A stretch of DNA of 64,000 nucleotides from Bacteroidaceae bacterium (GTDB lineage: Bacteria > Bacteroidota > Bacteroidia > Bacteroidales > Bacteroidaceae): positions 24,391-88,390 of the forward strand of contig JAFYQK010000022.1 in NCBI GenBank assembly GCA_017547165.1. The letters run 5' to 3'. Below the pieces are notes generated by a model, which saw only the letters and a list, made by a program, of their open reading frames with translations, made no database searches and was not told the origin of the DNA. Positions 1 to 64,000 of the stretch are shown one piece after another (the first letter of the stretch is position 1; each line of letters opens with the position of its first letter). The translations under genes and the position numbers were made by a program.

Positions 1-231
1 GTTTGTGTTTTGTGCCAATACTTTCTCTATAAGTGACTGAAGTACGGGGTCAGTGAAAAGCTCGCGCCATTTCAGGTCGCCTAATCCCAATGAATCACCG
101 CTGAGTTCGTCACCATAAATCTTTTCCACATCAATGGGTTGAGCCACCTTCTCGCGGTTGTAGTTTTTCAGTACCCCGCAGCCTGTCATTGACAGGGCTG
201 CAAGGCATAGTATAATGATGTTTTTCTTCAT
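1..231 (-). CDS. Efflux outer membrane factor (TolC/OprM/NodT type), N-terminal part
   Basis: This is the first 77 codons of a lipoprotein that runs off the left edge of the window. Reading from the ATG at 231 it begins MKKNIIILCLAALSMTGCG, a lipoprotein signal peptide with the acylated cysteine at residue 18. The following text (DLKWRELFTDPVLQSLIEKVL) is the usual opening of RND-linked outer membrane factors, where a tryptophan and a DPxLQ-like motif precede the first helical repeat. It is the third gene after the fusion protein and RND pump and starts 50 bases after the pump's stop, so it should form the outer membrane duct of that pump. The catalogue family is clear; substrate is unknown. 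Only the N-terminus is visible, so the barrel and coiled-coil parts cannot be judged. Confidence 0.85.
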   Translation of the reverse strand, partial: MKKNIIILCLAALSMTGCGVLKNYNREKVAQPIDVEKIYGDELSGDSLGLGDLKWRELFTDPVLQSLIEKVLAQNTN

Positions 232-280
232 CTTATGTATTCTTATTGTATTACATTAGATATACTATCAATCACATGGA

Positions 281-3200
281 TCAATACTTTGGTTTGTGAT
301 GACTCTCGCGTTCGGCTCTTTCCTGGCGAATGCGCTCACGCTCCTGCAAGACTTGCTCGTCGGGTTCTTCAACCATTACTGGACGAATCTTCTCCTGAAC
401 CCATTCAAAGAAAATGAAGAACACTGGAACGGTAAGCAGAATAGCCAATGTACCAATAAGCAAACCACCGATAACGGCAATACCGATGGTACGGTTACCA
501 TTGGCACCAGCACCTGTCATGATTACAAGAGGAATCATACCAATAATCATTGTTGCTACGGTCATGATGATGGGGCGCAGACGGGCTTCGGCTGCAGCAT
601 ATGCAGCCTCGACTATACCAAGTCCTTTACGACGACGCTCGAGAGCGTACTCGGTGATAAGGATAGCTGTCTTGGCCAACAAACCGATAAGCATGATAAC
701 GGCAGTTTGCATATAGATGTTATTCTCGATCTTGCCAAGGAAGATAATGGGCAATGCAGCATATCCTTGATTCCACAACCAAGCAAAACCATAGGCACCC
801 ATCAAACCTGCGGGTACAGAAAGAAGTACCGCCCAGGGAATTAGGAAGCTCTCGTAAAGCATGCTCAGGATAAGGAAGATGAGAACACAACATACCGCAT
901 AGATGAGATATGATGCAATGCTACCCATCTGCTCGTACTCCTCACGGCTCATACCACCATATTCGTATGCATAACCTGCGGGGAAGATTTTAGAGAACTC
1001 TTCTTCGACAGCAGCCATAACATCGGTGCTGGCATAACCTACATTGGGTGTGAGGTTACACATGATAGAGCTGAACAGGTTGAAGCGGGTATCAATCTCA
1101 GGACCGAGAACTGGTGTCAACTTGATGAACTGTGACAATGGAGCCATCTGTGCACCATTGCGGATGAACATATTGCCAAGATCTTCTTGTGTAAGACGAG
1201 CTTGTTCGTTGGCTGCCATCATTACGCGATACACCTTTCCGAACTGGTTCATGTTGCTAACATATGCACCACCGCAATAACTTCCTAATGCGCTTAAAAC
1301 ATCGGAGGGAGAAACTCCGGCACGCTTGCATTGAGCAGCATCTACCTCAACTTGAATTTGAGGGAAATTACGTGCATAAGATGTCATGGCGCGAGCTATC
1401 TCGGGGCGTGAACTGAGAGAGTTAAGAAGTTGTTGAGTATAGTCAAAGAAAATGCCTTTGTCACCACCAGTCTTGTCCTGAAGGTTCAACTCAATAGAAC
1501 CTGTACCATAACCAGGAATCATACCTGGCTCGAAGGCAAAGCATTGTGCTTCTGGTATCTCCTGCATCATGCGAAGGTTTAACTTTGCATTAGCAACCAT
1601 GGTACTTGTAGACAAGAAGTTCTGGACTGGACTAAGTGCGCCATAATTACGCTCGCTCCAATGCTTAAGACGGATGATGGCCATACCGTATGACACACCC
1701 TGACCGGCCATAAAGCTGTAACCATTTACACGGATGTAGTCCTTGATTTCTGGTGTTTCCTTCATGATCTTCTCTACCTTGTCCATTGTTTTGCTTGCTG
1801 TGCCAAGGTTAGTGCCTGGAGGTGTGTTCATCACCATCATCACTGTACCCTGGTCCTCAGCAGGAACAAGACCAACAGAGATGTTGGACGCAAAGAATGC
1901 CATACCAGCAAAGGCGATGATGATGCTTGTGGGAGCAATCCAACGATTCTTGGCACGAATGAGAGCTGCCAGAATGTTGCTATACTTGCGAAGCATGGCA
2001 TTGTATGAGGCCTCATAAGCTCTTTTGGTATGGTAATTGATGCTACCGAAGAAACCCTTGCGACGCTCGTTAGAGGCTGGTTTCATTAGCATAGCACATA
2101 GTGCAGGACAGAGGGTGAGGGCGCATACGCAACTCAAACCTACTGATGTTGCCAGAGTAACACCGAACTGTGTGTAGAACATACCTGATGTACCTGGCAT
2201 GAAACTTACAGGAATAAATACCGCCATGAAGACGAAGGTACATGAGATAACGGCCATGGTAACGTCGCTCAATGCATCCTTTGTAGCTTCGTATGGACTC
2301 TTATAACCTGCATCAAACTTTGCCTGGACGGCCTCAACCACAACGATAGCATCGTCCACAACAGTACCGATGGCAAGCACCAACGCAAACAGGGTAAGAA
2401 GGTTTAGTGAGAAACCAGCAACCGCCATACATGCAAATGTACCAACCAAGGATACAATAATAGAGATGGCGGGAATGAAGGTGGCCTTGAAGTCTTGCAG
2501 GAAGAAGTATACCACAAGAATAACCAACAAAATGGCTATTACCAAAGTCTCCTCCACGTTGTAGATTGATGCATTAAGGAAGTCGTTGGATGACATTACA
2601 TTAACGAATTCCAAACCTGCAGGAAGATTCTTGCTCAACTCTGCTAACTTGGCATCAATGGCATCATTGGCTTCTTTAGAGTTTGTGCCTGCCATCTGGA
2701 AAACGATAAATGTTGTTGCAGGATTACCATTACAGGTACCAAAGAAACCATAACTGTTTGAACCCAACTCAATGTCAGCCACATCGCTCAAGCGCAGGAT
2801 GTTACCGTCAGGAAGTGCCTTCAATACAATGTTCTCAAACTGAGAAATTTCCTGCAAACGGCCAGTGTATTTGAGAGTGTATTGATATACATTTTCAATG
2901 CCTTCACCGCGACCACCGGTTATTGGGCGTTCACCCAACTGACCGGCTGGAGACTCGAGGTTCTGTTCAGCCAAAGCATAAGTGATGTCGCTGGGAACAA
3001 GATTATGTTGGGCCATCAATTCTGGCTTCAACCATATACGAAGTGAGTACTGACCACCCATCATCATAACGTCACCCACACCCTTGGTACGTTTGATCTC
3101 AGGTATGATGTTGATGTCTAGGTAGTTGGAAATGAAATCCTGGTTATACTCTCCGTTTGTACAAGCTAAGGCTGTAGCCTGAAGGAATGAGGTCTGGCGC

Positions 3201-3595
3201 TTCTGTGTGGTGACACCAATCTTGGTAACCTCCTGAGGCAGAAGTCCCTGAGCCTTTGATACACGGTTCTGCACATTTACGGCAGCCATGTCAGGGTCGG
3301 TGCCTTGCTTGAAGTACACGGTAATGGTAGCAACACCCGAGTTTGTAGAGGTTGATGTCATATACATCATGTTTTCCACACCATTGATACTTTCTTCCAG
3401 AGGCTGGATTACAGCCTTTGTAACAGCATCGGCGTTAGCACCGGTATACTGTGCGTTTACGGAAATTGTAGGAGGTGCGATGTCGGGATACTGCTCCATT
3501 GGCAGTGTAAAGAAACTGATGGCACCCACTATCAGAATCATGATGGAGATGGACATCGCCATCACGGGTCTTTTAATGAATATATTTCCTTTCAT
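281..3595 (-). CDS. RND multidrug efflux pump, inner membrane subunit (AcrB/HAE1 family)
   Basis: Full-length 1104-residue RND transporter, slightly longer than AcrB (1049). It starts MKGNIFIKRPVMAMSISIMI, the usual first membrane helix with FI.RP.MA. The proton relay is intact: the double aspartate of TM4 lies in GTVVDDAIVVVE and the TM10 lysine in GLLAKTAILITEYA. Two large periplasmic loops separate TM1-2 and TM7-8, as expected for the porter and docking domains. The C-terminus carries an Arg/Glu/Gln-rich tail of about 35 residues. It exports hydrophobic or amphiphilic compounds driven by protons, together with the fusion protein upstream (66-base gap) and the outer membrane factor downstream. 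The substrate cannot be read from sequence. Confidence 0.95.
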   Translation of the reverse strand: MKGNIFIKRPVMAMSISIMILIVGAISFFTLPMEQYPDIAPPTISVNAQYTGANADAVTKAVIQPLEESINGVENMMYMTSTSTNSGVATITVYFKQGTDPDMAAVNVQNRVSKAQGLLPQEVTKIGVTTQKRQTSFLQATALACTNGEYNQDFISNYLDINIIPEIKRTKGVGDVMMMGGQYSLRIWLKPELMAQHNLVPSDITYALAEQNLESPAGQLGERPITGGRGEGIENVYQYTLKYTGRLQEISQFENIVLKALPDGNILRLSDVADIELGSNSYGFFGTCNGNPATTFIVFQMAGTNSKEANDAIDAKLAELSKNLPAGLEFVNVMSSNDFLNASIYNVEETLVIAILLVILVVYFFLQDFKATFIPAISIIVSLVGTFACMAVAGFSLNLLTLFALVLAIGTVVDDAIVVVEAVQAKFDAGYKSPYEATKDALSDVTMAVISCTFVFMAVFIPVSFMPGTSGMFYTQFGVTLATSVGLSCVCALTLCPALCAMLMKPASNERRKGFFGSINYHTKRAYEASYNAMLRKYSNILAALIRAKNRWIAPTSIIIAFAGMAFFASNISVGLVPAEDQGTVMMVMNTPPGTNLGTASKTMDKVEKIMKETPEIKDYIRVNGYSFMAGQGVSYGMAIIRLKHWSERNYGALSPVQNFLSTSTMVANAKLNLRMMQEIPEAQCFAFEPGMIPGYGTGSIELNLQDKTGGDKGIFFDYTQQLLNSLSSRPEIARAMTSYARNFPQIQVEVDAAQCKRAGVSPSDVLSALGSYCGGAYVSNMNQFGKVYRVMMAANEQARLTQEDLGNMFIRNGAQMAPLSQFIKLTPVLGPEIDTRFNLFSSIMCNLTPNVGYASTDVMAAVEEEFSKIFPAGYAYEYGGMSREEYEQMGSIASYLIYAVCCVLIFLILSMLYESFLIPWAVLLSVPAGLMGAYGFAWLWNQGYAALPIIFLGKIENNIYMQTAVIMLIGLLAKTAILITEYALERRRKGLGIVEAAYAAAEARLRPIIMTVATMIIGMIPLVIMTGAGANGNRTIGIAVIGGLLIGTLAILLTVPVFFIFFEWVQEKIRPVMVEEPDEQVLQERERIRQERAERESHHKPKY

Positions 3596-3660
3596 TGTTA
3601 TATGCTTGTTTATTTTTTCAAGTTAAATTTCGGCAAATGAAATCTGTATGTTTGGGCCAA

Positions 3661-4761
3661 TTACTTAACCTTTTGGCCTTCTTTAACCATACCTGCGCCT
3701 TCAGCAACGATTTCCTCGCCACCTTCCAAACCTTCGGTAACAATGAAAACGTTTCCTGACTTTTGCTCGTTGACGCTGATTACCTTACCATGGGCAATGC
3801 TATCTGAACCAACGATGAATACACGGAAACGGTCTTGAGTCTGAACAGCTGCTGTAGCAGGAACAACCAGAACATTCTCATGAATGGTGGGGATGATTAC
3901 ATTGCCAGTGCTACCGCTGTGAAGAATACCATTTTCGTTGTCAAATACGGCACGGAGTTGTACGCTACCTGTTGAGGAATTAACCACACCGCTTACACTT
4001 TCAACACGGCCGGTCTTGTCGTATTTGCTGCCGTCGATGAGGGTAAGTGTAACCTCGGGCATATTCTTGATTGCCTCGCTGAGAGAACCACTCTTACGTA
4101 CAAGTGACAGGAGATCGCGCTCGGAGATGCTGAAGTAAACCCACATCTGACTGTTGTCGCTCACGGTGGTCAGAGGCTGTTGCATCTGTGCGCTTACCAA
4201 TGCGCCTTGGCGATAGGGGAGTGTACCAACAACGCCATTTGTAGGAGCGGTAACAACTGTGTAAGACAAACTATTGCGTGCGTTTGTTACCTGTGCTTCT
4301 GCCTGTGCCACTTGTGCCTTGGCTGTAAGCAGTGTGTTGTAGGTCGCTTGAAGGTCAAAGTCAGAGATAACTTTCTCTGCAAAGAGCTTCTTCTTGCTCT
4401 CATAGTTCATTGCTGCTGTTGCCTCGCTTGCCTGAGCAGCCTTCAACGCTGCCTGTGCAGTGTTTAGTGCAGCCTGATATGGAACCTGGTCAATTATGAA
4501 CAATGTTTGGCCTTTGCGTACCTGCTGACCTTCGGTAACACAAATCTGTTTCAAAGTTCCTCCAACCTGAGGGTAGATGTCAACATCCTGACGACCACGA
4601 ATTGTGGCGCTATACTTAGTCTCCAGGGTAACATCCTGACGACCAACCTTCATAGTTTTGAAGGTTGCACTGGGAACTTGCTGCTGTTTCTTACCACAAG
4701 AAACCAGCATTGCAGAAGCGATAATTGCTAAAGCAAATACAATTTTTCCGTTTACTTTCAT
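3661..4761 (-). CDS. Efflux periplasmic adaptor (membrane fusion protein, AcrA family), lipoprotein
   Basis: A 366-residue adaptor that joins the RND pump to the outer membrane duct. It begins with a lipoprotein signal (IIASAMLVSCGKK, lipid on Cys22), so it is anchored in the inner membrane. The first lipoyl half (GGTLKQICVTEGQQVRKGQ), an alpha-helical hairpin rich in Ala/Gln (about residues 75-160), the second lipoyl half (TNGVVGTLPYRQGALV), and beta-barrel and membrane-proximal domains follow in normal order. It is the first gene of the three-gene efflux operon and is preceded by a Bacteroidetes -7 box and a short palindrome. The family assignment is certain; the drug range is not known. 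Confidence 0.93.
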   Translation of the reverse strand: MKVNGKIVFALAIIASAMLVSCGKKQQQVPSATFKTMKVGRQDVTLETKYSATIRGRQDVDIYPQVGGTLKQICVTEGQQVRKGQTLFIIDQVPYQAALNTAQAALKAAQASEATAAMNYESKKKLFAEKVISDFDLQATYNTLLTAKAQVAQAEAQVTNARNSLSYTVVTAPTNGVVGTLPYRQGALVSAQMQQPLTTVSDNSQMWVYFSISERDLLSLVRKSGSLSEAIKNMPEVTLTLIDGSKYDKTGRVESVSGVVNSSTGSVQLRAVFDNENGILHSGSTGNVIIPTIHENVLVVPATAAVQTQDRFRVFIVGSDSIAHGKVISVNEQKSGNVFIVTEGLEGGEEIVAEGAGMVKEGQKVK

Positions 4762-4866
4762 TGTTTTTTGTGATTTGTGAGTTTATTGTTATTGTTTATT
4801 TTTTCATAGTTCTAAGAATTGCTTTGATTTATATTCCGCCCTCCCTAATAATAATTACTAGGGTGC

Positions 4867-4879
4867 GCGCATAATGCGC
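4867..4879. promoter_or_regulatory. Short perfect palindrome, possible repressor site of the efflux operon
   Basis: GCGCAT-A-ATGCGC is a perfect inverted repeat with a one-base centre. It lies between the -7 box (4898-4905) and the start of the adaptor gene, so a protein bound here could block transcription. RND operons are often controlled by TetR-like repressors, but no regulator gene is next to this one, so the role is inference. Confidence 0.3.
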
Positions 4880-4897
4880 ATGTATATATAATCTGTG

Positions 4898-4905
4898 CAA
4901 AGTTA
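4898..4905 (-). promoter_or_regulatory. Bacteroidetes -7 box of the efflux operon
   Basis: On the minus strand this reads TAACTTTG, matching TAnnTTTG of the Bacteroidetes primary sigma factor. It lies 137 bases before the adaptor ATG. The -33 TTTG is not well matched at the ideal spacing, so the call relies on the -7 box and position. Confidence 0.45.
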
Positions 4906-4927
4906 CATTTTTTTCTTATATTATAGA

Positions 4928-4966
4928 AAAAAACAGGCAAAAGAGAACTCTCTTCTGCCTGTTTTT
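4928..4966 (-). terminator. Rho-independent terminator after RNase G
   Basis: AAAAACAGGCA and TGCCTGTTTTT pair perfectly around a loop that itself contains AGAGAACTCTCT. On the minus strand the stem is followed by a run of T. It sits 55 bases after the rng stop and before the efflux promoter, so it separates the two units. Confidence 0.8.
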
Positions 4967-5020
4967 AAACATAGGTTAATAATCATTAACTAAAAAGGAC
5001 CGGTAGTGCCGGTTATGATA

Positions 5021-6595
5021 TTAACGAATTTCTATCTCTTCCTTAACATCGATTTCTTGCCCGTTCTGATCGTAAAATTCGTATTGCAACATGCCCAATT
5101 TCTGGCTTGGAATAATTTTTATGCCAAATCCGTAGCGCCATTGCCACTTCATTTTAAGGCTACATATTCCTTGGCAGATGTAGGCATAGACATAGGGGTG
5201 GACATGTAAGGTGAAGTTTTTGATTCCAAGATGGTTTTGCATCATTTGGATCTTTCCTTCAAGTACTTTTGTAAACAGCAAACTGCTCTTGATGTTTCCG
5301 GTGCCATGGCATGTGGGACAGACTTCCTCTACCTTTACATCAGTTTCGGGTCTGACTCTCTGACGTGTAATCTGCATCAGACCAAATTTTGTCAGAGGCA
5401 GGATGTTGTGGCGTGTGCGGTCTTGCTTCATATTTTCCACCATACGCTCATACAACGTCTGCTTAGATTCGGCCTGTTTCATGTCGATGAAATCAACAAT
5501 AATAATACCGCCCATATCTCTTAATCGAAGTTGTCGGGCGATTTCGTCAGCAGCGCCAAGATTTACTTCCAATGCGTTAACTTCCTGTGAATCTTCTTTT
5601 TTTGTCCTGTTGCCACTGTTTACGTCGATGACATGCAATGCCTCGGTGTGTTCGATAATCAGATAGGCTCCTCCCTTGTAGGTAACAGTGGTGCCAAAGC
5701 CTGATTTTATCTGTCTGGTGATATCGAAGTTGTCAAAAATAGGCAGACTGCCACGGTACATTTTGACGCAGTCGGTTCTTTCTGGAGCAATAAGACTTAC
5801 ATAGTCCTTAATCTCCTGGAAGACATCCTCACGGTTTACATAAATTCCTTCATATGAGGGATTAAATAAGTCGCGTAACAATCCGACGGCTCTGCTGCTT
5901 TCTTCGTAGACAAGAGTTGGCATTTCTTTTGCCTTCTGAGCTTTCTTTAAGGTGTTGGTCCATCTTTGGCTCAGTATTTTCATTTCATTGTCCAATTCGC
6001 TTGCCTTTTTGCCCTCTGCCACTGTGCGCACTATAATGCCACATCCTTGTGGTTTGATACTTTCGATTACTTGCTTTAGTCGGGCACGTTCGGTAGGATT
6101 CTTGATTTTTGCAGATACATTTACCTTGTCTTCGAACGGGATAAGGACAAGGAATCTGCCGGCGAAAGACAATTCGCAAGTCAGTCGGGGACCTTTGGTA
6201 GAGATTGGTTCTTTCACAATCTGTACCAACAGCTCCTGGCCTTGCTGAAGATAATGTTGAATTGATCCATCCTTAGGACACAACAGCTCTTCGTTCTTTT
6301 TGTCTGGGGCGGGCAAATTTTTGCGGTCGGACATCAACCGCCTCATGTATTTTGCGTATGTGTTGAATTTGGGGCCGAGGTCGAGATAGTGTAGAAATGC
6401 GTCTTTATCATAACCAACATTGACAAAACATGAGTTTAAACCTGGCATGATCTTTTTGACCTTAGCCAGATAGATGTTGCCCACCTGGAAGCTTGCCTCT
6501 TGGCTCTCTTCCTGATATTCCATCAATCGCTTGTCCTCGGTAAGGGCGAGAGATATCTTTTTGGGCTGTACGTCAATAAATAATTCGCTGGTCAT
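5021..6595 (-). CDS. rng: Ribonuclease G (Rne/Rng family)
   Basis: A 524-residue endoribonuclease that cleaves single-stranded A/U-rich RNA and acts in rRNA maturation and mRNA decay in the cytoplasm. An S1 RNA-binding domain opens the protein (GNIYLAKVKKIMPGLNSCFV, about residues 40-60). The two catalytic aspartates of the family are seen in ALHVIDVNSGNRTK and GGIIIVDFIDMK. The zinc-link CPTCHGTG that joins subunits follows at about residue 415. There is no long C-terminal degradosome arm, so it is RNase G-like in length. A well-formed terminator follows. The upstream 29-residue basic protein is on the same strand and may be co-transcribed. Confidence 0.95.
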   Translation of the reverse strand: MTSELFIDVQPKKISLALTEDKRLMEYQEESQEASFQVGNIYLAKVKKIMPGLNSCFVNVGYDKDAFLHYLDLGPKFNTYAKYMRRLMSDRKNLPAPDKKNEELLCPKDGSIQHYLQQGQELLVQIVKEPISTKGPRLTCELSFAGRFLVLIPFEDKVNVSAKIKNPTERARLKQVIESIKPQGCGIIVRTVAEGKKASELDNEMKILSQRWTNTLKKAQKAKEMPTLVYEESSRAVGLLRDLFNPSYEGIYVNREDVFQEIKDYVSLIAPERTDCVKMYRGSLPIFDNFDITRQIKSGFGTTVTYKGGAYLIIEHTEALHVIDVNSGNRTKKEDSQEVNALEVNLGAADEIARQLRLRDMGGIIIVDFIDMKQAESKQTLYERMVENMKQDRTRHNILPLTKFGLMQITRQRVRPETDVKVEEVCPTCHGTGNIKSSLLFTKVLEGKIQMMQNHLGIKNFTLHVHPYVYAYICQGICSLKMKWQWRYGFGIKIIPSQKLGMLQYEFYDQNGQEIDVKEEIEIR

Positions 6596-6704
6596 AATAT
6601 TTTTATAATAAAAAATCCGGTACCTGCACCTTATATATTATATAGGCCGCTCGGCTACCGGATATTTCTTTTGCGTATATCAACGCAGTCAGACGGCAAG
6701 TGGA

Positions 6705-6794
6705 TTACTTGCTCTTATGTCTGTTCTTGCGAAGTCTCTTCTTACGCTTGTGAGTAGCCATCTTGTGGCGCTTGTGCTTTTTTCCGTTAGGCAT
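6705..6794 (-). CDS. 29-residue very basic protein, probably ribosome-associated
   Basis: The ORF reads MPNGKKHKRHKMATHKRKKR, then LRKNRHKSK and TAA. Eighteen of 29 residues are Lys, Arg or His. Nearly identical short ORFs (MPNGKKRKRHKVATHKRKKR type) occur widely in Bacteroidetes, usually near rng or other housekeeping genes. The size and charge are those of a small ribosomal protein; a Bacteroidetes-only large-subunit protein (bL38) has been reported and could be this one, but I cannot confirm the match. It has a -7 box 42 bases upstream and ends 109 bases before rng. It is too short for most gene callers. Confidence 0.75.
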   Translation of the reverse strand: MPNGKKHKRHKMATHKRKKRLRKNRHKSK

Positions 6795-6835
6795 AACTTT
6801 ACAAATATTTGTTGTTAATATATTATTTCGGTGTG

Positions 6836-6843
6836 CAAAGGTA
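6836..6843 (-). promoter_or_regulatory. Bacteroidetes -7 box of the small basic protein / rng unit
   Basis: On the minus strand it reads TACCTTTG (TAnnTTTG), 42 bases before the ATG of the 29-residue protein. The region where a -33 box should lie is a pure A/T tract with no clear TTTG. Confidence 0.5.
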
Positions 6844-6896
6844 ATTAAAAAAAAAATAATATAAAAACCTTTTACTTTGTTTTTTGGAAAAAATGT

Positions 6897-7685
6897 CTAA
6901 AATCCATGGTCTGCAATGGTCATTAGTGCGATATCGTATATCAAGGGGTCGCTATCTGACCATTTCCTAAAGATATTTGTCAATTCGGTGCATGCTTTCC
7001 AATCTGCCTGTTTGCGGTGCAGTATGCTCGCGGAAAGTTTGCATACATGCACATCCATAATGGCGTAGAGATTGCTCTGACTTACGTTTTCCCAAAGTCC
7101 CAAATCTGGTTCACCCTTTCGTACCATCCATCTGAGATACATGCATATACGTTTGCATGCAGAAACTCCCGGTTTGCCAAGTTTTGCTGGAGACAGCCAT
7201 TGGCAGAGGGAGGCTATTATTTCCTCAACGCTTTTGCCGTGCATTAGAGATTCCAAAGTGAGGTTTTCTTCCTCTATCTTGCTTCTTAATGCGGTGCAGG
7301 TTGTGTTTTCTTGTTTTAATGCGTTATGTAAATTGTCGCACACTTGAATAAATTTCTCCCTGTTAAGTGTGCGGTAAACGCATCCGTTTTTAGTGGTTAG
7401 ATAACTATGTAGGTATTCCTTCTTCAGAATGAAATCTGCTGGTTTCCATCGCATTTCGTTTTCTAGCATATGCAAGGCTGCCTTTTTTATGGCTTTTCTG
7501 TTACCCCATGTTATCATTGCAACTAACAGAGCACCCAACTCGATGTCTAATTGTCTGCTGGTGTGTTTTTTTAGTTCGTACACTAATCCACATGGGTCAA
7601 CTTGCAGGAATTTATCCTTGTTGAAATACTTCCAGTATGCCTCTTCCAATAGGTCCTTTGTTATGATTTTCTTTTTTGTTTCCAT
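6897..7685 (-). CDS. TIGR02757 / DUF2400 family protein
   Basis: A 262-residue protein of the conserved Bacteroidetes family TIGR02757 (DUF2400), function unknown. Typical features are the opening with DLLEEAYWKYFNK, LLVAMITWGNRKAI at about 50, a central SACKRICMYLRWMVRK, and an MDVHVCKLSASILHRK segment. The GNRK and RICMYLRWMVR stretches recall helix-hairpin-helix DNA glycosylases, and distant relation to that fold has been proposed for the family, but no catalytic lysine can be assigned here. It is divergent from ssb and shares the gap with the ssb promoter. Confidence 0.8.
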   Translation of the reverse strand: METKKKIITKDLLEEAYWKYFNKDKFLQVDPCGLVYELKKHTSRQLDIELGALLVAMITWGNRKAIKKAALHMLENEMRWKPADFILKKEYLHSYLTTKNGCVYRTLNREKFIQVCDNLHNALKQENTTCTALRSKIEEENLTLESLMHGKSVEEIIASLCQWLSPAKLGKPGVSACKRICMYLRWMVRKGEPDLGLWENVSQSNLYAIMDVHVCKLSASILHRKQADWKACTELTNIFRKWSDSDPLIYDIALMTIADHGF

Positions 7686-7784
7686 AATGACATTGCAAAT
7701 TTAGAAAAAACATACAAAAGGGATTTGCTGATTTACTACAAATATTTACACGATTCGGTTAGACTTATATGTTAATATAAAAGT

Positions 7785-7816
7785 TTTGTCGTTTCAAGAA
7801 TAAATTCTTATCTTTG
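7785..7816 (+). promoter_or_regulatory. Bacteroidetes promoter for ssb-gldE
   Basis: TTTG at 7785-7788 and TATCTTTG at 7809-7816 are separated by exactly 20 bases, the ideal spacing for the Bacteroidetes primary sigma factor. Transcription should start near 7823, giving a leader of about 20 bases before the ssb ATG at 7844. Confidence 0.8.
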
Positions 7817-7843
7817 CATTTGTTATTTAATCCTTTCATATAT

Positions 7844-8209
7844 ATGAATAAAGTAATGCTTATAGGCAACGTTGGTGTTGACCCCGAGATTCGTTATGTG
7901 GATGCTGGTGTAGCTGTGGCAAGTGTCAGGTTGGCAACAACCGAGCGCGGCTATCGTTTGCCTAACGGAACAGAGGTTCCAGATCGCACAGAGTGGCATA
8001 ATATAGTATTGTGGCGCCAATTGGCAGAAACTGTTGAAAAATATGTACGTAAAGGAGATAAGTTGTATATCGAGGGTAAACTTCATACACGTTCTTATGA
8101 TGACCGCTCAGGACAAAAACGCTATGTTGTAGAAATTTGGGCAGATGCGATGGAGATGCTCACACCGCGTCGTCAGGAGGGCCAGGAAGTTGCTCCCCAG
8201 CAGTTGTAG
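7844..8209 (+). CDS. ssb: Single-stranded DNA-binding protein, lacking the acidic C-terminal tip
   Basis: A 121-residue SSB. The start at 7844 (MNKVMLIGNVGVDPEIRYV) is chosen because the ten residues before it are outside the family pattern and the promoter places the transcript start just upstream. The single OB fold is complete: GNVGVDPEIRY, VASVRLATTERGYR, TEWHNIVLWRQLAE, YVRKGDKLYIEGKLHTRSY. SSBs of this position in Bacteroides usually continue with a Pro/Gln-rich linker and end DDLPF, the docking site for repair proteins. Here the protein stops at EGQEVAPQQL. No acidic tip was found in the other frames just downstream. It may be a second or truncated SSB. gldE follows 61 bases later. Confidence 0.9.
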   Translation: MNKVMLIGNVGVDPEIRYVDAGVAVASVRLATTERGYRLPNGTEVPDRTEWHNIVLWRQLAETVEKYVRKGDKLYIEGKLHTRSYDDRSGQKRYVVEIWADAMEMLTPRRQEGQEVAPQQL

Positions 8210-8270
8210 TGCTAAGAAATGGAAATGAGTGATTTTTCATTGCTCATGTATAAACATATTAAGAATTTTG

Positions 8271-9593
8271 ATGTTATCATTATCTGCTTTAGAAAGTTTT
8301 TTTAATATTACCACCGAGACTCCATCCGTTTGGGCCTGGATTGCCTTAGGAATGAGTGTCATATTGTTGTTGTGTAGTGGTTTGGCATCGGCTAGTGAGA
8401 TAGCTTTTTTCAGTCTCACACCTCAGCACTTAGCTGAAGTGAATGAGGAGCGCCGAAGTGCTGATTCATGTATTTTAGAGCTTCGCGAACGCGGCGATCG
8501 TCTCTTGGCTACTATATTGATAATGAATAATTTAGTAAATGTGGGAGTCATCATGCTGCTGAATTTCTTTTTCATGGATTGGTTGCATTTTGGAGAAGGT
8601 ACAGAGTGGGTCGAGTTTATTTTGCTAACAGTGCTGCTCACTTTCTTGTTGCTTCTTTTTGGAGAAATCATGCCAAAGATTTATAGTGCCCAGCATTCCT
8701 TGGCTTTTGCTCGTTTTGCTGCACCGATATTTTGTGTTATAGAGAAAGTGTTTTACCCGATATCATCTGTTTTGATGATGAGCAAGGCTTTCACCGACCG
8801 AATTGTCTCATACGAGACTGAATCTCTTACTGTTGACGACCTAGAGAAAGCAATGGAGCTTACCGACAAGCGTGAAATTGCGCAAGAGAGTCAGATGCTT
8901 CAGGGCATAATCAGATTTGGTGGAGAGATGGCAAGTGAGGTGATGACTCCCCGCGTGGATATTGTTGACCTTGATATAAAGACTCCCTTTCCGGAGGTAA
9001 TAAAGTGTATTGTGGAGAATAATTATAGCCGAATTCCTGTATACCAAGGTTCTACGGATAACATACAAGGTGTGTTGTATATCAAGGATCTGTTGCCTCA
9101 TCTACAAAAACCGGCAAACTTCAAATGGCAGAATCTTATCCGACCTCCTTATTTTGTGCCAGAAACAAAGATGATAGACGATCTTTTGCGTGATTTCCAG
9201 CAGAACAAGGTGCATATCGCCATTGTTGTTGACGAGTTTGGAGGTACTTCCGGCATTGTCACCATGGAGGATATCATTGAGGAGATTGTGGGAGAGATAG
9301 ATGATGAGTATGATGATGAGGAGAAAACATACCATCGTCTCAACCAAAATACCTATGTCTTCCAGGCTAAAACTCTGCTGACTGATTTTTATCGTATAAC
9401 TGGGTTGGATGATGAGTTCTTTGCTGATGTTGAGGGAGACGCAGACACTCTTGCAGGTCTCTTGCTTGAATTAAAAGGTGAATTCCCTGCATTGCACGAA
9501 CGCATAACCTACGGCAACCTCACATTTGAGGTTATGGAGATGGACGAACGACGTATAGTATCAATAAAAGTAATTAATAGTAAGAGCAAGTGA
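8271..9593 (+). CDS. gldE: CNNM/HlyC-CorC family protein, gliding-associated GldE type
   Basis: A membrane protein of about 440 residues. The ATG at 8271 ([19 protein letters not shown]) is preferred to the ORF's upstream start, which would add a short unconserved piece. The DUF21/CNNM domain has several membrane helices ([53 protein letters not shown]). A CBS pair follows ([12 protein letters not shown]...[22 protein letters not shown], then [29 protein letters not shown]), and a CorC_HlyC domain ends the protein. Related proteins move or sense Mg or Co. The ssb-gldE order is a Bacteroidetes signature; in non-gliding relatives the gliding name is historical only. Confidence 0.88.
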
Positions 9594-9647
9594 TTTTTCA
9601 GTCTCTTTTTGTTATATAAAAATAAAATAACCTTAAATTTATCACTT

Positions 9648-10292
9648 ATGAACAAGAAATTAGAAATTATTCCAACTATTTTAGATGGTGTTCAGATTGG
9701 ACTAAAAAATTTCCCATCGTTGATTGTGGCATCTGTGCTGTATGTGCTGACCCTCTGGATTCCATACATTAATGTAGGCACAACTATTGCCATGCAAACA
9801 GTTCCTGGCCGTTTGGCAAAGGGTGAGATTATATCACCAGTTTTTATTTTTGATTCTACCTACCGTGAGGATTTCAGTGCTTACTTCCTACTTGGTGGCT
9901 TTATGTATATATCAATACTTATGGGCCTGTTTTTTGGTATCATCCCAGGTATTGTAATTGCCATATCCCTGCAATTTTCAACAATGATTCTCATTGACGA
10001 TAAAACTACACCGCTTGAAGCTATGAGATTAAGTAATATGGCAACCAAAGGTAACAAATGGACAATCTTCTTTACAATGTTATTGTTTATTGTTGTTTTT
10101 TACGTTGGCTTTGGCATAATAACCTGGGTTACAAGTATTTTTGATTCGGGCGTATTTACTTTTATTGTGCTTATGTTATGCAGTTCTCTGCTGATTCCAT
10201 TTTCTCTTGGCATAAATGCGGTGATCTATCGCGAATTGTACCTTAACAATAAAGAGAATTTGACTAAAATCAGACTAGTTAAATATACCTAA
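9648..10292 (+). CDS. Integral membrane protein, unknown function
   Basis: A 214-residue protein starting at the ATG 9648 (MNKKLEIIPTILDGVQIGLK); the upstream in-frame start is less likely as it lacks the conserved-looking opening. It has about five hydrophobic stretches: FPSLIVASVLYVLTLWIPYI, LGGFMYISILMGLFFGIIPG, VIAISLQFSTMILI, WTIFFTMLLFIVVFYVGFGI and VFTFIVLMLCSSLLIPFS. The pattern of a short charged N-terminus, GIIPGIV and MILIDDKTTPLEAM resembles DUF975/DUF4013-type bacterial membrane proteins, but no function follows. It is downstream of gldE (54 bases) and ends in a shared terminator. Confidence 0.75.
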   Translation: MNKKLEIIPTILDGVQIGLKNFPSLIVASVLYVLTLWIPYINVGTTIAMQTVPGRLAKGEIISPVFIFDSTYREDFSAYFLLGGFMYISILMGLFFGIIPGIVIAISLQFSTMILIDDKTTPLEAMRLSNMATKGNKWTIFFTMLLFIVVFYVGFGIITWVTSIFDSGVFTFIVLMLCSSLLIPFSLGINAVIYRELYLNNKENLTKIRLVKYT

Positions 10293-10376
10293 TATTAGAT
10301 TTGTAAAGATTTTTGTCTGACTGCAATAATTTTTAAATGTCTTAAAAGGGATTTATGAGTTAGAATGGTGTTTAAG

Positions 10377-10408
10377 AAAAAAGGAAGAACAATTGTTCTT
10401 CCTTTTTT
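10377..10408. terminator. Bidirectional terminator between convergent genes
   Basis: A perfect 20-base palindrome (GGAAGAACAATTGTTCTTCC, 10383-10402) is flanked by A6 and T6, so it can end transcripts from both sides: the gldE-side membrane protein and the DedA gene, whose stop is at 10413. Confidence 0.88.
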
Positions 10409-10412
10409 GTTG

Positions 10413-11273
10413 TTATTTGTTCTTTTTCCCTCCTTTGCAACCTTTGTAGATGAGGAATCCTATTATGAACGCGGCGAGGGTTACGAAGGCATAACCGATG
10501 ATGGAACTGTGTTGCTTCACAGCATTCATTACAGTTTCTTCGCTGTCCATGCCAGGAATCTTTGACATCCAATAGCCCAGGATTGCCAGGATGATGTTCC
10601 AAGCACCAGCACCAAGGGTGGTGAAAAGGAGGAAGCGGCTCAAACTCATGCGGGCGAGACCAGCTGGAATGGAGATGAGTTGGCGAACAGCTGGTACCAG
10701 TCGACCGATTATGGTAGAAATAGCTCCGTGTTTGTCGAAATATTCTTCTGCATATTTTACTTTATCTTCATCAATTAGACACATATGTCCCAAACGGCTG
10801 TTTGCAAATTTGTATACAATAGGACGGCCGAACCAAAGGGCAAGAAAGTAATTAAACAAGGCACCGATAATAGCGCCTAATGTTGCGAAAAGGACAACAA
10901 GAAGGATATTCATTTCTCCTGTGACAGTTGCTTTCCATGCAGCAGGTGGTACAACTGCTTCAGAGGGAAAGGGAATAAACGAACTTTCTATAGCCATGAA
11001 AAGTGTTACCGTACCATAGTTGAGGTGTTCGAGACAGAATTGGGTGAGTTTCTCTATTGTGCTGGCCTCTTCTGTTTTCTCTTCCTGTTGTGATAAGGCC
11101 AGATTGTTTGCTTCTGTTATAGTAGAATCAATGTAATCTCCTAATAATTCTTCATTTGATGTGGAGATTTCTGTTGCTGGCACTAATCTGGTTGCAGAAA
11201 TAGTATCTTGTGCCACCATTGGCACTATGGTTAACGTGAGAGCCAATAGTGTAGTGTAGATGGTTTTCTTCAT
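10413..11273 (-). CDS. DedA/SNARE-associated family membrane protein with a secreted N-terminal extension
   Basis: A 286-residue protein. The C-terminal 190 residues are a DedA domain: YGTVTLFMAIESSFIPFPSE with the conserved E and FIPFPSE, a re-entrant segment, FDKHGAISTIIGRLVPAVRQ (the G.[RH]..P.VR motif), and ending helices. DedA proteins are linked to undecaprenyl-phosphate or lipid flipping across the inner membrane. What is unusual is the start: MKKTIYTTLLALTLTIVPMVAQDT looks like a cleavable signal peptide followed by about 50 polar Glu/Ser/Thr-rich residues before the DedA core. The usual family length is 200-220. It is convergent with the gldE unit. Confidence 0.85.
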   Translation of the reverse strand: MKKTIYTTLLALTLTIVPMVAQDTISATRLVPATEISTSNEELLGDYIDSTITEANNLALSQQEEKTEEASTIEKLTQFCLEHLNYGTVTLFMAIESSFIPFPSEAVVPPAAWKATVTGEMNILLVVLFATLGAIIGALFNYFLALWFGRPIVYKFANSRLGHMCLIDEDKVKYAEEYFDKHGAISTIIGRLVPAVRQLISIPAGLARMSLSRFLLFTTLGAGAWNIILAILGYWMSKIPGMDSEETVMNAVKQHSSIIGYAFVTLAAFIIGFLIYKGCKGGKKNK

Positions 11274-11318
11274 ATTTGTATGTTTGAAGTTTATTGATAT
11301 GCTTTTTTTTAACGTGAT

Positions 11319-12170
11319 TCAATAGTGTTTTTTCATGAATGTTTTTTTACGGGTAAACCTCCACCTGATATAGTCGTGCAAGTCTATTAAGGTATATAAG
11401 ATTGACCCAAAATGAATTGTGCAAATGCAATGTGTTAGATATGTCAGGTGACGTTTGAATTGGTTTGGCAGATGCTTACGTGTCTCAACATCAAACAAGC
11501 GCATTTGTTTCCAATTGTATAGGTTTTCTATAGGACTTTCAAATGGAAACAGTTTCTTTTCGTAGATAAGTGTAGTGTTTTGACTCGTGGCTGTAATGGC
11601 CGTAAATATGTCAAGGGTTCCCGTTTTTAGGGCTAAATGTTCAAATGGAGAAATATGGGTTAGAAATTTATTTTTATTGAGCCCAATAACATTACTGTCA
11701 ACGCTATACAACTGATGCTTGTGTGCTTGTTGAAGGTGTAATTTCTTACGCCAAGCTTCGTGTCGGGTGTATAACGAGTTAAGAAATCCTTTAGTTTTTT
11801 CTCTAATTACAGGTATAAGAATGATATCGCTATCGGGACGCCATCGTTTTTCTATATCTGCTATCCACTCATTGTTTGGCACAATCATTCCAGCACCGAT
11901 TATTATTACGCGATCAGTGTTGGCTGTACGTACTCCGAGGTGTAGGGCTAAACGTTCGCGACTGATGTCTTTAGCACTTTTAGGCAATGAAATATGTCTT
12001 AAATGTCGGTGCTCCGCTTCTAGTGCATTTAGAATTTCAATTGTGTTGTCCTCGCTGTTCATATCTACAACAACTACTTCATAATCCGTGCATTGTTGTG
12101 ATAACAAAAACGGAAGGTTACGCGATAGCTTTTCTTCTTCTTCGTGTGCGATAATAAGTATTGTGACCAT
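11319..12170 (-). CDS. Family 2 glycosyltransferase-like protein
   Basis: A 283-residue GT-A type protein. MVTILIIAHEEEEKLSRNLPFLLSQ and YEVVVVDMNSEDNTIEIL are the standard nucleotide-sugar binding start of GT2. The usual DXD motif that binds the metal is expected in the strand VIIIGAGMIVPNNEWI but no acidic pair is present there, so catalysis by the normal route is doubtful or the metal site differs. A hydrophobic segment near the C-terminus (LTHCICTIHFGSILYTLIDL) may anchor it to the membrane. It follows lysA by 47 bases on the same strand. Substrate unknown. Confidence 0.75.
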   Translation of the reverse strand: MVTILIIAHEEEEKLSRNLPFLLSQQCTDYEVVVVDMNSEDNTIEILNALEAEHRHLRHISLPKSAKDISRERLALHLGVRTANTDRVIIIGAGMIVPNNEWIADIEKRWRPDSDIILIPVIREKTKGFLNSLYTRHEAWRKKLHLQQAHKHQLYSVDSNVIGLNKNKFLTHISPFEHLALKTGTLDIFTAITATSQNTTLIYEKKLFPFESPIENLYNWKQMRLFDVETRKHLPNQFKRHLTYLTHCICTIHFGSILYTLIDLHDYIRWRFTRKKTFMKKHY

Positions 12171-12217
12171 GAACAGAGACCTTTTCTGTGATTGCTTTGT
12201 CAGTTATTTCAATAGAT

Positions 12218-13381
12218 TTATAGTAAATCTTCTGTTGTATAACCATGTGGTAATCTACGACAATTGTAGCACGACGCCATAATTTCTCCATAGGCTCCTG
12301 CAGAGCGGAAGGCTATCATGTCGCCTCGTTTAGTACGCGGCATGCCATAGTTCTTAATGAAGACATCACTGCTTTCGCAAATTGGTCCCACAACATCGTA
12401 TGTGACAAAGTCAGTGGTGTTCTCTGCCGTTAGATTGTCAATCTGATGGTAGGCACCATAGAGGGCAGGACGGATGAGATCAGTCATTCCGGCATCCACA
12501 ATGCAGAAGTTCTTAATGGGGTTACTCTTTATATATAAAACGCGCGAGAGAAGTGTTCCGCATTGTGCCATAATAGCACGTCCAAGCTCAAAGTGCAACT
12601 GTTGACCTGGGCGGAGTTTAAGGTGTTTGCGGTAGGTGTTGAAATATGAATGGAAATCCGGTATGGGATTGGCGTCTGGCTGCTCATAGTCAATACCAAG
12701 ACCACCACCCACGTTGATGTCGCTGGCAATTGGAAAACCCTGCGAATCCAACCGGTCCTGAATATCGTTGATGCGTCGCGAGAGTGCAACGAAATCGTCC
12801 ATTTCAAGGATTTGACTGCCTATGTGGAAATGAAGGCCAATAAATTTAACACCTTTCATTTCTGATGCGAGTTTGATGATATGTTCCATATCCTGCATGT
12901 CTATACCGAATTTGTTCTCGGCCAATCCAGTTGTAATATTGGCATGTGTGTGTGCACCAACATTGGGATTGATTCTTAGGGCTATGCGGGCAGTTTTTCC
13001 ATTCTCGACAGCAAGTTGGTTAATGATCTCCAGTTCTGGAATGCTTTCTACATTGAAGGCAAAAATGTTGTTTTTCAAACCTAACATAATCTCGGAGTCA
13101 CTTTTGCCCACACCTGCATAAACTATCTTTTTTGCAGGAAATCCAGCGGACAATGCAGCTTCGATTTCACCTCCGCTTACACAATCCGCACCAAATCCTT
13201 CTTGTGCAATTATGGAGAGAATTTTTGGATTGGCGCATGCTTTTACAGCATAGTGTACATGCATATTTTCTGAAATACTCTCACGGATACATTTAAGAGT
13301 CTCTCTCAAGAGTTTTGTGTCATAATAGTAGAATGGGGTGGATAGTTTTTGAAACTTATCTAAAGGGAACATATTAAACAT
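12218..13381 (-). CDS. lysA: Diaminopimelate decarboxylase
   Basis: The PLP enzyme that converts meso-diaminopimelate to L-lysine, the last step of lysine synthesis. The start is taken at the ATG 13381 (MFNMFPLDKFQKLSTPFYYY); the longer frame would begin with TTG and add an unconserved piece, and ATG 13372 is also possible. PLP lysine is in HVHYAVKACANPKIL; HFHIGSQI, GGGLGIDYEQP, and the substrate-binding CESSDVF motif follow. The length (387) fits the family. It lies 95 bases after lysC, the first enzyme of the same pathway, so the two are probably expressed together. Confidence 0.95.
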   Translation of the reverse strand: MFNMFPLDKFQKLSTPFYYYDTKLLRETLKCIRESISENMHVHYAVKACANPKILSIIAQEGFGADCVSGGEIEAALSAGFPAKKIVYAGVGKSDSEIMLGLKNNIFAFNVESIPELEIINQLAVENGKTARIALRINPNVGAHTHANITTGLAENKFGIDMQDMEHIIKLASEMKGVKFIGLHFHIGSQILEMDDFVALSRRINDIQDRLDSQGFPIASDINVGGGLGIDYEQPDANPIPDFHSYFNTYRKHLKLRPGQQLHFELGRAIMAQCGTLLSRVLYIKSNPIKNFCIVDAGMTDLIRPALYGAYHQIDNLTAENTTDFVTYDVVGPICESSDVFIKNYGMPRTKRGDMIAFRSAGAYGEIMASCYNCRRLPHGYTTEDLL

Positions 13382-13476
13382 TTGTTCAAGGTGTGCAACA
13401 ATTGCTTTTGTCAATTGGTTATAAATATCGGCGCCACAATCATTATATGTATAATGTGTGCCACCGAATGATATAT

Positions 13477-14793
13477 TTATCCGAATAGAGTTTTTTGAAG
13501 GGCCTGAAGTGTGCGTTGTTTATCTTCTGCTTTAACAAGGAATGAAATGTTGTGGTTGCTTCCTCCATACGAAATCATTCGTACTGGTATTTCGCGCAAA
13601 GCATCGCATGCAATACTCTCAAAACCACAGTTTTCAGGGCGAAGATCTCCGACAACACAAATAATGCACATGTTCTCTTCAACCGAAACTGTACCGTACT
13701 TTTTCAACTCAGAGATAATGTCTGCTAAATGAGAAGTATTGTCAATTGTAAGACTCACTCCAACTTCGCTGGTGCATATCATGTCAATACTTGTGCGATA
13801 GGTTTCGAAAATTTCGAACACTTTGCGAAGGAAACCATAGGCAAGAAGCATGCGTGAGGAGTTTATACGGATGCAGGTGTTACCGTCACGTGCGGCAACG
13901 GCCTTGATTTTGCCTTCGAAGAAATCATTGTTGATAAGTGTGCCTGGTGCTTGAGGATCCATAGTGTTAAGTAATCTTACAGGTACGCCAGAGAATTTAG
14001 CGGGTTGAATGCAAGTGGGGTGCAATATTTTTGCGCCAAAATATGCCAATTCTGCAGCCTCAGCAAAATGTAACTGATGTACAGGTTGTGTTCCTTCAAC
14101 ATAACGAGGGTCATTGTTGTGCATGCCATCAATATCAGTCCAAATCTGTATCTCATCAGCTTGGAGAGCTGCACCTATGAGGCATGCTGTATAGTCAGAA
14201 CCACCGCGAAGAAGATTGTCTACCTCGCCATATGCGTTTCGGCAGATAAATCCTTGTGTGATGTAAATCTGATAACCACTATTTTCAGTCATGTAATTGT
14301 TACACTTTTCTGTGATATAGTGAAAATCAGGTTCCGCATTCTTATCGGTGCGAATCATTTCAAGCGCAGGCAGAAGAATTGTGTTGATACCACATTCAAG
14401 TAGATAGTTGGTGACCATATTTGTGGACATGATCTCACCTTCTGCAAGGATTACCTTTTCTTCAAATGAAGTAAAGTGAATCTTAGTGAAACTTCTTAAA
14501 TAGCGGAATTGCTCCTTTAGGAATGTTCGTGTTTTTTCGCGCCACTCCTCTGTTTGATAGAGTTCTTCAATATGAGCCATATATTTGCGCTCCAGTTGGT
14601 TGATGATGGTGCTTGCACCTTCGGGGTTCTTCTTGTAGAGATAATCAGAAATTTCTACCAGCGAATTTGTTGTTCCGCTCATTGCAGAGAGTACGACGAT
14701 TTTTTGTTCCTTGTCTGCAGTGATAAGGCTACATACACTTTTCATTCTTTCTGGTGAACCAACACTTGTTCCACCGAATTTTAGTACTTTCAT
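13477..14793 (-). CDS. lysC: Aspartokinase
   Basis: A 438-residue monofunctional aspartate kinase, the first committed step towards lysine, threonine and methionine. MKVLKFGGTSVGSPERM is the family signature; LRGGSDYTACLIGAAL and WTDIDGMHNNDPRYV mark the nucleotide and aspartate sites. Two ACT domains end the protein (TCIRINSSRMLLAYGFLRKVFEIF and VSVEENMCIICVVGDL), which in relatives bind lysine or threonine for feedback control. There is no fused homoserine dehydrogenase. It precedes lysA and follows the FtsE-like gene on the same strand. Confidence 0.95.
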   Translation of the reverse strand: MKVLKFGGTSVGSPERMKSVCSLITADKEQKIVVLSAMSGTTNSLVEISDYLYKKNPEGASTIINQLERKYMAHIEELYQTEEWREKTRTFLKEQFRYLRSFTKIHFTSFEEKVILAEGEIMSTNMVTNYLLECGINTILLPALEMIRTDKNAEPDFHYITEKCNNYMTENSGYQIYITQGFICRNAYGEVDNLLRGGSDYTACLIGAALQADEIQIWTDIDGMHNNDPRYVEGTQPVHQLHFAEAAELAYFGAKILHPTCIQPAKFSGVPVRLLNTMDPQAPGTLINNDFFEGKIKAVAARDGNTCIRINSSRMLLAYGFLRKVFEIFETYRTSIDMICTSEVGVSLTIDNTSHLADIISELKKYGTVSVEENMCIICVVGDLRPENCGFESIACDALREIPVRMISYGGSNHNISFLVKAEDKQRTLQALQKTLFG

Positions 14794-14875
14794 GTCTGTT
14801 ATATTTATTAGTTATTATTTGCGATATTTAAAGATAAGTGTTTTTCTTTTATCCACACAATTATGAATTATCCTC

Positions 14876-15616
14876 TTAGCTAATGAGAGATTCTGGATTA
14901 ATTTCACCATTGGCATCTAATTGTATATCAATATCAATGGGGGCTATGATAGAATGTTTCTTAGTTATAGTCTCATTTTCGCATACATATATGGTGCCGG
15001 GGAAAATTTCTGGCCAATGTGTGTTGTGTGTTGATGTAATAACAGCACAACCAGTTCGTTCTCTCAAGTCGTTTAGCAATGTCATTACATGCTGGCCACT
15101 TTCGTTATCTAATTGTCCCGTTGGTTCATCTGCAAGAATAAGTTCGGGATGATTGAGAACAGCCCTGGCAATACAGATACATTGTTTTTGACCACCTGAA
15201 AGTTCGTGGGGATAACAGTTTTTCTTGTCATTTAGTTTTACCCACTCCAACACTTCGTTAATACGTTCTTTTCGTAAATCCTTTTTATCCCAATCTGTTG
15301 CTCTGAGTACAAAATCAAGATTGTCATATATTGTGCGATCTGGAAGAAGTCGTAGTTCTTGGTGCACAATCCCAATACGGCGACGAAGATATTGTAAACG
15401 ATTATTATTTATGCGTTTGATATCTTTGTCAAGAACTATTGCTTTTCCATTGTAGATAGGTGTATTACCGTAAAGACTCGAGAGCAATGTGCTTTTGCCA
15501 CTTCCAACCAGACCTGTAAGATATACCATTTCACCTGCATGTATCTGCATATTTATGTTTGATAAAATGGTACGATCATCATGTTTCAGATGTACATTTG
15601 TATAGTTGACAAGCAT
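14876..15616 (-). CDS. ftsE: ABC ATPase, FtsE-like
   Basis: A 246-residue ABC ATPase. Walker A is GLVGSGKST, the signature is LSGGQKQCICIARA, Walker B is LILADEPTGQLD, and the His switch is in ITSTHN. The PTGQLD and the loop RRRIGIVHQELRLLPDRTIYDNL match FtsE, the ATPase of the FtsEX divisome complex that drives septal peptidoglycan hydrolysis. No ftsX follows; in Bacteroidales the ftsX gene is normally elsewhere. A C-terminal extension of about 20 residues is present. Its gene lies 83 bases before lysC. A lipoprotein-export (LolD-like) role is a less likely alternative. Confidence 0.82.
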   Translation of the reverse strand: MLVNYTNVHLKHDDRTILSNINMQIHAGEMVYLTGLVGSGKSTLLSSLYGNTPIYNGKAIVLDKDIKRINNNRLQYLRRRIGIVHQELRLLPDRTIYDNLDFVLRATDWDKKDLRKERINEVLEWVKLNDKKNCYPHELSGGQKQCICIARAVLNHPELILADEPTGQLDNESGQHVMTLLNDLRERTGCAVITSTHNTHWPEIFPGTIYVCENETITKKHSIIAPIDIDIQLDANGEINPESLIS

Positions 15617-15647
15617 ATTAAGTTCGTATTTGAATATTTAGGGGAAG

Positions 15648-16298
15648 TTAGTGTTTTTTCCAATTGGGGTTGTGTCTTGTGGCCAATTCCTCTGCCATCT
15701 GTTCTATTCGCAGACCCTTGCTGGTCATGAGCACGATAAGGTGATAGAGCATGTCGGAACCTTCATAAATCATACGTTCGTCGGTACCGTTTATCGCTTC
15801 AATAACCAGTTCCAGAGCTTCTTCGCCAACCTTCTGTGCCATACGGTTTAGACCGTCCTTGAAGAGCGATGTGGTATACGAACCTTCGGGCATTAGACGG
15901 TGGCGCTCCTCGATGAAGTCCTGCAACTGGCTCAGGAATAGCAGAGGGTTACCTTCGTTAGAAGAACCATTGTCAGATGCTTCGGGTATCTCGTTATTCT
16001 CACCCCAGCATGTTTCGGTGCCCGTATGGCAAACTGGTCCTACGGGGTGCACACGGATGAGCAGGGTATCCTGATCGCAATCGTTCTTGATGTCAACTAC
16101 ATTAAGAAAGTTTCCGCTTGTCTCGCCTTTTGTCCATATGGTCTGGCGAGAACGGCTCCAAAAGGTCACCTTGCCAGTCTGTACGGTGATGTCGTAGGCC
16201 TCCTTGTTCATATAGCCGAGCATCAGCACCTGTCGTGTGTCGGCATCCTGTATGATGGCGGGGATAAGCCCGTTCATCTTGTCGAAATTTATATCCAT
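15648..16298 (-). CDS. hisIE: Bifunctional phosphoribosyl-AMP cyclohydrolase / phosphoribosyl-ATP pyrophosphatase
   Basis: A 216-residue fusion of HisI and HisE, steps 2 and 3 of histidine synthesis. HisI covers about residues 1-110: LIPAIIQDADTRQVLMLGYM, FWSRSRQTIWTKGETSGN, CDQDTLLIRVHPVGPVCHTG with the metal cysteines and aspartates. HisE covers about 120-216: LQDFIEERHRLMPEGSYTTSLF and KVGEEALELVIEAI. It is the last his gene here, after hisH-hisA-hisF, with a 63-base gap from hisF. Confidence 0.96.
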   Translation of the reverse strand: MDINFDKMNGLIPAIIQDADTRQVLMLGYMNKEAYDITVQTGKVTFWSRSRQTIWTKGETSGNFLNVVDIKNDCDQDTLLIRVHPVGPVCHTGTETCWGENNEIPEASDNGSSNEGNPLLFLSQLQDFIEERHRLMPEGSYTTSLFKDGLNRMAQKVGEEALELVIEAINGTDERMIYEGSDMLYHLIVLMTSKGLRIEQMAEELATRHNPNWKKH

Positions 16299-16361
16299 TG
16301 GTATTTAGTTTTTCCGGTAATGGTTGGTATAATTAGATTAAATGCTATAATTTTTAGGTCA

Positions 16362-17117
16362 TCATATCCTGATGGAGATGTTCTCGTCCTTCAGGTATTG
16401 TTTAAGTTCGGGTATGCCTATCTCGCCAAAGTGGAACACGCTGGCCGCCAATGCTGCATCGGCATGTCCCTGGGTAAAGGCTTCGCGGAAGTGAGTCATC
16501 TTGCCAGCTCCTCCGCTTGCTATGATGGGAATTGACAGATGATCGGCCAGTTGTGCTAATGCCTCGTTGGCAAAGCCCAGCTTCACACCGTCGTGGTCCA
16601 TCGAGGTGAATAGTATCTCACCAGCGCCACGCTCCTGTGCTTCGTGAGCCCAATCGAAAAGTCCCAACTCCTGGCGCTGGCGACCGCCTTTGGTGTAGCA
16701 ATGCCATCCGTCTGCATCATTGCGTGCATCGATAGCGCATACTATCACCTGCGAACCAAAATGCATGGCAATCTCATCTATCAGCGATGGGTTGTATATG
16801 GCAGCCGAGTTGATGCTTACTTTATCGGCTCCGGCACTAAGCAGACGTTCCACATCATGAATTTCTTGTATACCGCCTCCCACGGTGAAGGGTATGTTTA
16901 TCTCCGCGGCCACACGACTCACCATGTCGGTGAAGGTCTTGCGCCCCTCGAAACTGGCCGTGATGTCCAAGAAGCACAACTCGTCGGCACCGTTCTCGCT
17001 ATATGCCTTACCCAATTCTACTGGATCACCGGCAGTGCGCAGGTTGACGAAGTTTGTGCCCTTTACTGTCATTCCGTCCTTGACATCAAGGCAAGGGATA
17101 ATTCTTTTGGCTAACAT
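16362..17117 (-). CDS. hisF: Imidazole glycerol phosphate synthase, cyclase subunit
   Basis: A 251-residue TIM barrel. The catalytic aspartates are in [16 protein letters not shown] (Asp11) and VCAIDARND (about Asp130). The phosphate loops GGGIQ and SGGAG are present. HisF uses ammonia made by HisH to form imidazole glycerol phosphate and AICAR. Its start overlaps the hisA stop by 7 bases, so translation is likely coupled. Confidence 0.97.
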
Positions 17118-17821
17118 AATTCGTTTATATCAATTCGACCTTCGTAGTATGCTTTGCCGAAGATTACTGCAGGGATACCATTGTTGTCCAGTTGTTTTAT
17201 ATCCTCGTTGCATGACACACCTCCTGATGCAATCAGGTGTAGGGTGGGGTATTGTGTCATCACTTTGGTGTATAGTTCTGTAGCAGGGCCTTGTAGTGTG
17301 CCATCCTTACTTATCTCTGTGCAGAGGACGTTGCTGACGCCAGCCTTGACATATTTCTCAAGGAAAGGTAGAAGTTCTTCTGTAGAATCCTCCTTCCATC
17401 CGTTGATGCTCACCATTCCATTCCTGACATCTGCACCAAGGATGATGCGTTCAGCACCATATTTTTTCAGCCACGCGAGGAACATCTCAGGATGTGTCAC
17501 CGCCACGCTGCCTATGGTCACCATGTGCGCACCTGCCGCAAAAGCCTTTTCGATATCTTTTTCCGACTTGATGCCTCCGCCAAAGTCCACGATGAGGTTG
17601 GTCTCCTGTGTGATGGCCCTCAGCACTGTGTCGTTAACAATGTGTTTGCTTTTGGCTCCGTCGAGATCCACTATGTGCAGACGTTTGAAACCGAGACGCT
17701 CAAATTCCTTAGCTTGGAGCACAGGGTCTTCGTTGTAGATGGTTTTCTGGTCGTAGTCACCTTTTGTGAGTCGTACGCACTTTCCATCGATGAGATCAAT
17801 AGCAGGTATGAGTTCTATCAT
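17111..17821 (-). CDS. hisA: ProFAR isomerase
   Basis: A 236-residue TIM-barrel isomerase of histidine synthesis, related to His[23 protein letters not shown] holds the catalytic Asp (AIDL); GGGIKSEKD and the second catalytic Asp in ILGADVRNG are seen; [10 protein letters not shown] closes the phosphate site. It overlaps hisH by 4 bases and hisF by 7, a tight operon. Confidence 0.97.
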
Positions 17822-18411
17822 AATTCAAGAAAGTTTCTGAGTATCTGTTCTCCCACACTACCGCTCTTCTCAGGGTGGAACTGAGTGGCGTAGAAGTTGT
17901 CCTTGTTGAGCGCGGCAGAGTAGGGTCGTATGTAGTCACATGTGGCAATGGTAAACTCGCTGTTGTGTGGCACATAAAAACTATGTACATTGTAGATGAA
18001 ATCACCTTCGCACACACTGGTAAACAATGGAGTTTTAAGGTCGTGAATGCTATTCCATCCCATTTGTGGCACTTTGTCGCAATGATGTTCAGGCACGAAG
18101 CGTTTGACCTTGAGGGGGAAGATGCCCAGACAATCTGTGTTGCCCTCTTCGCTATGTTGGCACATGAGTTGCTGTCCGATGCAGATACCAAGTACAGGTT
18201 GTTTAAGATTGCATATCACCTTGTCCAACTGATGGTCTTTAAGATATGCCATCGCTGTGCTTGCCTCGCCTTGTCCGGGAAAGAGCACACGATCGGCCTT
18301 TGCCAACAATTCGGCATCATCCGTCAGTGTTGGCGTGATACCCAAACGCTTCAAGGCATTCACCACCGAGTAGATGTTGCCAGCGTTGTATTTAACAATT
18401 GCTACTTCCAT
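17818..18411 (-). CDS. hisH: Imidazole glycerol phosphate synthase, glutaminase subunit
   Basis: A 197-residue class I glutamine amidotransferase. The nucleophile Cys lies in PVLGICIGQQLMCQHSEEG, and the His/Glu pair in FYATQFHPEKSG. It feeds ammonia to HisF. First of the four his genes in this cluster (hisH-hisA-hisF-hisIE); the other his genes are outside the window. Confidence 0.97.
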   Translation of the reverse strand: MEVAIVKYNAGNIYSVVNALKRLGITPTLTDDAELLAKADRVLFPGQGEASTAMAYLKDHQLDKVICNLKQPVLGICIGQQLMCQHSEEGNTDCLGIFPLKVKRFVPEHHCDKVPQMGWNSIHDLKTPLFTSVCEGDFIYNVHSFYVPHNSEFTIATCDYIRPYSAALNKDNFYATQFHPEKSGSVGEQILRNFLEL

Positions 18412-18456
18412 ACAACTTATAATGGGACTTATAAACTCCTAATTAGTTTGACGGGA

Positions 18457-18936
18457 TTATTTTTTCTTGGTTTCTGCAAGTGCTTCCACCCAATTGGTGT
18501 TTAAACTAAATGGTGTGAATCCGCCCTTATCGTCAACAAAAGATTCTGCTTCACTTTTGTCTACGTTTTTAAACAACGCATGATTAGCGCTGGCATTGCA
18601 ATATCGCATAATGATTTGCATACGGTTTTTTTCTGAAGCATGACTGTTTTTTGCCAATTCTATGAAGTAGTTTGTGACAAATTCGTTCAACGCTAAAGCC
18701 TGTTCGTCTAACCAAGTGCTGCTTATACTACCTTCTTGCAAAATTATGTTCTTTCGAAAATAACGCATTGCAGTAAATTTGAATTGTGCGACTTTTAAAT
18801 CAAAGTCCTTGCTATTAGGATCGTTGATAACTAATTCGGCTTTGTCTAAAAGATAGTCATACACTTCCTGGGCCTTTATCTCTTGAACAGAGGCAACCGC
18901 AAGCATGATGACCGCAAAAAGAATTGATTTTTTCAT
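18457..18936 (-). CDS. Secreted protein of unknown function
   Basis: A 159-residue protein when started at ATG 18936 (MKKSILFAVIMLAVASVQEI), which places a signal peptide ending near VQEIKAQ at the N-terminus; the longer frame from 18975 starts inside the upstream gene. The mature part is helical and polar: EVYDYLLDKAELVINDPNSK, VAQFKFTAMRYFRKNIILQ, ALALNEFVTNYFIELAKNS. No catalytic motif is visible. Similar short secreted proteins are common in Bacteroidales. It starts 36 bases after the stop of the two-cassette ATPase and precedes hisH by 46 bases, so it may share a transcript with either. Confidence 0.75.
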   Translation of the reverse strand: MKKSILFAVIMLAVASVQEIKAQEVYDYLLDKAELVINDPNSKDFDLKVAQFKFTAMRYFRKNIILQEGSISSTWLDEQALALNEFVTNYFIELAKNSHASEKNRMQIIMRYCNASANHALFKNVDKSEAESFVDDKGGFTPFSLNTNWVEALAETKKK

Positions 18937-18971
18937 ATCTGTGTGTGTTGTTTGAATATATGTTGTGTGAG

Positions 18972-20471
18972 TCACATGTTCTTTTTCAATGTGATGTTAT
19001 GTGTTATGCCCTCTGGAAGTTCCTCCTGATAGTGGGTGACCATGACAAGAGTCTTATGATTACGTTGGCAAAATGTTTTTATCACCTCTCTCACTCGTTG
19101 GCGGTTGATTAGATCCAGTCCGTGTAATGGTTCGTCCAAAATGAGCAACTCTGGGTCCTTGACAAAGGCTCTTGCCAAGAGGCATAGGCGTTGTTCGCCA
19201 CTTGAGAGTTTCAGGAAGGTCCTGTCCTTCAGGTGCTCAATGCCGAAGACTTTCATCCACTCTTGGCAGATGTTTCTCTGCTCGGGACGGGGACGAGTAT
19301 ACAGACCAACGCTGTCCGACAAACCACTTGCCACGATGTCTATGGCAGGAAGGTCGCGCAGATATGCACGATGCATTTCAGGAGAGACATAACCAATGTG
19401 TTTCTTTATCTGCCAAATGCTCTCTCCTGTGCCACGACGGTGACCGAAGAGACTGATATTGCAAGCATAACTCTGTGGATTGTCTGCGCACACCAATGAG
19501 AGCAGCGTGCTCTTTCCTGCACCGTTTTCGCCCTGTAGAGTCCATCTCTCTCCCTCGCACACCGTCCAGTTGATATTCTTCAGGATTGTACGATTGCCAT
19601 AGTGTATGTTGACATCTTGGAAATTCAATATCTCTCCTCCGTCTTGAGGATAGAAACTGATGGATGTAATGTCCTTTTGGGGCAGATTGACAATCCATTG
19701 TGCCAGATTTTGTGGAAGAACTTCGGTTGGGGTATGTATGGATTTAAAGAACTCGTTGCGTGTCAGCTTCTTCTTTACCACGAGTTGCTCCACATGCACC
19801 ACATGCGTGATAAATTCGGGAATGTCGTCGTATTTCGAAAGCACCAGTATCACGGTGAGCTCAGTGGTTTGTGTCAACTTCTCCAAAAGTTCTTTGAGCA
19901 AATTGCGTGTAGTATTGTCCAATCCGATGAATGGATTGTCCAGAATCAGCACGCGAGGAGCCGAGAGCAATGTGCGGGTCAGCTGGAACTTGCGCAACTC
20001 GCCACTTGACAAAGATATGATGTACTTGTCGAGCACGGGACCGAGGGCAAACATGTCATAGAGTTTTTCGCGGAGTCCCTTGTGGTATTCTTCCACCTTT
20101 TCCAGAAGGTAACCCACGGTTGGAGTGTTCTCGTCTATGTCGTGCTGGTTCCATCGTTGCTGGTAGTAGTATGTTCCATCCTGGTCGCCATATGAGTCGC
20201 GGAATGATATGAAACGCAGTTGTTCGCTGATGAGGCGCTTCTGTGTGGGAGTGCCTGCTTCCACTCCTGAATTGTCAAAACCATAATGCACCTCGTTCTG
20301 AAGCAGTGGGTAGTGGCCTGTGAGAATCTCCACCAAACGACTCTTTCCTGCGGCATTGTCACCACAGATGGCAATCTGTTCGCCTGGCAATATTTCCAGG
20401 TTTACAGGTTCTGCCATACGCCAATCGGGGTGGCGCGTAATGCCGTTGTTGATACTTATTATTGGTGTCAT
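18972..20471 (-). CDS. Two-cassette ABC ATPase, ModF/PhrA type
   Basis: A 499-residue soluble protein with two ABC ATPase domains. Cassette 1: Walker A GDNAAGKSR, signature LSSGELRKFQLTR, Walker B LILDNPFIGLD. Cassette 2: Walker A GENGAGKST, signature LSSGEQRLCLLARA, Walker B LLILDEPLHGLD, and VMVTHYQEELPEG. This layout without membrane helices matches ModF (PhrA, once called photorepair protein), whose role remains unclear. The missing long inter-cassette linker sets it apart from ABC-F translation factors. Confidence 0.85.
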   Translation of the reverse strand: MTPIISINNGITRHPDWRMAEPVNLEILPGEQIAICGDNAAGKSRLVEILTGHYPLLQNEVHYGFDNSGVEAGTPTQKRLISEQLRFISFRDSYGDQDGTYYYQQRWNQHDIDENTPTVGYLLEKVEEYHKGLREKLYDMFALGPVLDKYIISLSSGELRKFQLTRTLLSAPRVLILDNPFIGLDNTTRNLLKELLEKLTQTTELTVILVLSKYDDIPEFITHVVHVEQLVVKKKLTRNEFFKSIHTPTEVLPQNLAQWIVNLPQKDITSISFYPQDGGEILNFQDVNIHYGNRTILKNINWTVCEGERWTLQGENGAGKSTLLSLVCADNPQSYACNISLFGHRRGTGESIWQIKKHIGYVSPEMHRAYLRDLPAIDIVASGLSDSVGLYTRPRPEQRNICQEWMKVFGIEHLKDRTFLKLSSGEQRLCLLARAFVKDPELLILDEPLHGLDLINRQRVREVIKTFCQRNHKTLVMVTHYQEELPEGITHNITLKKNM

Positions 20472-20619
20472 TGGTTATACGTAAATCTGCGAGTAAGTGA
20501 GTGCAGGATTAAACTGAAAACTTAAATGTGAGTTACTTTAGCTTGATGTGCTTGCGAAAGAATCTGTTTCGCTTTTGAGTATGGTCTTTAAAGTTTTTAG
20601 GGACTTTGTCGCTTACCTC

Positions 20620-21210
20620 TTATCCTCCTTCTTTTGAGAGTGGTTGTGTGGAGGCCAGACGTTCCTTATTCTTGCTCACGAAGTCTTTCCACGACGAGTA
20701 TTTCTTGTCGCTTTCGGGGCGTCCTATCTGCAGGAAGTGGCAATATGCCGCCGCCAGAGCATCGGTGGCGTCGAGGAACTTGCCCATCTCGTCCTTATCC
20801 AGATGCAACATACGACGAAGCATGTCGGACACCTGCTCCTTTGATGCCGTACCTATACCGGTTATGGCCATCTTTATCTTCGTGGGAGCGTATTCCGTAA
20901 TGGGCACTTGGCGCTGTATTGCCGCCGCCATTGCCACACCCTGTGCTCTGCCCAGTTTTAACATTGATTGCACGTTCTTGCCGAAGAAGGGTGCCTCTAT
21001 AGCCATCTCGTCGGGTAGATACGAATCGATGATGCTTGTGATGCGGTCGAAGATGTGACCCAGTTTCATGTAGTGGTCGCCAAACTTTCTTAAGTCTATC
21101 ACACCCAGAGCCACCATCTCGGCCTTCTTGCCGCAAACGCGTATCACACCGTAACCCATCACGTTGGTGCCGGGATCAATGCCGAGTATTATTTTTTCTG
21201 GAGTAAGCAT
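20620..21210 (-). CDS. ruvC: Crossover junction endodeoxyribonuclease RuvC
   Basis: A 196-residue Holliday junction resolvase. [16 protein letters not shown] carries the first catalytic Asp; [25 protein letters not shown] the catalytic Glu and conserved helix; the late [13 protein letters not shown] the final acidic cluster. It cuts junctions moved by RuvAB. There is a short C-terminal extension past the family core. Confidence 0.96.
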
Positions 21211-21428
21211 TGTTAAGCGGAGGCCCCCTATTCCCCTAGAGTTGACACTGACAAATGTTTTTTGTAGCGGAGGCGAATAATTCTATTTTGCTTTAGAGTA
21301 GGGTATTTTAAGTATTTAGTGACTTTCAACTAAACGCTATGTCTGCGGAAGCGGACTGGATGATAGTCAATCGCTAAACGCTCATCCTAATCGTTCATCT
21401 CTCATCGTTTAGAACGAGGGGGAGACTT

Positions 21429-21875
21429 TTACTTTGTCATCTCGCCCTCGATTATCAGGCGTACTATTCTGTTCTTCGCGTTGGAGCGTACGGTAATAGT
21501 TTTGGAGAAACGGCCTGTCATCAGTCCCTTGCCGTTGTAGCTTACATTGATGCTGCCCTTCTCGCCTGGTTTGATGGGGTCTTTTGTGAAGGTGGGCACT
21601 GTGCATCCGCAAGAGGCGAAAGCTTGGTTGATTATCAGTGGAGCTGTACCAATGTTGGTGAAGGCAAAGCTGCACTTTCTTTCCGAGTCTGCCTCGGGGA
21701 AGATTCCTAGATTGATACGCATGGTGTCGAACTTTATCTCCGCATAGTTCTCGGCCTTGGTTTCGCCGGTGGGACGCACCTCACTTCTTACAGATTTCTG
21801 AGATTGTGCGTTGGTAGCAAAGGATATGCTCATAAGCAAGGTGACCAGTAGCAATAACTTTTTCATAGTGTTCAT
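21429..21875 (-). CDS. DUF1573 secreted protein
   Basis: A 148-residue protein with a signal peptide (MKKLLLLVTLLMSISFATNA; the ATG at 21866 is an equally good start). The rest is one DUF1573 domain of an Ig-like fold: FDTMRINLGIFPEADSERKC, FAFTNIGTAPLIINQAFASC, GCTVPTFTKDPIKPGEKGSI. The GCT and the Cys pair are family marks. These proteins are frequent in Bacteroidales and probably periplasmic or surface-exposed; their function is not known. Confidence 0.88.
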   Translation of the reverse strand: MNTMKKLLLLVTLLMSISFATNAQSQKSVRSEVRPTGETKAENYAEIKFDTMRINLGIFPEADSERKCSFAFTNIGTAPLIINQAFASCGCTVPTFTKDPIKPGEKGSINVSYNGKGLMTGRFSKTITVRSNAKNRIVRLIIEGEMTK

Positions 21876-22178
21876 TGGTATTTATTTCTATATAATTTTT
21901 GCGCACAAAGTTACATAAAAATATCGGAAATATGTGTGATTAAGTATTTTCTTTAATATATGGGTGAAAAAATAACAACTTACACCGTTTTATTGACAAC
22001 TTTAGAGGCGTAAAAAGCGCCCCCAAAATGGAGTATATTATCACTATATATTCAAGAATATTGTTATTCATCCTCATTTATGCGTTATAGGGTCTATGAA
22101 ATAACTGCCGGACCTCTATTTTTTCGATAGGAATCCGGCAGATGTGTGTGTTAGTTTGTTGTATTTGCAAGGTGGTAT
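21876..22178. other. Gene-free stretch upstream of the DUF1573 gene
   Basis: No convincing coding region. It holds a minus-strand -7 box (21906-21913, reading TAACTTTG on that strand) 31 bases before the DUF1573 start, an AT-rich middle, and the hairpin after nadE. Confidence 0.5.
22105..22141 (-). terminator. Hairpin after nadE
   Basis: CTGCCGGA at 22105-22112 pairs with TCCGGCAG at 22134-22141, and CCTAT/ATAG-AGG pair inside it. On the minus strand it follows nadE by 38 bases. The T run after it is short and broken (TTATTTCAT), so termination is likely but not certain. Confidence 0.5.
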
Positions 22179-24110
22179 TCAGAGTGATTCGCACTCCTTT
22201 AACCAACTGCCTGATACGGCATCGCTGGGCATGTTCCAATCGCCTCGTGGCGACAGACCACAAGTGCCTACCTTGGGGCCATCGGGCAAACAAGAACGCT
22301 TGAATTGTTGGTTGAAGAAACGGCGGTAGAAGTTTGTTAACCACTTCTTTATGGTATCATCGTCGTATTGACTTGAAGCAAAGGCATGACGAGCCATTAG
22401 ATAAATCTTGCTGGGACGGAAACCATATTGTAGAATATGGAACAGGAAGAAATCATGCAACTCGTACGGACCCACCAAATCCTCCGTCTTTTGTTTTATT
22501 TCGCCATTTTCGTTTGCAGGGATTAGTTCGGGGGAAATGGGGGTGTCTATGATGTCGTCAAGCACCCTTTGCACCACGGCATTCTTCTGCGAACGGGCAT
22601 ACCATTCCACCACCAAACGCACTACTGTTTTAGGCACCGAACCATTGACGCTATACATCGACATGTGGTCGCCGTTATATGTCGCCCAACCTAGTGCCAG
22701 CTCCGATAGGTCGCCAGTTCCGATGACCATTCCGCCAACCTGATTTGCCAAGTCCATCAATATCTGTGTGCGCTCTCGAGCTTGCGAATTCTCGTATGTG
22801 ATATCGTGTTTAGCAGGATTGTGGCCAATATCGCTAAAATGTTGCAAACAAGCATCTTTAATGCTTACTTCACGCAAGGTGATGCCAAGATGTTCCATAA
22901 GCGATAGCGCATTTTGGTATGTGCGGTCTGTAGTACCAAAACCAGGCATTGTGACACCAACAATACCCTTGCGGTCAAGTCCTAAACGGTCAAATGTACC
23001 CACACATACCAATAGTGCCAAAGTGCTATCCAAACCGCCACTGATGCCCACTACCACCGTCTTGCAATTGGTGTGCTTTAGTCTTTTGGCCAATCCCATT
23101 GTTTGTATGGTATAGATTTCTTCCATCTGCGCATCCCTTTCTGTGGGATTGTTGCTATAGAAAGGATGAGTACTGAAGATTCTGTTAAATTGCAGATCCT
23201 GTTTCACCATCATATCTGTTCCAATGGTTGTGAAAGGTGTGCCCGATATGGTTCTTGCCGAGGTGCAGAACGACCTGTTGGCTCTACGGTTGCTTCGTAG
23301 TTTCTCAATATCTATCTCGCTGAATATCAGTTGCGGTTCTGTTGCGAATAATTCGCCCTCATTAAGTATTGTGCCATTCTCGCAGATTAGGGCCTGACCA
23401 CCAAAAACCAGGTCTGTCGAGCTTTCGCCAAAACCGGCTCCGGCATATACATATCCGCCTATGCACCTTGCGCTCTGATTGGAAACCTGACTCCTAATAT
23501 ACGCACTTTTGCCCACCAATGCATAATCAGCAGAGGGGTTCAGCACAATATCTGCCCCCAGTAGCGACAGGGTGGTGGAGGGTGGTGTTGGAACCTGCAA
23601 ATCTTGGCCTATCTCGATGGCAAATGTACACGATGGGGTGCTGAATAGTTGATGCTGTATTATTTCCGGCTGATCGCCGCACAACCATACCTTAGCATTG
23701 CGTGCGTCCAGTGACGAGCGGAACCATCTGCCTCCAAGTTCTCCCTTTTGTCCATCCAGATATGTCTTGGCCACAACGCCCTGAATCTTGCCTTTTTGTA
23801 GCACCACAGAACAGTTCAGTAGGCCATTCTGCCACGTGACGGGCATGCCCACTACTATTATCATATCCATAGAACGGGTGAAGTCCATCAACTTCATCAA
23901 TGCCACCTCTGCCTCGTCTATGAGTGTCTGTTGGAAGAAAAGATCTTGGCATGTGCTTCCAGTGATACTGAGTTCGGGTGTGAGTAGTATCTCCACATTT
24001 TGTGCCTGTGCCTTGAGTACAAGTTTCTCAATTTCTTCTACATTGAACTGAGGGTCGGCAACTTTGACTTCAGGGATGCCGATACCCACTCTTACGAATC
24101 CGTGTTTCAT
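22179..24110 (-). CDS. nadE: NAD synthetase with a glutaminase domain lacking the nucleophilic cysteine
   Basis: A 643-residue protein with an N-terminal nitrilase-like domain (about 1-290) and a C-terminal NAD synthetase (about 340-643). The synthetase is intact: VVGISGGLDSTLALLV (P-loop), NSQARERTQILMDL, GTGDLSELALGWATYNGDH. In the nitrilase domain Glu46 (TPELSITG) and Lys115 (AKTYL) are present, but the site normally EICEDLW reads EIGQDLQ, with Gly168 where the catalytic Cys should be. The loop after Lys115, usually LPNYxEFYE, is also changed. So glutamine use is probably lost and ammonia would be the nitrogen source for NAD. An ideal Bacteroidetes promoter precedes it. Confidence 0.92.
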   Translation of the reverse strand: MKHGFVRVGIGIPEVKVADPQFNVEEIEKLVLKAQAQNVEILLTPELSITGSTCQDLFFQQTLIDEAEVALMKLMDFTRSMDMIIVVGMPVTWQNGLLNCSVVLQKGKIQGVVAKTYLDGQKGELGGRWFRSSLDARNAKVWLCGDQPEIIQHQLFSTPSCTFAIEIGQDLQVPTPPSTTLSLLGADIVLNPSADYALVGKSAYIRSQVSNQSARCIGGYVYAGAGFGESSTDLVFGGQALICENGTILNEGELFATEPQLIFSEIDIEKLRSNRRANRSFCTSARTISGTPFTTIGTDMMVKQDLQFNRIFSTHPFYSNNPTERDAQMEEIYTIQTMGLAKRLKHTNCKTVVVGISGGLDSTLALLVCVGTFDRLGLDRKGIVGVTMPGFGTTDRTYQNALSLMEHLGITLREVSIKDACLQHFSDIGHNPAKHDITYENSQARERTQILMDLANQVGGMVIGTGDLSELALGWATYNGDHMSMYSVNGSVPKTVVRLVVEWYARSQKNAVVQRVLDDIIDTPISPELIPANENGEIKQKTEDLVGPYELHDFFLFHILQYGFRPSKIYLMARHAFASSQYDDDTIKKWLTNFYRRFFNQQFKRSCLPDGPKVGTCGLSPRGDWNMPSDAVSGSWLKECESL

Positions 24111-24135
24111 AACAATCTTCGTTTTTTATCCAACA

Positions 24136-24167
24136 CAAAGGTACGAATAAGCGAGTGATTTAGCAAA
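24136..24167 (-). promoter_or_regulatory. Bacteroidetes promoter for nadE
   Basis: On the minus strand TTTG (24164-24167) and TACCTTTG (24136-24143) are 20 bases apart, the consensus spacing. The -7 box lies 26 bases before the nadE ATG. Confidence 0.8.
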
Positions 24168-24271
24168 TTTATTTGCATAAAACCGAGTGAGAGTACCTTC
24201 GGCCTCAATCCTAAGGTGCCATTTTTTCTGTATCGCAACGATACCACTTTTATTTTTGTATTGCGATGCAT

Positions 24272-24304
24272 AAAAAAGGAGCCGCCGCTTAGTTGCGACG
24301 ACTC
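24272..24304 (-). terminator. Rho-independent terminator after htpG
   Basis: On the minus strand GGAGTCGTCGC and GCGGCGGCTCC pair (with G-U pairs) around AACTAA and are followed by T6. It lies 60 bases after the htpG stop. Confidence 0.8.
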
Positions 24305-24363
24305 CCGTTATTGATTAAAAGTTTTAAAGTTAAGAGATATTGGTCTCTCTTACGCTCAAACCT

Positions 24364-26220
24364 TTACTTTATCATGCCAACAGAGCGCTTTACGAACTTG
24401 GTCAGTGCTTCGCCAGAGAGCATGCCGTTCTGCAAGAGGGCAAGGTCGATGAGCTGGCTGATGCGCTCGTTGTTTTCTGTTTCAAGCAGTTCCTTAACGA
24501 GAGGAGAGTCGGTGTTGAGCACCATGTTGTACATGTCGGGCATCTCGCCATAGAACTGCATGCCGGGTTGCAGGCGTGCCATGTCCTTCATACGGCGCAT
24601 ATACTCGCTCTGGGTGATGATAACGGGCAACTGCTCTTCGCCCATGGCCTGAGTCTGCAGGGTGAACTCCACCTTGTTCATCTTGGGAAGGAGTTCCTTG
24701 AACTGGTTCTGAAGCTTTTCTGCCTGCTCCTTGTCCAGCTGCTCCTTCTCGGTGTCGTCGCGCTTGATGAGGTTGTTCACGGTGTCGGCATCCACGCGGG
24801 TGAAGTTGGTCTTCTTCAACTTCTGCTCCAGCATGTTGATGAGGGGAGTATCCAACTGGCCGTTCATCATCAGCACGCTATATCCCTTCTGCTTGGCTGC
24901 CTCGATGTAGGTGTACTGGCTCTGTGCATCCTGGGCATAGAGATAGATGAGCTGACCGTCCTTGTCGGTCTGACTGCTCTCAATGAGAGTATTGTACTCC
25001 TCCAGGGTGAATAACTTGCCGTCGGTGTCCTTCAGGAGGAAGAACTGCTTGGCCTTGTCGTAGAATTGCTCCTCGCTGAGCATACCATAGTCGATGAAGA
25101 TGCTTATGTCGTCCCACTTCTCCTCAAACTCCTTCCGGTCGTTCTTGAAGATGCTGCTCAGACGGTCTGCCACCTTCTTGGTGATGTACTGGCTGATCTT
25201 CTTCACATTCTGGTCGCTCTGCAGATAGCTGCGGCTCACGTTCAAGGGAATGTCGGGAGAGTCGATGACACCATGCAGGAGGGTCAGGAACTCGGGAACG
25301 ATGCCTTCCACCTGGTCGGTGACGAACACCTGATTGCAATAGAGCTGGATCTTGTTGCGCTGGATGTCGAGCTGGTTCTTTATCTTGGGGAAGTAGAGTG
25401 TGCCGGTGAGGTTGAAGGGATAGTCCACATTGAGGTGAATCCAGAAGAGGGGCTCGTCTGCCATAGGATAGAGTTTGCGGTAGAACTCCTTGTAGTCCTC
25501 GTCCTTCAGTTCGCTGGGTTTGCGTGTCCAGAGGGGAAGGGTGTCGTTGATGATGTTGTCCTCCTCGGTTTCCTGCATCTCCTTCTTCTCCTCGTTCCAC
25601 TCGCTCTTCTTGCCGAAGGCAATGGCAACGGGCAGGAAGTGGCAGTATTTCTTGAGCAGAGACTCCACCTTGTGCTTCTCGAGGAACTCCTCGCAATCCT
25701 CGCTGATGTGCATCACGATGTCTGTGCCGCGACCATCCTTCTCTACCTCCTCGAGGGTAAACTCGGGACTACCGTCGCACGACCATTTCTGGGCAGGTTC
25801 ACCATCCTTGTAGCTCTTGGTGATGATGTCCACGCGGTCGCTCACCATGAAGCTGGAGTAGAAGCCAAGACCGAAGTGGCCGATGATCTGTGGAGCATCG
25901 TCCTTGTACTTGTCAAGGAAGTCGTTGGCACCTGAGAAAGCAATCTGGTTGATGTACTTCTCAATCTCCTCGGCGGTCATACCGATACCGTTGTCGCTCA
26001 CGGTGATGGTTTTTGCCTCCTTGTCCACGCTCACGCTTACCTTCAGTTCTCCCATCTCGCCCTGGAGCTCACCCTTGCCGGCAAGAGCCTTCAGTTTCTG
26101 TGTGGCATCAACGGCATTGCTGACTATCTCGCGAAGGAAAATTTCGTGGTCGCTATAGAGAAACTTTTTGATTACGGGGAAGATGTTCTCTGTTGTAACC
26201 CCAATGTTGCCTTGTTTCAT
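24364..26220 (-). CDS. htpG: Hsp90-family chaperone HtpG
   Basis: A 618-residue chaperone. The GHKL ATPase domain is complete: FLREIVSNAVDATQKLK, SDNGIGMTAEEI, IGHFGLGFYSSFMV. Middle domain: LFWIHLNVDYPFNLTGTLYF, YCNQVFVTDQ, LNVSRSYLQ with the catalytic-loop Arg. A dimerization domain ends the protein. Codon use is strongly biased to GC-ending codons, as in highly expressed genes, and creates long antisense frames that are not genes. It starts 59 bases after the clpC stop, with a perfect 26-base palindrome between them. Both are stress chaperones, so shared control is plausible. Confidence 0.97.
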   Translation of the reverse strand: MKQGNIGVTTENIFPVIKKFLYSDHEIFLREIVSNAVDATQKLKALAGKGELQGEMGELKVSVSVDKEAKTITVSDNGIGMTAEEIEKYINQIAFSGANDFLDKYKDDAPQIIGHFGLGFYSSFMVSDRVDIITKSYKDGEPAQKWSCDGSPEFTLEEVEKDGRGTDIVMHISEDCEEFLEKHKVESLLKKYCHFLPVAIAFGKKSEWNEEKKEMQETEEDNIINDTLPLWTRKPSELKDEDYKEFYRKLYPMADEPLFWIHLNVDYPFNLTGTLYFPKIKNQLDIQRNKIQLYCNQVFVTDQVEGIVPEFLTLLHGVIDSPDIPLNVSRSYLQSDQNVKKISQYITKKVADRLSSIFKNDRKEFEEKWDDISIFIDYGMLSEEQFYDKAKQFFLLKDTDGKLFTLEEYNTLIESSQTDKDGQLIYLYAQDAQSQYTYIEAAKQKGYSVLMMNGQLDTPLINMLEQKLKKTNFTRVDADTVNNLIKRDDTEKEQLDKEQAEKLQNQFKELLPKMNKVEFTLQTQAMGEEQLPVIITQSEYMRRMKDMARLQPGMQFYGEMPDMYNMVLNTDSPLVKELLETENNERISQLIDLALLQNGMLSGEALTKFVKRSVGMIK

Positions 26221-26248
26221 ATCTTGTGTAATGTTTTTTGTTATTTTT

Positions 26249-26274
26249 ATCTAGAGAATTATAATTCTCTAGAT
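26249..26274. repeat. Perfect 26-base palindrome between clpC and htpG
   Basis: ATCTAGAGAATTA followed by its exact reverse complement. It lies 29 bases before the htpG start and 6 bases after the clpC stop. Without a T run on the minus strand it is not a standard terminator; an operator or mRNA processing stem are both possible. Confidence 0.6.
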
Positions 26275-26279
26275 GTTAT

Positions 26280-28745
26280 TTAAATCCTTATCACCTTGTC
26301 CTCGATTCTTTCCTCTAGGATCATTTCGCATACGGGATCCTCTATGATGCGCTGGATGGCACGGCGCAGGGGGCGGGCACCGTATTGGACATCGTAGCCC
26401 TCGGCAACAATTTGTTGCTTGGTGCTATCGGAAATCTCCAGTGTATAACCCATTTCGGAGATGCGACGCAAGAGAGGTTTCAGTTCTATGTCGGCAATCT
26501 TTTGTATGTCCTCGCGCGAAAGCTGGTCGAAATAGATTATGTCGTCCAAACGGTTCAGGAACTCGGGAGCGAACTGCTTCTTCAAGGCCTTCTCCACGAT
26601 GGAGCGTGTCTGTTGCTTGCACTCCTCGTCGGTGGGTGTGCTTTGGAAACCAATGCCTGTGCCGAAGTCCTTAATCTGTCGGGTGCCAGAGTTGCTCGTC
26701 ATGATTATGATGGTATTGCGGAAGTCAATGGTTGTGCCGTTGCCATCGGTCAGTCGGCCCTCGTCCATCACCTGAAGCAGGATGTTGAACACATCGGGAT
26801 GGGCCTTCTCTATCTCGTCGAGCAGAACGATAGAGTAGGGTTTGCGGCGCACACGCTCGGTCAGCTGTCCGCCCTCCTCATAACCAACGTATCCCGGAGG
26901 CGCACCCATCATACGGCTCACGGTGTGCTTCTCGCCATACTCGCTCATGTCTATGCGTATGAGCGAAGCCTCGCTACCGAACATCTCCACCGCCAAGCGC
27001 TTGGTCAGATAGGTCTTGCCCACACCCGTAGGACCAACGAAGAGGAAGGTGCCAATGGGGCGGTTGGGGTCTTTCAACCCCACACGGCTACGCTGAATGG
27101 CACGCACCACCTTGCGCACGGCATCGTCCTGTCCGATGACATTGCCCTGAAGGTTCTTGTCAAGCATGCGAAGGCGCTGATTCTCCTCACTTCCGATGCG
27201 GTGAGCCGGTATGCTGGTCATTATGCTCACTATCTGAGCCACCGTTTCGCCTGTCACCTCGGTTCGGTTCTGCTCCTGTTGCTCCACCCAAGCCTGTTGG
27301 AGTTGTTCCAACTGCTCGCTCTTCATCTGCAACTCGTCGCGAAGGTCGGCAGCCGCCTCATAGTTCTGTGCCTTGATGGCCATATTCTTGCGCTCCTCTA
27401 TGCTGCGCAATTCCTCCTCCAGCTTGTCCATCTCGGTGCTTGTGGGGATATTGGAGATATGCATGCGTGCACCGCTCTCGTCCATGGCATCTATAGCCTT
27501 GTCGGGGAAGGCACGGTCGCTGATGTAGCGTTGTGTGAGCTGTACGCAAGCCTCCAGAGCCTCATCGGTGTAGTGCACCTTGTGGTGCTTCTCGTAGGCA
27601 GGCTTCAGGCGATGCAAAATTTGCAAAGTCTCCTCGGCCGTGGTGGGAGCCACCATTATCTTCTGGAAACGGCGGTCAAGAGCGCCATCCTTCTCTATGG
27701 TCTTGCGGAACTCGTCTATCGTGGTGGCACCGATGCACTGCATCTGTCCGCGTGCAAGGGCAGGTTTCAGCATATTGGCGGCATCCATGCTGCCTTGCGA
27801 ACCTCCGGCACCGATGATGGTGTGTATCTCGTCTATATATATAATAATGTCGGGATTCTTCTCCAATTCCATGAGCAGATTGCGCACACGCTCCTCGAAC
27901 TGACCACGGAACTTTGTACCTGCCACCAGGGCAGCCATGTCCAATGTGAGCACACGCTTGCCCCAGAGTTGGCGAGCCACCTTGCGCTCAATGATGCGCT
28001 GGGCCAGTCCCTCCACAATGGCACTCTTGCCCACACCGGGTTCGCCGATGAGGATGGGGTTATTCTTCTTGCGGCGTGAGAGAATCTGCGCCACACGCTC
28101 CATCTCCTTGTCACGACCAACCACAGGGTCCAACTCACCCTTGCGAGCTTTCTCTGTCAGGTCGGTGCAGAAGTTGTCCAGCACAGGAGTACCTGTCTTT
28201 GAAGTCTTCTTCTTTGTCAGGGTGGGAGAGTCGCCCGAAGCATCGTCGTTACTCATCTCATATTCTCTGTCAGCAGGTTCGTCATCCTCGTCGTTATCGC
28301 TGGTTTGACTATATCCGTTCTGAACCTCGCCATATATATTTTCGCGAGTCAGTCCATGCTCCTGTAAAACTTTCTGTATAGGGCTACCCTGATCCTTGAG
28401 CATAGCCTTCAGCAGATGTTCCGTGTCCACCTCATCAGCATGCTGTGCTCTGGCTTCCAGAATGCTCAGACGCATCAGGCGTGTTGCCTCACGATTCAGT
28501 TCCATAGAGTTCTTGTCGGGCACCACCTCCACCTTTCTTTCGCCCACCATCTTCTCCAGATGACGTTTCAGCGAAAGCAGGTCGGGTTGTACCCTGTGCA
28601 TCATGCGTGTAGCATTACTGACATTTTGTCTCAGCATGCCAAGCAACAGATGTTCGGGTGACACATTGTCACATTCGGTGCGTTCAGCCTCTTCTCTTGA
28701 GAAGTTGAAAACCGATGCCATATCGTTTGAGAACTTGTTGTTCAT
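26280..28745 (-). CDS. clpC: ClpC-type AAA+ unfoldase
   Basis: An 821-residue protein started at ATG 28745 ([20 protein letters not shown]); the longer frame adds an unconserved 16 residues. Clp-N repeats ([29 protein letters not shown]), D1 AAA domain (Walker A GEPGVGKS, Walker [11 protein letters not shown]), a UVR-type coiled middle ([19 protein letters not shown]), and D2 ([21 protein letters not shown]) occur in order. The acidic linker of about residues 155-185 ([15 protein letters not shown]) is a variable feature. With ClpP it degrades misfolded proteins. Upstream of the tRNA, transcribed away from it. Confidence 0.95.
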
Positions 28746-28860
28746 AGTGTGAATCTGTGATATGTTGCCATTTTTAGTGTTTATATGCAACATAGTTACA
28801 TACTATATTTTACAAGAATCGTGCCAAAAATCCCCCAAAGCAAAAATATTTTTCCATTTC

Positions 28861-28892
28861 TTTGGTAATTATTCCGAATCTTTATACCTTTG
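28861..28892 (+). promoter_or_regulatory. Bacteroidetes promoter of the tRNA gene
   Basis: TTTG at 28861-28864 and TACCTTTG at 28885-28892 with a 20-base spacer, the ideal arrangement. Transcription should begin around 28899, about 45 bases before the tRNA. Confidence 0.82.
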
Positions 28893-28944
28893 CACTCGCA
28901 AACAAAGGAACTTGCCTTGCTTTGTGTTGCAAAAATAAAAGGAT

Positions 28945-29019
28945 GGTTCGGTAGCTCAGTTGGATTAGAGCAGCAGCCTTCTAAGCTGCGGGTCAAGGGT
29001 TCGAGCCCCTTCCGAATCA
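28945..29019 (+). tRNA. tRNA-Arg (anticodon TCT)
   Basis: All four arms fold: acceptor GGTTCGG/CCGAATC (one G-U), D arm GCTC/GAGC, anticodon stem GCAGC/GCTGC with loop CTTCTAA so anticodon TCT, T arm AAGGG TTCGAGC CCCTT. The 3' CCA is not encoded, so it must be added after transcription. It reads AGA (and AGG by wobble). Confidence 0.96.
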
Positions 29020-29043
29020 CCTAAGTAGTTAAAAAAGTGTTTT

Positions 29044-29073
29044 AGAGGACTCTGAAAATGGGTCCTCTTTTTT
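29044..29073 (+). terminator. Rho-independent terminator after tRNA-Arg
   Basis: AGAGGAC and GTCCTCT pair around an 11-base loop and are followed by a T run. It lies 24 bases after the tRNA. Confidence 0.88.
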
Positions 29074-29272
29074 GTTTCTGTAACTACTTGATGCTTTAAA
29101 TATTAATGCTATATTCAGAGAGAATTTTAAACTTTGGCGTGATATGTTAGTTCTCTGCTAAATATTAACACAAAAAGGACTCCTTGTGTGTATTGAAATG
29201 AGTATATATTTCAAGTCCGATTTGTCTTTGGATTGATGTCTCCTAAACTTTCGGATACTGACATGGGAATTG
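29074..29272. other. Gene-free stretch
   Basis: About 200 AT-rich bases between the tRNA terminator and the terminator of the opposite-strand carboxyltransferase gene. No ORF with protein-like composition and no repeat seen. Confidence 0.6.
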
Positions 29273-29308
29273 AAAAAGCCTTGCTCCACTTACAGGAACA
29301 AGACTTTT
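29273..29308 (-). terminator. Rho-independent terminator after the carboxyltransferase gene
   Basis: On the minus strand AAAAGTCTTGTTCC and GGAGCAAGGCTTTT pair over 14 positions with two G-U pairs, followed by T. It lies 25 bases after the gene's stop. The plus strand would have two mismatches instead, which confirms direction. Confidence 0.85.
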
Positions 29309-29332
29309 ATAATTTTTAAGGAGACGAGACGC

Positions 29333-31111
29333 TTAGGAGCGGGTTCTGTCGATATATGCTATCACATCACCCTTCATGACGTGCGAACCTTGTTTTGCAA
29401 TGATGTCCACAAGAACACCACCCAATGCTGCTGGGAGTTCAATAATTTGTCCATAATCGTTTTCTATATAGCATAGGAATTCGCCCTCCTTATACTTCTT
29501 GCCAATATATGGTTCTATGCTTTTTACGCATTCACATCCACCGCCTATTTCCCACATAATGGTACCCTTCTCGGGTGCTACTATGGCATCTGCCTTGGCA
29601 TGTTTGATAGCACATACCTCTTCATAACTAAGTCCTCCTGCCAGAGCTTTATCCTTTTCCTTCTGCAAGTCGGCAAGAAAACGCTTCTTGGCCGAACCGC
29701 TCTTATATTCGCGATACTGGGCTTCGTGCATGGCAAACTCAAAGAGTTCTTCGTCGTCCTCTCCAAATTCCCAACCATTCTCTTGCATTTCCTTGCGGAA
29801 GCGGTCAAGTTCATCGGGATAGTAACTCTGCGGATCTGCATCGGTGAATTCCAGTCCCTTCTGCTTGGCAAGTTCAACAATCTCTGGTGCCACTTCACCT
29901 GGCAACTTGCCACTCTTGCCCAATATCATGCCCCAAATAGAATTGTCCATCATAGAATATCGTGGATTGCCCTTAGATTCTGCAAACAAGTTCATTAAGG
30001 CTATATTCTTAACATACTGAGAGAAGGGTGTTACCAATGGAGGATAACCCACCTTGGGCCATACATATGCAACCTCGTCAAACAATTTTACCAACAATGC
30101 ATCTTCTGTGAATGGAGCCTCACCCTTGGCAACACGATTGTTGTTGATAGCACCCATCATACCTGTGAGGTCGGCCATCATCGATCCCATCATGCCTCCA
30201 GGAAGACCGCATCCGAGTAGCAGAGAAGACATCAGTTTGTTGTTTGCATTCATGAAATATCCAAGGAAATCGTCAATAAACTCCTGCGTCAGTTTGCGTG
30301 CTTCCATATATGCCTCCATGTTGATCTCTGGAACATCAAAACCAGCATGTTTCAACATGGATTGCACTGAGATGATATCAGGATGCACCTTACCCCATGA
30401 AAGCGGTTCTATGGCGGTGTCAATAATATCGGCGCCATTGCGGCATACCTCAAGAATTGAAGCCATAGAAAGTCCGGGGCCGCTGTGTCCGTGATACTGG
30501 ATAATGACCTCAGGATGCTTCTCCTTGATCATGCGGGTAAGTTGGCCCAACATTGCAGGTTGACCTATACCGGCCATATCCTTCAAACATATTTCTGGAG
30601 CACCTGCCTGAATAAGTTGCTCAGCTATGTTGGCATAATATTCTGCTGTATGTATTGGAGAATTGGTAATACACAATGTGCCTTGCGGTGTCATGCCAGC
30701 TTCCAAAGCATACTTGATGGAAGGAATAATATTGCGTACATCGTTCAAACCGCAAAAAATACGGGTGATGTCAGTGCCCTGCGCATGCTTTACCTTATAC
30801 ATCAGTCGGCGAACATCGGCAGGTACAGGAAACATACGCAAACCATTCAAACCACGATCCAGCATGTGAGTCTTAATGCCTGCTTCCTTGAAAGGTTTGG
30901 TGAAAGCGCGCACTGCATTATTGGGATTTTCGCCATACATGAGATTCACCTGTTCGAAGGCACCGCCATTGGTTTCAACACGACTGAAACATCCCATCTT
31001 CACAATGACTGGAGCTATGCGTTCCAATTGGTCTATCCGAGGCTGGAATTTGCCAGAAGACTGAAACATGTCGCGATAAACGAGACTGAATTGTATTCTG
31101 CGTTTCTCCAT
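29333..31111 (-). CDS. Carboxyltransferase / biotinyl-like protein (oxaloacetate decarboxylase alpha or pyruvate carboxylase B type)
   Basis: A 592-residue protein started at ATG 31111 (MEKRRIQFSLVYRDMFQSSG); ATG 31123 is an alternative. The HMG-lyase-like barrel keeps the metal ligands: Asp14 (YRDMFQ), Lys177 (EICLKDMAG), His207 and His209 (QYHGHSGPG). The conserved carboxylase domain and a biotinyl-like C-terminus (APEKGTIMWEI, KYKEGEFLCYIENDYGQ, KGDVIAYID) follow. The biotin site, normally EAMKM, reads ENDYG at about 550-554, so the lysine that carries biotin is absent. The family moves carboxyl groups between oxaloacetate and biotin; here a separate biotin carrier or a different reaction must be assumed. 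Related Bacteroidetes proteins appear similar in this respect. Confidence 0.82.
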   Translation of the reverse strand: MEKRRIQFSLVYRDMFQSSGKFQPRIDQLERIAPVIVKMGCFSRVETNGGAFEQVNLMYGENPNNAVRAFTKPFKEAGIKTHMLDRGLNGLRMFPVPADVRRLMYKVKHAQGTDITRIFCGLNDVRNIIPSIKYALEAGMTPQGTLCITNSPIHTAEYYANIAEQLIQAGAPEICLKDMAGIGQPAMLGQLTRMIKEKHPEVIIQYHGHSGPGLSMASILEVCRNGADIIDTAIEPLSWGKVHPDIISVQSMLKHAGFDVPEINMEAYMEARKLTQEFIDDFLGYFMNANNKLMSSLLLGCGLPGGMMGSMMADLTGMMGAINNNRVAKGEAPFTEDALLVKLFDEVAYVWPKVGYPPLVTPFSQYVKNIALMNLFAESKGNPRYSMMDNSIWGMILGKSGKLPGEVAPEIVELAKQKGLEFTDADPQSYYPDELDRFRKEMQENGWEFGEDDEELFEFAMHEAQYREYKSGSAKKRFLADLQKEKDKALAGGLSYEEVCAIKHAKADAIVAPEKGTIMWEIGGGCECVKSIEPYIGKKYKEGEFLCYIENDYGQIIELPAALGGVLVDIIAKQGSHVMKGDVIAYIDRTRS

Positions 31112-31221
31112 AATACGATACATTTAAGGTTAAACTTCAAGGCAAAGATAACAAAAAAAGTCAAGATAAAGAGCAAGGGGGAAATACATTTTTTATAAAA
31201 TCTAGGTTGTAAGCCACCCGC

Positions 31222-31283
31222 GGTGAGGGGTGAGAGGTGAGGGGTGAGAGGTGAGAGTGGAGCGGATGAGCGGTGAGCGTGAG
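31222..31283 (+). repeat. GGTGAG-rich dispersed repeat, copy 1
   Basis: Imperfect tandem units of GGTGAGNG, ending with GAGCGGATGAG. A close copy of the same pattern, including GCGGATGAG, lies in frame inside mfd at 51882-51939. Confidence 0.7.
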
Positions 31284-31930
31284 TATCTTCGCGATTTCCT
31301 GATGCAAAGATACGACATCGTTTTAGCGAGGTGAGAGATAGTGAGAAATAGCGTTGCGGACATCGTATTGTTTGGTGGCAAAGAAAATATTCTTTCAGGT
31401 GAAACAATGCGGTGTTTGTTGTGTGATATTATGGTGTGTATGAGGTGGTGGCACCCCTTGAGTGTTTTTCATGCTATGGTTACATCCTGCAGTCAAACAA
31501 ATCCGTATGGATAAGCAAGTGTTAAAAAAACCTAAAAAGAGTCAACCTATTTCAGTACAAGACTCTGTCAGTTTGTTTAAAAGCCAAAATCCGTCATTAG
31601 CTGTTATGCGCTGATTACCGATTTTGGGGGGGACGCAGTATGCATGGATTGCCAAGAAAGGCGAAATATATTTTTTATAATATAGGTAATTATTTATAAT
31701 AAACCTTCTTTGGGTAGTGCAACAAGGAGGAAGGCAGTATGCCGTGATTTTAACTGACGACTCCAGTATGCGAGGTATGCTACAGAACCATTGCGCAATA
31801 GCTCAAAAAATAAATATAGCGAAATGCTTACTTGGTGTCAGCTGATTGTAATTAGATGCGTGCTGACCAGATGAGCGTGATAGAAGAACGGTTTGGGAGA
31901 AGCTTGATTGCACCAGAAATCTTGTAACAG

Positions 31931-31968
31931 AAAAAATCCACACCTGATCCAATTGGATGAGGTGTGGA
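31931..31968 (-). terminator. Rho-independent terminator after glyA
   Basis: TCCACACC and GGTGTGGA pair, with ATCCAAT/ATTGGAT extending the stem inside; T6 follows on the minus strand. It lies 38 bases after the glyA stop. Confidence 0.88.
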
Positions 31969-32005
31969 AAAACACTAATCTGGTGAACCTAGGAAATTCA
32001 TTTAA

Positions 32006-33280
32006 TTACCATGCGAAAAGTTTATATCCTTTCATTAGTGTGTTTACTTCGGTGCGAACGGCAGAGATGTTCTCCTCGTTCTCGGGATCATTGAGAACGC
32101 GTTCGATTAGAGATGCTATTGTGCCCATCATATCTTCTTTGACACCACGTGTGGTGATGGCTGGTGTACCAAGACGGATACCAGATGTCTGGAAGGCAGA
32201 ACGGCTATCAAAGGGAACCATATTCTTGTTAACGGTGATGTCGGCGGCAACAAGCGCTTTTTCGGCAACCTTACCGGTGAGGTCGGGGTACTTGGTGCGC
32301 AGGTCAACGAGCATGGAATGGTTGTCGGTACCTCCGCTGACGATGAAGAAACCACGATTTTGCAATTCTTCGGCAAGAGCGGCGGCATTCTTCTTCACCT
32401 GAAGGGCATACTCCTTGAACTTAGGGTCCAATGCTTCACCAAAGGCAACTGCTTTGGCGGCGATGACATGCTCGAGGGGACCTCCTTGTGTGCCAGGGAA
32501 TACGGCGCTGTTCAACAATGCAGACATCATTTTCACCTCTCCCTTTGGAGTTGTCTTGCCCCATGGGTTGGGGAAGTCTTTGCCCATGAGGATGATGCCA
32601 CCGCGAGGACCACGGAGGGTCTTGTGGGTGGTTGAGGTGACAATGTGGGCATATTTTACAGGATTGTCGAGCAAGCCTGCTGCTATTAGACCAGCGGGAT
32701 GTGCCATGTCGATCATAAGAAGTGCTCCTACTTTGTCTGCAATCTCACGCATGCGCTTATAATCCCACTCGCGGCTATAGGCCGAACCACCGCCAACGAT
32801 GAGTTTTGGTTTGTGCTCAAGTGCAAGGCGTTCCATCTCGTCGTAGTCGACACGACCGGTTTCCTTATTGAGATTATAACCAATGGGGTTATAGTTGATA
32901 CCCGATGTGTTTACGGCAGAACCATGAGAGAGGTGGCCACCGTGGTCGAGATTAAGTCCCATGAAGGTATCGCCTATATTGAGGCATGCCAAAAAGACGG
33001 CAGCATTTGCCTGTGCTCCAGAGTGGGGCTGTACATTGGCATATTCTGCATCAAAGAGTTTGCATATGCGTTCGATAGCCAAATCCTCTACCTTGTCAAC
33101 CACCTGGCAACCGCCATAATAGCGCTTGCCTGGATAGCCTTCGGCATATTTGTTGGTAAGAACACTGCCCATGGCTTGCATTACCTGATCGGATACGAAA
33201 TTCTCGCTTGCGATGAGTTCTATGCCTCGCATTTGGCGAGAATGTTCTTCGTTGATTAAATCAAAGACAAGATTATCCAT
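32006..33280 (-). CDS. glyA: Serine hydroxymethyltransferase
   Basis: A 424-residue PLP enzyme that interconverts serine and glycine and supplies one-carbon units to folate. [44 protein letters not shown], and [16 protein letters not shown] (PLP lysine in THKTL, here preceded by HIVT) are all present. Length and ends fit the family. A -7 box may lie at 33359-33366 on the minus strand. Strong terminator follows. Confidence 0.97.
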
Positions 33281-33464
33281 ATGATTTGGAGTTTAAATTT
33301 TTCTGAATGGGTTAGATGTATTTGTTATAAGATAATTCAAGACGAATCATATCCGTTGCAAAAATATAGTTTTTTTTTGTCTTAATAAACTAAATAATGT
33401 ATAATTTTATAGTATTTGCCTATTTTTGATATTAAGGACAATAGGATTTGTATTTTAAAAGTTG

Positions 33465-33472
33465 TATCTTTG
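33465..33472 (+). promoter_or_regulatory. Bacteroidetes -7 box of pyrBI
   Basis: TATCTTTG, 29 bases before the pyrB ATG at 33502. A TTTG lies upstream but with a short spacer of 14, so the -33 part is unclear. Confidence 0.55.
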
Positions 33473-33501
33473 GCGTGGAAAATAGTGTAAGGTATTGTAC
33501 C

Positions 33502-34446
33502 ATGAAGAATAGAAGTCTTGTGACCCTTGCTGGTCACTCCCGAGAAAAGATTGAGTATCTTATAAAGATGGCTCAGGAGTTTGAAAAGCATCCCAACCGT
33601 CGATTGCTTGCCGGCAGGGTAGTGGCAACCCTGTTTTTTGAGCCATCGACAAGAACACGCCTCAGTTTTGAAACTGCCGCCAACAGATTGGGAGCGCGTG
33701 TTATTGGATTTGCCGACCCCAAGGTGACAAGCGGCACCAAGGGTGAAACGCTCAAGGACACGATAATGATGGTGTCGAGTTATGCTGATGTCATTGTTAT
33801 GCGCCACTATCTTGAGGGTGCTGCCTTGTATGCCAGCGAGGTGGCTCCAGTGCCTATAATGAATGCCGGAGATGGTGCTAACCAGCATCCGTCGCAAACG
33901 ATGCTCGACCTATATACTATTTATCAGACACAGGGCACACTTGATAACCTTAATATCTATATGGTTGGCGACCTGAAGTATGGTCGCACCGTTCACTCAT
34001 TGCTGATGGCAATGCGTCACTTCAATCCCACTTTCCACTTTATTGCTCCTGACGAATTGGCAATGCCCGGTGTGTATAAGAGGTATTGTGAGGAGTATGG
34101 TATTAAATATGTTGAGCATAAGGATTTTGATGCCGATACAATAAGTGATGCCGATATACTGTATATGACTCGTGTACAGAAGGAAAGATTTGTGGACCTC
34201 GATGAGTATGAGAGGGTTAAGGACCGCTATTTGCTCAAGAAGGATATGCTTGTAAAGGCACGTGAAAATATGAAGATCTTACACCCGTTGCCACGTGTGA
34301 ACGAGATAGAGTACAGCATTGACGATACACCTTATGCATACTATTTCCAGCAGGCTCAAAATGGTTTGTATGCCCGTCAAGCCCTGATCTGTGATGTGTT
34401 AGGCATCACTCTTGAGGATGTGATTAACGACAAGACGATATTGTAA
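33502..34446 (+). CDS. pyrB: Aspartate carbamoyltransferase, catalytic subunit
   Basis: A 314-residue enzyme that makes carbamoyl-aspartate, the first committed step of pyrimidine synthesis. The start at 33502 ([20 protein letters not shown]) matches the family; the longer frame begins inside the promoter. Carbamoyl-phosphate site [26 protein letters not shown], active-site [13 protein letters not shown], and the C-terminal HPLPRVNEI motif are present. The regulatory subunit follows 30 bases later, so an allosteric E. coli-like holoenzyme is expected. Confidence 0.97.
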
Positions 34447-34476
34447 AACACACAAAAATATACACCTCCCTTTTTT

Positions 34477-34935
34477 ATGAACAAGAAGGAAATGATGGTT
34501 GCCGCCATAGAAAACGGTACCGTATTAGACCATATACCAAGTGAAAGACTCTTCGACGTGGTTAGTTTGCTCCATTTGGATAAGATGAGCAATGCCATCA
34601 CCATAGGATATAATCTGAAGAGCGCTGTTATGGGCAGCAAGAGCATTATAAAGATTGCCGACAAATATTTTACGGATGAGGAACTCAACCAACTCTCGGT
34701 TGTGGCGCCCAATATCACAATGTGCGTCATTAAGGACTATGAGATAATTGAAAAGCGCATGGTTGTGATGCCCGAGAACCTTATCGGCATTGTGAAATGC
34801 CCCAACCCCAAGTGTATCACCAACAATGAGCCTATGCTGACACGTTTCAGTGCCGTTGGCGAGGCTAAGGATATTGTTAGATGCAGCTATTGCAACAAGG
34901 ATGTGGAACTAAATGATGTATGCATTGTAGAGTGA
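34477..34935 (+). CDS. pyrI: Aspartate carbamoyltransferase, regulatory subunit
   Basis: A 152-residue protein that binds CTP/ATP in its N-terminal half (ENGTVLDHIPSERLFDVVSL) and contacts PyrB through a C-terminal zinc domain. Four zinc cysteines are seen: CPNPKC and CSYC. Forms the c6r6 complex with PyrB. Confidence 0.97.
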   Translation: MNKKEMMVAAIENGTVLDHIPSERLFDVVSLLHLDKMSNAITIGYNLKSAVMGSKSIIKIADKYFTDEELNQLSVVAPNITMCVIKDYEIIEKRMVVMPENLIGIVKCPNPKCITNNEPMLTRFSAVGEAKDIVRCSYCNKDVELNDVCIVE

Positions 34936-34976
34936 TGCCCTATACATTATTATATAATTGCGCAATAGGATAGCGT

Positions 34977-37325
34977 ATGAGGAAATTTGTCTTTATTGTT
35001 TTATGGATATTGCTGATTGGCGGAACGGTAACCGTAGGATGGCTGTTTTGGTCAATCAATGAGGGACGTATAGGATATATGCCCGAAATGGAGCAGTTGT
35101 CGAACCCGGTGGATAAGTTTGCCAGTCAGGTGCTGACATACGACGGTAAGTTGTTGGGCACCTACAGTTATGGTGCCACAAACCGTATTTTCACAGAGTA
35201 CGACTCCATATCTCCATACATGATACAAGCCCTCATAGCTACTGAAGATGAGAGGTTCTATGACCATGCCGGCATTGACTTCAAGGCACTGATACGTGCC
35301 GTGATAAAGCGTGGTATCTTGAACCAGAAGAGTGCTGGCGGTGGTTCGACATTGACCCAACAGCTTGCCAAGCAACTCTATAGCGAGAGAGCAGGGAGTG
35401 TGATGGAGCGCTTGTTCCAGAAACCTATAGAGTGGATGATAGCCCTTAAATTGGAGAGATGTTATACAAAGCAGGAGATAATAACCATGTATCTCAATTA
35501 CTTTGACTTCCTCTATAACGCAGTAGGCATCAAGACAGCTTCGCGCACCTATTTCAGCAAGGATCCTCATCAGTTGACAATAGAGGAATGTGCCACGCTG
35601 GTGGGTATGTGCAAGAACCCCTCTTATTATAATCCTGTGCGCATGACTAATCGTGCGCTTGAACGCCGAAATGTCGTTATCGGACAGATGCTTCGTTCGG
35701 GTTTTATCACAAAGATAGAGGCTGATAGCCTAAAGACTCTTCCGCTTAAGTTGAACTTCCAACGTGCCGACCACAAGAGTGGTAGCGGTATGTATGTCAG
35801 AGAGCATCTGCGCCGTGTGCTCATGGCAAAGAAGCCAGAGCGTCGCAACTACGAGGATTGGCAGAAACAGAAATATTACGAGGATTCTGTTGCCTGGGAA
35901 ACCGATCCACTCTATGGATGGTGCAACAAGAATCGTAACCGCGAAGGTCGCAACTATAATATCTATACCGACGGGTTGAAGATTTATAGTACCATTGATA
36001 GCAGGATGCAGAGGTATGCAGAGGAGAGTGTGGTAGAGCATGTAGTAGGATACTTGCAACCTGCTTTTGACAAGGAGCAGGCTAAAAATCCACGCAAACC
36101 TTATTATAGGGGATTGACACAAAAGCGCGTTGATGCAAACATCGAGCGAGCCAAACGACAGAGTGAAAGGTGGGTGGCTATGAAGGCGGCCGGACATAGC
36201 GTGGATGAGATAGAGGCATCGTTCAAGGAACCTATTGCTATGTCGGTGTATTCGCCAAGTGGTGATATCGACACCATAATGACACCATTGGATTCGTTGA
36301 AATACTATAAGGGATTCCTTCATTCTGGTTTCATGTGTATGGACACGGAGATGGGTGATGTTAAAGCCTATGTAGGTGATGTCAATTTCTCTCACTTCAG
36401 GTATGATATGGTGAGCCAGGGACGTCGTCAGGTTGGTTCTACAATTAAACCCTTCCTGTATGCCCTTGCTATGGAAAGTGGTTATACTCCAACGGACGAG
36501 GCCCCCAACGAGCAAGTTACATATCAGGTAGGAGATAAAGAATGGACACCACGAAATTCTAACAGAAACAGATATGGTGAAATGGTAACCTTAAGATGGG
36601 GTTTATCTCAATCCAACAATTGGATATCGGCATGGTTGATGAATCAGTTGAGCCCCGAATTATTGGTTAGTTTAATACATGAGTTTGGTGTACAGAACAT
36701 GGAGATAGAACCAGCAATGTCTCTGTGTTTAGGAGCATGTGAAATTAGTGTAAGTGAGATGGTAAGTGCCTATTCGGCTTTCCCGAAAGAGGGCATGCGA
36801 CGTGCTCCTCGCTTCGTTACAAGGATAGAAGACGGAGAAGGTAATGTTTTGGCAACATTTGCTCCAAGCATACATCATGTTATCAGCAAGGAAGCTGCCT
36901 GGAAGATGGTTGATTTGATGCAAGGTGTAATGAATGGCGGTACAGGCTCAAGAATGCGTTTCCGTTACAATATCAAGGCTCCGATGGGAGGTAAGACAGG
37001 TACTACCAATGATAATTCGGACGGTTGGTTCGTGGGTTATACTCCAAGTCTGTCGTTCGGTGCATGGGTAGGAGGTGATGAGCGAGACATTCATTTTTCG
37101 TCAATGGCCTACGGACAGGGAGCAGCTTCGGCTTTGCCGGTTGTGGCTTTGTTCTTGCAAAAGGTATATGCTAATCCAGACTTAGGCTACGATTCGAATG
37201 AGGCGTTTAAAAAGCCCGATATGCTTTCCGAAAGCGATTGGTATTCAGAATATGATGTAGAAAAAGAAATATCGAGGGACTCTGTTCCTGAAGATATTGC
37301 CACAGAGGACGATTTTTTTAATTGA
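34977..37325 (+). CDS. Bifunctional penicillin-binding protein 1A
   Basis: A 782-residue class A PBP that polymerises and cross-links peptidoglycan. One N-terminal membrane helix (FVFIVLWILLIGGTVTVGWLF). GT51 glycosyltransferase: ATEDERFYDHAGIDFKALIR with the catalytic Glu, GGGSTLTQQLAKQL, and ERCYTKQEIITMYLNYFDF. Transpeptidase: SxxK in VGSTIKPFLYAL, SxN in LSQSNNWISAW, KTG in GGKTGTTNDNSDGWFVG. It starts 41 bases after pyrI and ends with an acidic tail. Signature order and spacing are normal. Confidence 0.95.
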   Translation: MRKFVFIVLWILLIGGTVTVGWLFWSINEGRIGYMPEMEQLSNPVDKFASQVLTYDGKLLGTYSYGATNRIFTEYDSISPYMIQALIATEDERFYDHAGIDFKALIRAVIKRGILNQKSAGGGSTLTQQLAKQLYSERAGSVMERLFQKPIEWMIALKLERCYTKQEIITMYLNYFDFLYNAVGIKTASRTYFSKDPHQLTIEECATLVGMCKNPSYYNPVRMTNRALERRNVVIGQMLRSGFITKIEADSLKTLPLKLNFQRADHKSGSGMYVREHLRRVLMAKKPERRNYEDWQKQKYYEDSVAWETDPLYGWCNKNRNREGRNYNIYTDGLKIYSTIDSRMQRYAEESVVEHVVGYLQPAFDKEQAKNPRKPYYRGLTQKRVDANIERAKRQSERWVAMKAAGHSVDEIEASFKEPIAMSVYSPSGDIDTIMTPLDSLKYYKGFLHSGFMCMDTEMGDVKAYVGDVNFSHFRYDMVSQGRRQVGSTIKPFLYALAMESGYTPTDEAPNEQVTYQVGDKEWTPRNSNRNRYGEMVTLRWGLSQSNNWISAWLMNQLSPELLVSLIHEFGVQNMEIEPAMSLCLGACEISVSEMVSAYSAFPKEGMRRAPRFVTRIEDGEGNVLATFAPSIHHVISKEAAWKMVDLMQGVMNGGTGSRMRFRYNIKAPMGGKTGTTNDNSDGWFVGYTPSLSFGAWVGGDERDIHFSSMAYGQGAASALPVVALFLQKVYANPDLGYDSNEAFKKPDMLSESDWYSEYDVEKEISRDSVPEDIATEDDFFN

Positions 37326-37373
37326 GGACTGATTTTGACCCGTGAATATTGAATAAATGTTTAATATACACTT

Positions 37374-37440
37374 AAAATCGCAAAATTGCCATAATTTATA
37401 GCAAATTGTAATGTTGTTATAGGTTGTGGCGATTTTTTTG
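37374..37440 (+). terminator. Probable terminator after PBP1A
   Basis: AAAATCGC (37374-37381) pairs with GCGATTTT (37429-37436) and continues into a T run. The loop is long, about 47 bases, with weak inner pairing (CCATAA with TTATAGG), so efficiency is uncertain. Confidence 0.5.
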
Positions 37441-37481
37441 TCTAAAAAGTCAGTAAAAAATGCTTAAAATAGAAAGAATAG

Positions 37482-37513
37482 GTTGTTTTAAATATTTATT
37501 TTTCTTAACTTTG
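37482..37513 (+). promoter_or_regulatory. Bacteroidetes promoter of the MORN protein gene
   Basis: TAACTTTG (-7) at 37506-37513 with GTTG (three of four matches to TTTG) 20 bases upstream. The start codon at 37540 is about 26 bases further. Confidence 0.55.
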
Positions 37514-37539
37514 TAAACAAACATATAAAACCAGTCGTT

Positions 37540-38604
37540 TTGATACTAAAAATTAAATCGTTAAGCATATTTTTTATCTCAACCATTTTTTGTTTTATGG
37601 TTGCGTCAAATGCTTACGCTCAGGAAATACGTATTGGTTCTTATGAATTTTCTGATGGAGCTATATATCAAGGCGAGATTGTTAAGGGAAAGCCACATGG
37701 TAAAGGACTCACCCGTTTTAAGAATGGTGATTTCTATGAAGGCGATTATGTAAAAGGAAAGCGCCAGGGAAAAGGTACTTATCAGTTTTCAGACGGAGAG
37801 AAGTATACGGGTGATTGGTTCCAGGATCAGCAGCATGGTTATGGCGTTTATTATTTCATGAACAATAATCGCTATGAAGGTCTATGGTTTCGCGACTATC
37901 AACATGGTCAGGGTACCATGTATTACTACAATGGTGATGTTTATGTGGGTAATTGGATACATGATGCACGCGAAGGTACAGGTAAATACACATATAGCAA
38001 TGGTGCTACTTATACCGGAGATTGGAAACGGGATATGCGCGATGGTCATGGCGTTTTTGATTGGGGCGATGGCAATGTGTATGACGGCGGTTGGAAAGAG
38101 AATCAGAAGTCGGGCCAAGGAACTTTCACATATTCTTCCGGAGACAAGTATGTTGGTCAGTGGAATATGGATTGTCAAAATGGCAGAGGCATATATTTCT
38201 TTGTAGAAGGTAACAGGTACGAGGGGGCATATGTCAATGGTCAACGCACAGGAGAAGGCATATATACCTTCAAGAATGGTGATAAATACATCGGCAACTT
38301 TGTGAATGGAAACCAGCATGGTTATGGAACCTTCACATGGAGTGGGGGCGCTGTTTATGTTGGTCATTGGCAATATAATCAACGTCATGGCAACGGAAAG
38401 TACACCTTTGCGAATGGAGATGTTTACACAGGCAATTGGGTAAATGGAGTGATGGAGGGAGAAGGTATTTTGCGTCAGGTAGACGGTACCAAGTATAAAG
38501 GTCAGTTCAAGAATGGCCTTAAAGAAGGGCATGGCATCCAGGAAGAAAAGGATGGAGCCAGATTTGAAGGAGAATTTAAAGCCGGAGTTAAAGTTGTCCG
38601 ATAA
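37540..38604 (+). CDS. MORN-repeat protein, secreted
   Basis: A 354-residue protein made almost wholly of about 13 MORN repeats of 23 residues (pattern YxGxWxxGxxxGxGxYxxxxG; for example YTGDWFQDQQHGYGVYYF). The start is taken at TTG 37540, since no ATG lies upstream in frame and the next ATG (37597) would cut the signal peptide; MILKIKSLSIFFISTIFCFM then ends in NAYAQ. MORN repeats form long beta-hairpin plates that bind lipids or proteins. Function unknown; likely periplasmic. glgB starts 49 bases after its stop, so co-transcription is plausible. Confidence 0.85.
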   Translation: MILKIKSLSIFFISTIFCFMVASNAYAQEIRIGSYEFSDGAIYQGEIVKGKPHGKGLTRFKNGDFYEGDYVKGKRQGKGTYQFSDGEKYTGDWFQDQQHGYGVYYFMNNNRYEGLWFRDYQHGQGTMYYYNGDVYVGNWIHDAREGTGKYTYSNGATYTGDWKRDMRDGHGVFDWGDGNVYDGGWKENQKSGQGTFTYSSGDKYVGQWNMDCQNGRGIYFFVEGNRYEGAYVNGQRTGEGIYTFKNGDKYIGNFVNGNQHGYGTFTWSGGAVYVGHWQYNQRHGNGKYTFANGDVYTGNWVNGVMEGEGILRQVDGTKYKGQFKNGLKEGHGIQEEKDGARFEGEFKAGVKVVR

Positions 38605-38653
38605 TCATATAAAACAGAATTTGTCAACCGAAAAACTATAAAATCTAATATAT

Positions 38654-40810
38654 ATGGCAACCAAGAAAGCTGATGCTGCAAAGGCATCCAAGACTACCAA
38701 GGGTACAGCAAAGAAGGCTACCACCAAGAAGACATGTGCTAAAAAGGCAAGTACAAAGAAGGCCGCAGAAGTTGTTGAAGCAGTAGAGAAAGCTCCTGCA
38801 ATTTTGCGTCTTATCAAGAATGATAAATATCTTGCTGAATTTAGCGAGGCAATCAATGGTCGTCATCAGTCTGCCCTGAATAAAATAGCGGAATTGACTA
38901 ATAACGGCGAGAAAACCCTCTCTGAATTTGCTTCCGGTTACTTGTATTTTGGACTCCATAAGGAGGGTAAGAACTGGGTTGTTCGCGAATGGGCTCCCAA
39001 TGCCACAGCTATTTATCTGATTGGTGATTTCAACGGATGGAAAGAAGATGGACATTATGCCTTTAAGAAGGTTGGTGAAACAGGCAACTGGGAATTGCTT
39101 CTGCCGGAAAAGGCCCTGAAGCATGGCGATTTGTATAAGATGAGCGTGCATTGGGAAGGCGGTCAGGGTGAACGCATTCCAGCATGGGTTCGTCGTGTTG
39201 TACAAGACGATGAGACAAAGATCTTCTCTGCTCAGGTTTGGGACCCCGAACAAAAATATGAGTGGAAGAACCTTAAGTTCAAGCCTACAACAAACCCCTT
39301 GCTTATTTACGAGTGTCACATCGGAATGGGTCAGGATGCCGAGAAGGTAGGTTCTTACGAAGAGTTCCGCGTCAACGTGTTACCAAGAGTGCATAAGGCA
39401 GGTTATAACTGCATTCAGATTATGGCCATTCAGGAGCATCCCTACTATGGAAGCTTCGGTTATCATGTTAGCAATTTCTTTGCATCAAGCAGCCGTTTCG
39501 GTACACCAGAAGAGTTGAAGGCCCTAATCGACGAAGCTCATGGTATGGGCATTGCCGTTATCATGGATATTGTTCATAGCCATGCCGTGAAGAATGAGGT
39601 TGAGGGTTTAGGCAATCTTGCTGGCGATCCTTGTCAGTATTTCTATCAAGGCGATCGCCGAGAGCATCCAGCATGGGATAGTTTATGCTTCGATTATGGT
39701 AAGAACGAGGTGTTGCATTTCTTGTTGAGCAACTGTAAGTATTGGTTGGATGAGTTCCAGTTTGACGGTTTCCGCTTCGACGGTGTCACATCAATGCTAT
39801 ACTATAGTCATGGTCTTGGTCAGTCGTTTGGCGGTTATGCCGATTACTATAATGGTAGTCAGGATGACAATGCCATTGTTTATCTTACCTTGGCCAACTG
39901 CCTGATACATCAGGTAAACAAGAAGGCTATCACCATTGCCGAGGAGGTAAGTGGTATGCCCGGTTTGGCCGCACCATTCGAGGCAGGTGGATATGGATTC
40001 AATTATCGTATGGCAATGAATGTGCCCGATTATTGGATCAAGATCATCAAGGAGTTGCGTGACGAGGATTGGAAACCCAGCAGCATGTTGTGGGAAACCA
40101 CCAACCGCCGTGCCGATGAGAAGACCATTAGTTATTGTGAGAGCCACGACCAGGCTTTGGTTGGCGACAAGACTATCATTTTCCGTCTTGTAGATGCTGA
40201 TATGTACTGGCACTTCAAGAAAGGCGATGAGAACTACACCGTAGAGCGCGGTATTGCACTTCACAAGATGATTCGTCTGCTCACATGTAGCACCATCAAT
40301 GGTGGTTATCTGAACTTTATGGGTAATGAGTTCGGTCATCCCGAATGGATTGACTTCCCACGCGAAGGCAATGGTTGGAGCCACAAGTATGCCCGCCGTC
40401 AGTGGAACCTGGTAGACAACAAGGAATTGTGCTTCCACTATCTTGGTGACTTCGACCGCGCCATGCTCAAAGTCATAAAGAGTGAGAAAGACATCCAGAA
40501 GACCAATGTTACCGAGATTTGGCACAACGATGGCGATCAGGTCTTTGCATTCCAACGCGGTGAGTTGTTGTTCTTCTTCAACTTCAGTCCTTGTCGTAGC
40601 TACACCGACTATGGATTTATGGTAAAGGAGGGCACCTATCAGTATCTTCTCAATACCGACGACATTAAGTTTGGTGGCAAGGGATTCAACGACGATTCTT
40701 TGAAGCACCTCACAATTTACGACCGTAGTTTGGCCAAGGACGGTAAGGGTTGGTTGAAGTTGTATTTGCCCGCCCGCAGCGCTTGTGTTCTTAAGATGAC
40801 CAAAGAATAA
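38654..40810 (+). CDS. glgB: 1,4-alpha-glucan branching enzyme with Lys/Ala-rich N-terminal tail
   Basis: A 718-residue GH13 enzyme that makes alpha-1,6 branches in glycogen. After a tail, a CBM48 domain (FGLHKEGKNWVVREWAPNAT) and the barrel follow. The catalytic Asp is in FDGFRFDGVTSM, the acid/base Glu in TIAEEVSGMPG, and the His-Asp of the last motif in YCESHDQALVG. The first about 43 residues (MATKKADAAKASKTTKGTAK and onwards, KTTKKTCAKKASTKKA-like) are Lys, Ala and Thr only in pattern, like a histone H1 tail. Such a tail is not part of the normal enzyme. No other glycogen gene is adjacent. Confidence 0.93.
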   Translation: MATKKADAAKASKTTKGTAKKATTKKTCAKKASTKKAAEVVEAVEKAPAILRLIKNDKYLAEFSEAINGRHQSALNKIAELTNNGEKTLSEFASGYLYFGLHKEGKNWVVREWAPNATAIYLIGDFNGWKEDGHYAFKKVGETGNWELLLPEKALKHGDLYKMSVHWEGGQGERIPAWVRRVVQDDETKIFSAQVWDPEQKYEWKNLKFKPTTNPLLIYECHIGMGQDAEKVGSYEEFRVNVLPRVHKAGYNCIQIMAIQEHPYYGSFGYHVSNFFASSSRFGTPEELKALIDEAHGMGIAVIMDIVHSHAVKNEVEGLGNLAGDPCQYFYQGDRREHPAWDSLCFDYGKNEVLHFLLSNCKYWLDEFQFDGFRFDGVTSMLYYSHGLGQSFGGYADYYNGSQDDNAIVYLTLANCLIHQVNKKAITIAEEVSGMPGLAAPFEAGGYGFNYRMAMNVPDYWIKIIKELRDEDWKPSSMLWETTNRRADEKTISYCESHDQALVGDKTIIFRLVDADMYWHFKKGDENYTVERGIALHKMIRLLTCSTINGGYLNFMGNEFGHPEWIDFPREGNGWSHKYARRQWNLVDNKELCFHYLGDFDRAMLKVIKSEKDIQKTNVTEIWHNDGDQVFAFQRGELLFFFNFSPCRSYTDYGFMVKEGTYQYLLNTDDIKFGGKGFNDDSLKHLTIYDRSLAKDGKGWLKLYLPARSACVLKMTKE

Positions 40811-40839
40811 TATAGCCTTTAACTAAATACCGATATCAG

Positions 40840-40889
40840 TATCCGCACGGTGCTATCTACCTCAAAGATTAGTCCGTGTGGATATTCTT
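40840..40889 (+). terminator. Hairpin after glgB
   Basis: TATCCGCACGG (40840-40850) pairs with CCGTGTGGATA (40874-40884) with one G-U pair; a short T/C tract follows. Loop of 23 bases. It lies 30 bases after glgB and before the next gene. Confidence 0.45.
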
Positions 40890-40912
40890 GAAAAACAAAG
40901 CACTCGGTTTAT

Positions 40913-42130
40913 ATGGCACAAATGAAATATCACTTTAAGAGTACTCAACGCAATGCAAGTATTATATCTATTGCTTGCCTTCTGTTCTTTGTGGTATATT
41001 CGCTCTACTTCTTCATCGGCTATCAATCCGATTTGGTCGCATTGTCTCGTTTTTTGGAGTCGTCTGAACCTTCCACACCGGAAAGTCTTTTAAGTCACGC
41101 ATGGTGGGGCGGTCTCATCTCCGCAATACTTTGTCTTGTGCCGGCAATACTATTGTTGCGTTGCTTGCATTTTCCGCTTCGTTTTAAGGCCCTGGCCCTA
41201 TTGCCTTCTTTTGTTGTGCTTGGATTGATCACAGGCATGTCCCCGTCAACGGTAAACGCATCGGAGATAAGCATTCCGCTCGTGTCTACGATTGCATTGA
41301 CAATAGTTTCCCTCATAGCGATATTTTTAAGTCAGCTTTTTCATGAGGATAAGGGAGAACATGGTCCTCTCACCAACTATTTAAGCCCAAATATCTTTAT
41401 TCTATGCATTGGGGCATTTTTCTCAATATCTATAACCAACACCGACAGAGAACTACACCTCCAGCTGGAAGCAGCAAGGCAAGCATTTAAAGGCAATTAT
41501 GAAGCCATAGGTGAAATCTTTGTTGGCGAAACAACCACCAATACCAACATCACAGCCCTGCAAATACTGGCTTTGAGCAAGCGCGGAGAGATGCCAGAGC
41601 GTTTGTTTGAGATAGATCATCTTGCCGGAAGCTTCTCCTTGATGCCCGATTCAACTCCATCTTCTTTGCTTTATCAAAGTCCCCACGTTCTTTATTCACA
41701 TCTTAGAGCCGTTCCCATTGGTTTTAAGGGCGATGTCACCACTTTCCTCGAAAAAGCTTTAGAGAGAAAAAAGTCCGTAATGAGAATAGAGTCCGGTGTA
41801 TATAGATATTGTAGACATCAAAAGCCACTTGTTGACTACTATTTGTGTGCCTTATTGCTTGACCGTAATCTTACGCGTTTTGTAGCAGAATTGCCACAAT
41901 ACTACAATCTCTCCCTTCCACTTCCGCGTCTCTATGCCGAGGCCATAGCAATATACCGAACCTCTTTGCCTTCAGAAGCACAAGGTTTGTATACCGATGA
42001 GTTGACAGATAGCCTATTTAACCAATACCAAACATTACGTTCATCATACCCAGATAATGCTATGATTCAGCGCAAGGAAGCGCTACGAGCTTACAAAGGA
42101 TCGTATTGGAATTACTATTTCTTCAGATAA
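40913..42130 (+). CDS. Membrane protein of unknown function, possibly DUF6057-like
   Basis: A 405-residue protein. The first 190 residues hold about five membrane helices (IISIACLLFFVVYSLYFFIG; GGLISAILCLVPAILLLRCL; LALLPSFVVLGLITG; SIPLVSTIALTIVSLIAIFL; NIFILCIGAFFSISI). The remaining 210 residues are soluble, helical and repeat-like (LQILALSKRGEMPERLFE, FLEKALERKKSVMRIES, YLCALLLDRNLTRFVAEL), resembling TPR-like bundles. The layout fits Bacteroidales proteins of the DUF6057 kind, but the assignment is from appearance only. It stands alone between glgB and the aminotransferase. Confidence 0.7.
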   Translation: MAQMKYHFKSTQRNASIISIACLLFFVVYSLYFFIGYQSDLVALSRFLESSEPSTPESLLSHAWWGGLISAILCLVPAILLLRCLHFPLRFKALALLPSFVVLGLITGMSPSTVNASEISIPLVSTIALTIVSLIAIFLSQLFHEDKGEHGPLTNYLSPNIFILCIGAFFSISITNTDRELHLQLEAARQAFKGNYEAIGEIFVGETTTNTNITALQILALSKRGEMPERLFEIDHLAGSFSLMPDSTPSSLLYQSPHVLYSHLRAVPIGFKGDVTTFLEKALERKKSVMRIESGVYRYCRHQKPLVDYYLCALLLDRNLTRFVAELPQYYNLSLPLPRLYAEAIAIYRTSLPSEAQGLYTDELTDSLFNQYQTLRSSYPDNAMIQRKEALRAYKGSYWNYYFFR

Positions 42131-42178
42131 CCGAGTTAAGATACAAATACAATTCACCCAATTAGTTATATATAAGTT

Positions 42179-43378
42179 ATGCCACAGATATCAGTTCGAG
42201 GTCAGGAGATGCCCGAATCCCCCATCCGCAAATTGGCTCCTTTAGCCGACGATGCAAGAAAGAGAGGAGTACATGTATATCATCTCAATATCGGTCAGCC
42301 CGACTTGCCCACTCCCCAGTCGGCATTGGATGCAATCAGAAACATCGATAGGAAAATACTTGAGTACAGTCCCTCTCAGGGATACTTGAGTTATCGTAAG
42401 AAGTTGGTAAACTACTATGCCTCCTACAACATCAACCTCACCGCCGATGATATTATCATCACCAGTGGTGGCTCGGAGGCAGTGCTCTTTTCTTTCCTGG
42501 CATGTCTGAATCCTGGTGATGAGATAATTGTGCCAGAGCCTGCATATGCCAACTATATGGCTTTTGCTATCTCTGCCGGAGCTCGAATCCGAACCATATC
42601 CACCACAATAGAAGAAGGTTTCTCTTTGCCCAAGGTGGAGAAGTTCGAAGAACTCATCAACGAGCACACTCGTGCCATTCTTATCTGTAACCCCAACAAT
42701 CCCACTGGTTATCTCTATACACGCCGTGAGATGAATCAGATTCGCGATCTCGTAAAGAAATACGACTTGTATCTCTTTTCCGACGAGGTTTATCGTGAAT
42801 TCATCTACACCGGTTCACCTTATATCTCTGCATGTCATCTCGAGGGCATAGAGAACAATGTTGTCTTGATTGACTCTGTTTCAAAGAGATACTCCGAGTG
42901 TGGTATTCGCATAGGTGCCCTCATTACCAAGAACCCCGAGGTTCGTCAGGCCGTGATGAAGTTCTGCCAGGCACGTCTCAGTCCACCATTGATAGGTCAG
43001 ATTGCCGCTGAAGCCTCTCTTGACGAGCCACACGAATATAGTCGTGAGATATACGACGAGTATGTCGAGCGTCGTAAGTGCCTTATTGACGGACTCAACC
43101 GCATACCAGGCGTATATAGCCCCATACCTATGGGAGCCTTCTATACCGTAGCAAAATTGCCCGTCGACGATGCTGACAAATTCTGCGCATGGTGCTTGAG
43201 CGACTTCCAATGGGAGGGACAAACCATCATGATGGCTCCTGCATCAGGTTTCTATACCACACCCGGAGCAGGACGCAATCAGGTGAGATTGGCTTATGTG
43301 CTGAAGAAGGACGACCTCGTGAAAGCCCTCTTTGTATTGCGCAAAGCACTTGAGGCATATCCTGGCAGGGTCGACTAA
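42179..43378 (+). CDS. Class I/II aminotransferase (aspartate aminotransferase-like)
   Basis: A 399-residue PLP enzyme of fold type I. HVYHLNIGQPDLPTPQSALD is the usual substrate-arm start; TSGGSEAVLFSFLAC and NPNNPTGYLYTRREM are PLP-phosphate and ring contacts; SDEVYREF follows; the PLP lysine lies in DSVSKRYSECGIRIG; and NQVRLAYVLKKDDL holds the substrate-carboxylate Arg. Aspartate aminotransferase is the likely role but related enzymes (for example for aromatic or branched amino acids) cannot be excluded. It starts 48 bases after the membrane protein. Confidence 0.88.
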   Translation: MPQISVRGQEMPESPIRKLAPLADDARKRGVHVYHLNIGQPDLPTPQSALDAIRNIDRKILEYSPSQGYLSYRKKLVNYYASYNINLTADDIIITSGGSEAVLFSFLACLNPGDEIIVPEPAYANYMAFAISAGARIRTISTTIEEGFSLPKVEKFEELINEHTRAILICNPNNPTGYLYTRREMNQIRDLVKKYDLYLFSDEVYREFIYTGSPYISACHLEGIENNVVLIDSVSKRYSECGIRIGALITKNPEVRQAVMKFCQARLSPPLIGQIAAEASLDEPHEYSREIYDEYVERRKCLIDGLNRIPGVYSPIPMGAFYTVAKLPVDDADKFCAWCLSDFQWEGQTIMMAPASGFYTTPGAGRNQVRLAYVLKKDDLVKALFVLRKALEAYPGRVD

Positions 43379-43390
43379 CTCCCGTGTCAT

Positions 43391-43410
43391 CTCCCTACCC
43401 AAATAGGGAG
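43391..43410 (+). terminator. Hairpin after the aminotransferase
   Basis: CTCCCTA and TAGGGAG pair around CCCAAA, 13 bases after the stop. No T run follows at once, so it may be a weak terminator or an mRNA-stabilising stem. Confidence 0.4.
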
Positions 43411-43480
43411 AGCATGCCCTGCTATAAAGATGTTTTATATCAGACGTTTTTTTTTGAAACATCGTAGCTGATACTTCAAG

Positions 43481-44725
43481 ATGCAATCAATGTATAACAT
43501 AGCCAAAAGAATATATAGTGGTGGAGAGATGAGCAACGCCTCTTCATCTGCTATACGTATTTCTACCATCGGAGTTGCGGTAGGAGTTATGGTTATGATA
43601 ATAAGTCTGTGTGTAACTTCTGGATTTCAGGGTGAGATAAAAAACAAGATTAGTTCACTTCTTGGTCATGCCCAGATAGTAAACACACAAACGCTATATA
43701 GCAACAAGACCAATCCCATACAGATATCCGATTCTCTGTTGGAAGTTATTCAGAGCGAACCCAATGTTGCCAAGGTAACACGATTTGTTCTCTGTCGTGG
43801 CATGATAAAGACAGATAGTGATTTCAGAGGAATTCTGTTGCGTGGTGTTGATGCCGCCTTTGATACTACTTTCATCTCAAAAAGTCTTGTCTCGGGCAAA
43901 ATGCCAGTCTTTGGAGCCGATAGTGTTTCCTCTGATAGCATATTGTTACCCATGCGATTGGCCAATCTGTTGGAACTTAAAGCTGGTGACAAGGTCTACA
44001 CCTATTTCTTCGACAACAAATTGCGAGCACGCCGCTTTGTCATAGCAGGTATTTTTGAAACCAATATGGCCGATTTCGATAACCAGATGTGCTATGTTGA
44101 TTCTCGCGTGGCACAGAAGTTGACAAACTGGAGTCACGATCAGTATCAAGGAGCAGAGATTGTATTTCATGACAAAGACAAGGCCGCGGAGACAATCTAT
44201 GACATTGCATCTAAAATATGTTATGATACGGATGCCTATGGACATTATTATTCTGTAAGTAGTGTAGAGGAATTGTTCCCGCAGATTTTCTCATGGCTCA
44301 CTCTTCTGGATACCAATGTTGCCGCCATACTTATTCTGATGATTTCCGTGGCATGCGTCACCGTTGTAAGCGGATTGCTCATAATCATATTGGAGCGCAC
44401 CCGTTTTATTGGAGTCATGAAGGCCATTGGTGCAACAAATGCTCAGTTGCGCCACCTCTTTCTATATCTCTCGGCAATGATAGTGGTGCGTGGACTTTTC
44501 TGGGGCAATATCGTAGCCTTCTCGTTATTGGCCATACAGAAATTTTTGGGAGTACTTAAACTCGATCCGGCAACTTATTACCTCGACCAGGTACCCGTAC
44601 ATTTTCCCGGCTATCAGATTCTTGCAATAAATGTGGCAACATTTGCCATGTGTGTCCTCGTACTCACGGTACCCACATATATCATCAGCAGAATACATCC
44701 GGCCCGAAGTATAAAATTTGAGTAG
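43481..44725 (+). CDS. ABC transporter permease, LolC/LolE-like (FtsX domain)
   Basis: A 414-residue permease of the MacB/FtsX type. One N-terminal helix (IRISTIGVAVGVMVMIISLCV) is followed by a periplasmic domain of about 230 residues and three C-terminal helices of the FtsX domain (NVAAILILMISVACVTVVSG, FIGVMKAIGATNAQLRHLFL, AINVATFAMCVLVLTV). The ending IHPARSIKFE matches the LolE family, which extracts lipoproteins from the inner membrane with LolD. In Bacteroidetes one such permease works without a separate LolC. It overlaps the early frame of prmA; the two are probably co-transcribed. Confidence 0.85.
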   Translation: MQSMYNIAKRIYSGGEMSNASSSAIRISTIGVAVGVMVMIISLCVTSGFQGEIKNKISSLLGHAQIVNTQTLYSNKTNPIQISDSLLEVIQSEPNVAKVTRFVLCRGMIKTDSDFRGILLRGVDAAFDTTFISKSLVSGKMPVFGADSVSSDSILLPMRLANLLELKAGDKVYTYFFDNKLRARRFVIAGIFETNMADFDNQMCYVDSRVAQKLTNWSHDQYQGAEIVFHDKDKAAETIYDIASKICYDTDAYGHYYSVSSVEELFPQIFSWLTLLDTNVAAILILMISVACVTVVSGLLIIILERTRFIGVMKAIGATNAQLRHLFLYLSAMIVVRGLFWGNIVAFSLLAIQKFLGVLKLDPATYYLDQVPVHFPGYQILAINVATFAMCVLVLTVPTYIISRIHPARSIKFE

Positions 44726-44756
44726 GAACGAAAAAGATAACACGAGTCAATATAAG

Positions 44757-45656
44757 ATGAAATATTTTGAGGTAAAATTTACAATCACCCCATCTTTGGA
44801 GGATTTTGCCGATGTCCTGAGTTCTATGTTGGCCGAGGAAGGTTTCGAGGCATTTGAAACAACCCCCGACGGTCTTTTGGCATGGGTGCAACAATCGCAA
44901 TATTCTTCCGAGAGTATAGATTCCATCATCTCCTCGTTTCCTCTCCCTGGAGTGGAGATAAACTATACAACAACCGAGGCACCCGACGAGAATTGGAATC
45001 AGCAATGGGAACAGGAAGGCTTCCGTCCCATCATCCTTAACGATGCCGATGACGAGAATAAGTTGTTGATAGCAATTCACGACATTCATCACACCGACAT
45101 CCCCCAGGCACAATACGACATTCGCATATCACCTCGCCAAGCCTTTGGTACCGGTTCGCACGAGACAACACGAATGATCTTGCGACAACTCCTCTCGCTC
45201 AACCTGACAGAGCGCCATGTTGTTGATGCCGGCACCGGTACCGGTATCCTTGCCATCATGTGCAAGATGCTTGGAGCATCACAAGTCTTTGCCTATGACA
45301 TCGACGAGTGGAGTGTTGAAAATGCCAAAGACAATCTCCTATTAAACAACATTCACTCTACCGTAGAAGTAGCACTTGGAGATAGTTCGGTACTTAACGA
45401 GAAATACGCCCTTGCCACCCCTCAGGAGCTGCCCTCATTGCTCATTGCCAACATCAATCGCAATATTCTCCTGAACGACATACCCGTCTTTGCTCATTGC
45501 CTTTCAAATGGTGGCGAGATGCTCCTTAGCGGATTCTATCAACACGACATCCCCATGCTTCTCGAATCAGCCGCATGCCATGGATTTACCCTCGCACATC
45601 AGTTTAACGATGGCGAATGGGCCATGCTATTATTAAAAAAGGATAAATCCCTTTAA
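44757..45656 (+). CDS. prmA: Ribosomal protein L11 methyltransferase
   Basis: A 299-residue SAM-dependent methyltransferase that trimethylates ribosomal protein L11. ATG 44757 (MKYFEVKFTITPSLEDFADV) is chosen as it begins the family's substrate-binding domain; the earlier in-frame start lies inside the permease gene. SAM motif I is HVVDAGTGTGILAIMCK, and LLIANINRNILL is the NxxxxxL substrate motif; FGTGSHETTRM precedes. The order permease-prmA is tight (31 bases). Confidence 0.93.
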   Translation: MKYFEVKFTITPSLEDFADVLSSMLAEEGFEAFETTPDGLLAWVQQSQYSSESIDSIISSFPLPGVEINYTTTEAPDENWNQQWEQEGFRPIILNDADDENKLLIAIHDIHHTDIPQAQYDIRISPRQAFGTGSHETTRMILRQLLSLNLTERHVVDAGTGTGILAIMCKMLGASQVFAYDIDEWSVENAKDNLLLNNIHSTVEVALGDSSVLNEKYALATPQELPSLLIANINRNILLNDIPVFAHCLSNGGEMLLSGFYQHDIPMLLESAACHGFTLAHQFNDGEWAMLLLKKDKSL

Positions 45657-45754
45657 TAATAGGATAATGCCTATTTCCTATTTGATTAAAGATATATATC
45701 TTTGCTCTTGAGAATCAGAATCAATATTACTAACCCAGTGATTATACTCGATAT

Positions 45755-46984
45755 ATGCAGATGAAACACCTGACATTTATTCTTGGAATATATCTGTTCG
45801 CAATCTGTTCTGTGTCAATGGCTCAGGACGATGACGATTTGTATTTCACCTCAAAGAAAAAGAGTGAAAAGAAGACTCAAAAGGTGGAGGTTATTTTCGA
45901 AGACGAGGAATCGTATGTTTTCGAGGACATCGATGATACCCCTGCTATCACATCCACTCGCGATGTAGACGAATATAATCGTCGTGGTCGAACCACCACC
46001 ACCATCGTTGCCGACACCATGTATGCCGATACGCTCGTTGCCACAAGCTATCAACTATCGCCTCAAAGTCTTTACGATTTAGGTTATGACGAGGGCTATA
46101 CTCAAGGAGTAGAAGATGCCGAAACAATCGACTTCTATTATGGCATGCGCTTGGCTCGTTTCCATGGTTTGCATTATTACGACCCCTGGTATTGGAACAG
46201 AGTTTCCGTAATATACGACCCCTGGTACTACGACCCCTGGTATTACGATCCCTGGTATCGCCCCTATTATTATGGCGGTTGGTATTCGGTAGGATGGGGT
46301 ATAGGCCACTATTGGGGACATAGTTATTTGGATCCTTATTGGCCAGGATACTATCCTCACCATCACCCAAGTCATTACCCCTCTCATCGTCCTCACCATC
46401 CTCACCATCCTTCAAAGCCTGGCACTGGTCATCATTCACCATCTCCTCGCAATAGCGACTATGCTCGCACACGCATAGCCGACAGAAGCACACGAATGGG
46501 AGAAAATTCTAAACGCAATCCTTCAAGCCACGATGCTCGCACCACTCGTACCGACCGAAACGATGGTCGCCCCGATAGAGTAAACAATCGCGAACATGCT
46601 CGTCCCAATCGTGATTATAATCGCACGGAGCGCACCAATACAAGAACCGAGCGTGAGAGCACTCGTCCCAATCGTGATTATAATCGCACGGAGCGCACTA
46701 ATACAAGAACCGAGCGTGAGCGCACTCGTCCCAATCATGAAGGCACTCGCACCGAGCGCACCAATACAAGAACCGAGCGTGAAGGCACTCGCACCGAGCG
46801 CACAAAAGAACGCTCAACTAATCAAAGGGTCGACCGTTCGTCAAGAAGTTCGTCAAGTAGTGTAGGAACAAGTTCTTCTTCACATCGAGGCGGAAGCTTC
46901 ACTCCTCGTAGCGGTGGAGGCGGAGGCCGATCTGGCGGTGGCGGAGTACGCGGTGGCGGTGGCGGAGGTGGTCGCCGAAGATAA
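45755..46984 (+). CDS. Secreted low-complexity protein rich in Tyr/Trp/Pro, Arg and Gly
   Basis: A 409-residue protein with a signal peptide (MKHLTFILGIYLFAICSVSM, then AQDDDDLYF). Three low-complexity parts follow: YDPWYW / YYDPWYYDPWYRPYYYGGWY repeats (about 145-185), a His/Pro/Ser stretch (HHHPSHYPSHRPHHPHHPS), an Arg/Thr/Glu region built from a 21-residue unit (RTERTNTRTERE type; DNA period 63 bases), and a Gly/Arg tail (GGGGGRSGGGGVRGGGGGGG). No catalytic domain. A surface or cell-wall structural role, or binding of nucleic acid or polymer, can only be guessed. It is on the same strand as prmA, 98 bases after it. Confidence 0.75.
   Translation: MQMKHLTFILGIYLFAICSVSMAQDDDDLYFTSKKKSEKKTQKVEVIFEDEESYVFEDIDDTPAITSTRDVDEYNRRGRTTTTIVADTMYADTLVATSYQLSPQSLYDLGYDEGYTQGVEDAETIDFYYGMRLARFHGLHYYDPWYWNRVSVIYDPWYYDPWYYDPWYRPYYYGGWYSVGWGIGHYWGHSYLDPYWPGYYPHHHPSHYPSHRPHHPHHPSKPGTGHHSPSPRNSDYARTRIADRSTRMGENSKRNPSSHDARTTRTDRNDGRPDRVNNREHARPNRDYNRTERTNTRTERESTRPNRDYNRTERTNTRTERERTRPNHEGTRTERTNTRTEREGTRTERTKERSTNQRVDRSSRSSSSSVGTSSSSHRGGSFTPRSGGGGGRSGGGGVRGGGGGGGRRR
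46601..46803 (+). repeat. 63-base tandem repeat within the Arg-rich gene
   Basis: Units starting CGTCCCAATCGTGATTATAA recur at 46601, 46664 and 46727, exactly 63 bases apart; the first two are nearly identical and the third diverges. The in-frame period (21 codons) lets copy number change without frameshift. Confidence 0.8.
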
Positions 46985-47226
46985 CCTCATCCTTCACCCC
47001 CCCCCCCGATATCACTTTCCAGCCTTTGGCATTCACCTTTCGGCCATAGAATGAATCCCTTCCCTTATTCTTGATGCCATAGAATGAATCCCTACCCCCA
47101 GTAGAGAGATAACCTCATCCTTCACATCCCGACTTCATCGTGTGACCCCTTTCCTTGTTGATTGTTCTGCAATAGATAGAGTCATCCTACACTAAATACA
47201 TACCAATAAAACATATCATCCAGTTT
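46985..47226. repeat. Intergenic stretch with direct repeats and a C11 run
   Basis: GATAACCTCATCCTTCAC occurs at 46980-46997 and again at 47108-47125, and GCCATAGAATGAATCCCT twice at about 47043 and 47076. A run of 11 C lies at 46997-47007 just after the stop of the Gly-rich gene. No gene seen. Confidence 0.6.
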
Positions 47227-48777
47227 ATGAAGAAGATATTAACCCTATGCCTTTTATGTCTGGGTATTCAGGCTTCGGCACAAGATCCATATTTTAATCA
47301 CACCATCGTAAACTCCTCCGATGTCTTTGGTACCTCTCGATATGTTTCTATGGGTGGCGCCATGGGTGCACTCGGAGCCGACATCTCCACCATAGGCACC
47401 AACCCAGCCGGTATATCCATGATTTCCAAGAACGAGGTTTCTCTAACAGCTGGAGTATCGTGGTTGTCCGACAACTCGGCAAGCGATTTTTCTAAAACAA
47501 CCTTTGCCAAGTTCGACCAGATAGGTGCCGTAGCTTCCTTCAAACTCGATGGCAAGGTGCGAAATGTCAACCTGGCTTTCAACTATCAGAAGAAGGCCGA
47601 TTACAACAGAGCCTTCTTTGGCGAAACAACCACCAAGGCATCGTGGGTCGACCAACTCTGCGGTTTGGCCGATGCGGCATATTATTACAGAGACGACCTC
47701 TATGGCGATCCCCATACCTACAACTACACCCTCTATGGATTGATGGACAAGTCAGGCCTCCTCAACGTGCCAATAGCGAAGAGTCCTACCGACTACAACA
47801 ACACTCTGTCCACCACATCTGGTGCTCTCAATAGCTATGAGTTCAATATCAGCACCAATATCGACAACCGCTATTTCCTTGGATTTACTCTTGGTTTCGA
47901 CAACCTGAACTATAATCGTATGACCGACTATTTCGAGTATCGTACGGGTACCGACAATTCCGTTCAGGATTTCTTCTACAACAACCACCAGCGTGTTTCC
48001 GGTTCGGGCTTCAATCTCAAGTTCGGTGCCATTGTTCGTCCCATCGAGTCAAGTTCCTTCCGCATAGGTTTTACCATAGAAACTCCCACATGGTACAAAC
48101 TAAAGTATATCGACGACCAGTTCCTAGAGACCATGTACGATGATTATGGAAAGTACATCCCCTCCAACCTTCCAACTTATCAGCACTATGTCTACGACCT
48201 TTCCGACTCCTACATCAACTATCTCGAATACAAGATAACCACACCCTGGAAGGTACGTGCCCAGATGGGAAGCACCATCTCCACCAACTTTGCTTGGGGA
48301 GCCGAATATGAGTATGCCAACTACTCTGGCACAACCATGAAATACCCCGGCTCTTATGGTTCTACCGTTTCCGACGAAGCCTTCAATTTCGAAACCCAAA
48401 ACATCTTCAAACCCCAGCATACATTCAGAGCAGGTATGGAGTTCAAACCCATATCCTCACTCTCGCTTCGTGCCGGTTACAATTACATCACCACGGCAAC
48501 CATGCCCGATGCTTCATGGGATCCCTATTGGGTTGATTCTGCTCTGGCATATCCCACAGGTTTTGATTATATGAATCTCTCCGACACACATATTATAACA
48601 TGTGGTTTGGGCTATCGCTACAAGTGGTTCTTTGCCGATGTTGCCTACAAATATCGCAAACAGTCGGGAGAGTATTTCGCCTTCAATCCCGATTATAGCA
48701 CAGATGCTACTATGTCTGCAATCCCCGTCGACCTCTCCTCCCATAGCTTGACGGCAACCATTGGCGTACGCTTCTAA
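47227..48777 (+). CDS. Outer membrane transport protein, FadL/OmpP1 family
   Basis: A 516-residue beta-barrel protein with signal peptide MKKILTLCLLCLGIQASAQD. The start of the mature part (SRYVSMGGAMGALGADISTI, then GTNPAGISMISK) is the N-terminal hatch typical of OmpP1/FadL/TodX proteins, which move long-chain fatty acids or hydrophobic compounds across the outer membrane. Many alternating beta strands rich in Tyr/Asp follow, and the protein ends with SLTATIGVRF, a C-terminal Phe barrel signal. It is often annotated as a hemin receptor in Bacteroidales, but the visible pattern is FadL-like. Confidence 0.88.
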   Translation: MKKILTLCLLCLGIQASAQDPYFNHTIVNSSDVFGTSRYVSMGGAMGALGADISTIGTNPAGISMISKNEVSLTAGVSWLSDNSASDFSKTTFAKFDQIGAVASFKLDGKVRNVNLAFNYQKKADYNRAFFGETTTKASWVDQLCGLADAAYYYRDDLYGDPHTYNYTLYGLMDKSGLLNVPIAKSPTDYNNTLSTTSGALNSYEFNISTNIDNRYFLGFTLGFDNLNYNRMTDYFEYRTGTDNSVQDFFYNNHQRVSGSGFNLKFGAIVRPIESSSFRIGFTIETPTWYKLKYIDDQFLETMYDDYGKYIPSNLPTYQHYVYDLSDSYINYLEYKITTPWKVRAQMGSTISTNFAWGAEYEYANYSGTTMKYPGSYGSTVSDEAFNFETQNIFKPQHTFRAGMEFKPISSLSLRAGYNYITTATMPDASWDPYWVDSALAYPTGFDYMNLSDTHIITCGLGYRYKWFFADVAYKYRKQSGEYFAFNPDYSTDATMSAIPVDLSSHSLTATIGVRF

Positions 48778-48804
48778 TCAGCTCGTATTCTATATTATAA
48801 CATA

Positions 48805-48833
48805 AAGCCCTTAAAGTCAAACTTTAGGGGCTT
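48805..48833. terminator. Bidirectional terminator between the FadL-like gene and mfd
   Basis: AAGCCCTTAAAG and CTTTAGGGGCTT pair with one G-U pair around TCAAA; a T-rich tract follows on the plus strand. It lies between the convergent stops at 48777 and 48861. Confidence 0.75.
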
Positions 48834-48860
48834 CATTGTTTTTAACCCAAATCTGTCATC

Positions 48861-51800
48861 TCAATCCACCTCAATCGATGCAATGCTTTCGAGTATATTC
48901 GTTGCCTGTTCTATGTTGCTGATGTTGCTTATGTTAAAGAACTTATGCCCATTTCGCACCCCTAATTGGCAATTGGCGAGGTTCACAGTGCAATATGCAA
49001 CAATTTGTCCGAAAGCCTTGCTTTGGTAGTACGGACTTTCTTCCGATTGCACAAAATACAACCTCATCTGTCTGTTCTTCAGTATTAGTCGCTCAGCTCC
49101 TAACTGCTTGCCAAGTCGGCGCAATCGCACCAGGTCGCACAATGCTTCTGCCTCCTTTGGCATAGGACCGAAGCGGTCTTTCAAACGAGTGCGGAAAGCC
49201 TCTATCTGGTGATCCTGTTCCATCTGGTCAAGTTCTCGATACAGAAGCATGCGCTCGCTGCTCGTAGGCACATAACTCTCGGGCAGATGTGCTTGCAGGT
49301 CGGTCTCCAACTGGCACTCGTCGATAAACTCCGAGGCATCCCTCGTCAGTCTCTCATTCGCCTCCTGCTCGTACAAATCCTTAAACTCCTCGTTGCGCAA
49401 TTCCTTCACCGCCTCGGAGAGAATCTTCTGGTAAGTCTCATAACCCAGGTCGGCAATGAAACCGCTCTGCTCGGCACCAAGCATGTTTCCGGCACCACGG
49501 ATGTCCAAATCCTGCATAGCAATGTGTATGCCACTTCCCAGGTCGGAGAAAGTTTCTATGGCCTGCAAGCGTCGGCGTGCCTCCGGATTGAGCCCCGACA
49601 TCGGTGGAGCCAACAGATAGCAGAACGCCTTTCGGTTGCTTCGTCCCACACGGCCACGCATCTGGTGCAGGTCTGACAAACCGAAGTTCTGAGCCGAGCA
49701 CACTACTATGGTGTTGGCATTTGGAATGTCAATACCACTCTCTATTATTGTGGTGGAGATAAGCACATCGTAGTCGTGGTTCACGAAGCCCAGGATTATC
49801 TCCTCCAATTTCTCGGGCGACATCTGTCCGTGTCCCGTTACCACACGAGCATCAGGCACATACTTGCGCACTATGCTCTCCAGTTCGGGTAGCGACGATA
49901 TGCGGTTCGACACTATGTATACCTGCCCATTTCGACTCATCTCAAAACCCACGGCCTCGGCTATCACCTCGCTCGAGAAGGTGCACACCTGTGTCTGTAT
50001 GGGGTATCGGTTGGGTGGGGGAGTCTGTATCACGCTCAAGTCTCTTGCCCCCATCAGCGAGAATTGCAAGGTGCGAGGTATTGGTGTTGCCGTCAGCGTC
50101 AAGGTGTCCACGTTTGTCTTCATCTGACGAAGTTTCTCTTTGGTAGAGACACCAAACTTCTGCTCCTCGTCGATTATCAGCAAGCCAAGATCCTGAAACT
50201 TCACCGCCTTGCCAATCAAACGGTGCGTACCTATAATGATGTTTATCTTTCCGTCCTGCAAGTCGGCAAGCAACTCCCTTGTGTCCTTTGCCGAGCGAGC
50301 ACGCGAGAGGTAATCCACACGCACGGGCATGTCCTTCAGTCTCGAGGTAAAGGTGCGATAGTGCTGATATGCCAGCACCGTGGTAGGTACCAGCACCGCC
50401 ACCTGCTTGCCATCCGTGGCAGCCTTGAAGGCCGCGCGTATTGCCACCTCCGTCTTGCCAAAGCCCACATCGCCACACACCAGTCGGTCCATAGGTCGTT
50501 TCCTCTCCATATCGCTCTTCACCTCCTGAGTTGCCCTCAGCTGGTCAGGCGTGTCTTCGTAAAGGAACGAAGCCTCCAACTCCGTCTGCAAGTATGTGTC
50601 GGGCGAGAACTGGAAGCCCTCCTCCTGCCTTCGTTTGCTATACAAGCGTATTAGGTCGCGAGCAATATCCTTTATCTTGCTCTTCGTCCTCTCCTTCAGG
50701 TTCTCCCAGGCCCTTCCGCCCAGTTTGTTCACCTTCGGAGCCACACCATCCTGCCCTTTGTATTTCGACACCTTGTGCAAGGCATGTATGGAGACATATA
50801 TGATACCACCGTTCTCGTAGTTTATGCGTATTTTCTCCACCATACGCTCACCCTCGGGTATGGTAACCAAACCACCGAACCGACCCACACCATGGTCAAT
50901 ATGTACCACATAGTCACCCAGTTGGAACTGCTGAATCTCCTTCAGCGTCAAAGCCATCTTGCCCTTTCGAGCATGCTCCGAGCGAAGGTTGTACTTGTGG
51001 AAACGGTCAAATATCTGGTGGTCGGTGAAGACAACCAGTTTGCGGTCGTGATCCACGAAACCCTCGTGCAAGGTCTTCTCCACCGCCTTGAAGCGAATGC
51101 CCAGTTGCATGTCGTGGAAGATGCTCTCCAGACGGTCCGTCTGCTTCGTGCTGTCCGCCAATATGTATATGTCGTACTCCTCTTGCTGATAGCGTAATAG
51201 TTCGCGAGTGAGCAAATTGAAATTCTTGTGGAACACGGGTTGAGGGCTGATGCCGAACGACAGGTTAGCCCCTCCCGTACTTGCCGTGCCAAGCAATATC
51301 GTTCTGAAGTCCAGCAAGCGATGTCTGAATTTGTCGGGTTCCGTCAGTATCTGCTCGCGCACCAGTTTCTCCGACACCTCTCCGTCAGCACCGCCTTCCT
51401 CCATCTCCATTATACGAGCCGACAAAGAGAACCCCTCCTGCCATATGCGCTCCACCTCGTCGCAAAGGAAAGCACGGTCGCGCATCACCAACCATGTCCT
51501 CTCGGGCAGAAACTCCAGTATGCTTATGCGCTCACCCTCGTTCTGTGCCAGCTCCGGCACTATGCGCACCTCCTGCAGGCGTTCCACCGACAATTGGCTC
51601 TGCACATCAAAAGTACGGATGCTATCTATCTCATCTCCGAAAAAGTCTATACGATAGGGATGCTCGCACGAGAAGCTATATACATCCACCAGCGAGCCAC
51701 GCACGGCAAACTGTCCAGGCTCGTAGACATAATCCGTTCGGCGAAATCCCTGTTCCATCAGCCTCTTCTGCAAAACCTTAATGTCCAGACAATCGCCCAC

Positions 51801-52349
51801 GGCAAGCCCTATGGTATGCTCCTGCAACTCCCTCTTGCTCACCACCCGTTCAGTCAGAGCCTCCGGATATGTGACGATGAAGAGGTGAGAGGTGAGAGGT
51901 GAGCGGTGAGAGGTGAGCGGAGAGCGGTGAGCGGATGAGTTGTAGTTTTCGTTTACCGTTTTAACCATTAATCCCGCTTCGCGGTCTTTTCCGTTCGTCA
52001 GCGCCGACAAGGCATCCGTACGCAATATCTCATTTCCAGCATCCCTCTGACCATATTTCACCGCACGGCGGAAACTACTTGGCAGAAAGCACACATGCTC
52101 CGTGCCCAGTATCTGTGTCATGTCGTGATAGAAGTATCCAGCCTGCTCCTCGTCGTCCATAACAAACAGGTAGGGTTGGGTTAGAGCCTCCGGGCACTTC
52201 TCCGTCAGAGCCGAGAACATCACCGGTGCAGCACTTGCCACCAGTCCCTCCAGCCTTATCTCCCTCGTACCCTCGTCCATAAGCAAACGCCCCATGGCCT
52301 TCACCTTGGGCGAGCGTCCTATCAGAGCCTGAAGTTTCTGTATTTCCAT
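48861..52349 (-). CDS. mfd: Transcription-repair coupling factor
   Basis: A 1162-residue ATPase that removes stalled RNA polymerase and recruits UvrA. A UvrB-like N-terminal part, the polymerase-interaction domain (FQLGDYVVHIDHGVGRFGGL), helicase motor (VCGDVGFGKTEVAIRAA, LLIIDEEQKFGV, SATTIIESGIDIPNANT-like LISTTIIESGIDIPNANTIV), and the TRCF C-domain are all present. Residues 138-155 (SSAHRSPLTSHRSPLTSH) are encoded by the GGTGAG-type repeat (51882-51939) and are absent from the normal protein; they lie in a loop between two strands before FIVTYPEALTERVV. The frame stays open, so the protein is probably functional. Confidence 0.95.
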   Translation of the reverse strand: MEIQKLQALIGRSPKVKAMGRLLMDEGTREIRLEGLVASAAPVMFSALTEKCPEALTQPYLFVMDDEEQAGYFYHDMTQILGTEHVCFLPSSFRRAVKYGQRDAGNEILRTDALSALTNGKDREAGLMVKTVNENYNSSAHRSPLTSHRSPLTSHLFIVTYPEALTERVVSKRELQEHTIGLAVGDCLDIKVLQKRLMEQGFRRTDYVYEPGQFAVRGSLVDVYSFSCEHPYRIDFFGDEIDSIRTFDVQSQLSVERLQEVRIVPELAQNEGERISILEFLPERTWLVMRDRAFLCDEVERIWQEGFSLSARIMEMEEGGADGEVSEKLVREQILTEPDKFRHRLLDFRTILLGTASTGGANLSFGISPQPVFHKNFNLLTRELLRYQQEEYDIYILADSTKQTDRLESIFHDMQLGIRFKAVEKTLHEGFVDHDRKLVVFTDHQIFDRFHKYNLRSEHARKGKMALTLKEIQQFQLGDYVVHIDHGVGRFGGLVTIPEGERMVEKIRINYENGGIIYVSIHALHKVSKYKGQDGVAPKVNKLGGRAWENLKERTKSKIKDIARDLIRLYSKRRQEEGFQFSPDTYLQTELEASFLYEDTPDQLRATQEVKSDMERKRPMDRLVCGDVGFGKTEVAIRAAFKAATDGKQVAVLVPTTVLAYQHYRTFTSRLKDMPVRVDYLSRARSAKDTRELLADLQDGKINIIIGTHRLIGKAVKFQDLGLLIIDEEQKFGVSTKEKLRQMKTNVDTLTLTATPIPRTLQFSLMGARDLSVIQTPPPNRYPIQTQVCTFSSEVIAEAVGFEMSRNGQVYIVSNRISSLPELESIVRKYVPDARVVTGHGQMSPEKLEEIILGFVNHDYDVLISTTIIESGIDIPNANTIVVCSAQNFGLSDLHQMRGRVGRSNRKAFCYLLAPPMSGLNPEARRRLQAIETFSDLGSGIHIAMQDLDIRGAGNMLGAEQSGFIADLGYETYQKILSEAVKELRNEEFKDLYEQEANERLTRDASEFIDECQLETDLQAHLPESYVPTSSERMLLYRELDQMEQDHQIEAFRTRLKDRFGPMPKEAEALCDLVRLRRLGKQLGAERLILKNRQMRLYFVQSEESPYYQSKAFGQIVAYCTVNLANCQLGVRNGHKFFNISNISNIEQATNILESIASIEVD
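51882..51939 (-). repeat. GGTGAG-rich dispersed repeat inside mfd, copy 2
   Basis: Plus strand reads tandem GGTGAGAG / GGTGAGCG units ending in GCGGATGAG, the same pattern and end as 31222-31283. It is translated on the minus strand as RSPLTSH repeats. Confidence 0.75.
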
Positions 52350-52365
52350 ATATTGATATGATATT

Positions 52366-52560
52366 TTATAACTCGCATTTCACCACCCACTTGCCATTGC
52401 GCTTGCCATTCTCTCCATCGAGAAGTCCTTGCTCTACAAGTGCAGGAGTCATACGCCTGACCGTTCTTTCCGATTCTCCTATATGCTGGGCAATCTCCAT
52501 TTGTGTTGCACCAGGATTTCCTTCACAAAGCGAAAAAGAACCAGTTCATCAAGATTACAA
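52366..52560 (-). pseudogene. Remnant of a winged-helix DNA-binding domain (AlbA_2/ATP-binding regulator C-terminus)
   Basis: The minus strand between 52500 and 52366 translates as MEIAQHIGESERTVRRMTPA, then LVEQGLLDGENGKRNGKWVV and KCEL with a stop. GESERTVRR..ALVEQGLL...GKRNGKWVV is the winged helix found at the end of many AlbA_2 / DUF4325-like ATP-binding regulators. Upstream a second frame (LDELVLFRFVKE) carries on the homology with a shift of one base, and no full-length gene is present, so it appears as a frameshifted fragment. It lies just before mfd (17 bases). Confidence 0.5.
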
Positions 52561-52593
52561 TTCAAAGTGCATCCAAAGTGCACTATATTATTT

Positions 52594-52977
52594 TTATTCC
52601 TTAAGTAGTTTTATCACCTCCACATCAGCCGGCAACCATTCCACATCATCAAGAGTTTCTTTGCTGAGCCATTGGGCAGATTTATGTTCGCGCAAGTCAA
52701 TCTCCCCATTAGAGATGCGGCACATAAAGCAAAGCATCGAGAGGTGAAACTTAGGGTAGTCATACTCCACCGTGCAGAGCAGATTCTCCACCGCTATCTC
52801 CACACCCAGTTCCTCCATTATCTCGCGCCTCAGCGCCACCTCTGGGCCTTCCCCAGGCTCTATCTTTCCCCCAGGGAACTCCCACCATCCCTCATACTCG
52901 CCATACCCCCTCTGAGTAGCCAGGATACGCTTCTCCTCATCAAGGATTATAGCAGCTACGACGTTTATTGTTTTCAT
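52594..52977 (-). CDS. Nudix hydrolase, MutT-like
   Basis: A 127-residue Nudix enzyme. The Nudix box is complete: GKIEPGEGPEVALRREIMEE followed by LGV (GX5EX7REUXEEXGU). ILATQRGYGEYEGWWEFPGG is the typical MutT opening. MutT removes 8-oxo-dGTP and similar damaged nucleotides, but other Nudix enzymes share this pattern, so the substrate is only probable. It ends 33 bases before the winged-helix remnant, so the sequence between them has no other gene. Confidence 0.9.
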   Translation of the reverse strand: MKTINVVAAIILDEEKRILATQRGYGEYEGWWEFPGGKIEPGEGPEVALRREIMEELGVEIAVENLLCTVEYDYPKFHLSMLCFMCRISNGEIDLREHKSAQWLSKETLDDVEWLPADVEVIKLLKE

Positions 52978-52986
52978 AGGGTGTTA

Positions 52987-53154
52987 TTATTTGAGGCCTT
53001 TAATATTTTCGTTTTCTGGGATAATACTTGTTGGGGTGCTTGTTGGGGTACTTGTTGGGGTGCTTGTTGGGGTGCTTGTTGGGGTAGGGCCATCAAGTAA
53101 CTCTTTTGCCTTGATATGAAGATACCTGTTCATGAGAACATTTTCTTCGCCCAT
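52987..53154 (-). pseudogene. Fragment with a Pro-Thr-Ser-Thr repeat tail
   Basis: The frame from ATG 53154 reads MGEENVLMNRYLHIKAKELL, DG, then five TPTS units and IIPENENIKGLK, with two stop codons. Codons just upstream in the same frame also look protein-like (HLERFFRN), up to a stop near 53225, so the true gene was longer and has lost its beginning. The repeat is a flexible linker such as those in AlbA_2 regulators, and it may have belonged to the same lost gene as the winged-helix remnant, but that is inference. It lies after the Fic gene. Confidence 0.45.
53026..53085 (+). repeat. 12-base tandem repeat, five units
   Basis: ACTTGTTGGGGT and GCTTGTTGGGGT repeated head to tail five times. 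On the minus strand it codes Pro-Thr-Ser-Thr units. The first base of each unit alternates A/G. Confidence 0.9.
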
Positions 53155-53248
53155 CAAAAGGTTGCGGAAAAAGCGTTCAAGATGAATAGTTTTTTTTCAT
53201 ATAAATCCACATCATTTTAATGTTATCACATATTTTCATGGCTAATTT

Positions 53249-54124
53249 TTACTCTTCTTGCTCGTAGTAGTACGAGTAGTCGATTCCCTTCATAAAGGTT
53301 TCGCGGTCATTTATCTTGTCGGTCAATGCAGAAACCAAAAGTCTTTTGATATCCGATGGGTCAGCCACACTTTTTCGCATAGCGTTCAAATAGTCGTTCT
53401 TATCAATCTTACTCCAATCGACACACTTCTTCAATGAACGCCTGAACATCAAGTCCAACCATATGCGAGTGCTACGGCCATTACCCTCCATAAATGGATG
53501 AGCAACATTCATTTCAACATACTTGTCGGCAATCTCTTCGAAGGTGGTCTCTGGCATATTCTCAATTGTTGGTAAGATGGTTGAGAAGTGCAATGCATTA
53601 GCAAATGTAAATCCACCCTTACTGATGTTCTTCGTACGAATCTGTCCAGCAAACTCATACAATCCCCCAAACAGGTAGGCGTGAATCTGTTGCAAACACT
53701 TTATGCTGCCAGGTTCAAGCGACTTCAAGATACCACTTTCAAACAATTGGTATGCTTTCTTTTTGCTCTGCCCATCAATGGTGTTGTCGCTATAGGTAAA
53801 CCAATCGAGGAAAGCCAAAGCCTTATTATTCGGATAGTGCTTTGCTAATATATGAACACACTCGTTGTCGAGAGCATCGGCGGCACGTTTCTTTCCATCG
53901 GGAGCTTCGAACTTGAAGTCGTGAGTGACGCTCACGAGTTGGATACCGTCGGTAGTAAATTTCTTTTTAAGCCAACGCCAATAGTTACCAGCCTTTACAT
54001 AATCCGCCTCATCATTAATTGCACGAATTACATCAATAGCTGAGAACCACCATTTGGATTTCTCCTCATCCCAAATGGCTCTCACCTCGCGGTCGTTATA
54101 GAATCGGATGGATATCTTGGACAT
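53249..54124 (-). CDS. Bro-N-like / Fic-domain fusion protein
   Basis: A 291-residue protein. Residues 1-110 (FYNDREVRAIWDEEKSKWWF, SAIDVIRAINDEADYVKA, YWRWLKKKF) resemble the Bro-N DNA-binding domain. The Fic domain follows, with the full motif HPFMEGNGRSTR (His209 to Arg220). Such proteins attach AMP to a target. The C-terminus SYYYEQ (Ser284 to Glu288) fits the inhibitory helix S/T-x3-E-G/N with Gln at the last place, as in class III Fic proteins, which block their own activity until relieved. It is the last full gene of the defence operon and begins 4 bases after the TIR gene stop. Target unknown. Confidence 0.85.
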   Translation of the reverse strand: MSKISIRFYNDREVRAIWDEEKSKWWFSAIDVIRAINDEADYVKAGNYWRWLKKKFTTDGIQLVSVTHDFKFEAPDGKKRAADALDNECVHILAKHYPNNKALAFLDWFTYSDNTIDGQSKKKAYQLFESGILKSLEPGSIKCLQQIHAYLFGGLYEFAGQIRTKNISKGGFTFANALHFSTILPTIENMPETTFEEIADKYVEMNVAHPFMEGNGRSTRIWLDLMFRRSLKKCVDWSKIDKNDYLNAMRKSVADPSDIKRLLVSALTDKINDRETFMKGIDYSYYYEQEE

Positions 54125-54128
54125 ACAA

Positions 54129-54893
54129 CTATTTATTAATAAAAATCTCTCGCTGATAACTCCAGTTTATAAAATTGTCAGGTAGTGAATAATATTCATG
54201 CATTTCCTGATATAGTAAATCAAGAGCAACGGTATCCGTTATCTTATTAGCTTTTCGTGTGTCGCACAGCCATCCAATACTATTAAAATTGGTGTCGGGT
54301 AATAAATACAATCGAACATTGGAGTCATAAGCCCATACTGCTCCCATCTCATTCAAGCAAATTTCACTTGTTTTGTAATTGTCTGATATGAGCAAAAATG
54401 AATAGTCTGCACAACGAATATTATCTTGAATGTGTTTGCGAATATCTTCGCCATTTCTAATAGCAACATCTTCGATAGAAGTACAAAAAATATCATTGCG
54501 ATTAATACCAATGCCTAAGCACAATATGTGATCCATAAAATTGGAAACAATTTGTGCATCTTTTGAAGAGTGGCTTATGAATATTCGCTTACCATTAAGT
54601 GGTTGCTCAATTGCACATATGCAGTCAACAATTGCCGTAATGGCAGATATATGAATTATTGGGTCATTATCATATAAATCCATATTTTCTTTTAGACTTG
54701 TAGCAATTGAAGGGTATTTCCCTTTAATTGCACTATGAAAGTCTATGAGAAGTCTCTCTAAATGTTTAATATTACCTACTATATCATAATCGGTAAATAC
54801 AACTTGGTCACTATGTATTCTATTTCTTTTAAATGAAATATTTTGCTCTATATAGTCTTGGCACTCTTTGGCGATACTGTATATTGTTTTCAT
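54129..54893 (-). CDS. TIR-domain protein within the type I restriction operon
   Basis: A 254-residue protein starting at ATG 54893 (MKTIYSIAKECQDYIEQNIS), 16 bases after hsdM; an upstream in-frame ATG at 54941 would overlap hsdM. Residues 1-100 are helical with no recognised domain. Residues 102-254 are a TIR domain: KRIFISHSSKDAQIVSNFMD (strand A and first helix), DIFCTSIEDVAIRNGEDI, ADYSFLLISDNYKTSEICLN then EMGAVWA. The Glu182 of SEICLNE is at the place of the catalytic glutamate that hydrolyses NAD in bacterial TIR proteins. The sequence looks intact and AT-rich. A Thoeris-type SLOG partner is not present. Possible role: NAD depletion or signal-nucleotide synthesis when the restriction complex senses phage. 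Confidence 0.85.
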   Translation of the reverse strand: MKTIYSIAKECQDYIEQNISFKRNRIHSDQVVFTDYDIVGNIKHLERLLIDFHSAIKGKYPSIATSLKENMDLYDNDPIIHISAITAIVDCICAIEQPLNGKRIFISHSSKDAQIVSNFMDHILCLGIGINRNDIFCTSIEDVAIRNGEDIRKHIQDNIRCADYSFLLISDNYKTSEICLNEMGAVWAYDSNVRLYLLPDTNFNSIGWLCDTRKANKITDTVALDLLYQEMHEYYSLPDNFINWSYQREIFINK

Positions 54894-54909
54894 GCAATGA
54901 CTTGTAACT

Positions 54910-56544
54910 TTATAAAATTGGAGGTAATCCGAGTTCTGCAAGAAAAGAGTTGTGTTCCTCTCTCGCTTTAATAATTGCGAGTTCAGTTTCTTTCAGTTGG
55001 TTATGAATAGCATTCAAATCAACAGCTTCCTCATCTTTCGAAAGGTTAACATATCGAGTAATATTGAGATTGTAGCCATTCTCTTTAATTTCGCTCAATG
55101 AAACCTCACGAGCGTAACGGCTGATCGTTGCACGGCTCTTGTATGCCTCGAGAATCTTCTCTACATCTTCATCGCGCAGATAATTCTGGCGTTTGCCCTT
55201 CTCATAATGCTCCTCTGAACTTGCATTGATAAAGAGTATTTTATCATTTTTGCGACATTTCTTCAAAACAATGATACACACTGGGATACCTGTCGAGTAG
55301 AAGAGATTTGCCGGCAAACCGATAACGGCATCAATGTAATCCTTTTTGATTAACTCTTTTCGGATTACCTCCTCTTTGCCACCTCGGAACAATACACCGT
55401 GAGGTAGAATGATAGCCATAGTACCACTATCACTCAAGAAGTGTAAACCGTGAAGTAGGAAGGCAAAGTCCGCTGCTGATTTTGGCGCAACACCAAAACC
55501 ATTAAAGCGGAAATCTTTTGCAGTCTCTTCCTTCGGATCCCAGCGCAAGCTAAATGGGGGATTTGCGACAATGGCATCAAATGTCATCTTCTTCGCAGGA
55601 TTCTCCTCGCTCAATATGCTCCAATCGTTGACAAGGGTATCACCGTGATGTATCTCAAACTCGGTGTCCTTAACACCGTGAAGGAGCATATTCATTCGAG
55701 CCAAGTTGTATGTAGTGATATTCTTCTCCTGACCGTAAATCTTGCCAATACCATTGTTCCCCATCTCTTTGCGAACATTGAGCAACAGTGAACCCGAACC
55801 ACACGCAAAGTCAAGAACCTTGTCAATTTTACTCTTCTTACCACTTTGGGGTTCTTGGCAATCCAAAGTAACTATCTTTGATAAGATAGACGACACCATC
55901 TGTGGCGTGTAAAATTCTCCAGCTTTCTGTCCAGAACCTGCTGCAAATTGGCTGATAAGATATTCATAGGCATCTCCAAGGTCATCATGATCTGAAGATC
56001 GTGTCACAAGTCCATTGTCAATCGTCCTTATCACCTTACATAGCAAAGAATTGCGTTCTGTATAACTCTTGCCCAATTTTTCAGAGTTTAGATTGATCTC
56101 AGAAAACAATCCCTTTAATGAACACTCAAAAGAATCTTCTTCAATATGTTTGAATCCCTTTTCTATAAAAACCAATAACTCCTCATCATCTGTTTTGGCC
56201 ATCGCTACTATATTATCCCACAAATAATCAGGTTCGATAATATAGTGCACCTTTCGCCTCATCTGATCCTCAAACAGTTTTATATCTACCTTATTTTCTT
56301 CATACCATTCATGCAAGGAGGTCTTGTATCCTAATACGTACATTATATCAATAGGAGTATTTGGATAATCAGAACCTAGTTCCTTCTTAGCTGCTTTCAA
56401 ATAATTGTCTGATAGATATTTCCAAAAAAGGAATGAAAGCATATAATCGCGGAAGTCATCCGCCATCATTGCACCTCTCAACTCATTTGCAACAGCCCAA
56501 AGTGCTTTGCCTAATTTATTTTGATTATTATTGCTAGTTGCCAT
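54910..56544 (-). CDS. hsdM: Type I restriction-modification enzyme, M subunit
   Basis: A 544-residue N6-adenine methyltransferase. An N-terminal HsdM domain (LWAVANELRGAMMADDFRDY) is followed by AAGSGQKAGEFYTPQMV, SAM motif I DFACGSGSLLLNV (245-257), and the catalytic motif NPPF (328-331). The C-terminus is helical. Together with HsdS it methylates the recognition site and with HsdR forms the nuclease. The gap from prrC is 8 bases, and the gap to the TIR gene is 16. GC content by eye is close to the chromosome here, unlike prrC. Confidence 0.95.
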   Translation of the reverse strand: MATSNNNQNKLGKALWAVANELRGAMMADDFRDYMLSFLFWKYLSDNYLKAAKKELGSDYPNTPIDIMYVLGYKTSLHEWYEENKVDIKLFEDQMRRKVHYIIEPDYLWDNIVAMAKTDDEELLVFIEKGFKHIEEDSFECSLKGLFSEINLNSEKLGKSYTERNSLLCKVIRTIDNGLVTRSSDHDDLGDAYEYLISQFAAGSGQKAGEFYTPQMVSSILSKIVTLDCQEPQSGKKSKIDKVLDFACGSGSLLLNVRKEMGNNGIGKIYGQEKNITTYNLARMNMLLHGVKDTEFEIHHGDTLVNDWSILSEENPAKKMTFDAIVANPPFSLRWDPKEETAKDFRFNGFGVAPKSAADFAFLLHGLHFLSDSGTMAIILPHGVLFRGGKEEVIRKELIKKDYIDAVIGLPANLFYSTGIPVCIIVLKKCRKNDKILFINASSEEHYEKGKRQNYLRDEDVEKILEAYKSRATISRYAREVSLSEIKENGYNLNITRYVNLSKDEEAVDLNAIHNQLKETELAIIKAREEHNSFLAELGLPPIL

Positions 56545-56552
56545 ACAGATGA

Positions 56553-57743
56553 TTAATTATTCTTAAATACTTCAGGTAGTTCAAACTTATATTTTTCGAC
56601 AAATAAATCGAACAGTTTTACAAATAACTCTGCATTTTCACGCATTAAGCCCTTGGGGGCATAAATTGAATATTTGCCGTGACTCATAATATTAACAGCA
56701 CGAGCATACAAATCTTTATCTGCAAAGTCCTCAATACAATAAGCAAAATCATCTCTTCCGAAAAATATCGCAGTTTTCTCAAAAATAGCTCTCATCGTAT
56801 TGAAATGATGAGCCTTTAAAATATTTGATTGCAATATTCTTTCATCTAGATGCTCTGTTGACCTATACTTTTCCACACACTCTTTCAATCGACATAATTC
56901 GTCAATGTGATGGAAGAATGGTGTATCATCATTAGCCTGTAAACGAAATGTTTCACTTTGTGTCCTGTATAGTAAATATGTTTTGCTCTTAATGCTCCTT
57001 AATTCATTATATATAACATTGTAGAAAAGACTATGATGTGATGATATTACATACTTCTTCTTGTGTTTGCCATTATCATTAATATCCTTTTTTATTAAAC
57101 TAGCCAAATCTGTCGCAATTGTAATAGCATTATTTTCATCAAGCGAAGAGATTGGGTCATCAATATAGATATATTTGACCCATTTATATGCATCATGCCC
57201 TTCTATGACGAGTTCACATATTGCTAAAAATACTGAAAATATAAATATATTTTCTTCTCCTCTTGAAATTTTAATGTTTTCAACTTTAACCTTCTCAGGT
57301 TCAATATTGTTAGGGTTTTGGGGATTGTATTTAGGGTTGTTAATATTTCTACTAAATGAGACTACCCATTTATCATAATCGATAAAAAAGTCAAGTTCTG
57401 TATACCGTTCTAAATGGGAATGGATTCTATCTTCAAGCGATAATCCTCCGAATCCATTAAAGAACTTACTTTGTTCATTAATTTTTAGATATCTATCCTT
57501 GTCATGTTCTAAATCATTATTCCATGTAAAAAGGTCCTCTGTAAATGCATTGTAATATAAAGTATCAGGAGACTTCTTTTTCTTGCCTTTTTCCTTAAAC
57601 GCCATTGATAAGCGAGTTTTACCAGTCCTATTGAATGCATACAATAAAACTGCACATATGTCTTGCTGACTTAAATCATCATGCAGCCTGGCTGCAAGAG
57701 TGTTTAAATTCTGATACTTATATATTTTAGGCGAGACCTTCAT
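56553..57743 (-). CDS. prrC: PrrC-type anticodon nuclease
   Basis: A 396-residue protein, the same length as E. coli PrrC. NTPase part: Walker A AFNRTGKT (36-43, Ala for the first Gly), LYYNAFTEDLFTWNNDL (a PrrC hallmark), ABC signature ISRGEENIFIFS (159-170), Walker B YIYIDDPISSLD (191-202), His switch SSHHS. The RNase triad of PrrC (Arg320, Glu324, His356 in E. coli) is matched by Arg318 and Glu322 (RAIFE) and His355 (MSHGKY). PrrC is held silent by the type I enzyme and cleaves tRNA in the anticodon loop (tRNA-Lys in E. coli) after phage anti-restriction. It lies between hsdS and hsdM with 8-base gaps on each side. Strongly AT-rich, so it was probably acquired. Confidence 0.93.
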   Translation of the reverse strand: MKVSPKIYKYQNLNTLAARLHDDLSQQDICAVLLYAFNRTGKTRLSMAFKEKGKKKKSPDTLYYNAFTEDLFTWNNDLEHDKDRYLKINEQSKFFNGFGGLSLEDRIHSHLERYTELDFFIDYDKWVVSFSRNINNPKYNPQNPNNIEPEKVKVENIKISRGEENIFIFSVFLAICELVIEGHDAYKWVKYIYIDDPISSLDENNAITIATDLASLIKKDINDNGKHKKKYVISSHHSLFYNVIYNELRSIKSKTYLLYRTQSETFRLQANDDTPFFHHIDELCRLKECVEKYRSTEHLDERILQSNILKAHHFNTMRAIFEKTAIFFGRDDFAYCIEDFADKDLYARAVNIMSHGKYSIYAPKGLMRENAELFVKLFDLFVEKYKFELPEVFKNN

Positions 57744-57751
57744 ATGACATT

Positions 57752-59038
57752 TTATTTAAATCTAGGAAATAATTGCTGTTGTAAACCTTTTTTATGAGTT
57801 TCAAGAAGATCAATTTTGTCATTAATCTTCTTTATCTCACAATCTATACTCATTATGCATGACGCTATTCGTTTCTGTTCATCTAGTTTAGGAATCGCTA
57901 ATTTGATACGTGAAAAATTTTCATAAAAAAGATAACTTCTAATACCACCTTCAACATTACATTCAACGGCTTGATTAAAGATATGTGAGTTGAAGAAGCA
58001 CATTAAAAACGTATCATCAACGATATCAGTTGTCTTAAAGCATACATACAAAGAGCTTATTAAAATATCTTTCAGATCTCTACTATATCCGATAGACCCG
58101 ACATTGATTCGAGCGGGATTATAAGCAAATGTGTGTTTGCCGATAATCTTATATGCGGAAATGTCATAACCTCGGGCCTCGCTGTCCATTCCATCAAATT
58201 GTTGAGATTGAGGAATAAATCCATCAACATTATTAATCGAATAGACAGGAAGTGTGCGATTGCTTTTATTTCTTTTATTAATAACCTCTGTTACTTCTCC
58301 TAGAGATACGATATTCCAGTTTTCTCTATGCGAAAATTCAGGGAAGCGGAGCTCGGGGAGAGTTTTACCTTTAGCAGGGAATAATTTCTGCATTAAGCCC
58401 TTCTTATGCTCCTTTAATTGCCCAAGTTTACGCTTTGTCGCATCAATATATTTATCCAAAGCCAAGAAGCAATCTGCAATCTTTTTTTGTTCTCTCAAAG
58501 ATGGATATGGCATTGGCATATCCATAAAATCATCAGTTGCGATATTAATTCTATCGAATCGCGCACCATAGTTGGCTTTGGCTTTTAGATAATTATGCCA
58601 ATGTGTACTTTTGAAATAGTACTCATAAAAGTTAATATCGCCTTTATGGAATCCAAAAATTAAATAAAGGGGAGACATGATGCCTTTATCCAATTTATTC
58701 CTCGATATAGGTCCTACAGGGGCCGCGGTAGATACACGTGGATTATATACGAAATCATTATGTTCGATAATACTATAATTAACCAAATTATCTTTAGTTA
58801 CAATCTCTCTATCAAAATATTCTTCTTGATTAACGACACCTCCAATTGCAGAATTAGTGTATACTGGCAATTTTAGCCCTTGCCTATTTTTGGCCACTTT
58901 GCGTTTCGCTATATCCAACAGTTTGCACATTTTCCACTCCCCGTCATTTTGAAATTCGGGAAAGCGGAGCGCTGGAATATATTTTTTATTATCGTTTGCC
59001 ATTTTAATATCTCTGTTAGTAGAGTTATTTTTCTTCAT
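57752..59038 (-). CDS. hsdS: Type I restriction-modification enzyme, specificity subunit
   Basis: A 428-residue protein with two similar halves, each a target-recognition domain followed by a coiled spacer. Half 1 begins PALRFPEFQNDGEWKMCKLL, spacer SLREQKKIADCFLALDKYID and LKEHKKGLMQKLF. Half 2 begins PELRFPEFSHRENWNIVSLG, spacer LDEQKRIASCIMSIDCEIKK and LETHKKGLQQQLF. Each half recognises one part of a split DNA target. The frame from ATG 59038 overlaps hsdR by 14 bases; ATG 59002 (MANDNKKYIPALRF) has a better A-rich upstream and may be the real start. Only one hsdS copy and no recombinase is near. Confidence 0.93.
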   Translation of the reverse strand: MKKNNSTNRDIKMANDNKKYIPALRFPEFQNDGEWKMCKLLDIAKRKVAKNRQGLKLPVYTNSAIGGVVNQEEYFDREIVTKDNLVNYSIIEHNDFVYNPRVSTAAPVGPISRNKLDKGIMSPLYLIFGFHKGDINFYEYYFKSTHWHNYLKAKANYGARFDRINIATDDFMDMPMPYPSLREQKKIADCFLALDKYIDATKRKLGQLKEHKKGLMQKLFPAKGKTLPELRFPEFSHRENWNIVSLGEVTEVINKRNKSNRTLPVYSINNVDGFIPQSQQFDGMDSEARGYDISAYKIIGKHTFAYNPARINVGSIGYSRDLKDILISSLYVCFKTTDIVDDTFLMCFFNSHIFNQAVECNVEGGIRSYLFYENFSRIKLAIPKLDEQKRIASCIMSIDCEIKKINDKIDLLETHKKGLQQQLFPRFK

Positions 59039-62009
59039 ATGCAGAAAGGCCTGAAATCTTTTGACCTCCGACCATTCTCTTTAATAGAGGAATTAAGTCT
59101 GCCATTATCGCAGTCTCTTTCTTGGTGCGATCCTTCCAACCCAATTCTAATGGGGCCACAAGTTCGCTAAGTTTCTCTCCATCGAAAATCTTTCGATCTA
59201 CGATAGCGTGAACAAAATTTTGCAATGAAGTAACGCTCAAATTGTGATTATCTGCAATGGCAATAAGTTCATTTGCAAACTTCTCGGTTTTGAATACTTC
59301 ATAGCCAGCTTTAATCTCCTGCTCTGTTTTGCCATTTACACCGTCAAGGCTATCGATATACGCAATAATATTATCACGCTCATCAATAAGATTAGCACTT
59401 GAACTTACTAAACTAACAAGTTGCTCTTTTGTCATCTTCATCCTTGATGGAGCGCCTGCATATCGAGCAATAAGGTCCATTATGTAGTCATAGTCAATCA
59501 AAGCCGAAGCGAAAAGTACAAACTCAAAATCGAGATCTTGTATTTCATCAGAAACATCCTCATTCTTCTTGTTTTCTCGTCTTTTCTTTAGACTATAGGC
59601 CAAGTCTAAATACGCACCACGAAATGCAAGTAAATCTTCATCTGTGAATCCATATCCAACCTGTGGCTCTGATACGATTTGAGAATTAATACCATCTACA
59701 TTAACGAAGTCTGTATATTGACTTAATTGTGTTTTATATCTTTGTACCTCCTTAAAGTAGTTAATAAAACCTGCTTTGGCTTCATCACCACGGAGATTTG
59801 CAACCTCTGATGCCTTAAATTCGAGGTTGTGTATACTCATGAAGTTCCTTAAATCAGATATGGCTTTCTTGTACTTCTTGTTGATACTTTCTGCTGGCTC
59901 AACCAACCACACCTGACGTGCTGTATCTGTCTTTTCACCAGAGAAAAGAGCAATTGCAGCATCAACAGCATCTTGCTGTCCTCTAAAGTCAAGAATGTTA
60001 CCATACGGCTTAGTATCGTTCAGTATTCGATTAGTACGCGAGAAAGCCTGAATCAATCCGTGATGTTTTAGATTCTTATCGACATACAATGTATTAAGAT
60101 ACTTGGAGTCGAAACCTGTTAGCAACATATCTACCACGATTACTATGTCGAGCTTATTCTTATGTGGGTAATCCTTGTTGCTATACTTCTGATTCTTGAT
60201 ACGTTGCTGAACATCTTGATAATACACATCGAACTCTGACACAGTGTGATTTGTGCCATATTGTTCGTTGTATTTCTTGATAACATCCGCAAGGGCCTTC
60301 TTTTTTTTGTCGGGCTCTATCTCGTTATCCTTGCGCTCCTGTTCTAAATCCTCCTGAAGTTGGATAATATCTTTATTACCTTCGGCTGGCGGAGTGAAAA
60401 CACATGTAATATTTAACTGCTCTGCATCTGAACTTTGCTCTTTCTGAATTTGCTGAAGCAGGTGATAGTAATCAATGGCATCATTGATAGATGCTGTTGC
60501 AAATAGTGCATTGAATCGGCACTCGCCAGTGGCTGCCCTGTGCTTTTTTATTATCGCCTCAGCGATAGCTCGCTTTCGAGTAGATTCGTCAATTGTTACG
60601 CCATTCTCCTCTGGCTTGAAATAATCCACATGGAAACGCAACACATTGCGATCATCAATGGCGTTCGTAATGGTATATGCATGCAACTCTTTTTGGAAAA
60701 CATCTTCAGTCGTTTTATACTGAGCTTGTTCGCCTGTTACCTGCGTATATGTTGCGTTCTCTTCAAAAATAGGCGTACCCGTAAAACCAAACAGCTGTGC
60801 TTTAGGGAAGAATTCCTTTATGGCTTTGTGATTCTCTCCAAACTGTGATCGATGGCATTCATCGAATATAAATACAATACGCTTATCCTTTAATGGCAAC
60901 AAACGCTCCTGATAATTATTGCGGTTGTTGGGGTCTAATGCAATACCTAACTTTTGAATAGTTGTAACAATAATTTTGTCCGCATAATCATCAGACAACA
61001 TTCTTCTTACAAGATTTTCAGTGTTGGTATTCTCTTCTACACATCCGTCCTGGAACTTGTTGAATTCTTCTCGAGTTTGCTTATCAAGGTCCTTTCTGTC
61101 CACAACAAACATACACTTTTCAATATCAGGATTGTCTTTAAGAAGTGTGGATGTTTTGAACGAGGTCAAAGTCTTACCACTACCTGTAGTGTGCCATATA
61201 TAACCATTACCTCGATTTTCCTCGATGCAATTAATTATAGCATTCACTGCATATATCTGGTATGGGCGCATAATGAGCAACTTTTGTTCACTCGCCACCA
61301 AAACCATATATTGGCTAATCATTTTGCCGAGCTTACATTTTGCCAAAAAGACCTCCGAGAAATCATCAAGATTAGAGATTTTCTCATTTTTCTCATTAGC
61401 CCATTGGTATACTGGTAAAAACTGTTCATCAGCATTGAAATTAAAATGCTGGTTGTTGTTATTTGTGAAATAGTATGTCCTACTTTGGTTACTTACGACA
61501 AATAGCTGCATAAAACAAAGTAGGGAATTTGTGTAACCATTGCCTGGATCATTCTTGTAGTCCACAACCTGCTGCATAGCTCGACGAGGACTAACATCCA
61601 ATGTTTTCAGTTCTATTTGAACGATAGGAAGTCCGTTTATCAAAATAATAACATCATATCGCTGAAAGCTATTGCGAGTATTCATGCGAAGTTGATTGAC
61701 AACCTCGTATTCATTTTTGCACCACTCTTTGATATTAACCAGGGTATATTGAAGTGGTGTGCCATCCTCTCTGATAAATGTGTTACGCTCCCTTAAACGC
61801 TTTGATGAAACATACACATCTGAGTCTGTTATTTCTTCAAGTAATCGACTAAACTCAGAATCGGTAAGATGAACTCTATTAAGTTGTTCAAACTTCATAC
61901 GAAAGTTCTGCTCCAGAGTATTTCTGTCACAGATATCAGGACGATATGAATACTTCAAATCACATAATCTCTGGATGAAGTTATCTTCTATTTGTTTTTC
62001 TCTTATCAT
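59025..62009 (-). CDS. hsdR: Type I restriction-modification enzyme, R subunit
   Basis: A 994-residue endonuclease and translocase. PD-(D/E)xK nuclease: Asp119, IELK with Glu133 and Lys135, QxxxY at Gln147 to Tyr151. SF2 motor: Walker A TGSGKT (about 275-280), DECH at 383-386, FGFTGTPIFEENATY, and QAFSRTNRILNDTKPYGN. The C-terminal helical part binds HsdM. It cuts DNA far from unmethylated sites after translocation. It begins 3 bases after the XRE gene stop. Confidence 0.96.
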   Translation of the reverse strand: MIREKQIEDNFIQRLCDLKYSYRPDICDRNTLEQNFRMKFEQLNRVHLTDSEFSRLLEEITDSDVYVSSKRLRERNTFIREDGTPLQYTLVNIKEWCKNEYEVVNQLRMNTRNSFQRYDVIILINGLPIVQIELKTLDVSPRRAMQQVVDYKNDPGNGYTNSLLCFMQLFVVSNQSRTYYFTNNNNQHFNFNADEQFLPVYQWANEKNEKISNLDDFSEVFLAKCKLGKMISQYMVLVASEQKLLIMRPYQIYAVNAIINCIEENRGNGYIWHTTGSGKTLTSFKTSTLLKDNPDIEKCMFVVDRKDLDKQTREEFNKFQDGCVEENTNTENLVRRMLSDDYADKIIVTTIQKLGIALDPNNRNNYQERLLPLKDKRIVFIFDECHRSQFGENHKAIKEFFPKAQLFGFTGTPIFEENATYTQVTGEQAQYKTTEDVFQKELHAYTITNAIDDRNVLRFHVDYFKPEENGVTIDESTRKRAIAEAIIKKHRAATGECRFNALFATASINDAIDYYHLLQQIQKEQSSDAEQLNITCVFTPPAEGNKDIIQLQEDLEQERKDNEIEPDKKKKALADVIKKYNEQYGTNHTVSEFDVYYQDVQQRIKNQKYSNKDYPHKNKLDIVIVVDMLLTGFDSKYLNTLYVDKNLKHHGLIQAFSRTNRILNDTKPYGNILDFRGQQDAVDAAIALFSGEKTDTARQVWLVEPAESINKKYKKAISDLRNFMSIHNLEFKASEVANLRGDEAKAGFINYFKEVQRYKTQLSQYTDFVNVDGINSQIVSEPQVGYGFTDEDLLAFRGAYLDLAYSLKKRRENKKNEDVSDEIQDLDFEFVLFASALIDYDYIMDLIARYAGAPSRMKMTKEQLVSLVSSSANLIDERDNIIAYIDSLDGVNGKTEQEIKAGYEVFKTEKFANELIAIADNHNLSVTSLQNFVHAIVDRKIFDGEKLSELVAPLELGWKDRTKKETAIMADLIPLLKRMVGGQKISGLSAYEEK

Positions 62010-62012
62010 ATC

Positions 62013-62210
62013 TTAGTGTGAAGTTTGATTGCTGATTAACTCTTTCGGATCCACATTCAATATCTTTGCTATCTCGAAGAGGACTTCGAGGCTGGGTTGG
62101 CGTCTATTGCAAACATATGAATTCACTATGCAGAAGCTTTTGCCAAGCCTCTCTGCAAGCCAGGTTTGTTTTATTCCTCTCTCTTCAAGGACCTCTTTTA
62201 TTCTGTTCAT
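62013..62210 (-). CDS. XRE-type helix-turn-helix regulator
   Basis: A 65-residue DNA-binding protein: IKEVLEERGIKQTWLAERLG and NRRQPSLEVLFEIAKILNVD are the usual Cro/C1-type HTH. The second HTH helix region KSFCIVNSYVCNRRQPS is seen. Small XRE proteins before restriction genes often time their expression (C proteins). It begins 15 bases after the 238-aa gene and touches hsdR, so it is part of the operon. Confidence 0.85.
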   Translation of the reverse strand: MNRIKEVLEERGIKQTWLAERLGKSFCIVNSYVCNRRQPSLEVLFEIAKILNVDPKELISNQTSH

Positions 62211-62225
62211 ATTTATGCTGATGAA

Positions 62226-62942
62226 TTATTTTTTACAAAAGAAATCAATCGCCAAATCAATCATAATTGCAGTTATAGAAACTCCTCGCTTAGCCTCATC
62301 ATCCTTAATAGAAGATTTCACGACTGATGATATAAAGCTAGTAGCTAAGTGTAACATTTTGTTGACTGGCTTATCTTCGGGTTTATTGTTGAGTATTGCA
62401 TCAATGCCTTGAAAAACCGTAATTGCAGCATTCGCCTTTGCATACTCCTCGTTGCTAGGCTCTATGGCCTCAGCAATACTTACAGCATACTTAGATACAG
62501 CAAGAAGATCCGCAACCTTTAACTGGTGACCTTGGGCGTTCTGATATAGTACTTCTTCTTGCTGAAAAGTATGAGTCGGTCTATACAAAACGCTTTGGGC
62601 ATATGTGTATTGGGTAGAATATATATTGCGTCTACCAAGCTCAAATTGTAGAGCTTTTAGGCAGCCTTGAATATTCATTCGTAACAATGTGTCATCTTTA
62701 ATGTCATATATAGATGTTGGTAGTACATTGGGGATGACTCCGTTATCAAGCATTGTTTGCTTAGTATTTAGATAGATGCTATCTGTTAAATATGGGATAT
62801 TCACATTCCCTACGGCAACATACTTGGCAATCATATCCTCTCTATTGCCAGATACATATGCCAGATATAGATTAGAATATGCTATTTCTAATCTCAAAAA
62901 CTCCTCGTTTTTTTGCTGTATATACGTATCAATAGTCATCAT
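62226..62942 (-). CDS. Unknown protein, first gene of the restriction operon
   Basis: A 238-residue protein not recognised. Residues 1-40 (MMTIDTYIQQKNEEFLRLEI, AYSNLYLAYVSG) look helical; the middle is mixed (YLTDSIYLNTKQTMLDNGVI); the end is a long helical region (LADLLAVSKYAVSIAEAIEP-like VADLLAVSKYAVSIAEA, AAITVFQGIDAILN, VSITAIMIDLAIDFF). No catalytic motif or signal peptide. Two ATG codons at 62942 and 62939 are both possible starts. As the promoter-proximal gene of a defence operon it may be a sensor, antitoxin or inhibitor. That is inference. Confidence 0.7.
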   Translation of the reverse strand: MMTIDTYIQQKNEEFLRLEIAYSNLYLAYVSGNREDMIAKYVAVGNVNIPYLTDSIYLNTKQTMLDNGVIPNVLPTSIYDIKDDTLLRMNIQGCLKALQFELGRRNIYSTQYTYAQSVLYRPTHTFQQEEVLYQNAQGHQLKVADLLAVSKYAVSIAEAIEPSNEEYAKANAAITVFQGIDAILNNKPEDKPVNKMLHLATSFISSVVKSSIKDDEAKRGVSITAIMIDLAIDFFCKK

Positions 62943-62969
62943 ATGCGCTGTTTCAAGCCTATTTGTTTA

Positions 62970-62977
62970 CAAAGTTA
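62970..62977 (-). promoter_or_regulatory. Bacteroidetes -7 box of the restriction operon
   Basis: On the minus strand TAACTTTG, 28 bases before ATG 62942. The -33 TTTG is not well matched, so the promoter may be weak or regulated (for example by the XRE protein). Confidence 0.5.
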
Positions 62978-63333
62978 TAAAATATTATGCAATATAAAAA
63001 GAAAATAGGTTGGAATAATACTGCTTTGAGTGTAATTGTTTTCAATATGCCTTATAATTCGTCAGTAGGGGAGTTTAATTTGAATTTTAAAAGATAATAG
63101 TAGATAAAAGAAGGGAACTTAAAACATTCCGTGCCATCAACAATTACCTACTAACATAATTATCTTTCAATAATACTCCACAGTTGCAATTCAACTATAA
63201 TAAACCTTGTTTGATATAGGGTGAGATGGTGGATATACCCCTTAAGGAATAGCACAGTTTCCTAAAATGTTTTGTTACGTTTAACAAAAGTGTTAGGACA
63301 AGCAAATAAACAGTTGAAATGCTTATTCATAAA

Positions 63334-63379
63334 AATGTACTAAACGTTAAGGACAATTGTCCCCAATATTTAGTACATT
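63334..63379. repeat. Nested inverted repeats before the HU-like gene
   Basis: AATGTACTAAA (63334-63344) pairs perfectly with TTTAGTACATT (63369-63379); within the loop GGACAATTGTCC (63351-63362) is a perfect palindrome. The sequence TGTCCCCAATATT occurs at 63358-63370 and again at 63402-63414. Confidence 0.75.
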
Positions 63380-63440
63380 GCTCCGCAACATTTAGTAGAA
63401 ATGTCCCCAATATTGAGGATATAATTTAAATGCTGTTTTT

Positions 63441-63472
63441 CTTGCATTTGTATCCTTATTATATTATCTTTG
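63441..63472 (+). promoter_or_regulatory. Bacteroidetes promoter of the HU-like gene
   Basis: TATCTTTG at 63465-63472 with CTTG (three of four to TTTG) 20 bases upstream. The ATG is 43 bases after it. Confidence 0.65.
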
Positions 63473-63515
63473 TATTGGTTTATCTACAATTTATCTACAA
63501 TCAATACATTGACAT

Positions 63516-64000
63516 ATGGCAAAATACATCAAACAGGAGTTGCCTGATTTGCACAAGACAGGCGAGAAGAAGGCTTATTATCGTTTGAAAACAGAACGGA
63601 AAATAGACTTTAATCAATTTATAGACCGAATCAGCAGTCATAATTCGGGTATCAGTAAAGGAGAGGCTATTCATGTTCTCATGCACGCTACCGATATTTT
63701 GGCCGAACTCCTTGCAGATGGCTATGCTGTAACGATTGATGATATGGGTACTTTCAAAGCCACTATCGGTTTAGTTGAGGACAAGGATATGGATTCTTTT
63801 GAGGAAGGTACTCCCAAACTGAATGCACGCAGCCTAAGGATAGATGGTGTGAACTTTCTGGCGGACAAGAAACTGATTGCCAATGTGGACCGGCGTTGCG
63901 ACCTGAAACGTGCTGGAGTAAGTCGTCTTTGCCGTTCTCCGTTTACCAAGGAACAGCGTCTGCAGAAGGCCTTGGAATATCTGCAATCTCATGGGGCAAT
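63516..64000 (+). CDS. HU-like DNA-binding protein (HU-HIG type), cut by the window end
   Basis: The frame from ATG 63516 is open to the end of the window (161 codons). It reads MAKYIKQELPDLHKTGEKKA, YYRLKTERKIDFNQFIDRIS, SGISKGEAIHVLMHATDILA, VTIDDMGTFKATIGLVED. This is the pattern of Bacteroidetes HU-related proteins (HU-HIG / viral histone-like family): a long helical dimer core with beta arms that contact DNA. After residue 130 an Arg-rich part (VSRLCRSPFTKEQRLQKALE) may be a second DNA-binding region. It is the first gene after the island on the right. Confidence 0.8.
   Translation, partial: MAKYIKQELPDLHKTGEKKAYYRLKTERKIDFNQFIDRISSHNSGISKGEAIHVLMHATDILAELLADGYAVTIDDMGTFKATIGLVEDKDMDSFEEGTPKLNARSLRIDGVNFLADKKLIANVDRRCDLKRAGVSRLCRSPFTKEQRLQKALEYLQSHGA

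What the first reader, a model, noticed from the sequence alone, without database searches (positions are those of the whole stretch)
53249..62942. Composite defence operon: type I restriction enzyme with PrrC, TIR and Fic effectors
Eight minus-strand genes lie almost head to tail: unknown 238-aa protein, XRE regulator, hsdR, hsdS, prrC, hsdM, TIR, Bro-N/Fic. Known: PrrC is guarded by type I enzymes and fires when they are inhibited; TIR domains in other systems deplete NAD; Fic proteins AMPylate targets. Seen: all catalytic motifs appear intact. Inferred: restriction is the first layer and TIR, PrrC and Fic are back-up growth-arrest layers that sense failure of the enzyme. I know of no named system with this gene set.
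Basis: partly seen in the sequence, partly recalled or inferred. Interest (0 to 1): 0.87.

Follow-up and report, generated by a model that had tools for sequence, protein, structure and literature searches.

The report
Restriction operon with stacked shutdown genes
A gut bacterium's DNA-cutting antiviral operon also carries three predicted shut-down enzymes and a small switch gene; relatives show that the switch and the shut-down genes are reused with quite different antiviral cores, which suggests a mix-and-match immune cassette.

Summary
Eight minus-strand genes, at most 16 nt apart, encode a 238-aa unknown protein, a 65-aa XRE regulator, HsdR, HsdS, a PrrC-type nuclease, HsdM, a TIR protein and Bro-N/Fic, catalytic motifs intact. 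The layered-defence idea is partly supported and partly in print: R-M + PrrC/RloC + Doc/RhuM was proposed as multi-level defence in 2013 (PMC3710099), and this Bro-N/Fic is PADLOC candidate PDC-S04.
Added here: (1) this TIR family repeatedly sits just downstream of R-M genes of unrelated types: 37 of 86 TIR loci have one within five genes; 40 of 40 detected methyltransferase genes lie there, expected 19. (2) A TIR-Fic pair with nearly the same junction recurs behind a C5-methyltransferase core in Alistipes. (3) Promoter plus XRE form a shared header: all 20 readable places at >=79% identity have R-M, Hma, Fic, NACHT-like or candidate defence genes behind them; no control gene was run.
The exact gene set was seen only here. 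Function and coupling are inferred. New variant of a known kind.

The parts
62970..62990 (-). header promoter-like block GCATAATATTTTATAACTTTG, upstream of ORF238
   Evidence: one match in the window with 0 expected; one exact match in the genome; same block before XRE65 in related loci
62226..62942 (-). ORF238, unknown 238-aa protein between promoter block and XRE65
   Evidence: matches in 9 of 301 family genomes; L067 has the same place for it; in L267 a relative lies between an XRE gene and an N6 methyltransferase
62013..62210 (-). XRE65, 65-aa Cro/C1-type regulator, header gene
   Evidence: HTH_3 8e-10; contexts
59025..62009 (-). hsdR, EcoR124-class restriction/translocation subunit
   Evidence: TIGR00348, EcoR124_C
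57752..59038 (-). hsdS, specificity subunit with two Methylase_S stretches
56553..57743 (-). prrC-like anticodon nuclease (ABC ATPase + HEPN-type C-terminus)
   Evidence: PADLOC PrrC 7e-114; R318, E322, H355
54910..56544 (-). hsdM, N6-adenine methyltransferase subunit
   Evidence: TIGR00497 388 bits
54129..54893 (-). TIR protein, 254 aa, N-terminal domain about 1-100 plus TIR
53249..54124 (-). Bro-N/Fic protein (NmFic type, PADLOC PDC-S04)

Best explanation
A modular immune operon. A header (promoter + XRE65, probably an autorepressor) drives an exchangeable core, here an EcoR124-class type I R-M enzyme with an embedded PrrC guard, followed by two add-on shut-down enzymes, TIR and Fic. Restriction is the first line. 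PrrC is most likely held by the HsdRMS complex and cuts tRNA when that complex is inhibited (as in E. coli PrrI). TIR most likely destroys NAD+ when its own N-terminal domain is triggered by an infection cue (as in SpbK). Fic most likely AMPylates GyrB/ParE (target recalled from NmFic work) when its autoinhibition is lifted, with Bro-N supplying targeting. Shown: genes, motifs, gene order, recurrence with other cores, shared header. Inferred: every activity, the triggers, and XRE65 autorepression. My odds for direct coupling to the R-M complex: PrrC 0.7, TIR 0.4, Fic 0.35.
For: Gene content and motifs. hsdS-PrrC-hsdM recurs in L227, L248, L249, in an E. coli IncC plasmid with the gene named anticodon nuclease and in a Parabacteroides plasmid. 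TIR behind R-M: 37 of 86 loci; 40 of 40 methyltransferase genes within five genes on the same strand, expected 19.0, and 38 upstream, expected 10.2, with none of 200,000 simulations as high. The R-M label needs at least 20 changes on the TIR tree, 9 forced by starred branches, so the link arose or was lost repeatedly. TIR is directly followed by this Fic type in W, L060, L067, L069; W and L060 share TIR (85% aa) and a nearly identical junction with 4 nt between the genes, while the genes upstream are unrelated. Header: 21 places at >=79%; header DNA >=90% identical between loci with different cargo, e.g. L060, L072, L206, and L179, L180, L235 (cargo).
Against: No expression or phage data. The full set was found only here: 0 of 4 close HsdM relatives have TIR or this Fic, and 0 of 60 other Fic loci fetched show this TIR family. 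49 of 86 TIR and 37 of 61 Fic loci have no R-M gene within five genes. The methyltransferase seeds came partly from genes beside TIR, which favours finding them there. No control with an unrelated XRE family was run for the header. The window's own header is not >=90% identical in DNA to any other, because ORF238 lies between promoter and XRE65. ORF238 is unexplained. Structure jobs did not finish.
Confidence: 0.5

Rival explanations
1. All three extra effectors are gated by failure of the type I enzyme: inhibition of HsdRMS releases PrrC, TIR and Fic in turn.
For: PrrC precedent (PMC3710099 section 10; PMC12707154 passages); TIR lies right behind methyltransferase or specificity genes of many R-M types; one strand with gaps of at most 16 nt.
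Against: TIR-Fic also sits behind cores in which no HsdM, HsdS or HsdR relative was found upstream (L060, L067), so a specific contact with HsdM or HsdS is unlikely; TIR and Fic often lack R-M neighbours.
Confidence: 0.25
2. Defence-island hitchhiking: TIR and Fic are stand-alone defence genes that landed behind hsdM under a shared promoter, with no functional link.
For: Absent from the four close HsdM relatives; pieces of another Fic type lie beside the operon and behind hsdM in L227, so the site gains and loses such genes; the R-M label is scattered over the TIR tree.
Against: Strong position bias, 38 of 40 methyltransferase genes upstream of TIR, and a conserved TIR-Fic junction across different cores, are more than random clustering predicts.
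Confidence: 0.2
3. XRE65 and Fic are a toxin-antitoxin-like pair into which R-M genes have been inserted; the arrangement mainly keeps the cassette from being lost.
For: XRE65 directly precedes Fic in 5 of 20 readable XRE places at >=79% (L180, L189, L190, L191, L226), and this Fic type is in 10 of the 20.
Against: XRE65 also heads operons without this Fic (L227, L231, L233-L236); class III Fic carries its own inhibitory segment (S284YYYE288), so needs no antitoxin.
Confidence: 0.1

Closest known systems
EcoprrI / PrrC (type IC R-M with anticodon nuclease, E. coli)
   Same: EcoR124-class HsdRMS with prrC inside the operon; PrrC ATPase motifs and R-E-H residues conserved
   Different: order R-S-PrrC-M; extra XRE header, ORF238, TIR and Fic
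R-M + PrrC/RloC + Doc or RhuM multi-level defence neighbourhoods (Anantharaman et al. 2013, PMC3710099; section 10 read whole; passages)
   Same: same logic and most of the gene classes
   Different: no TIR level in the section read (a table row seen notes a TIR fusion in a HEPN family that occurs with R-M); no constant header; in the text the Doc link is with RloC-like and the RhuM link with PrrC-like proteins
RptR islands: small repressor as first gene of a type I R-M operon with embedded DarTG2 (PMC12255303, passages and section 25)
   Same: small regulator as first gene, type I R-M with an embedded shut-down module; RptR also heads non-R-M modules
   Different: the section read places RptR mainly in Gammaproteobacteria; its binding palindromes were not looked for here; XRE65 heads a wider range of cores (Hma, NACHT-like, IIG, type II)
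SpbK (TIR NADase of ICEBs1, activated by phage portal YonE; PMC11984713, passages)
   Same: N-terminal domain plus C-terminal TIR with the NEMGA glutamate; 254 vs 267 aa
   Different: N-terminal domain does not match SpbK by sequence (one search aligns only 101-244); sits in an R-M operon
PADLOC candidate PDC-S04 and class III Fic NmFic
   Same: full-length HMM match; NmFic catalytic and inhibitory segments
   Different: the NmFic chains align only from residue 114 on, so lack Bro-N; the usual G/N after the inhibitory E (recalled motif) is Q289

Membership tests
PrrI-type R-M with anticodon nuclease | EcoR124-class HsdR, HsdM, HsdS | tested here: met
PrrI-type R-M with anticodon nuclease | PrrC gene inside the hsd operon with ABC-ATPase and ACNase residues | tested here: met
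   equating R318/E322/H355 with E. coli R320/E324/H356 is recalled numbering
PrrI-type R-M with anticodon nuclease | tRNA cleavage on inhibition of the enzyme | not testable with these tools
   needs bench work
SpbK-type TIR defence | C-terminal TIR with the NADase glutamate | tested here: met
SpbK-type TIR defence | SpbK N-terminal sensor domain | tested here: not met
   by sequence only: matches start at residue 101; the fold job did not finish
SpbK-type TIR defence | NAD+ depletion | not testable with these tools
   needs bench work
Thoeris | ThsB TIR plus ThsA effector | tested here: not met
   only weak ThsB matches (best 5.1e-6); no ThsA model among the hits shown for the eight proteins
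Class III Fic (NmFic) | HPFxEGNGR and C-terminal inhibitory SxxxE | tested here: met
Class III Fic (NmFic) | single-domain protein | tested here: not met
   N-terminal Bro-N, residues 13-110
PADLOC PDC-S04 | full-length HMM match | tested here: met
   residues 2-291 on 3-292/292
RptR-type R-M islands | sequence relation to RptR and its 6-bp palindromes | not tested
   only the gene order was compared with the paper

The most novel reading that the evidence does not exclude
Bacteroidales use a standard immune chassis: one promoter+XRE65 header and a 3' TIR-Fic effector slot into which unrelated recognition cores (type I, II, IIG R-M, Hma, NACHT-like) are swapped; the generic TIR and Fic effectors back up whichever core is installed.
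Probability: 0.25. Interest if true: 0.8.

Novelty: new variant of a known kind. Interest (0 to 1): 0.6.

Why it matters
If the header and the effector slot are real, immune cores in gut Bacteroidota are exchanged under a fixed switch. That could explain how new restriction systems are taken up without immediate harm, and the header would be a simple handle for finding unknown defence genes. It would also make a direct question testable: are TIR and Fic generic second lines, or guards of one particular enzyme?

Tried and rejected
Considered and dropped: Thoeris (no ThsA); a conserved eight-gene system (close HsdM relatives lack TIR and this Fic); a strict TIR-Fic unit (W and L060 share TIR and junction, but identity drops inside Bro-N, and the Bro-N and Fic parts have different closest relatives).

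Artefacts found: a seed from L026 also hit specificity subunits, so the first count (35 of 86 within four genes) was redone without it. The seed from the L029 Fic hit Schlafen/AlbA_2 proteins, one of which (L072) was shown to share the Fic-like_C domain, so the '16 of 86 with Fic' is not used. Fic genes downstream of TIR that I accept: W, L060, L067, L069, L037 (next gene), L073 (a 157-aa piece two genes on, no Pfam hit), L027 and L029 (five genes on); the one in L028 is eight genes on.

Weak or unfollowed: TIR relatives in plasmids (19 records), phages (3) and viral contigs (9 loci; 3 mapped). XRE65 relatives in viral contigs (11 loci; 7 mapped): some with R-M genes, some in phage-like backgrounds without. 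A Segatella copri plasmid XRE relative at 60% has no named defence gene in the next genes shown, only hypothetical proteins and transposases, against the header idea at that distance. Promoter-like sites are at chance level, 42 against a mean of 41.4.

Selection: TIR set = window + 5 loci + the 80 kept of 114 relatives; dropped were 7 loci (L015-L020, L023) judged the same contigs as L027, L037, L039, L043, L047, L048, L085 by length and position, and one weak hit (G061) that was not extended. Near-copies such as L027 and L028 were kept. 18 of the 86 have fewer than five genes upstream. Tree rows: 85 of 86; the R-M label is clustered on it more than shuffled labels (20 changes against a mean of 27.6). 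Fic set: window + 60 of the places listed, a capped list. XRE set: all 21 places at >=79% (G254 ends just after the gene, so 20 readable) plus lower ones in L237-L246. Gene maps are from a greedy ORF caller of my own.

Papers: searches. No title or abstract start listed there describes TIR with hsd genes; only open PMC text was searched, so this is no proof of absence. Payne et al. 2024 on embedded defences is not held; seen only in the reference list of PMC12255303. Campylobacter mloA/rloC loci (Miller 2005) are recalled; one search did not list that paper.
Full report
The locus. Eight minus-strand genes at 62942-53249 are open and packed: gaps are 15, 3, -14, 8, 8, 16 and 4 nt. Profiles identify an EcoR124-class HsdR, an HsdS with two Methylase_S stretches, a PrrC-type protein, HsdM, a TIR protein, and a Bro-N domain fused to an NmFic-type Fic. 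The 238-aa first protein matches nothing in three libraries. G+C falls from 0.51 before the operon to 0.32-0.39 across it.

Catalytic state. PrrC: Walker A and R318, E322, H355 are invariant in seven sequences, including copies from E. coli, Enterobacter and Parabacteroides plasmids. TIR: E182, in the NEMGA block that aligns with SpbK, is invariant in 36 sequences, with the bias that the scan pattern contained it. SpbK needs its E192 for NAD+ loss and defence (PMC11984713, passages). Fic: HPFMEGNGR, and a C-terminal S284YYYE288 that aligns with NmFic's C-terminal segment; that this segment is the inhibitory one is recalled.

The core is a known kind. Of 301 family genomes, 20 have an HsdM relative at E <= 1e-100; besides the window, four are at 63-73% identity and the rest at 49% or less. 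Three of those four have a PrrC-like gene between hsdS and hsdM (L227, L248, L249; PrrC identity 29-35%); the fourth (L247) has a 285-aa and a 68-aa gene there. None has TIR or the window-type Fic within the stretches fetched. hsdS-anticodon nuclease-hsdM occurs in an E. coli IncC plasmid, after a large unnamed gene and a 'transcriptional regulator', and R-S-AAA-M in a Parabacteroides plasmid.

TIR followed by Fic. The window-type Fic directly follows TIR in L060 (Alistipes), L067 (Rikenellaceae) and L069 (Alistipes); another Fic type directly follows in L037, and lies further on in L027, L028 and L029. W and L060 share TIR at 85% and a similar junction with 4 nt between the genes, whereas upstream W has hsdM and L060 has genes of 322 and 496 aa without a clear Pfam match and two C5 methyltransferases. 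Nucleotide identity falls inside Bro-N. Bro-N of another Fic can be 90% identical to the window's while its Fic part is 69% (L176), or 66% with a Fic part of 87% (L172): Bro-N is shuffled.

Fic. 151 of 301 family genomes match the window's Fic somewhere, many over part of it only. Of 61 loci read, 24 have an R-M gene within five genes, with methyltransferases only at ranks -5 to +1; downstream context was short. None of the 60 other than W shows this TIR family. A Treponema plasmid copy (73%) follows hsdS in a type I operon. Fic next to R-M is therefore ordinary.

The header. XRE65 relatives at >=79% occur at 21 places in the 301 genomes; one is at a contig end. Behind the other 20: R-M or DNA-methyltransferase genes in 15 (W, L027, L174, L179, L189, L191, L206, L208, L226, L227, L228, L230, L232, L233 [Hma, by cluster with L237], L236); Fic followed by a KAP or Ymh gene in L180 and L190; PDC-M11A in L231; and in L234 and L235 an operon whose first gene has AAA/NACHT-type matches (3.5e-7, 3.6e-6) and no PADLOC hit at 1e-10. 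Window-type Fic is in 10 of the 20, directly next to XRE65 in five; TIR is in two (W, L027). A promoter-like block precedes the gene in most of the 33 loci printed (by eye); in the window and in L067 it lies before ORF238, so ORF238 sits between promoter and XRE65. It matches once in the window with 0 expected, and in the genome once without mismatch and four times with three. Header DNA is >=90% identical between several loci with unrelated cargo; the window is not among those pairs. No unrelated XRE family was run as control, and one 60% relative on a Segatella plasmid has no named defence gene behind it, while another at 61% heads a type I operon. The window's genome holds a second operon, L021, with a 53% XRE, methyltransferase, specificity and TIR genes.

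What is known. PMC3710099 section 10 (read whole) proposes layered defence from R-M, PrrC/RloC-type HEPN nucleases and Doc or RhuM toxins. PMC12255303 (passages and section 25) shows a 9-kDa repressor as the first gene of a type I island with embedded DarTG2, the best precedent for XRE65. PMC12707154 (passages and section 72) reviews PrrC and PARIS as R-M guards. In the ten searches listed, all limited to open PMC text, no listing described TIR with hsd genes or the XRE65 header.

Mechanism and limits. PrrC coupling to the enzyme is likely by precedent. For TIR and Fic a direct contact with HsdM or HsdS is less likely, because the pair also sits behind unrelated cores; own sensors (TIR N-terminal domain, Bro-N) fit better. 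GyrB/ParE as Fic target is recalled from NmFic work. Nothing here shows expression, phage protection or regulation. Structure predictions were started but not collected.

Verdict. Observation confirmed; interpretation partly supported and partly anticipated; new variant of a known kind, interest 0.6, mainly for the header and for TIR as a recurrent R-M add-on.

Noticed in passing
window 53000-53196 and 52369-52570 (-), flanking the NUDIX-like gene 52594-52977: Pieces of one or two decayed Fic genes of another type (TPTS-repeat linker; C-terminal part) lie downstream of the operon.
   Followed up: partly
window 53027-53085: 12-nt tandem repeat (4.9 copies) that encodes the TPTS linker of that decayed Fic; a TPTS linker is also present in the intact L029 Fic.
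   Followed up: yes
window 63356-63414: 22-nt repeat (2.7 copies, consensus ATTGTCCCCAACATTTAGTAC) between the operon and the gene at 63516.
   Followed up: no
L021 9502-11767: The same genome has a second TIR (473 aa) behind methyltransferase and specificity genes, followed by a GIY-YIG/DUF4357-type gene; that gene type is in 10 of the 86 TIR operons.
   Followed up: partly
L228, L230, L231, L232, L239: Fic-like proteins of other types sit in XRE65-headed operons, in L228, L230 and L232 with type I genes, so several Fic subfamilies may fill the same role (clusters; Pfam shown for the L228 one only).
   Followed up: partly
L294: A viral contig (IMG/VR) carries XRE65 (84%) followed by the C5 methyltransferase and the start of the GHKL-like gene seen in L067, next to a gene that looks lysozyme-like by eye: header plus core may travel on a phage.
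   Followed up: no
L227 8990-9163: A 58-aa stretch like the other Fic type lies right behind hsdM of the closest XRE-R-S-PrrC-M relative.
   Followed up: no
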